Below, one piece after another: positions 1 to 22,955 of a stretch of 22,955 nt of DNA; the stretch's first letter is position 1, and every line of letters begins with the position of its first letter. Origin of the DNA: a virus; IMG/VR virus record IMGVR_UViG_3300040781_000186, positions 1 through 22,955 of that record; one strand, written 5' to 3'. The notes beneath the pieces are model-generated. The model was not told the origin of the DNA, ran no database searches, and was given only the letters and a program-made list of their open reading frames with translations. A program made the position numbers and the translations under genes.

Positions 1-243
1 ACAGCTATTGAAAGCGCAGTCCTTGCCAACGTGGCAGCTGGAATACTGAGCGCTAATGTAACAAGTGGTACCACCATGACGGATGATACTGCGTACTACA
101 ATGCTCTGTACTTTGTCACTGACGATGCCGCCCGCCGCACACAAATCAAGACCGTTGAAGAATACTTCCTGGGTTTGGGCTATGGCGTCAAGATATTAGA
201 AAACTCATCAGCAGACGGGATTACCTGGAACATCAACTGGTAA
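1..243 (+). CDS. C-terminal part of an unknown phage protein (5' end outside window)
   Basis: The frame is open from base 1 and ends at TAA 241-243, leaving the last 80 residues of a longer protein. A GTG at 31 could act as a start, but coding sequence upstream of it is open and in frame, so I treat the gene as cut by the window edge. The visible part is mixed alpha/beta, with acidic and aromatic stretches (DDTAYYNALYFVTDD, then KTVEEYFLGLGYGVKILE) and a Trp-rich end (ITWNINW). It resembles the small domains often seen in phage baseplate or neck proteins, but I recognise no family and assign no function. The next gene starts 8 bases downstream on the same strand, so it is probably co-transcribed with it. 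Confidence 0.75.
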   Translation, partial: TAIESAVLANVAAGILSANVTSGTTMTDDTAYYNALYFVTDDAARRTQIKTVEEYFLGLGYGVKILENSSADGITWNINW

Positions 244-250
244 CACCAGC

Positions 251-910
251 ATGCGTTTAATTGCTTTTGGATGCAGCTATACTCAGGGCATAGGTCTTGA
301 GCCTCATATGATAAGCCCTTTCGTTTCGAAAAGATCACAACTGGCTTGGCCAGCCGTCTTGGGCAGAAAGTTGGCATGCAAGGTCATCAACAGGGGTGTG
401 GGTGGTTCATGTAACAAGCAAATCACGTATTCCATCATGAAAGTCAACTTTCGCCCAGATGATGTGGTGATGATATTGTGGACATACCCACTTAGACATA
501 GTTTACTTGTTTCACCACGACCCAGTGGCTGGGATGGGATGATGCATGGCGCCACCTGGGAGGAACATCGTCCATACCAAGAACCCATAGATGAATATTA
601 TAAGCGCATTGTCAACAACCCGTGTGATAGCCATTTCCTTACAGGCATATATATAAATCAAGCACATTTATATCTGAATAGTTTAGGCATTGAAAATTAT
701 CATTACCAGGCTAAAAACGACCAAAGAGAATTTTTTCCGTGGGTGGTGCCCGAGGTAAACCAAGGACTTCTGGGCCCTGATTATGCAAAACAGCAAGGTG
801 TTCCAGATAACGAGATTTACGCGCTGGATGGAAAGCACATGGGCACATGGGCACATGAAGAATTAGCACAAAGAATGTTTGACAAACACTTTTCAGATGC
901 TATAATATAA
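251..910 (+). CDS. SGNH/GDSL-type hydrolase-like protein
   Basis: This 219-aa protein opens with FGCSYTQG (residues 6-13), the block I signature of SGNH hydrolases, with Ser9 as predicted nucleophile. NRGVGGS (48-53) fits block II. Near the C-terminus DGKHMG (193-198) gives the Asp-x-x-His of block V (Asp193, His196), followed by the usual amphipathic helix. The block III Asn is not obvious (ILWTYP at 75-80), so the oxyanion hole may be unusual. Members of the superfamily cleave esters of lipids, acetylated sugars and similar substrates. In phages they are often virion-associated or modify surface glycans. There is no signal peptide. It sits between an unknown gene and a nuclease gene with gaps of only a few bases and no clear Shine-Dalgarno, suggesting translational coupling. 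The substrate cannot be told from sequence. Confidence 0.78.
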   Translation: MRLIAFGCSYTQGIGLEPHMISPFVSKRSQLAWPAVLGRKLACKVINRGVGGSCNKQITYSIMKVNFRPDDVVMILWTYPLRHSLLVSPRPSGWDGMMHGATWEEHRPYQEPIDEYYKRIVNNPCDSHFLTGIYINQAHLYLNSLGIENYHYQAKNDQREFFPWVVPEVNQGLLGPDYAKQQGVPDNEIYALDGKHMGTWAHEELAQRMFDKHFSDAII

Positions 911-912
911 CC

Positions 913-1590
913 ATGCTAGTAGAAAGATACAAATACCCCAAATTAACCCGCGAAATGCGGCAAGGCACCCGCCACTACACTGACGGCAAGAGTTCGGCCG
1001 TTCCTAGTGTGACCACCATCCTGGACAAGACGGCCGATAAAACACATCTGATAGCCTGGCGCAAGCGCATTGGTGATCAAGAGGCTGCCAAGCAGACTCA
1101 GCAAGCCGCTGGGTTTGGTACCATGGTTCACAACAGCCTGGAGAAATACAGTCTGGGCGAGGATTGGGAAATCACTGGCAACAACTTTGTACAGACCATG
1201 GCGCGCCAAGCAGTCACTCAGATTGTGGAAAACTGTATGCCCAGCGTGGATGAGTTTTGGGGCGTGGAAGTGCCGCTAATAGCACAGGACTTGTATGCTG
1301 GCACAACTGACGGTGTGGGTGTACACAAGGGTTCACCTGCTATTATTGATTTCAAGACCAGCAAGAAGATCAAGAAGCGTGAGTGGATCAAAGACTATTT
1401 CATGCAGACATGTGCGTATGCACTAGCACACAACGAAATGTTTGGCACAGACATCCAGAAGGGTGTGATCATGATGGCAGACAGAGAAGGCAACTACGCT
1501 GAGTTCATCATCGAAGGTGATGAGTTTGCTGAATACGCCAACATGTGGGGAGACAGGGTAGTAGAATACTACGCCAAGTTCACTGTGTAA
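913..1590 (+). CDS. PD-(D/E)XK nuclease of the RecB/Cas4-like type
   Basis: This 225-aa protein carries the full motif series of RecB/Cas4-type nucleases. His73 lies in GTMVHNSLEKY (69-79). Glu119 is in GVEVPL, Asp133 in TTDGVG, and the core IIDFKTSKK (144-152) supplies Asp146 and Lys148. The QxxxY motif follows as Gln165-TCA-Tyr169. These residues bind Mg2+ and cut DNA, usually as an exonuclease. No helicase domain is fused and no four-cysteine iron-sulfur set is visible, so it is a single-domain phage exonuclease used in recombination, repair or host DNA degradation. The start is ATG at 913, two bases after the SGNH gene's stop. It is unusual that a DNA enzyme lies directly before a fibre-like structural gene. 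A late promoter separates the two. Confidence 0.85.
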   Translation: MLVERYKYPKLTREMRQGTRHYTDGKSSAVPSVTTILDKTADKTHLIAWRKRIGDQEAAKQTQQAAGFGTMVHNSLEKYSLGEDWEITGNNFVQTMARQAVTQIVENCMPSVDEFWGVEVPLIAQDLYAGTTDGVGVHKGSPAIIDFKTSKKIKKREWIKDYFMQTCAYALAHNEMFGTDIQKGVIMMADREGNYAEFIIEGDEFAEYANMWGDRVVEYYAKFTV

Positions 1591-1594
1591 TGTA

Positions 1595-1602
1595 GATAAA
1601 TA
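1595..1602 (+). promoter_or_regulatory. T4-type late promoter (GATAAATA) for the fibre-like gene
   Basis: GATAAATA matches the T4 late -10 consensus TATAAATA at 7 of 8 positions and has no -35 box, as expected for sliding-clamp-activated late promoters. If the element spans -13 to -6, transcription starts near 1608, about 25 bases before the GTG start at 1633. Confidence 0.75.
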
Positions 1603-1636
1603 CTGTTAGGCATCCCAAGGAGAGATCTAACAGTGT
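1600..1636 (+). promoter_or_regulatory. Start-codon-sequestering hairpin overlapping the late promoter
   Basis: CTGTTAG (1603-1609) is perfectly complementary to CTAACAG (1627-1633). The stem extends outward to 1600/1636 with one T-G pair. The 17-nt loop holds the Shine-Dalgarno AAGGAG (1617-1622) and the GTG start (1633-1635) is inside the 3' arm. The 5' arm overlaps the TAAATA element and predicted initiation site, so only read-through RNA would contain the whole stem. Confidence 0.7.
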
Positions 1637-4600
1637 CAGACGACAACAACAGAATAATCATATCCCGAATTCAGCAACGCCGTGGTCAGAAGCAGGATCT
1701 GCCTCAGCCATTGCGTCCAGCAGAATTTGGCTTCACAACAGACACCCGCCAGGTTTTCATAGGCGCTGATCCAGAAGATCAGACTGCTAGCTACAACAAG
1801 AACCTGAGTCAATTTGAAGGCACTCTGAACGCACAGACGTTAACACAGGCCATCGCCACCAACCAGGTGATAGCATTTACTGTGCCATTCATTAAGTACA
1901 GCAAAGGAAAGTTTAACGGTACTAGCATACTGCGCCAGTGGGAACCAGAAGATGCGCGTACTAGTGTTACAGTTCAGCTAGCCTGTGATCACCTGGGACC
2001 AACATATAACGTATTTGCTGACAGCGTAACGGAATCCTACAGTTTGCCAGTCAGTTTTGATGGTGCTGATCAACAGATACAGTTTTCATATAATGCATTT
2101 GACGAAAACCCTATTCGGGTGGGTGATGCCTTAGAAGGCACTGGCATACCCAGAGCCAATCCAGCTGTACCAGTTACAGTAGCAGAGATTATTTCTGACG
2201 ATACTCTAACCAATAACGTTACCATTCGTTTCACAGGTTTCCAGAACCCCATTCCTGATCTTTCCAACACCATTGTGAACTTTACCCAGGGCAGTATCAT
2301 CAACAACATTACTGGGAGAGCTTTCCGTAACACTGACATCGTGGTACACAAGAATGGACACCAGATTGCTGGTGACCCAGATAACACTTTAGTTGATGCT
2401 CCTCGAAGCGCATACGAATATGCATTCAATGCCAGCAACGTGTTTGCAACTGGAACGCATAGCTTAACCTTGCGTAGTGCACCTAGCGCATTGGATGATA
2501 TCACGGTGGCTTACTACAGTAACGCAGCTATTGTGCAAGCACTGGAAGGAGTTCAATCTGGTGATGGTAATCGTTATATAACCAACAACGTGCGTGACCC
2601 CAGTTACCGTATCCGCAGCTTTTATGACGAATATAATTTGCCTGAATTCCTGCAACTAGACCCAGAGCTGATTCGTTTGAGTACCACAACAGGCTTGGGC
2701 TTTATTGGCTTGGAACGCAAGCATGTGTTGAGCACAGCGTTTGGTGAAGTGATAGAGAACCCCAGCAATGTGAGCTTAGGCGACCTAATGTTTTCACGCC
2801 TGGACCAAGAACTATCACTTGTCGGGGACGTGAGTTTGGTGGACGGCAACAATCGACAAGTTTATCAGGCAAACCTGGTGTTTGCATCAGAGAATGTGTT
2901 CAGTGAGATAACAGAAGCCAACGCTGATACCACATACCGTTACAATCGAATCACCTTTGCTGAAAACAGCAACGTGGACCTTTACATTCAGAAGAGTGCA
3001 AGTGAAGTCATTGGTGTAGACGAGAGTAATTCCACAATAACATTTGAAGTTCCTGGTGTAGACTTTGAAGTGCAGCGTGATGCAACGGTATCTCTCACCA
3101 CAAGCCGAGTGGGCAACCAGTTTGGTAATGCCAACAGTGAAGTATTCATCACTGTGACCATGGACACAGCAGGAATACTGCCTGGTGACTATGTGCGTGT
3201 TCTGGATACATCAGGCAACGTGGCAAATTGTGAGCTACATGACATCTGCTTCCAAGTACAAGAGCAAGGGTTCACTAGTGGATCCTTTGAGATTGTGTTA
3301 ACTGATGCTGATGCTGAGAGAGTGCACCCCAACAATGCTGCGTTTGTGGCAGGCAACGTGTCTTTTACAGAGAACAACGACAGTGTGGCAATTGTCAACC
3401 ACGGTGGCATTGACGCCTTTGGTGGCCTGGGCTTTGGAGTTGTGGACGAGGTGGTTCAATTGTATACACCCAAGCGGCATTTCTTTGAAGTGGACCCAGG
3501 TAATGTGTACTTCTTGAATGCAGTGCCCATCACACCAGTTAATGTGGAACTTGCATATGCCACTGAATATTCATACGATGTAGATAACAGTACAGCATTG
3601 CGTGATCAAGATCAAAAGACCATATTGGTACGCCAAGCACCAGGACAGAATCAGTTTGAGGACTTTAACTTCATTATAACTGGTGAATATTTCCCAGAGA
3701 TGCCTGCTACAATCAGCAACCTGGCTGCCATACCAGTTCTGGCCATAAACTTGAGCAGCGCAATCACAGTGCGAGATGCATTGGCTATTGTGAACACACC
3801 AACTGCCACAGTAAAGGTTACTGGCAGCTCTCCGTTAGTTGAGGATCTTTTCCCTCAACTGGACTTCCTGCCAGGCACAACTGATCAGTTGATACTCACA
3901 CAAGACCCCAGTGTAACCAGCATCGGTACTGGAGGAATTGAGTTCAGAATCTTTGATGATCCTGATACCGACACTTTGCAGACGCTGGGCTTTGAAGCAC
4001 GACGTTATGGACGTCAGACTGACACGGTGCGAGCCAAGTTGGAGCAGTGGCTTAATAAAGTAGTTGCTGACAAGAATCAAAACATTTTTAGTCGCGTGAT
4101 GACCATCGGTAGTGTTCCGGGATTCATAGGGCCAAACCAAGTGCCATTACCCATTACATATACTGATTATGAACTGTTGCCCAATCTGAATCCTCCCCTG
4201 GGAGGCGTGGATGCTCGTCCTAGCAACATCGTTGAACCGTATAAAATGTACCGTGTGCTGATTGATGAAGTATTCCAGGAAGTGCAATTTTGCTCACGCC
4301 AGGAAGCCAGTAATTTTAACACTATTGTGAACAGACTGTACACTGAGAGCCTGTTTGACAGACGCTTGGATCGCTTTGAAGGCACTCGCGGACTGCTCAA
4401 CCTCAAAGACAACATTGAAATCCTGACACGTGAAAGCAGCATCCTGTTTGGTGAGCGTGAAGTAACCTTTAGTGCACCGTTTGCTTTGAGCATTCTAAAT
4501 GAGCAACCACCATTTGTGGGTATCCAAGGCTTTAGTCTGGAAACCGCAATATACAATGCGTTCATAATTGACTACAGCATTATAGCCATCAACAATCCAC

Positions 4601-4956
4601 TCAACCAATATTCACGTATCGGCACTATGTACGTGGAGTCGCGTGGAGCAGCTGAACAGTTAAACGATCCCGATGCCGTAATCATCAAGGACGAATACGC
4701 TAGCCAGTGGGACATTAATTCACCACCAATTGACGGTTCCAGTGTGCCAATTGGTCCAAGTGAAGGACTTCCACCAAACGGATTCTTGATCTATGAGCCC
4801 AAGTTTGGTGTACGCTATACAAGCGGTAGAATTGAGTTCTTCCTGGAAGAGTATCCAGAACTATTGCTTCGCGGTGCAGCCGTCACAACACATAACATCA
4901 ACGCCGACTTAGCTATCAAGTATAGTGTGCGTCGTTGGTCAAGTACTGACGTATAA
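1633..4956 (+). CDS. Large tail-fibre-like virion structural protein
   Basis: This is a 1107-residue protein, the largest in the window, starting at GTG 1633 with AAGGAG ten bases upstream. Residues about 10-46 (RIQQRRG, then LRPAEFGFTTDTRQVFIG) match the short N-terminal module of many phage fibre and tropism-determinant proteins, which anchors them to the particle. The rest is beta-rich, Asn/Thr/Val-heavy and low in Cys and Lys, as in elongated trimeric fibres. No enzymatic motif or terminal chaperone domain is evident. Its own late promoter and hairpin fit a structural protein made only late. I infer a fibre or baseplate-attached virion protein. Its host-recognition role is not proven by the sequence, and a baseplate wedge/adaptor protein is the main alternative. 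Confidence 0.72.
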   Translation: MSDDNNRIIISRIQQRRGQKQDLPQPLRPAEFGFTTDTRQVFIGADPEDQTASYNKNLSQFEGTLNAQTLTQAIATNQVIAFTVPFIKYSKGKFNGTSILRQWEPEDARTSVTVQLACDHLGPTYNVFADSVTESYSLPVSFDGADQQIQFSYNAFDENPIRVGDALEGTGIPRANPAVPVTVAEIISDDTLTNNVTIRFTGFQNPIPDLSNTIVNFTQGSIINNITGRAFRNTDIVVHKNGHQIAGDPDNTLVDAPRSAYEYAFNASNVFATGTHSLTLRSAPSALDDITVAYYSNAAIVQALEGVQSGDGNRYITNNVRDPSYRIRSFYDEYNLPEFLQLDPELIRLSTTTGLGFIGLERKHVLSTAFGEVIENPSNVSLGDLMFSRLDQELSLVGDVSLVDGNNRQVYQANLVFASENVFSEITEANADTTYRYNRITFAENSNVDLYIQKSASEVIGVDESNSTITFEVPGVDFEVQRDATVSLTTSRVGNQFGNANSEVFITVTMDTAGILPGDYVRVLDTSGNVANCELHDICFQVQEQGFTSGSFEIVLTDADAERVHPNNAAFVAGNVSFTENNDSVAIVNHGGIDAFGGLGFGVVDEVVQLYTPKRHFFEVDPGNVYFLNAVPITPVNVELAYATEYSYDVDNSTALRDQDQKTILVRQAPGQNQFEDFNFIITGEYFPEMPATISNLAAIPVLAINLSSAITVRDALAIVNTPTATVKVTGSSPLVEDLFPQLDFLPGTTDQLILTQDPSVTSIGTGGIEFRIFDDPDTDTLQTLGFEARRYGRQTDTVRAKLEQWLNKVVADKNQNIFSRVMTIGSVPGFIGPNQVPLPITYTDYELLPNLNPPLGGVDARPSNIVEPYKMYRVLIDEVFQEVQFCSRQEASNFNTIVNRLYTESLFDRRLDRFEGTRGLLNLKDNIEILTRESSILFGEREVTFSAPFALSILNEQPPFVGIQGFSLETAIYNAFIIDYSIIAINNPLNQYSRIGTMYVESRGAAEQLNDPDAVIIKDEYASQWDINSPPIDGSSVPIGPSEGLPPNGFLIYEPKFGVRYTSGRIEFFLEEYPELLLRGAAVTTHNINADLAIKYSVRRWSSTDV

Positions 4957-4965
4957 GGATAAAAT

Positions 4966-5403
4966 TTGTTTTCCAAGACAGCTTCCGCAAGTCAGAGACT
5001 TACGGCCTGGCGTGAGTTCAGGCAAAACTTTCCGGATGACGGAACTCTTGACACAGTGGTGCAAGCATTTGCCAACGCTCATGTGGACAAGCGATTCATA
5101 GACTACTACACACCTGAAAGCTGGCCCAATGTGTTTGAGATTGTACAAGACGGCCTGATCTGTCAGAGCGGTCTTACTCTGATAATGACCAGCACCCTGA
5201 GCTATTTGGAACTCATGAAAAGCACTGAAGCAGAAGTTGTGGTAATAAGTAACCATGTAACAGGACAGGAAGGACTCGTGCTGCGGCATGATGGCAAATA
5301 CTATAACTTTCTTCCGGGACAGATTGTGACGGAGGAATTTGTGCTAAACAATGCCACGATATTTGACCGTCACGTAATAGCTATAGATAAGCTCTGCAGT
5401 TGA
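4966..5403 (+). CDS. Unknown phage protein, probably late
   Basis: This 145-aa protein starts at TTG 4966, with AAGGAT overlapping the stop of the fibre-like gene and ending 5 bases upstream. No in-frame ATG lies nearby, so TTG is the best start. The N-terminal half is helical and charged (LTAWREFRQNFPDD, then residues like TVVQAFANAHVDKRFIDYY). The C-terminal half looks like a small beta domain (AEVVVISNHVTGQEGLVLRH, then DGKYYNFLPGQIV). No signal peptide, membrane segment or catalytic motif is visible. Its tight spacing behind the fibre-like gene suggests co-expression and a structural or assembly role, perhaps a fibre-associated factor, but I do not recognise a family. Its stop codon is overlapped by the -35 box of the nrdA promoter. 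Confidence 0.75.
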   Translation: MFSKTASASQRLTAWREFRQNFPDDGTLDTVVQAFANAHVDKRFIDYYTPESWPNVFEIVQDGLICQSGLTLIMTSTLSYLELMKSTEAEVVVISNHVTGQEGLVLRHDGKYYNFLPGQIVTEEFVLNNATIFDRHVIAIDKLCS

Positions 5404-5428
5404 CAAGATAAGTAATCGACTGTACAAT
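5400..5428 (+). promoter_or_regulatory. Sigma70-type promoter of the nrd operon
   Basis: TTGACA (5400-5405) and TACAAT (5423-5428) are separated by 17 bases: a consensus -35 and a 5/6 -10 box at ideal spacing. Predicted +1 is near 5435, about 21 bases before the nrdA ATG. The -35 overlaps the preceding stop codon. It lacks the TGC extension of the other sigma70-type promoters in the window, so it may have different strength or timing. Confidence 0.75.
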
Positions 5429-5455
5429 ACAAACTCTAACAACACAGGAACAACA

Positions 5456-7750
5456 ATGTCTCGACAAATCCTTATCACCAAACGCGACGGAACCAAAGAA
5501 GACCTCGATTTAGAAAAACTCCACAAAGTAGTATTTTATGCATGTCAAGGCATCGCTGGCGTCAGCGCAAGCGAAGTGGAAATCAAAAGCCACATCCAAT
5601 TCTATAATGGCATTACCAGCAGTGACATACAAGAAACTCTGATCAAGAGCGCCGCTGATCTAATCAGCGAAGAGACTCCCAACTATCAGTATGTTGCTGG
5701 TCGTTTGATCAATTATCATCTGCGCAAGCAGGTGTACGGCAAGTTCGAGCCAGACACGTTGGCAGAAATTACACAGCGAAATGTTGTTAGAGGTTTTTAC
5801 GATGCTGAGATACTTGAAAAGTATTCAGTTGAAGAGTTTGACGAACTGAATTCAGTCATCCGTCATGATCGTGACGAAAATCTCACATACGCTGCCATGG
5901 AACAATTCCGCGGCAAGTACTTGGTGCAGAATCGTTCGACTGGTGAAATTTTTGAAACACCGCAGGTTGCTTACATGCTGATAGCCATGACGCTGTTTGC
6001 TGACTACACTAAAAATCGTATGCAATGGGTACGTGACTATTACGATGCCATCAGCAACTTTGATATCAGCTTGCCCACGCCTGTGATGGCGGGTGTACGA
6101 ACACCGCAGAGACAGTTCAGCTCTTGTGTGCTTATTGAGTGTGATGATAGCTTGGATAGCATCAACGCTACCAGTAGCAGCATTGTCAAATACGTGAGTC
6201 AGAAAGCTGGCATTGGTATTGGTGCTGGCAAGATACGTGCTATTGGTAGTGCAATACGTTCAGGCGATGCCACCCACACTGGCGTTATTCCATTCTATAA
6301 ACTTTTCCAGAGCGCTGTGAAAAGTTGCAGCCAGGGCGGAGTACGCGGCGGCGCTGCCACATTGTATTATCCCATCTGGCACCTGGAAGTGGAAGACATG
6401 CTGGTGCTCAAGAACAATAAAGGAACTGAAGACAATCGTGTGCGTCACATGGACTACGGTGTGCAGTTCAACAAGTTGATGTATGAGCGACTCCTGAGTG
6501 GTAGAGATATCACTCTATTCAGCCCAAGCGATGTTCCTGGCTTGTACGAAAGCTTCTTTAACGATCAGGAACGTTTTAAGGAACTGTATGAGACAGCAGA
6601 GCGTAACACCCACATACGCAAGAAGCGCATTCCAGCAATTGAACTTTTTTCGTCGTTTGTAACAGAAAGAAAAGACACTGGTCGCATCTATTTGATGAAT
6701 GTGGATCACGCTAACACTCACAGCAGCTTCATGGAAGACGTGGCTCCCATCCGCATGAGCAACCTGTGTACAGAAATTAACCTGCCCACTGTTCCGCTCA
6801 AGAGTGCTGACGACCCTGACGGCGAGATTGCACTGTGTACCCTGAGTGCACTTAACTGGGGTAACTTCAAGACCAAAACAGACATGCGTAGGGCTTGTGA
6901 ACTGGCAGTACGAGGACTAGACGCTCTGTTGGACTATCAAGATTACCCTGTAGTGGCAGCCGCGCTGGCAACCATGAAGCGCCGCCCTCTGGGCATCGGT
7001 ATCATTAATTTTGCGTTCTGGCTGGCCAAGAATGACACCACTTATCAGAACCCCAACCTGGAACTCATAGACGAGTGGGCTGAAGCCTGGAGCTATTATT
7101 TGATCAAAGCCAGTGCTGACTTAGCAGTGGAAAAAGGTGCCATCTCTGGTAACATGGAAACCAAATACGGACACGGCATCACGCCCAACCAGACGTACAA
7201 GAAAGAAGTTGACGAGCTTGTGCCACACGTTGAGCGTATGCCCTGGAAAGAGCTCCGTGAGCAGCTCAAGCAGACTGGCATACGCAACAGCACATTGATG
7301 GCATTGATGCCAGCAGAAACCAGCGCACAGATCAGCAACAGCACAAACGGTATTGAACCCCCACGCAGCTTTGTGAGTATCAAGCAGAGCAAGCATGGTG
7401 TACTCAAGCAAGTGGTACCGCAGTATCACAGATTGAAGAACAAATACGACTTGCTGTGGGATCAGAAATCTCCCGTGGGCTATCTGAAAATATGCGCGGT
7501 CCTGCAAAAGTATATTGATCAAGGAATTAGCGTAAATACTAGTTACAACCCAGAACACTATGAGGACGAAAAGATCCCCATGAGTGAATTGCTCCAGCAC
7601 ATTGTGATGTTTTACAAATATGGTGGCAAGCAAATGTATTACAACAACACCCATGATGGTCAAGGCGAAATTGACATCAACAAGAAAGACACAGATGATC
7701 TAGCACCAGGCGAGATTGACGACGAAAATTGCGATAGCTGCACCATATAA
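5456..7750 (+). CDS. nrdA: Class Ia ribonucleoside-diphosphate reductase, alpha subunit (NrdA)
   Basis: This 764-aa protein reduces ribonucleotides to deoxyribonucleotides for phage DNA synthesis and is close to full-length E. coli NrdA. An ATP-cone occupies residues ~1-95 (starting RQILITKRDGTKEDLDLEKL), so dATP/ATP activity control is probably kept. Catalytic residues align with E. coli at an offset of about one: Cys224 and Cys461 (substrate-reducing pair), Asn436, Cys438 (thiyl radical) and Glu440 in SNLCTEI, and the radical-relay Tyr728-Tyr729 in MYYNNT. The C-terminal redox cysteines are Cys759 and Cys762, a CxxC instead of the CxxxxC of E. coli NrdA. The start is ATG 5456 with AGGA 6 bases upstream. 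It leads the nrd operon, and the beta subunit and glutaredoxin follow after one inserted gene. Confidence 0.98.
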   Translation: MSRQILITKRDGTKEDLDLEKLHKVVFYACQGIAGVSASEVEIKSHIQFYNGITSSDIQETLIKSAADLISEETPNYQYVAGRLINYHLRKQVYGKFEPDTLAEITQRNVVRGFYDAEILEKYSVEEFDELNSVIRHDRDENLTYAAMEQFRGKYLVQNRSTGEIFETPQVAYMLIAMTLFADYTKNRMQWVRDYYDAISNFDISLPTPVMAGVRTPQRQFSSCVLIECDDSLDSINATSSSIVKYVSQKAGIGIGAGKIRAIGSAIRSGDATHTGVIPFYKLFQSAVKSCSQGGVRGGAATLYYPIWHLEVEDMLVLKNNKGTEDNRVRHMDYGVQFNKLMYERLLSGRDITLFSPSDVPGLYESFFNDQERFKELYETAERNTHIRKKRIPAIELFSSFVTERKDTGRIYLMNVDHANTHSSFMEDVAPIRMSNLCTEINLPTVPLKSADDPDGEIALCTLSALNWGNFKTKTDMRRACELAVRGLDALLDYQDYPVVAAALATMKRRPLGIGIINFAFWLAKNDTTYQNPNLELIDEWAEAWSYYLIKASADLAVEKGAISGNMETKYGHGITPNQTYKKEVDELVPHVERMPWKELREQLKQTGIRNSTLMALMPAETSAQISNSTNGIEPPRSFVSIKQSKHGVLKQVVPQYHRLKNKYDLLWDQKSPVGYLKICAVLQKYIDQGISVNTSYNPEHYEDEKIPMSELLQHIVMFYKYGGKQMYYNNTHDGQGEIDINKKDTDDLAPGEIDDENCDSCTI

Positions 7751-7762
7751 GAGGACACACAC

Positions 7763-8281
7763 ATGCTACCCGGACTAACAGTTTACAATGAACCAAGAAA
7801 CTTGGGCATCTTGGAAATCTCCAAGAATGCCAGCACTCGATTTCGTGTGCTAAAAGATCGCGAAGGCTGGAGCCAGAGATACGTTAAAGATTTACCTGCA
7901 GATTGTCGCTATGTGGCAATTCTGCGCGATCCAGAGGATCGATACATCAGTGCAGTAAACATGTTCCTGCGCACAGAGAATGTGCTGTTCCGACAGCCCA
8001 TCACGTTTGCTAACTATCTCACAGAAGACCAACACTTCATCACACAAAAGCGTCATGTGGACCCAGTATTAGAAATGGGTGCACCAATTGACTACTGGTG
8101 GTTTGGACCGGATCTGGTGCCTGCTATTAACGAGCATTACAATCTGGAACTTGCCAACCTAACAGTATTCCTGAACAAAACAAACGAAAAAGCCATAACT
8201 TCTGCCAATCCTGACTTTCTTCGCAAGCACTATGCAGAAGACTATGATCTGATTGCGTCAGTAAAATTTCTAAACAAATAA
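7763..8281 (+). CDS. Sulfotransferase-like protein inserted between nrdA and nrdB
   Basis: This 172-aa protein has the short signatures of the sulfotransferase family-2 fold. ISKNASTRFR (residues 19-28) resembles the PAPS 5'-phosphosulfate loop, where the usual K-x-A/G-S/T-S/T appears as KNAST. AILRDPEDRYISA (52-64) matches the 3'-phosphate-binding R-x-P-x-x-R-x-x-S element. LRKHYAEDYDLI near the end matches the usual C-terminal helix of such enzymes. Family members transfer sulfate from PAPS to sugars or proteins. It is shorter than typical enzymes (~250 aa), so it may be minimal or have changed function. It starts at ATG 7763 with GAGGA 7 bases upstream and stops 9 bases before nrdB, so it must be co-expressed with ribonucleotide reductase. 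The substrate is unknown. Confidence 0.65.
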   Translation: MLPGLTVYNEPRNLGILEISKNASTRFRVLKDREGWSQRYVKDLPADCRYVAILRDPEDRYISAVNMFLRTENVLFRQPITFANYLTEDQHFITQKRHVDPVLEMGAPIDYWWFGPDLVPAINEHYNLELANLTVFLNKTNEKAITSANPDFLRKHYAEDYDLIASVKFLNK

Positions 8282-8290
8282 AGGATAGAT

Positions 8291-9370
8291 ATGTCAGTAT
8301 TTGATAACACAAAAAGAGACCATACCGCTCCCACGATGTTTCTGGATGGCAGCGTTAATGTACAACGGTATGATACACTGAAGTATCGCCAGTTTGACAA
8401 ACTGACTGACAAGCAATTGGGATTCTTTTGGCGTCCTGAGGAAGTAGACATCGGTCGTGACAGCAAAGACTTCAAGGATCTTACTGATCACGAACGGCAT
8501 ATCTTTACTAGCAATCTCAAGCGACAGATACTGCTGGATAGTGTACAGGGTCGCTCACCCAACTTGGCTTTTCTGCCTATAGTGAGTCTGCCTGAGCTAG
8601 AAACCTGGATTGAGACTTGGGCGTTTTCAGAAACCATCCACAGCCGCAGCTACACTCACATCATTCGCAATGTATACAGCGATCCCAGCGTGGTATTTGA
8701 CCAAATGCTAGACAGTCCTGAAATTGTCAAGTGTAGTGATGCTATCACGCAGTACTATGACAAGCTCATAGAGCTCAATCACAATCCTCGTAAGTTTGGT
8801 AGTCACGAGCACAAGGAAGCGTTACATGCATCCATCATGGCAGTAAACATCCTGGAAGGTGTTCGTTTCTACGTGAGCTTTGCGTGTTCATGGGCTTTTG
8901 CTGAATTGAAAAAGATGGAAGGCAATGCCAAGATCATCAAGTTTATTGCTCGTGATGAAAACGTGCACTTGGCTAGTACACAACAGATGCTCAAGATCAT
9001 GCCCACAGACGACAAGGACTATGCTGGTATCGCTGAAGCCAAGCAGGAAGAATATGTACAAATGTTCGTTGATGCGGTGGAGCAGGAGAAGGCATGGGCA
9101 GACTATCTGTTCAAGGATGGCAGCATGATTGGTTTGAATGCGCAGCTACTCAAAGACTACATTGAGTGGATTGCCAGCAAGCGCATGCGAGCAGTTGGAT
9201 TGCCTTGCCCTTACAGTGTACCAGCTCATAACCCGTTACCCTGGACAGAGAAGTGGATACGCGGCAGTGATGTACAAGTGGCACCACAAGAGACCGAGAT
9301 CAGCAGCTACATTATAGGTGGCACCAAGCAAGACGTAAACGAAGACACCTTCAAAGGAATGAGCTTATGA
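8291..9370 (+). CDS. nrdB: Class Ia ribonucleoside-diphosphate reductase, beta subunit (NrdB)
   Basis: This 359-aa subunit holds the di-iron tyrosyl radical used by NrdA. All ligands are visible: Asp83 (LLDSVQG), Glu114 and His117 (SETIHS), Glu189 (NILEGVRF), Glu223 and His226 (RDENVH). The radical Tyr121 lies in RSYTHI and Trp47 in FFWRPEE. Tyr340 in SSYIIGG near the C-terminus matches the radical-transfer Tyr356 of E. coli. The protein is about 16 residues shorter than E. coli NrdB, mainly through a shorter stretch after residue 160. A presence of Tyr rather than Phe/Leu at 121 argues for class Ia chemistry. The start is ATG 8291 with AAGGAT upstream. The gene end overlaps the glutaredoxin start (ATGA 9367-9370). 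Confidence 0.98.
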   Translation: MSVFDNTKRDHTAPTMFLDGSVNVQRYDTLKYRQFDKLTDKQLGFFWRPEEVDIGRDSKDFKDLTDHERHIFTSNLKRQILLDSVQGRSPNLAFLPIVSLPELETWIETWAFSETIHSRSYTHIIRNVYSDPSVVFDQMLDSPEIVKCSDAITQYYDKLIELNHNPRKFGSHEHKEALHASIMAVNILEGVRFYVSFACSWAFAELKKMEGNAKIIKFIARDENVHLASTQQMLKIMPTDDKDYAGIAEAKQEEYVQMFVDAVEQEKAWADYLFKDGSMIGLNAQLLKDYIEWIASKRMRAVGLPCPYSVPAHNPLPWTEKWIRGSDVQVAPQETEISSYIIGGTKQDVNEDTFKGMSL

Positions 9371-9639
9371 AGTTTGTTGTATACACCAAACCAGACTGCG
9401 GTTATTGCGTGATGGTAAAGAAACTGATGAATGAGAACAATCTGGAATACGACGAGGTCGATATCACACAAGATCATGAAGCGCACAACTTTGTGGTAAA
9501 TGTTAAAAAGCACCGCACTGTGCCTCAGATATATCTTGACGGACAACTGTTTGTGGAGGGTGGATACCAGGGCATGAAAAAACACATACAAGAACAAAAA
9601 GACACACAAGAACTATTGAACAGCCTGGGAGGCATATAA
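9367..9639 (+). CDS. Glutaredoxin, likely electron donor to the phage ribonucleotide reductase
   Basis: This 90-aa protein has a classic glutaredoxin layout: beta strand FVVYTKPD, redox centre Cys11-Gly-Tyr-Cys14, cis-proline TVP (Pro53) and the glutathione-binding FVEGGYQG (residues ~62-69). Glutaredoxins of this size re-reduce ribonucleotide reductase using glutathione. T4 carries the comparable gene nrdC. The centre is CGYC rather than the commoner CPYC, which may change its redox potential. It is translationally coupled to nrdB by an ATGA overlap and to the next gene by a TAATG overlap, so a matched reductase/donor set is produced from one operon. A lysine- and glutamine-rich helix forms the C-terminus. 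Confidence 0.95.
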   Translation: MKFVVYTKPDCGYCVMVKKLMNENNLEYDEVDITQDHEAHNFVVNVKKHRTVPQIYLDGQLFVEGGYQGMKKHIQEQKDTQELLNSLGGI

Positions 9640-10016
9640 TGTATAACGCAAGGGAATTACTGGGTAAAATTGTCACACTCAAAACAGCAAACGGACAAGA
9701 GCTGGTGGGACGGTTGATTGGTATGAACGAAGATGGCAGCGTATTCACCATCAACAAACCAAAATTCATCACGGTGTCAGTGGAAAACAACCAGCAAGCA
9801 GTTTACATGATGCCTTTTTACCTTACTGCCACAGCACAGGATGAGCACTTTAATTCAGCAAGTTTCCTGGCCATAACAGCAACCATGGAAAGCACAGCAG
9901 ATGAATATCTCAAGTTAGTCCAAGAGGAAGAACCTGTTGAGAGTGTGGAAGTGGAAATTGATCCAGAGCCTGATACTGCTGATGCATCAGTTGACGCTGA
10001 AAGCGTTGAGAGCTAA
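9639..10016 (+). CDS. Small Sm-like beta-barrel protein with acidic tail, unknown function
   Basis: This 125-aa protein starts at ATG 9639, overlapping the glutaredoxin stop by one base. Residues 1-50 (LLGKIVTLKTANGQELVGRL, then IGMNEDGSVFTINKPKFI) have the alternating strand pattern and internal Gly of an Sm/LSm-type barrel, a fold that binds RNA or nucleic-acid ends. The match is by pattern only. Residues ~95-125 are strongly acidic (VESVEVEIDPEPDTADASVD), a disordered tail of a kind common in phage proteins that interact with basic partners. It is the last gene of the nrd run. The following late promoter element overlaps its stop codon. I cannot assign a role. An RNA- or protein-binding adaptor is possible. 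Confidence 0.7.
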   Translation: MYNARELLGKIVTLKTANGQELVGRLIGMNEDGSVFTINKPKFITVSVENNQQAVYMMPFYLTATAQDEHFNSASFLAITATMESTADEYLKLVQEEEPVESVEVEIDPEPDTADASVDAESVES

Positions 10017-10019
10017 ATA
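10012..10019 (+). promoter_or_regulatory. Late promoter-like element at the PAAR gene (leaderless geometry)
   Basis: GCTAAATA keeps the TAAATA core of the T4 late -10 element. With standard spacing the predicted +1 is 10025, exactly the A of the PAAR gene's ATG. It overlaps the TAA stop of the preceding gene. Downstream bases (TAAATAGTAGTATG) closely match those at 16044-16057. Confidence 0.5.
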
Positions 10020-10024
10020 GTAGT

Positions 10025-10300
10025 ATGGCATTAGGAGTAGGTCAAGTTGGTGTAAGCATAGTGGGCGGTGGTATTATCACTGGCCCTGGTATACCCAACA
10101 TACTAGTAGAAGGACAGCCCATCAGCGTGATAGGAGATACTGTAGCTCCACACGGAGAAGCACCACATACAAACCCCACCATGATAACTGGTAGCTCGAC
10201 TGTTAAAGCGGGTGGTAGACGTATTTGTATCGAACAAATTAGCACTGCCACCTGCAATCATCCTCAGAGTACAGGTGCCCCCACCGTTAAAGCTTCATAA
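10025..10300 (+). CDS. PAAR-domain spike-tip protein (gp5.4-like)
   Basis: This 91-aa glycine-rich protein is typical of PAAR-repeat proteins, which cap the central spike of contractile tails (gp5.4 in T4) and form a metal-stabilised cone that pierces the host envelope. Characteristic parts are the N-terminal VGVSIVGGGIITGPGIPNIL, then VEGQPISVIGDTVAPHG and a repeated SSTVKAGGRRI-type hairpin. Conserved His43, His47 and the CNH near residue 78 are candidate Zn2+/Fe2+ ligands. It has no Shine-Dalgarno; the late promoter element lies just 6 bases upstream of ATG 10025, so the mRNA may be leaderless. The gene overlaps the convergent leftward gene by 6 bases (10295-10300). Confidence 0.88.
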   Translation: MALGVGQVGVSIVGGGIITGPGIPNILVEGQPISVIGDTVAPHGEAPHTNPTMITGSSTVKAGGRRICIEQISTATCNHPQSTGAPTVKAS

Positions 10301-11152
10301 TTCTTGTTTAAATATCTGAGCATACATCAGAACATCATCTGGTGTCTGGTCACTCAAGCAATCCCAATCGTCAGCTAGCATATACATAAAGTATGCAGCT
10401 TTTTCACTATCAAACACATGCCCTGTTGGGCAGACATAAACATCCTCAACTGTGTTGGTGCGAAACACTGGTGAAATTTTGGGCAACTTGGGATTTTCCA
10501 AGATACTGCGTCCACATGGTGGGTTAATCATGGTACGAAGCATGTTATAGCTTAACAGTGAACGCTGTGGCATTTCGTACTGATAGTTTTCTGGATAGAC
10601 ATCGTGAAGCCATACACCATTCTGATCCACGATGGGAGTGGGCTCACGTGGATTCAAGTAGTCCTGCTTGTGTACTGCGACATTTATGTCATCCAAAATC
10701 TGCTTGCTGTCTGAAAAAGAATGGGTGGAAATCATGTCACATTGCAGCAGGCTATAACCGGCAGCGACAATATTACGATGTGTTTTTGACCAGTCGGTGC
10801 CTAAATACATCTTGCCTGCATGTTGTCCAGCACCATCCAATTCAAAGCAAAAACGACAACCCAGTTCTTTGAGCGATGTTATCAGATCAGTATCGCATTG
10901 TGCGTAAGTATGTATGATTACTTTTTCTTTGAAATGTTGAGCGAACGCAAGTAGATCGGGCCAGCACACAGGATCACCATAGTGGCACTTCAGGATAATT
11001 TCATCATGCTCTGCAACCTTGCTCACAGCTAGATCAAAATCCAGATGCACCAACGGATAATTGCGTGGCCCAAACATATGCTGATGCCAGCGGGCTTGTG
11101 GGCCCACTGTGTTATATACTGTACTGTGTGTGGTTACATCTAGGTAAATCAA
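10295..11152 (-). CDS. Radical-SAM-like TIM-barrel protein lacking the Fe-S cysteine motif
   Basis: This 285-aa leftward gene starts at TTG 11152, in a TTGA overlap with the subtilase stop, so it is translationally coupled. Several segments resemble radical SAM proteins. EIILKCHYGDPVCWPDLLAF (51-70) is like the strand and GEP motif with following helix. VIIHTYAQ with ITSLKELGC (79-99) is like the TNG strand and its helix. FELDGAGQHAGKMYLGTDWS (103-122) is like the DG-x-x-x-x-H-x-x-Y-R-G segment. However, the CxxxCxxC cluster expected in the first ~30 residues is absent: that region has no Cys at all. It therefore cannot bind a canonical 4Fe-4S/SAM centre. It may have become a binding or scaffold protein, or the likeness may be only structural. 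The assignment is by eye and uncertain. Confidence 0.5.
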   Translation of the reverse strand: MIYLDVTTHSTVYNTVGPQARWHQHMFGPRNYPLVHLDFDLAVSKVAEHDEIILKCHYGDPVCWPDLLAFAQHFKEKVIIHTYAQCDTDLITSLKELGCRFCFELDGAGQHAGKMYLGTDWSKTHRNIVAAGYSLLQCDMISTHSFSDSKQILDDINVAVHKQDYLNPREPTPIVDQNGVWLHDVYPENYQYEMPQRSLLSYNMLRTMINPPCGRSILENPKLPKISPVFRTNTVEDVYVCPTGHVFDSEKAAYFMYMLADDWDCLSDQTPDDVLMYAQIFKQEL

Positions 11153-12675
11153 AATTTCGGAGTAGACGTTTGGAAATCCAAGATCTTGTCGTATTCTCCT
11201 AGATCACCATCATAGTAAAAAGCAGGAGCACTATCTTGGTCATCGTCTTCTGGTGGCACAAGTTCTTGGTCAGATTCAGCGTACACACCAACAGAATACT
11301 CTTCCACCATGACAGTGTCGCCTAGAGTTCCACGAATGGCAAACATGTAGATCCCGGGAACTTGCGTTTTATCGTCCATCTTATTGGTGTCGATTATTAC
11401 ATTGCCTGTGGCTAAATCAACAGTGATCCATGGAGGCGGGACAGCAAAATCCAAAATAGCTACATCGGTTGCTGTATCCTGAATCCCCAAATTAAGAGTA
11501 ACCACTTGACTCGCTTGTACCTCCGCTATTCTTCCGCGAAGTTGAGATAAAGATTCTTCCTGAAATGAAAACGTTTTGGTAATGGCGGCGTTAACACTGC
11601 TATAGTCAATGTTTCCTGAGGTATTATCAAAATTGAGTAGATACGGGCCTTCCTGAATACCTTTTGCTATCAAGTGTGTTTTAATTTCTGGAACAGATTC
11701 AGCTGGACTATCTTCGAGGTAGTGTGTTACCACGCCTGCAACGATTCCAGCACCCAAACTGGTTCCAGCACTTACTGCATAAGTGTTGTCTTTTGTTGCT
11801 ACTGAAATCTTTTGTCCTGGCGCAAAAATATCTACCTGTGCACCAAAATTTCCTGCTACTGGTTTCTGGTCTGGGTTTAGAGTGTTACTAAATTGACTTA
11901 CGGCAAAGTCGTAATCATGTGCGCCCACCGTGATGATCTCTTCAACACCAGCAGGACTCAGAGTGTTAACGTCTACACCTTGGTTACCAGCCGCTGCCAC
12001 CACCACCAAGCGTTCCTGGTCAAACTGACGAATGTAAGCATCCAAAAAATCGTTCTGGGTAATAACCCAGGGAAGACATATTACTTTGATCTTGTAGAAG
12101 GTTTTTTCGTGGTGTTCTGCTAGAGCGTTGAATGCTTCAATTAAATCAGACAACAATATTTGTCCTTTGTTTGTGTCAAAGATTTTGAGTACTTTGAGAC
12201 TGGCGGTGGGTGCGGTGCCAATGTTTTGGCCCACGATCAGACTGGCCACACTGGTGCCGTGCCCTGCGTTGTCATTGCTGTCTGGAAACGCGCTATAAAT
12301 TGTCTCAATGTCCGCGCCATCGAACTCATCAATTTCAGCGTTAACGCCTGTGTCCATGAGGTAAACAGTTTGAGCTTTACCGGTGTACTTGAATAGCTCA
12401 TGGGCATGGGTACCTTGATAGCCTTTTTGCCCTGTTGGATCAACCAACAGCTTCAAGTGGTCCGTGGTGTAGCTTTCACCCTGGAAATCTACTGTAGCAT
12501 CTGCAGGTGCAGAACCCACGACATGTTCTACAGAATCAAGACTTTGTGCATCAACCAGGAAGGTGAATCCTGGCTTGAAGTGTTTGATGATGGTGATCCC
12601 TGCTTGTTCAAGACTTTCACGTGCCTGTCTAAGCGACAATATTTTGCTAACATCCAGGGTTACGATGTATTTCAT
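11149..12675 (-). CDS. Subtilisin-like serine protease (S8 family) with C-terminal Ig-like region
   Basis: This 508-aa protease carries the complete subtilase set: Asp108 in YLMDTGV, His139 in AGHGTSVAS, oxyanion Asn231 in AAAGNQG and nucleophile Ser306 in SAGTSLGAG (canonical GTSMA(A/S)P is relaxed to GTSLGAG). Residues 1-75 resemble an I9-type inhibitory prodomain. Residues ~385-470 (for example PPWITVDLATGNVIID) look like an Ig/cadherin-type beta-sandwich. The tail is acidic (PPEDDDQDS). No Sec signal is seen, so it is probably packaged in or acts on the virion, or acts in the host cytoplasm at lysis. Start ATG 12675 has GGAG 5 bases upstream and a leftward late promoter at 12726-12719. 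It is not the T4 prohead protease gp21 type. Confidence 0.9.
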   Translation of the reverse strand: MKYIVTLDVSKILSLRQARESLEQAGITIIKHFKPGFTFLVDAQSLDSVEHVVGSAPADATVDFQGESYTTDHLKLLVDPTGQKGYQGTHAHELFKYTGKAQTVYLMDTGVNAEIDEFDGADIETIYSAFPDSNDNAGHGTSVASLIVGQNIGTAPTASLKVLKIFDTNKGQILLSDLIEAFNALAEHHEKTFYKIKVICLPWVITQNDFLDAYIRQFDQERLVVVAAAGNQGVDVNTLSPAGVEEIITVGAHDYDFAVSQFSNTLNPDQKPVAGNFGAQVDIFAPGQKISVATKDNTYAVSAGTSLGAGIVAGVVTHYLEDSPAESVPEIKTHLIAKGIQEGPYLLNFDNTSGNIDYSSVNAAITKTFSFQEESLSQLRGRIAEVQASQVVTLNLGIQDTATDVAILDFAVPPPWITVDLATGNVIIDTNKMDDKTQVPGIYMFAIRGTLGDTVMVEEYSVGVYAESDQELVPPEDDDQDSAPAFYYDGDLGEYDKILDFQTSTPKF

Positions 12676-12712
12676 TACGACTCCAATAATTTTGTGTTCT
12701 GTTCACGATTAC

Positions 12713-12720
12713 TATAACTA
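12713..12720 (+). promoter_or_regulatory. Possible rightward late promoter (TATAACTA), overlapping the leftward one
   Basis: TATAACTA differs at one position from TATAAATA. Predicted +1 is 12726, 27 bases before the TTG start at 12753. It overlaps the leftward element by two bases, giving a compact divergent pair. The mismatch is in the conserved core, so this is tentative. Confidence 0.35.
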
Positions 12721-12726
12721 TTTATG
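12719..12726 (-). promoter_or_regulatory. Leftward T4-type late promoter (CATAAATA) for the subtilase operon
   Basis: On the minus strand, CATAAATA is followed by GTTATAG. Predicted +1 is 12713, 38 bases before the subtilase ATG at 12675. It is the only leftward late motif found and sits upstream of the only leftward genes. Confidence 0.72.
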
Positions 12727-12752
12727 GGAAACTCAATGCAGGAGATGTATAC

Positions 12753-13727
12753 TTGGAAATCGGATGCCCCACAACAGTAGCATGGAATCATGATTCACAG
12801 GTTCTGAGTATAACGATTAAAGATTCTGGTGAAGCAAATGTAGTTGATCTAATTGCCAACCAGTTACAAAACTATGCCAGTGCCAGGGTCTTCTTGAGCG
12901 GGGGCATGGACAGTGAGACCAGCCTGATTATGGCTAAAAGAGCCATAACCAAGGTGGAAGCCTGCGTGTTTGCCTATACCTGGCAAGATCAGATAGTGAA
13001 TGGGCATGATGTTGCAAACGCCGTGCACACAGCCAAAAAGCATGATGTGGAATGCTATGTAAGCACACATGAATTGGATGTATTTTTCAATCGTGATTTG
13101 CCCAGCGCAATCAAGATGTACAACACACAGAGTCCACAAGTAGCCGCTCATCTGCATGCATTAAGTGAAAATTGTCAGGGAACTGACGTATGCATAATGG
13201 GTGGTGAAGTGCCCCTGGTTTTACAGCATCAAGACAAAATACTCACTGCGTTTGAGTTAGACAAGCATGGAGTGGGCCCGGGATTTTTTTACATCATTAA
13301 CACCATCCTGCCGTTTCACCGTTTTGCTGACCTGCATGGAATTGAAGTGATACGAAACCCTTTTATGATGAGTCCAGAAATATTGTTTGCTGGGTACAAG
13401 CAAAATCTCAAAGTGTATGCACGTGGACAAGGGCATGTTACCCAGAGTCTGAAAACAAATGGCACGGGCTATCGCCAGGCATATTATGACAGCCTGGGCA
13501 TTGGTGTATCCAAACACTTACTCAAGAGGACTGGGTTTGAAGAGGTCAAGATGCACTTGGCTTCAGTAACTGGGAACTATGATGAGTTTGACAAGCGTTA
13601 CCGTAATCCATACACCATACCCACAGTAAAACGTTTTCGTGCGCTGGGAGATCACGTGGCATTGAAACAATGCTTTGCCGATCTGCCACCCATAACGCCA
13701 CTAAACACCTATTCCTTTGACTGGTAA
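12753..13727 (+). CDS. PP-loop ATP pyrophosphatase, asparagine-synthetase-C-like, no glutaminase domain
   Basis: This 324-aa protein contains VFLSGGMDSETSLIM (46-60), the SGGxDS pyrophosphate loop of N-type ATP pyrophosphatases (asparagine synthetase, NAD synthetase, GMP synthetase, QueC). Downstream CIMGGEVP (residues ~146-153) is placed like the second nucleotide-binding loop of asparagine-synthetase-like enzymes. There is no N-terminal Ntn glutaminase, so it would need free ammonia or adenylate another acceptor. The start is TTG 12753 with GGAG 8 bases upstream. The next in-frame ATG is inside the P-loop, so TTG is needed. It lies between the leftward protease pair and a glycosyltransferase block, which suggests modification of a surface polymer or a virion protein; this is inference. 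The TAA stop overlaps a late promoter motif. Confidence 0.8.
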   Translation: MEIGCPTTVAWNHDSQVLSITIKDSGEANVVDLIANQLQNYASARVFLSGGMDSETSLIMAKRAITKVEACVFAYTWQDQIVNGHDVANAVHTAKKHDVECYVSTHELDVFFNRDLPSAIKMYNTQSPQVAAHLHALSENCQGTDVCIMGGEVPLVLQHQDKILTAFELDKHGVGPGFFYIINTILPFHRFADLHGIEVIRNPFMMSPEILFAGYKQNLKVYARGQGHVTQSLKTNGTGYRQAYYDSLGIGVSKHLLKRTGFEEVKMHLASVTGNYDEFDKRYRNPYTIPTVKRFRALGDHVALKQCFADLPPITPLNTYSFDW

Positions 13728-13733
13728 TAAATA
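13726..13733 (+). promoter_or_regulatory. Late promoter-like element (AATAAATA) before a structured leader
   Basis: AATAAATA matches the late -10 consensus at 7 of 8 positions and overlaps the preceding TAA stop. Predicted +1 is 13739, the first base of a hairpin (AACCG/CGGTT). No gene starts until 13888. Confidence 0.5.
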
Positions 13734-13738
13734 GTAGT

Positions 13739-13796
13739 AACCGCCCTTGGGACCGGTTGGGTTTGAGCAGCCCTGGTGTCCTGATTCGCTACCAGG
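13739..13796 (+). ncRNA. Candidate structured leader or small RNA with two hairpins
   Basis: The 160-base gap 13728-13887 holds no ORF longer than 10 codons. Two stems are visible: AACCG 13739-13743 with CGGTT 13754-13758, and CCTGGT 13772-13777 with ACCAGG 13791-13796 (13-nt loop). It starts at the predicted +1 of the 13726 promoter. No U-tract follows either stem, so they are not standard terminators. It could be a leader element or an independent RNA. Confidence 0.4.
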
Positions 13797-13881
13797 CCAC
13801 CAAAAGTGTTCACCATTAAGTGTAATGTTAACAATTTACTTTAACTTGTATAAATAATGGAACTTAGGCACAAAGGACACC
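13775..13881 (+). promoter_or_regulatory. Long-range anti-Shine-Dalgarno pairing upstream of the 57-aa gene
   Basis: GGTGTCCT (13775-13782) is perfectly complementary to AGGACACC (13874-13881), which contains the AGGA Shine-Dalgarno of the gene at 13888. The 5' arm lies upstream of the TATAAATA promoter at 13849, so RNA from that promoter lacks it. Longer RNAs contain both arms and could hide the ribosome site. Confidence 0.55.
13849..13856 (+). promoter_or_regulatory. Consensus T4-type late promoter (TATAAATA)
   Basis: This is an exact match to the T4 late -10 consensus. Predicted +1 is 13862, giving a 26-base leader that includes AAAGGA (13872-13877) before ATG 13888. Confidence 0.82.
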
Positions 13882-13887
13882 GCAACA

Positions 13888-14061
13888 ATGGCAAAAACAC
13901 CGTACGAGATTAGACTTGAATTAGTTCGTGAAGCAAAAGAGATTTTGCAAGCACAAGCAAAAGACCCAGAGTCTATGCCATCCACAGAAGACGTTCTAGC
14001 TGAAGCAGAAAAGCTTAACGACTTCGTGAGCACTAAACCCGACCACCAACACAACCGTTAA
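13888..14061 (+). CDS. 57-aa conserved-type small phage protein, unknown function
   Basis: The frame runs ATG 13888 to TAA 14059-14061. The protein begins MAKTPYEIRLELVREAKEIL and is almost entirely helical and charged, ending in a polar PDHQHNR tail. Small proteins starting with this PYEIR-type helix are, to my recollection, common in T4-like cyanophages and relatives, but I know of no function. It has the best late promoter in the window (TATAAATA at 13849) and AAAGGA about 10 bases upstream of the ATG, so strong late expression is expected. A distant upstream sequence (13775-13782) can pair with the Shine-Dalgarno in longer transcripts. It may be a small structural, assembly or scaffold component; this is not supported by any motif. 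Confidence 0.8.
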   Translation: MAKTPYEIRLELVREAKEILQAQAKDPESMPSTEDVLAEAEKLNDFVSTKPDHQHNR

Positions 14062-14110
14062 TTTCTGGCCAAATACACGCCAACGACGCCTTTTTCTTGT
14101 GGTGGTGATA

Positions 14111-14177
14111 CCATTCTGGTGTAAATAAAGACATACAAATACACACAGCACCACACACTAAAAGGAAACCACAATGG
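14111..14177 (+). promoter_or_regulatory. Start-codon-sequestering inverted repeat around a late promoter
   Basis: CCATTCTGGT (14111-14120) pairs with ACCACAATGG (14168-14177) at 9 of 10 positions with one C-C mismatch. The 3' arm contains the ATG (14174-14176). The 5' arm ends at the first base of the late element, upstream of predicted +1 (14133), so only read-through RNA could form the stem. Confidence 0.55.
14120..14127 (+). promoter_or_regulatory. Late promoter-like element (TGTAAATA)
   Basis: TGTAAATA keeps the TAAATA core with one mismatch to the T4 consensus. Predicted +1 is 14133, giving a 41-base, A/C-rich leader before ATG 14174. Confidence 0.55.
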
Positions 14178-15157
14178 CGAATCGCAAACAGCGTCGAGCA
14201 GCAGCCGCTCAAAAAAGAAAGACAGCAGCACCTGGTGCAATAGACAGCGCCCCTGATCAAACCGCAAACCAAGAAGTAAAAATTGATACTAGCAGTGATG
14301 ACGTGATGCATCGTTTGCTGGATGCCAAGATTGAAATACCAGTTGGGCTGCTTCGTCAGAAGCATATCTTTATTGCTACACCCTGTTATGGTGGCCAGAT
14401 TGGAGAGCCGTACTTCCGAAGCATGATGCGACTGACCATGCTGTGCAACAAATATGATATTCCATACACCATTAGCACACTGGCAAACGAGAGTTTGATC
14501 ACACGGGGACGCAACACTCTGGTGAGCTTCTTCATGGAGAACCCCAAAGCCACTCACCTGTTCTTTATCGACGCTGACATTGAGTTCAATCCAGAAGACT
14601 TGTTGCGCATGGTTGCTTATGACAAGCCTGTTATCGTGGGTGCATACCCCAAGAAGGCTGTTAACTGGGAAAGCATCATGACAGCAGCTCGCACCATCCC
14701 TGAAGAAACATCAGATACAATCGAAGGACACAGCTCCAACTACGTGGTCAACTTTGAGTTTCTAACTGACGAAAACGGCAATCGCCTTCCGCAAGTACAA
14801 ATTGTGGACAACCTGGTCAAGCTCAAAGACGCTGGAACAGGATTCATGTGCATCAAGAAAGAAGTGATTCAGAAGATGTTTGACGCCATGCCTGAGCTGA
14901 GCTACAAGAATGACATCAACGTGGACAACAAATTTGAGCCTTTCATGTATGCGCTATTTGATGCCATTATTGATCCAGAAAGCCGCCGCTATCTGAGTGA
15001 GGATTATACCTTCTGTCGACGCTGGCAGAACATGGGTGGTGAAGTATATCTGGACCCACGCACAGCACTCAACCACGTGGGACACTACACATTCCGCGGA
15101 AACATCCGCAAACTATTCACAGGAGAAAACCGTCATGGCCAAAAGCCCGGAAAATAA
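14174..15157 (+). CDS. GT-A-fold glycosyltransferase-like protein (first of two)
   Basis: This 327-aa protein has a basic, Ala-rich leader (residues 1-40, NRKQRRAAAAQKRK) that is probably disordered, then a GT-A domain. HIFIATPCYGGQIGEPYFRS (64-83) is the nucleotide-sugar-binding first strand. RGRNTLVSFFM (111-121) is the helix usual in these phage enzymes. LFFIDADIEFNPEDLLRMV (129-147) contains the metal-binding DAD (133-135). YLDPRTALNHVGHYTFRG near the C-terminus contains likely catalytic or acceptor-site His residues. The reaction is presumably transfer of a sugar from a nucleotide sugar to DNA, virion protein or host glycan; the acceptor is unknown. The start is ATG 14174 with AAAGG upstream and a late promoter. 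Its end overlaps the next gene by 23 bases. Confidence 0.82.
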   Translation: MANRKQRRAAAAQKRKTAAPGAIDSAPDQTANQEVKIDTSSDDVMHRLLDAKIEIPVGLLRQKHIFIATPCYGGQIGEPYFRSMMRLTMLCNKYDIPYTISTLANESLITRGRNTLVSFFMENPKATHLFFIDADIEFNPEDLLRMVAYDKPVIVGAYPKKAVNWESIMTAARTIPEETSDTIEGHSSNYVVNFEFLTDENGNRLPQVQIVDNLVKLKDAGTGFMCIKKEVIQKMFDAMPELSYKNDINVDNKFEPFMYALFDAIIDPESRRYLSEDYTFCRRWQNMGGEVYLDPRTALNHVGHYTFRGNIRKLFTGENRHGQKPGK

Positions 15158-16040
15158 AACCATAATCAGCATCCTGTTGCCCACCCGTGGGCGCACAAAC
15201 ATTCTGCTCAAGAGCATCAAGACTCTGGTGGAAAAGGCTAATGATCCCAGCCGTCTGGAATTGCTAGTGGGTATTGATGAGGATGATACTAAAACCAAAG
15301 AGTACTTGCAATCTGAAGTTGCTGAGTATCTGAAAGAGCACGGTGTTGAGTGCCGCGCAAGTGTATTCAAGCCCATAGGTTACACCAAGTTACATCACTA
15401 TGTGAACACTCTGGCTAGCCAGGCACGTGGTGAATGGTTGTTCTTCTGGAACGACGATGGCTTGATGGAAAGTGAAGGTTGGGACGATGCTATTGAAGCT
15501 CGCAATGGTGAGTTTAAGCTGTTTGCGCCCACTGATAATCACGATGGTCATCCATACGCTATTTTCCCCATTGTGCCCATTGACTGGTTCATTCTCATGG
15601 AGCACCTGAGCCAGAATGCACAGAACGATACATGGTTGAGCCACATTGCTTACATGCTGGATATCTTTGAGCGTCTGCCAGGTGTGCAGTTTATCCATGA
15701 CCGTGCAGATCTCACAGGTAACAACAATGACGAGACATTCCAGAATCGTCGTTACATGGAGGGCAATCCTTCAGATCCAGAGGACTTTGGGCACCCAGAT
15801 ATGCAGCAAGCGCGTGTGCGCACAGCTCACAAGATTGCATGGTTCCTGGAGCGCATTGGACAGAAGTCAGAATGGTGGGAAAAGGTTAAAGCAGGTGAGC
15901 AAGACCCATTTGAGAAGATGAAAGCCAACACCAAGCCCACCATGAAGGGAGCAGGTGTCAAGCCAGCAATTGGCAGCGAGGCTCAAGCAGCCCAGCCCAG
16001 CAAGAGCAAGCTAGCAGACGACGATAAAATTAGCTTGTAA
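15135..16040 (+). CDS. GT2-like glycosyltransferase (second of two)
   Basis: This 301-aa protein starts at ATG 15135, chosen because AGGAG (15121-15125) lies 9 bases upstream. The frame is open further upstream, but that part overlaps the first glycosyltransferase. ISILLPTRGRTNILLKSI (11-28) and LELLVGIDEDD (41-51) are the strands of a GT-A domain. ARGEWLFFWNDDGLMESEGW (97-116) carries the metal-binding NDD (106-108) in the DxD position. The C-terminal 50 residues are low-complexity Ala/Lys/Pro, perhaps a flexible tail. The tight overlap with the first transferase suggests the two act on the same polymer or in sequence. The two are only distantly alike, so recent duplication is unlikely. The target is unknown. 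Confidence 0.82.
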   Translation: MAKSPENKTIISILLPTRGRTNILLKSIKTLVEKANDPSRLELLVGIDEDDTKTKEYLQSEVAEYLKEHGVECRASVFKPIGYTKLHHYVNTLASQARGEWLFFWNDDGLMESEGWDDAIEARNGEFKLFAPTDNHDGHPYAIFPIVPIDWFILMEHLSQNAQNDTWLSHIAYMLDIFERLPGVQFIHDRADLTGNNNDETFQNRRYMEGNPSDPEDFGHPDMQQARVRTAHKIAWFLERIGQKSEWWEKVKAGEQDPFEKMKANTKPTMKGAGVKPAIGSEAQAAQPSKSKLADDDKISL

Positions 16041-16041
16041 C

Positions 16042-16049
16042 GATAAATA
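16042..16049 (+). promoter_or_regulatory. Late promoter (GATAAATA) with leaderless geometry
   Basis: GATAAATA matches the late consensus at 7 of 8 positions. Predicted +1 is 16055, the A of the ATG of the 380-aa gene. No Shine-Dalgarno precedes that ATG. Confidence 0.62.
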
Positions 16050-16050
16050 G

Positions 16051-16073
16051 TGATATGCTTATAGAACATATCA
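16051..16073 (+). promoter_or_regulatory. Hairpin sequestering the start codon at 16055
   Basis: TGATATG (16051-16057) pairs perfectly with CATATCA (16067-16073) around a 9-nt loop, plus a G-T pair outside. ATG 16055-16057 is inside the 5' arm. RNA beginning at the predicted +1 (16055) would keep only three of the 5' arm bases. Confidence 0.5.
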
Positions 16074-17197
16074 TCACGCCTCGACCCAGAAAGTATCCTG
16101 AAAATATCAGCTACAGTGATGTCACTGACGAGTATGGGTCCGAGTTTGCCATGCAATTTATGGAGGCGCAATTATATGCCGAGAGCAACTCCAGGACAAT
16201 CCTTGAGAGTAGCAACACAGATACTGTGAATTATTTCAAGAAGCTGCCAAGCACAAAACCCAAAGCGGGACAAAAATATTATGGCATGCACTTGGCATTG
16301 ATGCATGAATCAATCCAAAGCTTGGCTAGTTTTCATGGCACGGTTTTGAAAGTACAAAGAGCACAATCGAAATCCACGATTGATTCAAGTGCCATTGACG
16401 GCGTCGAATATACGGTGGAACTGGATAACGGTGAAACTGTGGTCTATCCAGGAATACTGAGTAATAATGTCCGCATGCGTGTGTTATTCTTTGATGATTT
16501 ACGCAGCTTTAATCAAGTGAAGGCACAGTTAAGAATGTCTCACAATGTCAACTTCAAAAAAATACAAGAGCATGTGTTTCGTGATCGCACGGGATTCATG
16601 CTTACGGAACGCTATATCAATCTGATCGGTAACGACCCCAAAAAGTCACAGTATGCCGATGAGGTTTTTGCTCTGTTGCAGAAAGCCTACGCTGACATAG
16701 GTGGTATTCGCGGTAATGGATTTAACTCACCTGAAGACATGGTAGCCAAAATACCTTTCTGGAAGCTGGTTAAAAAGGATGGACGCATCGTGGCAGCAGT
16801 GTTGTACAAAGACAAGAACGGACGCAAGAGTGTAGCAGTGGGTACAGACGGTAGTCCAGAAGCCAAACGGGCATATCAGGATGCCATCAAGCAAGAACCC
16901 AAGCGCAGCTACAGCGAGAAAAGTAAAGCCAGTTTGGGGGCGTTCATCAAACATGCGGGCAATATAGAGCAACATGCGCAGACACCTGAGCAAGCTGAAA
17001 AAGTTCTCCAAGAGCCTGTGATACCCATGGCAGGCATGAGACCAGAAGACTGGCCTGTGGACGATAAAGAACGTGCAGCAACCCTGCAAACCATACAAAA
17101 ATATCCTGAGCTTGAGCGCTATGGCTACTTCAGAGACATTGGTGGGGTCAACAGCTTCAAGGTCATGGTGGGCACACCCAACCTGCCCATCAAATAG
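16055..17197 (+). CDS. Unknown 380-aa late protein, possible GNAT-like region
   Basis: ATG 16055 opens the protein (MLIEHIITPRPRKYPENISY). The N-terminal third is charged and mixed. Residues ~115-135 form a beta pair (VEYTVELDNGETVVYPG). Residues ~235-275 (IPFWKLVKKDGRIVAAVLYK, then DKNGRKSVAVGTDGS) loosely resemble the central strands and acetyl-CoA loop of GNAT acyltransferases, but I see no convincing catalytic residue. The C-terminal part is Glu/Gln/Pro-rich and helical, ending in a small beta segment. A late promoter six bases before the ATG and a missing Shine-Dalgarno suggest leaderless late expression. Coupling to the glycosyltransferase stop 15 bases upstream is the alternative. It could be a virion or modification protein; I do not recognise the family. 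Confidence 0.72.
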   Translation: MLIEHIITPRPRKYPENISYSDVTDEYGSEFAMQFMEAQLYAESNSRTILESSNTDTVNYFKKLPSTKPKAGQKYYGMHLALMHESIQSLASFHGTVLKVQRAQSKSTIDSSAIDGVEYTVELDNGETVVYPGILSNNVRMRVLFFDDLRSFNQVKAQLRMSHNVNFKKIQEHVFRDRTGFMLTERYINLIGNDPKKSQYADEVFALLQKAYADIGGIRGNGFNSPEDMVAKIPFWKLVKKDGRIVAAVLYKDKNGRKSVAVGTDGSPEAKRAYQDAIKQEPKRSYSEKSKASLGAFIKHAGNIEQHAQTPEQAEKVLQEPVIPMAGMRPEDWPVDDKERAATLQTIQKYPELERYGYFRDIGGVNSFKVMVGTPNLPIK

Positions 17198-17200
17198 CAC

Positions 17201-17228
17201 TTGACATTCACCCCAGATAGTGTATCAT
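17201..17228 (+). promoter_or_regulatory. Sigma70-type early promoter (copy 1)
   Basis: TTGACA (17201-17206), 16-base spacer, TATCAT (17223-17228), preceded by TG. Predicted +1 is about 17235. It lies just behind the stop of a late gene and drives a small membrane protein gene. Confidence 0.75.
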
Positions 17229-17275
17229 GGTACTGTAACCTCTCAAGGAGATGTACCATGCGATACGATCACTAT
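17216..17275 (+). promoter_or_regulatory. Long interrupted hairpin hiding the start of the 17258 gene, 5' arm inside its promoter
   Basis: ATGGTAC (17227-17233) pairs with GTACCAT (17253-17259), then GTATC (17222-17226) with GATAC (17262-17266) and ATAGT (17217-17221) with ACTAT (17271-17275): 17 pairs with bulges only on the 3' side. The Shine-Dalgarno is in the loop and the ATG at the stem. The whole 5' arm lies upstream of predicted +1. Confidence 0.72.
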
Positions 17276-17413
17276 AAAACACCCCGTTCCCAGAGCCCCA
17301 GCCTGGCGTGCCTGCAATGGCGTGGGGAACCCAAGCCCAGCACCCTGAAAAGAATTCGCAGATCACTGTTTTGGACAGGCATTTTTGTGCTGTGTCTTTC
17401 AACTTATTTCTAA
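17258..17413 (+). CDS. Small early membrane protein (51 aa), unknown function
   Basis: The start is ATG 17258 because AAGGAG (17245-17250) is 7 bases upstream. The frame is open back to 17201 but that would include the promoter. The first ~30 residues are basic and polar (MRYDHYKTPRSQSPS, then PKPSTLKRIRRS) and residues ~36-51 form a hydrophobic C-terminal segment (LFWTGIFVLCLSTYF), so the protein is probably inserted in the inner membrane with a basic cytoplasmic face. Small membrane proteins of early phage regions often act in host takeover or superinfection exclusion, but no motif supports a specific role. Expression comes from the strong promoter at 17201, and a hairpin would block translation from upstream late read-through. 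Confidence 0.7.
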   Translation: MRYDHYKTPRSQSPSLACLQWRGEPKPSTLKRIRRSLFWTGIFVLCLSTYF

Positions 17414-17441
17414 ACTCCAACAAAATCAAGCACTTACAGGC

Positions 17442-17469
17442 TTGACAGATCCGGTCGTTATGCTATCAT
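17442..17469 (+). promoter_or_regulatory. Extended -10 sigma70-type early promoter (copy 2)
   Basis: TTGACA (17442-17447), 16-base spacer, TGC plus TATCAT (17464-17469). Predicted +1 is about 17476. It lies within GGCTTGACA and ends with TGTAGGTT, both shared with the copy at 18918. Confidence 0.8.
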
Positions 17470-17500
17470 ATATGTGTAGGTTGGAGTTAAGGAGTTAGAC

Positions 17501-17806
17501 ATGGCATTTGCCCCAAGTAACACATATTTTGACGTCGGCGATGGCAGCATCGTGGGCAGTTTCCTGGAGAAGGACACGGGCAACCTGTTCGAGTTCAGCA
17601 AGAACACTGACGATGTCATGGCAGAGTGGCCACACAAGGTGTGGGTAACCACTCCTCGCCCGGGCATTGACAGCGGCTACCGCTATGCCATGGTCAAGAA
17701 GACCTGCGTGTACGTTGTGACTGACGAGGACGAGCATGGCCGTCCTGTGGTTGACAAATGGTACTCCAAGCAGTACAATGTATATCCATTTCCGGAGGTC
17801 GTGTAA
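17501..17806 (+). CDS. Unknown early protein (101 aa)
   Basis: ATG 17501 has AAGGAG 7 bases upstream and is 25 bases downstream of the predicted +1 of the promoter at 17442. The protein is beta-rich and aromatic (for example FDVGDGSIVGSFLEKDTGNL and KKTCVYVVTDEDEHGRPVVD), with no membrane segment, signal peptide or known catalytic motif. It resembles small one-domain proteins of phage early regions. Its stop TAA overlaps the ATG of the next gene (TAATG 17804-17808). It heads a chain of seven tightly spaced or overlapping genes up to 18909, so they are probably one operon. Function unknown. Confidence 0.78.
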   Translation: MAFAPSNTYFDVGDGSIVGSFLEKDTGNLFEFSKNTDDVMAEWPHKVWVTTPRPGIDSGYRYAMVKKTCVYVVTDEDEHGRPVVDKWYSKQYNVYPFPEVV

Positions 17807-17988
17807 TGGATTATATCGAGAAAATGAAAGCACAAGGTTTCATCCAACACCCGAACGGGACCTGGTATGACCCCGCGCCAGTAGAACCAAACGTGGAACC
17901 CAAAGAGCATCCCCACGCCAGGTGGGACCGCGAGCGTGAACAGCAAGATTCACTTTACGCCATGAAAAACACCACTGACTGGAGGTAG
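17806..17988 (+). CDS. Unknown early protein (60 aa)
   Basis: The start is ATG 17806, overlapping the previous stop, with GGAGG 7 bases upstream. The frame is open further upstream but no site fits better. The sequence begins MDYIEKMKAQGFIQHPNGTW, contains a Pro/Glu-rich middle and an acidic-basic helical end. The IEKMKAQGFIQHPNGTWYD segment looks like a small helix-turn unit of unknown type. Highly charged and soluble. Its TAG stop is 4 bases from the next start. Confidence 0.7.
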   Translation: MDYIEKMKAQGFIQHPNGTWYDPAPVEPNVEPKEHPHARWDREREQQDSLYAMKNTTDWR

Positions 17989-17992
17989 CGTA

Positions 17993-18181
17993 GTGTACGG
18001 CGTTTACCGAAAATCACAGAGGCAGATAGACTGCCCTGATGGACACACCAGTGCCGAGAGCGCAAAGGTAAAGCGCGGTGGTAAGCATCTTGTATTCAAA
18101 CGCGAGAAAGAAGCGCAAGCATGGGTAGCAGTAAACGACGGCGATTTTTTCGTCCGCAAGGTTAGCAAAGGAGTAACGTGA
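17993..18181 (+). CDS. Unknown small basic early protein (62 aa)
   Basis: GTG 17993 is supported by GGAGG (17981-17985) 7 bases upstream. The product is basic (MYGVYRKSQRQIDCPDGHTS, then KVKRGGKHLVFKREKEAQAW) with a compact alpha/beta pattern. Basic early proteins of this size may bind nucleic acid, but no motif is recognisable. The TGA stop overlaps the next ATG by one base. Confidence 0.68.
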   Translation: MYGVYRKSQRQIDCPDGHTSAESAKVKRGGKHLVFKREKEAQAWVAVNDGDFFVRKVSKGVT

Positions 18182-18336
18182 TGTCAGCAAGAGATCGATT
18201 GATTGAGTTAGTAGAGGACGGCATGGTAGATCCAGTAACGGCCATCACCATGTGCGCCAAGTGGATGACCAACGATGAAATTGCAGAGATGCTGGACCAG
18301 AACGAGCTCAGCGAACGATTCATGGAAGAAGCATGA
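18181..18336 (+). CDS. Unknown small helical acidic early protein (51 aa)
   Basis: ATG 18181 follows AAAGGAG by 7 bases and overlaps the preceding TGA. The protein (MSARDRLIELVEDGMVDPVT, then MCAKWMTNDEIAEMLDQNEL) reads as two or three amphipathic helices with net negative charge. This pattern is typical of small phage regulators or inhibitors, but no family is recognised. It ends in an ATGA overlap with the next gene. It is too short to appear in many automated calls. Confidence 0.72.
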   Translation: MSARDRLIELVEDGMVDPVTAITMCAKWMTNDEIAEMLDQNELSERFMEEA

Positions 18337-18518
18337 AAGTATATGTGTGCTACAGTGCAACCTTCGACGGCGGCATGGGATGCTATCGTGAGGTAGAGTG
18401 TGTGGTGAGCAGCGAAGAAGCCGCCATATGCTGGGAAGAAGATTTCGAGAATAACGATTACGAGTGGCGCGAGTACGAAGAGTTTTTTGTGCTCGACGAA
18501 GCGCAAGCGACGGAATAA
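18333..18518 (+). CDS. Unknown small acidic early protein (61 aa)
   Basis: ATG 18333 overlaps the previous TGA (ATGA). The protein begins with a beta strand (MKVYVCYSATFDGG) and ends in a strongly acidic, aromatic stretch (EEDFENNDYEWREYEEFFVL). Such acidic surfaces can mimic DNA or bind basic host proteins, as known for several phage inhibitors; here that is only a guess from composition. It has two Cys in the N-terminal half. Co-transcribed with its neighbours. Confidence 0.7.
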   Translation: MKVYVCYSATFDGGMGCYREVECVVSSEEAAICWEEDFENNDYEWREYEEFFVLDEAQATE

Positions 18519-18529
18519 GGAGATAAGCA

Positions 18530-18700
18530 ATGACACTGGACTATGAAACCGTAGCACAAAACTTCCCCAGCGCCAGCACCATCCAGGTGGGCGAGCGCAT
18601 CACGGTAAAGGATGTACCTGCCAGCACCTACCCAGGCGGTGTTACTGATCTGGAGATCCATCGTTTAACTGATCAGTACTTCAGCGTACAGGGAGTGTAG
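18530..18700 (+). CDS. Unknown small early protein (56 aa)
   Basis: The frame runs ATG 18530 to TAG 18698-18700, with AAGGAG about 6 bases upstream. The product (MTLDYETVAQNFPSASTIQV, then GERITVKDVPASTYPGGVTD) looks like a small beta domain with no charged clusters, membrane segment or Cys. Position and spacing (12 bases after the previous gene, 2 before the next) support it as a real gene. Function unknown. Confidence 0.68.
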   Translation: MTLDYETVAQNFPSASTIQVGERITVKDVPASTYPGGVTDLEIHRLTDQYFSVQGV

Positions 18701-18702
18701 TC

Positions 18703-18909
18703 ATGAAAATCTGCATGAAATTCAAGCATCGAGCGGGCACACCGTACAAACACAGGGGAGACCACAGACGCCTGCGCCGACGCCTGCGCCCCATGCGCAC
18801 TGAATATGCGCGTGTGTGGGAGATCTGGGACTTGCGGCGTCAGAGTGATTACGGGCATGCTGAAAGCTATGCCAAGATCAAGATGGCTTTTGATGGTTTG
18901 GAATTTTGA
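18703..18909 (+). CDS. Unknown small Arg-rich early protein (68 aa)
   Basis: ATG 18703 has GGGAG 7 bases upstream. The N-terminal half is strongly basic (MKICMKFKHRAGTPYKHRGD, then RRLRRRLRPMR). RRLRRRLR is encoded by a perfect 12-bp tandem repeat (18767-18778 and 18779-18790). The C-terminal half is a helix with aromatic residues (YARVWEIWDLRRQ). It may bind nucleic acid or the ribosome, judged from charge only. Last gene of its operon; the next promoter starts 9 bases after its stop. Confidence 0.68.
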   Translation: MKICMKFKHRAGTPYKHRGDHRRLRRRLRPMRTEYARVWEIWDLRRQSDYGHAESYAKIKMAFDGLEF

Positions 18910-18917
18910 GAAAAGGC

Positions 18918-18945
18918 TTGACATATCTGGTCTTTTTGCTAGACT
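18918..18945 (+). promoter_or_regulatory. Extended -10 sigma70-type early promoter (copy 3)
   Basis: TTGACA (18918-18923), 16-base spacer, TGC then TAGACT (18940-18945; 4/6). Predicted +1 is about 18952. GGCTTGACA, ATC-GGTC in the spacer, TGCTA, and TGTAGGTT downstream are shared with copy 2. Confidence 0.72.
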
Positions 18946-18973
18946 ATATATGTAGGTTAAACAAGGAAGTGAA

Positions 18974-19567
18974 ATGAACATTCTTTACATCCACGGTTGG
19001 GGCAGCAGCTATGATCCCGACTCTGATAAAGTTGAAGCTCTGCGCAAGCTGGGCGATGTATACGGTGTGAACCTGGACTACACTGAGGGCTATGAAGCAG
19101 TTCTTGCTCGTGCTGTGGGACACGTTGTGATGCATGACATTCACCTGGTGGTGGGCACCAGCATGGGAGGCTACATGGCCAGCCATGTGGGCAAGATGAT
19201 GAAGATTCCTTATGTGGCATGCAACCCTGCCCTGCGTCCTGCACCACAACTTCGCAAGTATTTGGGTGATGGTGAGACATACGATGGTCGTCCTTACCAC
19301 TTCACAGACGAGGCGCGACGTAGCTATCCAGTGTTTGCAGGAATAAAGCTCAAAGAGCGTTTCCAGGCCATCTTTGGTGGGAACGGAATCACTGGATTGA
19401 TTCTGTTGGATCGTGGCGACGAGGTCATTGACGCAAACGAAACACTGACATACACCCGATGCATCAACCCCACGTTCATGTTTGAGGGTGGAAGCCATCG
19501 CTTTGAACACATGCAAGAAGCAGTCCGTTATATTGAACAACTAACGCCCCTCAAGGAGGCAGCATGA
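18974..19567 (+). CDS. Alpha/beta hydrolase, YqiA/UPF0227-like esterase
   Basis: This 197-aa protein has the compact alpha/beta-hydrolase layout of the YqiA esterase family. ILYIHGWGSS (3-12) supplies the oxyanion strand, VVGTSMGGYMAS (59-70) the nucleophile elbow with Ser63, CNPALRP (83-89) the family's typical Asn-Pro segment, LLDRGDEVID (144-153) an Asp for the triad (Asp146 or Asp149), and GGSHRFEHM (172-180) the His175. No signal peptide, so it acts in the cytoplasm on small esters or thioesters. Expressed early from the promoter at 18918, with AAGGAAG upstream of ATG 18974. The 3' end overlaps the next gene (ATGA). The natural substrate of the family is unclear; a role in altering host lipids or a phage metabolite is possible. 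Confidence 0.85.
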   Translation: MNILYIHGWGSSYDPDSDKVEALRKLGDVYGVNLDYTEGYEAVLARAVGHVVMHDIHLVVGTSMGGYMASHVGKMMKIPYVACNPALRPAPQLRKYLGDGETYDGRPYHFTDEARRSYPVFAGIKLKERFQAIFGGNGITGLILLDRGDEVIDANETLTYTRCINPTFMFEGGSHRFEHMQEAVRYIEQLTPLKEAA

Positions 19568-19761
19568 TTACTAGCAACATTGTGGTAACCCGCAAAGAAG
19601 GCGGTCTGGAAGAATTTGCTGGTGTGACACAGTACACCGTACACAATGGATTCCTGATCTTGCAGTGGCCTGCGGGCAAACAACATTGGCTCAACGCTGA
19701 CGATGTGCTGGAGATCCAGGTACAGTCAGAAGGCCAAGCGGAAGAATCACTGAGCTTGTGA
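19564..19761 (+). CDS. Unknown small early protein (65 aa)
   Basis: ATG 19564 has a strong AAGGAGG just upstream and overlaps the esterase stop (ATGA). The product is a small beta-rich protein (NIVVTRKEGGLEEFAGVTQY, then FLILQWPAGKQHWL) with an acidic tail, reminiscent of small barrel domains, but I recognise no family. Its TGA overlaps the deaminase ATG by one base, so the run esterase-unknown-deaminase-DUF454 is translationally coupled. Confidence 0.74.
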   Translation: MITSNIVVTRKEGGLEEFAGVTQYTVHNGFLILQWPAGKQHWLNADDVLEIQVQSEGQAEESLSL

Positions 19762-20186
19762 TGAAAGACAAAATGATCTCTGCTTACATGGATGTGGCAG
19801 AGAGGTTTTCACAGTTGAGCAGCGCCAAGCGTCTGCATGTGGGCGCCATTGTGGTGAAAGATGACCGCATCATCAGCATTGGCTATAACGGCATGCCTGC
19901 TGGATGGTCCAACGAGTGTGAGTATACACTACCAGACGGGTCGTTAAAAAGCAAGCCAGAGGTTTTGCATGCAGAACGCAACGCACTGGACAAACTGGCC
20001 CGAGGCACTGAGTCAGGCATGAGCGCCATGATGTTTGTGACCCACGCACCCTGCATTGAGTGCGCCAAGAGCATTTATGGCGCTGGCATTCACACTGTGT
20101 ACTACCGCGATAAATATCGTGACACGGCAGGGCTTGACTTCTTACAGCAAGCCGGAGTAAACGTCGTACACAGAGAGAACTCATGA
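19761..20186 (+). CDS. dCMP deaminase-like zinc enzyme
   Basis: This 141-aa protein has the cytidine/deoxycytidylate deaminase signature: His70-Ala-Glu72 in LHAERNAL (zinc ligand and proton shuttle) and Pro97-Cys98-x-x-Cys101 in APCIECAK (zinc ligands). SIGYNGMPAGWSNECE (39-54) is the deoxycytidylate-binding segment typical of dCMP deaminases (T4 cd, ComEB) rather than free cytidine deaminases. The enzyme turns dCMP into dUMP, feeding thymidylate synthesis, and complements the nrd operon elsewhere in the window. The protein is shorter than T4 Cd (193 aa). GTG at 19758 is an alternative in-frame start; ATG 19761 is chosen for its junction with the previous stop. The end overlaps the next gene by ATGA. 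Confidence 0.93.
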   Translation: MKDKMISAYMDVAERFSQLSSAKRLHVGAIVVKDDRIISIGYNGMPAGWSNECEYTLPDGSLKSKPEVLHAERNALDKLARGTESGMSAMMFVTHAPCIECAKSIYGAGIHTVYYRDKYRDTAGLDFLQQAGVNVVHRENS

Positions 20187-20587
20187 AAAAAGCAATGTGG
20201 TATATTTTAGGCATGTTATGCGTGGGCATGGCATATATTGGTTTTGTGACACCAGGAATTCCATTCAGTCACTTCTTGTTGGGAGCAGCATTCTGCTTTG
20301 CCAAGAGCAGCGAGCGTATGCATGCATGGCTATACAACCATAAATGGTTTGGTCCGTTCCTGACCAACTGGAGCGAGAAGCGAGTCTTCCCCACCAAGGC
20401 CAAATACGGTATGTTGGTGGTCATGAGCAGCAGTTTGCTCATCAACTGGTTTACCTTGCACAGCATACCAGCAGTGCTGGGATTTGCTGTAATTTGCGGA
20501 TTGGTTGCCGTGTTTACATGGCGTTACCCTGGCAGCGTGGAAGAGTGGGAACGCAGAGAAGCATTAAAAACAAACACACAGGAATAG
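20183..20587 (+). CDS. DUF454 (YbaN-like) inner-membrane protein
   Basis: This 134-aa protein matches the DUF454/YbaN pattern closely. It has an N-terminal hydrophobic hairpin (residues ~5-25), the conserved TPGIPFSHFLLGAAFCFAKS (24-43, equivalent to the LPTTPFLLLAAxCFARSS motif), SSERMHAWLYNHKWFGPFLT (42-61) and the RVFPTKAKY element. Two further membrane segments follow (~residues 77-95 and 98-112). E. coli YbaN is an uncharacterised inner-membrane protein. Carriage of a copy by a phage is notable: it suggests the phage alters the host membrane or nucleotide-related physiology, but the family's role is unknown. ATG 20183 overlaps the deaminase stop (ATGA). Confidence 0.85.
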   Translation: MKKAMWYILGMLCVGMAYIGFVTPGIPFSHFLLGAAFCFAKSSERMHAWLYNHKWFGPFLTNWSEKRVFPTKAKYGMLVVMSSSLLINWFTLHSIPAVLGFAVICGLVAVFTWRYPGSVEEWERREALKTNTQE

Positions 20588-20591
20588 TATT

Positions 20592-21128
20592 ATGACAGAC
20601 GCCATGATTGACATCGAGACGCTGGGCACAGACCCAGACTCAGTCATTCTCACCGTGGGTGCAGTAAAGTTCGACCCTAAAAACCTTAAAGAGCCCACAC
20701 AAAAGGTCACCTGGAAACTGGACACAGACGAGCAGTTTGTGCTGGATCGCAAAACCAGCGAAAGCACACTGGAATGGTGGGGTCGCCAAGATCCTGAAAT
20801 TCGCGCCAGAGCTTTTGCGGACCATGGACGCATCGGTTTAGATGCATTTTTCAAAGAGTTCAACAAGTATGTCACAGGCTGCAAAAACATCTGGTGCCAG
20901 GGCCCACAGTTTGACATGGTCATGATTGAGAATCTTTACCGCCAGAAGTTGCATCACACCAGCTGGAAGTACTGGCAGATCAAAGACAGCCGCACGTTGT
21001 TCAGCCTGATGGAGGTAGACCCTCGTAAAGCCATTCAGGTGGAAGCGCACGATGCGGCAGAAGATGCCTACTGGCAGGCAGTTTGCGTTCAGAAAACTTT
21101 CAAGTATTTTGGATTGGAAGACGCATAA
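20592..21128 (+). CDS. DEDDh 3'-5' exonuclease (Rv2179c/RNase T-like)
   Basis: This 178-aa protein has all DEDDh residues: Asp7 and Glu9 in MIDIETLGT, Asp108 in GPQFDMVMIE, and His153 with Asp158 in AHDAAEDA. DIETLGTDPDSVILTVGAVK at the start is close to the Rv2179c-like 3'-5' exonuclease family. Such enzymes trim the 3' end of DNA or RNA with two Mg2+ ions. In phages they serve in recombination, repair, RNA turnover or host DNA breakdown, so a DNA/RNA distinction is not possible here. ATG 20592 has AGGA upstream and lies 4 bases after the DUF454 stop. The stop TAA overlaps a late promoter motif for the next gene, so this is the last gene of the early run. Confidence 0.88.
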   Translation: MTDAMIDIETLGTDPDSVILTVGAVKFDPKNLKEPTQKVTWKLDTDEQFVLDRKTSESTLEWWGRQDPEIRARAFADHGRIGLDAFFKEFNKYVTGCKNIWCQGPQFDMVMIENLYRQKLHHTSWKYWQIKDSRTLFSLMEVDPRKAIQVEAHDAAEDAYWQAVCVQKTFKYFGLEDA

Positions 21129-21131
21129 ATA
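21124..21131 (+). promoter_or_regulatory. Late promoter (CATAAATA)
   Basis: CATAAATA matches the late consensus at 7 of 8 positions and overlaps the TAA stop of the exonuclease gene. Predicted +1 is about 21137. A stem-loop (21138-21155) then begins directly. Confidence 0.72.
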
Positions 21132-21183
21132 CCATGTGCGTCCCAAACTGGGCGCTCTCTAAAACATCAGGAGATACACATGG
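21132..21183 (+). promoter_or_regulatory. Start-codon-sequestering inverted repeat over a late promoter
   Basis: CCATGTG (21132-21138) pairs perfectly with CACATGG (21177-21183), which contains the ATG (21180-21182). The 5' arm covers predicted -5 to +2. Inside lies a GCG-T-CCC/GGGCGC stem-loop (21138-21155, 5-nt loop) and the AGGAG at 21169-21173. Confidence 0.62.
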
Positions 21184-21734
21184 AACGTAAACTAACAACT
21201 GGCGGCACGTCAGCCAATCTACCCATGGGCTGGGGTGAGCCTTGGGGATATCCAAGAAATAAAACATTCATTTGGCTGGGCGAAGAAGCAGCTACTGAAG
21301 ACGATATCGCTCGCCTGCGTAGCAAGGTACCTGGCGCCAAAGTTGACAAGCTTTCGCTCGTGGGAACACATGCCCGTGACTGGAATGCCAAGCAGTACGT
21401 GGACAAGTTTGGTGATCGTGAAGCACTGCTCAAGTCCGGTAAGCTGGGTGACCCTTGGGAAACACTGAACTGCCCAGGCGGTCTGGGATCATGGGAATAT
21501 CAGAGCCAGGATCTGCCAGCAGGTTTTGATCGTGTGATGGCGCCACGCAAATGGTTGTGGGATGACCGAGTCAAGCCTGTGAAGCTAGAGCGCAGCAAAG
21601 GCGGTGAGCCTGCGCATATTGTAGACAAAGGTGACGGTCACCGTGATAGTTACATTGGCGGACGGCCCAAGACTCCCGCAGCAGACATCTATAAGCTCAA
21701 GTGGGATGCTGAGACACAAAAGCACAAGCTGTAA
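21180..21734 (+). CDS. Unknown late protein (184 aa), Trp-rich
   Basis: ATG 21180 has AGGAG 6 bases upstream and a late promoter, so it is probably late and virion- or assembly-related. The product (MERKLTTGGTSANLPMGWGE, then PWGYPRNKTFIWLGEEAATE) is rich in Trp, Gly, Pro and Lys, largely without hydrophobic helices, and has acidic-basic mixed regions (RVKPVKLERSKGGEPAHIVDK). No signal peptide, membrane segment or catalytic motif. The Trp/Gly/Pro-rich pattern is like some structural linker proteins, but no family is recognised. Confidence 0.78.
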   Translation: MERKLTTGGTSANLPMGWGEPWGYPRNKTFIWLGEEAATEDDIARLRSKVPGAKVDKLSLVGTHARDWNAKQYVDKFGDREALLKSGKLGDPWETLNCPGGLGSWEYQSQDLPAGFDRVMAPRKWLWDDRVKPVKLERSKGGEPAHIVDKGDGHRDSYIGGRPKTPAADIYKLKWDAETQKHKL

Positions 21735-21736
21735 TA

Positions 21737-21790
21737 GATCTCATAAATAGTTGCAAGTCCCGGCGCAAGCCGGGCGCAACACAGGAGATC
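21737..21790 (+). promoter_or_regulatory. Composite hairpin hiding the Shine-Dalgarno of the lipoprotein gene
   Basis: GATCTC (21737-21742) pairs with GAGATC (21785-21790), which overlaps the GGAG Shine-Dalgarno (21784-21787). Inside, GTTGC (21750-21754) pairs with GCAAC (21776-21780) and CCCGGC (21759-21764) with GCCGGG (21769-21774), capped by a GCAA (GNRA) tetraloop. The first 5' arm lies upstream of predicted +1 (21755). The inner GNRA hairpin would remain at the 5' end of the late mRNA. Confidence 0.7.
21742..21749 (+). promoter_or_regulatory. Late promoter (CATAAATA) for the lipoprotein gene
   Basis: CATAAATA matches the late consensus at 7 of 8 positions. Predicted +1 is 21755, four bases before the GNRA hairpin. 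The ATG is 39 bases downstream of +1. Confidence 0.74.
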
Positions 21791-21793
21791 AAC

Positions 21794-22177
21794 ATGAAAC
21801 AAATTCTAACCCTGGCACTTGCCTTGGTTCTGGTAGCTTGCGCACAGCAAGACATCAGCCCCACAGGTTCAGCCATGCAGGGAACACCAGTCAACCTTCG
21901 CGCAGAAGCATATGTACAAATGTGTGCTCGTGAGCCCAACAGTGTTCTTTGTCCTCAAGACATATCTGTAACCAACAGCAACGCTGATGAAGTCATGCGA
22001 CAGGTTTGCCAGGATGGTAACTCATTCTTCTGGTGCGATCCAGTTGATGCACAGCCTGCTACTGGCACACGCATTCAGCGTGACCCCTCATACATGCAAG
22101 GCGAAAAGGTTCGAGTAAAAGCTCAGGCATATCAAGATATGTGTGCGCGTAATCCAGAATCGGTGCTGTGCCCATGA
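21794..22177 (+). CDS. Late lipoprotein with three Cys-x8-Cys repeats
   Basis: This 127-aa protein has a type II signal peptide: MKQ, hydrophobic LTLALALVLV, then the lipobox LVAC with lipidated Cys16. The mature part holds three repeats with Cys-x8-Cys (44/53, 72/81 and 117/126). The first and third are 29-residue copies (residues 26-54 and 99-127) sharing SxMQG, AxAY, MCAR and SVLCP, identical at 18 of 29 positions. The middle copy is divergent (VMRQVCQDGNSFFWCDP). It is expected to sit in the periplasm, disulfide-linked, and anchored in a membrane. Late expression with a GNRA leader hairpin suggests a role late in infection, perhaps lysis, envelope disruption or exclusion. It overlaps the protease gene by ATGA, so the two proteins may act together. 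Confidence 0.85.
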   Translation: MKQILTLALALVLVACAQQDISPTGSAMQGTPVNLRAEAYVQMCAREPNSVLCPQDISVTNSNADEVMRQVCQDGNSFFWCDPVDAQPATGTRIQRDPSYMQGEKVRVKAQAYQDMCARNPESVLCP

Positions 22178-22728
22178 ACTTTATAGAGCGTATTATTGCA
22201 TGGATCAAGGAGTTTTTGGGCACGTTCGGCGAGCAGTCCAGAGATGATGTACCGCCACCACCAGCACCACCACCAGAGCCCATACCCGAACCACCCAAAC
22301 CCCGAATCAGAGATGGAGTAGTCATGATGACCAAGAAAGACCTAGAGCAACTGCAAGCCCGAGCATTTCGCTTGTTCAATTACGAGTTCGACGACCGACA
22401 GTACAATGTCATGGAAGACTGGCGCAGTCACGCTGACGTGCTAGCAGAAGGCAAAGAGTTCACAGACGATTGTGACGGCTATGCCTTTACCATTTGCGAG
22501 ACCTTGATCAACATGGGTGCGCCCAAAGAGAACGTCAAGTTCATCGTGTGTGAGACCGAAACAGGAGAAGGCCACGCTGTAGCAGGATACACCCTGGGTG
22601 ATAAAACCTACATCCTGGAAAATCGTTATCGCGAAGTATATGACTGGACCGACCGTCCCGGATATATCTGGAACTTCTTCATGAAGTTCGACGAGCCAGG
22701 TCAGTGGTACAAGGTCACAAACGGCTAA
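22174..22728 (+). CDS. BTLCP transglutaminase-like cysteine protease with proline-rich linker
   Basis: This 184-aa protein has three parts. Residues 1-20 (MNFIERIIAWIKEFLGTFGE) form an amphipathic helix without a cleavable signal. Residues ~25-45 are an acidic-proline linker (VPPPPAPPPEPIPEPPKP). Residues ~55-180 are a bacterial transglutaminase-like cysteine protease (BTLCP) domain, with Cys100 in DDCDGYAF, His134 in GEGHAVAGY and Asn150 in ILENRY (third catalytic position). Many BTLCP proteins act in periplasmic protein processing; phage members are poorly known. ATG 22174 makes an ATGA overlap with the lipoprotein stop. GTG 22168 is an alternative start. Coupling to the lipoprotein suggests an envelope role. 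Confidence 0.82.
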   Translation: MNFIERIIAWIKEFLGTFGEQSRDDVPPPPAPPPEPIPEPPKPRIRDGVVMMTKKDLEQLQARAFRLFNYEFDDRQYNVMEDWRSHADVLAEGKEFTDDCDGYAFTICETLINMGAPKENVKFIVCETETGEGHAVAGYTLGDKTYILENRYREVYDWTDRPGYIWNFFMKFDEPGQWYKVTNG

Positions 22729-22734
22729 AAAGGC

Positions 22735-22762
22735 TTGACAATGTCTCCAGTCATGCTATCAT
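22735..22762 (+). promoter_or_regulatory. Extended -10 sigma70-type early promoter (copy 4)
   Basis: TTGACA (22735-22740), 16-base spacer, TGC plus TATCAT (22757-22762). Predicted +1 is about 22769. A perfect palindrome-like hairpin ATGGTA-TTC-TACCAT (22761-22775) spans the end of the -10 and the start site, and could be an operator or a leader hairpin. Confidence 0.8.
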
Positions 22763-22799
22763 GGTATTCTACCATTAGCAAGGAAGTAGCATGGACTGG
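22747..22799 (+). promoter_or_regulatory. 12-bp start-sequestering inverted repeat, 5' arm inside the promoter
   Basis: CCAGTCATGCTA (22747-22758) pairs with TAGCAT (22787-22792) and GACTGG (22794-22799), with one bulged G (22793) and no mismatches. The 3' arm contains the ATG (22791-22793). The 5' arm covers the promoter spacer and -10, upstream of +1 (22769). Shine-Dalgarno AAGGAAG (22780-22786) is in the loop. Confidence 0.75.
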
Positions 22800-22955
22800 A
22801 GCATTTTACTACCGTACGTCATAGGCACCGTCATGGGTCTGTATTTCGGCTTCAAGCGTGGTATACGCATGGGCGCCAATCTCACAGTCATTCAGCTCTG
22901 CGCAGCAGGCTATCTTAAGTACACGGGCAATCCTGCCCAAGACGTTGAACTGTAC
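22791..22955 (+). CDS. Start of a small early membrane protein (runs off the window)
   Basis: ATG 22791 has AAGGAAG 4 bases upstream and lies 22 bases after the predicted +1 of the promoter at 22735. Fifty-five codons are visible (MDWSILLPYVIGTVMGLYFG, then FKRGIRMGANLTVIQLCAAG) and the frame remains open to the window end. Residues 4-20 form a membrane helix followed by a positively charged FKRGIR, so an N-out/C-in orientation is likely. It is expected to be cut by the edge. No family recognised; its promoter and position suggest another early membrane protein like the one at 17258. Confidence 0.75.
   Translation, partial: MDWSILLPYVIGTVMGLYFGFKRGIRMGANLTVIQLCAAGYLKYTGNPAQDVELY

Follow-up and report, generated by a model that had tools for sequence, protein, structure and literature searches.

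Hairpins over translation start sites have been described for the T4 genes e (lysozyme), soc, 49, I-TevI and segB and for mobE of phage Aeh1 (PMC3014915, PMC2988022), and all genes under such hairpin control are late genes (PMC2988022). In e, soc, 49, I-TevI and mobE, the stem formed in upstream-initiated RNA covers the start codon and/or the Shine-Dalgarno sequence, and RNA from the own promoter, which is placed within or beside the 5' arm, escapes; in the T4 cases, early or middle read-through is silenced, while the own promoter is late. A related fold-back inhibition acts on translation of the transposases of IS10 and IS50, in which read-through RNA from outside folds over the start and RNA from the own promoter does not. 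It differs from the locus described here in its mobile-element context, as a protection from outside promoters without a temporal switch.

In the present work, a stretch of 22,955 nt from the virus record IMGVR_UViG_3300040781_000186 (the window), from a T4-like phage, was analyzed, in which a promoter beginning at position 22735 overlaps one arm of a long stem. Like the T4 hairpins, this stem is predicted to cover the start codon in upstream-initiated RNA, and the predicted transcription start would allow the RNA of its own promoter to escape. Differently, the own promoter at 22735 is of sigma70 (early) type, the read-through would come from a late-type unit, and the Shine-Dalgarno sequence itself is unpaired. 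The T4 arrangement, in which a late promoter drives a late gene embedded in early or middle RNA, was thus not found at this site. The 22735 site may be a reversed-timing variant of the e, soc and I-TevI hairpins, which is plausible and unproven; no description of an early-gene hairpin in this reversed order was found in a small search of the open-access literature.

Results

Promoter and gene context of the 22735 site

The promoter scan located a TTGACA box (-35) at 22735-22740 and, after a 16-nt spacer, an extended -10, TGC-TATCAT, at 22754-22762, all features of the site being on the plus strand. The early promoter of the preliminary description is therefore host-type (TTGACA-16-TGC-TATCAT) and sigma70-type by sequence. 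The transcription start predicted from promoter spacing, 7 nt after the -10, is 22769 (±2), and its placement anywhere in 22760-22775 left the fold result unchanged. The -35 begins 6 nt past the stop codon (22726-22728) of a BTLCP gene (Peptidase_C93, PF06035; 22174-22728; Pfam E 3.7e-11), the last gene before the promoter, and no terminator was found in these 6 nt. The -10 ends 28 nt before the ATG at 22791 of a gene for a 69-aa membrane-type protein (22791-22955 in the ORF list), which continues past the window and is complete in an identical contig (L001:3001-3210).

The first gene of the upstream unit encodes a small lipoprotein (21794-22177 in the ORF list; G015 ortholog L146:4190). The pattern scan found a T4-type late promoter box, CATAAATA, at 21742-21749, 52 nt before this gene, which agreed with the late lipoprotein/BTLCP unit assumed earlier. 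Other T4-late-type boxes (NATAAATA) were detected in the window, lying 13-56 nt ahead of genes 1633, 13888, 16055, 21180 and 21794, and one was also present ahead of the minus-strand gene starting at 12675. Relatives of the 69-aa gene in G003 and in contig 3300025769_000762 stand in operons with several TTGACA...TG-TA promoters; no late box was found near them, and their starts opened at 4.8-5.0 kcal/mol. Based on the late box ahead of the upstream unit and on the early-promoter operons of the relatives, the small membrane-protein gene can reasonably be read as an early gene that follows a late unit.

Structure of the stem

Scoring stems laxly, with cheap bulges, gave no information, and a strict score was used instead; by this score the best stem of the whole window was that at the 22735 promoter. 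The hairpin had been described as 12 pairs with one bulge. It was found at that place and was longer in the fold, with 19 pairs and two bulges between 22740-22759 and 22786-22805. The core comprises 14 Watson-Crick pairs, formed by CTCCAGTC (22745-22752) with GACTGGAG (22794-22801) and, inward of a bulged G (22793 or 22794), by ATGCTA (22753-22758) with TAGCAT (22787-22792), the inner 12 being those already described. A T22759-G22786 wobble and the outer pairs AATG/CATT (22740-22743 / 22802-22805) complete the stem, with T22744 bulged. The 5' arm includes the last -35 base, the whole spacer and the first half of the -10, and the 3' arm begins 5 nt ahead of the ATG and extends as far as codon 5, so that pairing takes in the start codon and codons 2-5; 12 pairs of the stem lie outside the promoter consensus. 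The Shine-Dalgarno sequence AAGGA (22780-22784) stays free in a 10-nt internal bulge. In the loop of the 19-pair stem sits a 6-bp hairpin, the perfect dyad ATGGTA-TTC-TACCAT (22761-22775), which spans the predicted transcription start. The segment 22740-22805 folded at -26.6 kcal/mol (z = -4.4), which was equaled by none of 200 shuffles, and an Rfam covariance-model scan of 21500-22955 gave no match up to E = 1.

Dependence of the start region on the RNA 5' end

The geometry was as first described, the 5' arm lying entirely upstream of the predicted transcription start and the 3' arm over the start codon. Because the 5' arm precedes the predicted start at about 22769, RNA beginning there cannot form the stem. 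When the fold was repeated from 22769, as the preliminary description had proposed, the energy was -8.0 kcal/mol (z = +1.6) and the 19-pair stem was gone. The cost of opening positions -13 to +5 was 17.7, 16.7 and 9.8 kcal/mol for RNA 5' ends at 22735, 22745 and 22750, and 5.2 and 5.4 kcal/mol for ends at 22760 and 22769. With 150 nt of upstream RNA added, the start stayed closed, at an opening cost of 15.9 kcal/mol. The start is predicted to be closed in any RNA entering from upstream and open in RNA from the 22735 promoter.

Chance and selection

Given this promoter and this start, the stem score was matched in 8 of 20,000 shuffles and the energy in 3 of 4,000, and when the non-consensus promoter bases alone were shuffled, 4 of 1,001 sequences reached the opening cost. 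Over all shuffle tests, the site-conditional p was about 0.0004-0.004. When whole windows were dinucleotide-shuffled, 30% held an equally good stem somewhere, and after correction for about 20 comparable promoters of the lineage the level was roughly 0.01-0.08. The stem is unlikely by chance at 22735, but not "very unlikely" once the search is allowed for; the earlier wording was an overstatement in view of the shuffled windows and of the roughly 21 comparable promoters examined. In 48-49 sigma70-type promoters drawn from several phages, the excess of pairing gave p 0.05-0.08, and over the 48 promoters without the 22735 site p was 0.21 by permutation, which indicated no general rule. The read-through effect was not systematic among 21 related promoters. 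Evidence that the stem is selected is thin.

Late-to-early junctions in the lineage

Two genomes were used for comparison. G005, of 64 kb, comes from the same sample and shares the promoter signature, and the NrdB of G015 (101 kb) is 77% identical. The effect at each promoter was expressed as read-through minus native opening cost in kcal/mol. Among the late-to-early junctions whose promoter abuts the preceding stop or lies close to it, the effect was +11.8 at 22735, +7.6 at 17201, +5.4 to +6.2 at G015:36604, +3.8 at G005:20927, -0.4 at G015:40388 and -0.7 at G015:83122, with +0.1 and +0.8 for nrdA in the window and G015. All other promoters ranged from -5.3 to +4.6, the early-to-early ones giving -5.3 (17442), 0.0 (18918) and +2.6 (L001:3610). 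The top three effects all belonged to late-to-early junctions (class comparison p 0.07), including both large-effect sites of the window, 22735 and 17201. The combined p over 8 late-to-early junctions was 0.05 with 22735 and 0.36 without it.

The sibling site (TTGACA-16-TATCAT, 17201-17260, plus strand) begins 4 nt past the stop of gene 16055-17197. In its stem, CATGGTAC (17226-17233) pairs with GTACCATG over the ATG at 17258, more weakly than in the 22735 stem (p 0.048 by promoter shuffling). The stem of the G015 ortholog (p 0.034) is formed over the start by GACA-AACTGTT and AACAGTT-A-TGTC, at the same place and with a different sequence, and its effect was +5 to +6 kcal/mol when 40 nt of preceding sequence were included and +3.3 with 100 nt. 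Of the evolutionary hints that the lineage uses the arrangement, this pair, a stem separate from that at 22735, is the best.

At one late-to-early junction of G005 (L085 reversed, near 2150-2240), an intrinsic terminator, GCGGGCT...AGCCCGC-CCAACTTTTTT, was present and a start-covering stem was absent. Such a terminator would likewise insulate early genes from late read-through, but it acts on transcription and needs room past the stop codon, of which 22735 has 6 nt. The nrdA junction of the window (5400) carried no start hairpin; the nrdA promoter sequence itself (TTGACAAGATAAGTAAT, window 5400-5456) is kept in G015 (L156:1501, G015:28141), likewise with no start hairpin.

Orthologs and copies of the 22735 site

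The only ortholog of the 22735 junction found was that of G015, with the order late box, lipoprotein, BTLCP (PF06035), second lipoprotein, promoter and a gene whose product is related to the small protein (27% identity, E 1.9e-6); the late box at the place orthologous to 21742 reads GATAAATA. No start-covering stem was found at this junction, and the effect was about 0. The comparison with orthologous loci proposed in the preliminary description thus went against conservation of the hairpin, since at the large evolutionary distance of G015 the promoter was present and the hairpin was not; the stem is not kept there, whereas the 17201 junction keeps one of different sequence. The promoter of this orthologous junction, G015:40388 (L146:5889-5922), is itself a 13-bp palindrome from the -35 to past the -10, TTGACAGTGTACT...AGTATACTGTTAA, with AATAAATA just upstream. 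The exact 22735 site recurred only in contig 3300040801_003997, whose 100% identity along 13,390 nt makes it uninformative on conservation. A search of 50,697 phage records found no DNA or protein homologous to the site. By NrdA, the nearest named relative was Stenotrophomonas phage DLP6 (62.5% identity), which has almost no such promoters.

Other promoters with repeats or shared elements

In the unrelated phages of L030 (3264-3320) and L041 (reversed, 3017-3075), the layout resembles that at 22735, and a sigma70-type promoter overlaps the stop of a terminase-like gene. A strong stem joins the -10 of this promoter (CATGGCGGCTCC) to the start region (GGAGC-ACCATG), and the pairing survives two one-sided changes; no further relatives of this site were found. 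A start-covering stem in L038 was ruled out as a read-through case, the upstream gene being divergent. In contig 3300021356_000044 (L084 reversed, 813-900 and 1089-1160), two promoters carry strong inverted repeats, which reach from the spacer or just past the -10 into the leader (ACGGGACCGT...ACGGTCCCGT; GGTAAGTGTCTC...GAGACACTTACC).

One class of the early promoters of the lineage shares a block of about 40 nt right before the -35 (TTATTTTAAAACTCCAAT-AAATCAA--ACTTAC-TGG), and most of these promoters have the leader motif ATGTAGGTTAA after the -10. Block promoters were located at window 17394-17500, L001:3562-3640, L146:2612-2700 and 6498-6600, L147 ~1591, L148 ~1934 and ~5695, and L075 (reversed) ~1453. 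The hairpin-bearing promoters have neither the upstream block nor the leader motif. The 17442 promoter is flanked by a perfect 9-bp inverted repeat, AACTCCAAC/GTTGGAGTT (17413-17421 / 17480-17488), whose 5' half belongs to the shared block. At window 879-915, 6 nt separate the end of a near-consensus TTGACA-16-TGC-TATAAT promoter from the ATG at 913, and this promoter, if used, would give a leaderless RNA.

Discussion

At 22735, the sigma70-type (early) promoter lies within the 5' arm of the predicted stem and the start codon of its gene within the 3' arm. RNA made by this promoter from about 22769 would lack the 5' arm and keep its start region open, while read-through RNA from the late lipoprotein/BTLCP unit would carry both arms, fold, and be poorly translated for this gene. 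In this way, the stem would shield the early gene from late read-through at a place where the promoter abuts the preceding stop and leaves no space for a terminator. The analysis shows the sequence, the fold energies and their dependence on the RNA 5' end, the promoter and late-box motifs and the gene order, and from these we infer promoter timing, start site, read-through, translation block and selection of the stem. The silence of the gene in late read-through RNA, as first proposed, may follow from the folding, from which we infer it; the unpaired Shine-Dalgarno sequence counts against silencing, because ribosomes could still dock. Selection for weaker translation of read-through RNA is less likely than the weakening itself, as a physical effect. 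That the stem is a read-through silencer, selected or at least physically effective, is a tentative reading that we place just short of even.

Incidental complementarity is the explanation that competes best with it, and we regard it as quite possible, though clearly short of even. Complementary tetramers to hexamers occur in the -10 consensus (TGCTATCAT) and in the usual start context (AGCATG, CCATG), and one of them may have been extended by chance through the spacer into a long stem without a selected role. The equal stems in shuffled windows and the missing hairpin at the orthologous G015 junction fit this explanation, as does the lack of an excess, once 22735 is removed, both in the 48 promoters and in the late-to-early junctions. 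It agrees less well with the low site-conditional p and with the pairs beyond the promoter consensus, and the 17201 stem together with its G015 ortholog points toward read-through hairpins instead.

A role at the DNA level appears improbable, in which a repressor would use the dyad over the transcription start as its operator, the longer repeat being a by-product. The perfect 6+3+6 dyad and the palindromic promoter of the G015 ortholog are in line with an operator, but the G015 palindrome differs in sequence, the pattern search of 126 fetched loci found the dyad only in this virus and its copies, and the outer 19-pair stem would be left unexplained. Slightly less probable still is that the stem ends or processes the late RNA, as a weak terminator followed by AUUUUAC or through an RNase III-type cut, since the UUUU (22803-22806) right after a long stem and the lack of another terminator ahead of the early genes are outweighed by a loop of about 26 nt, an A/U stem base, just 4 U, absence from a scan restricted to short loops with 5-T tails, and the quite different look of the real terminator at the G005 junction. 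An intrinsic terminator, an Rfam family and a recurring operator were all considered and were unsupported by the scans.

A broader reading that includes the 17201 and G015:36604 sites is that, in this lineage of T4-like phages, early promoters placed directly after late genes carry the antisense of their gene's start, as a time-reversed T4 hairpin that would switch early membrane-protein genes off in late read-through RNA; we consider this unlikely on present grounds, if worth stating. If real, it would mean that the T4 hairpin timer is bidirectional and can also mute early genes in late RNA. Its predictable signature would be complementarity between the spacer of a promoter and the start codon which that promoter drives, and in co-directional phage genomes with tight packing it could replace a terminator in little space.
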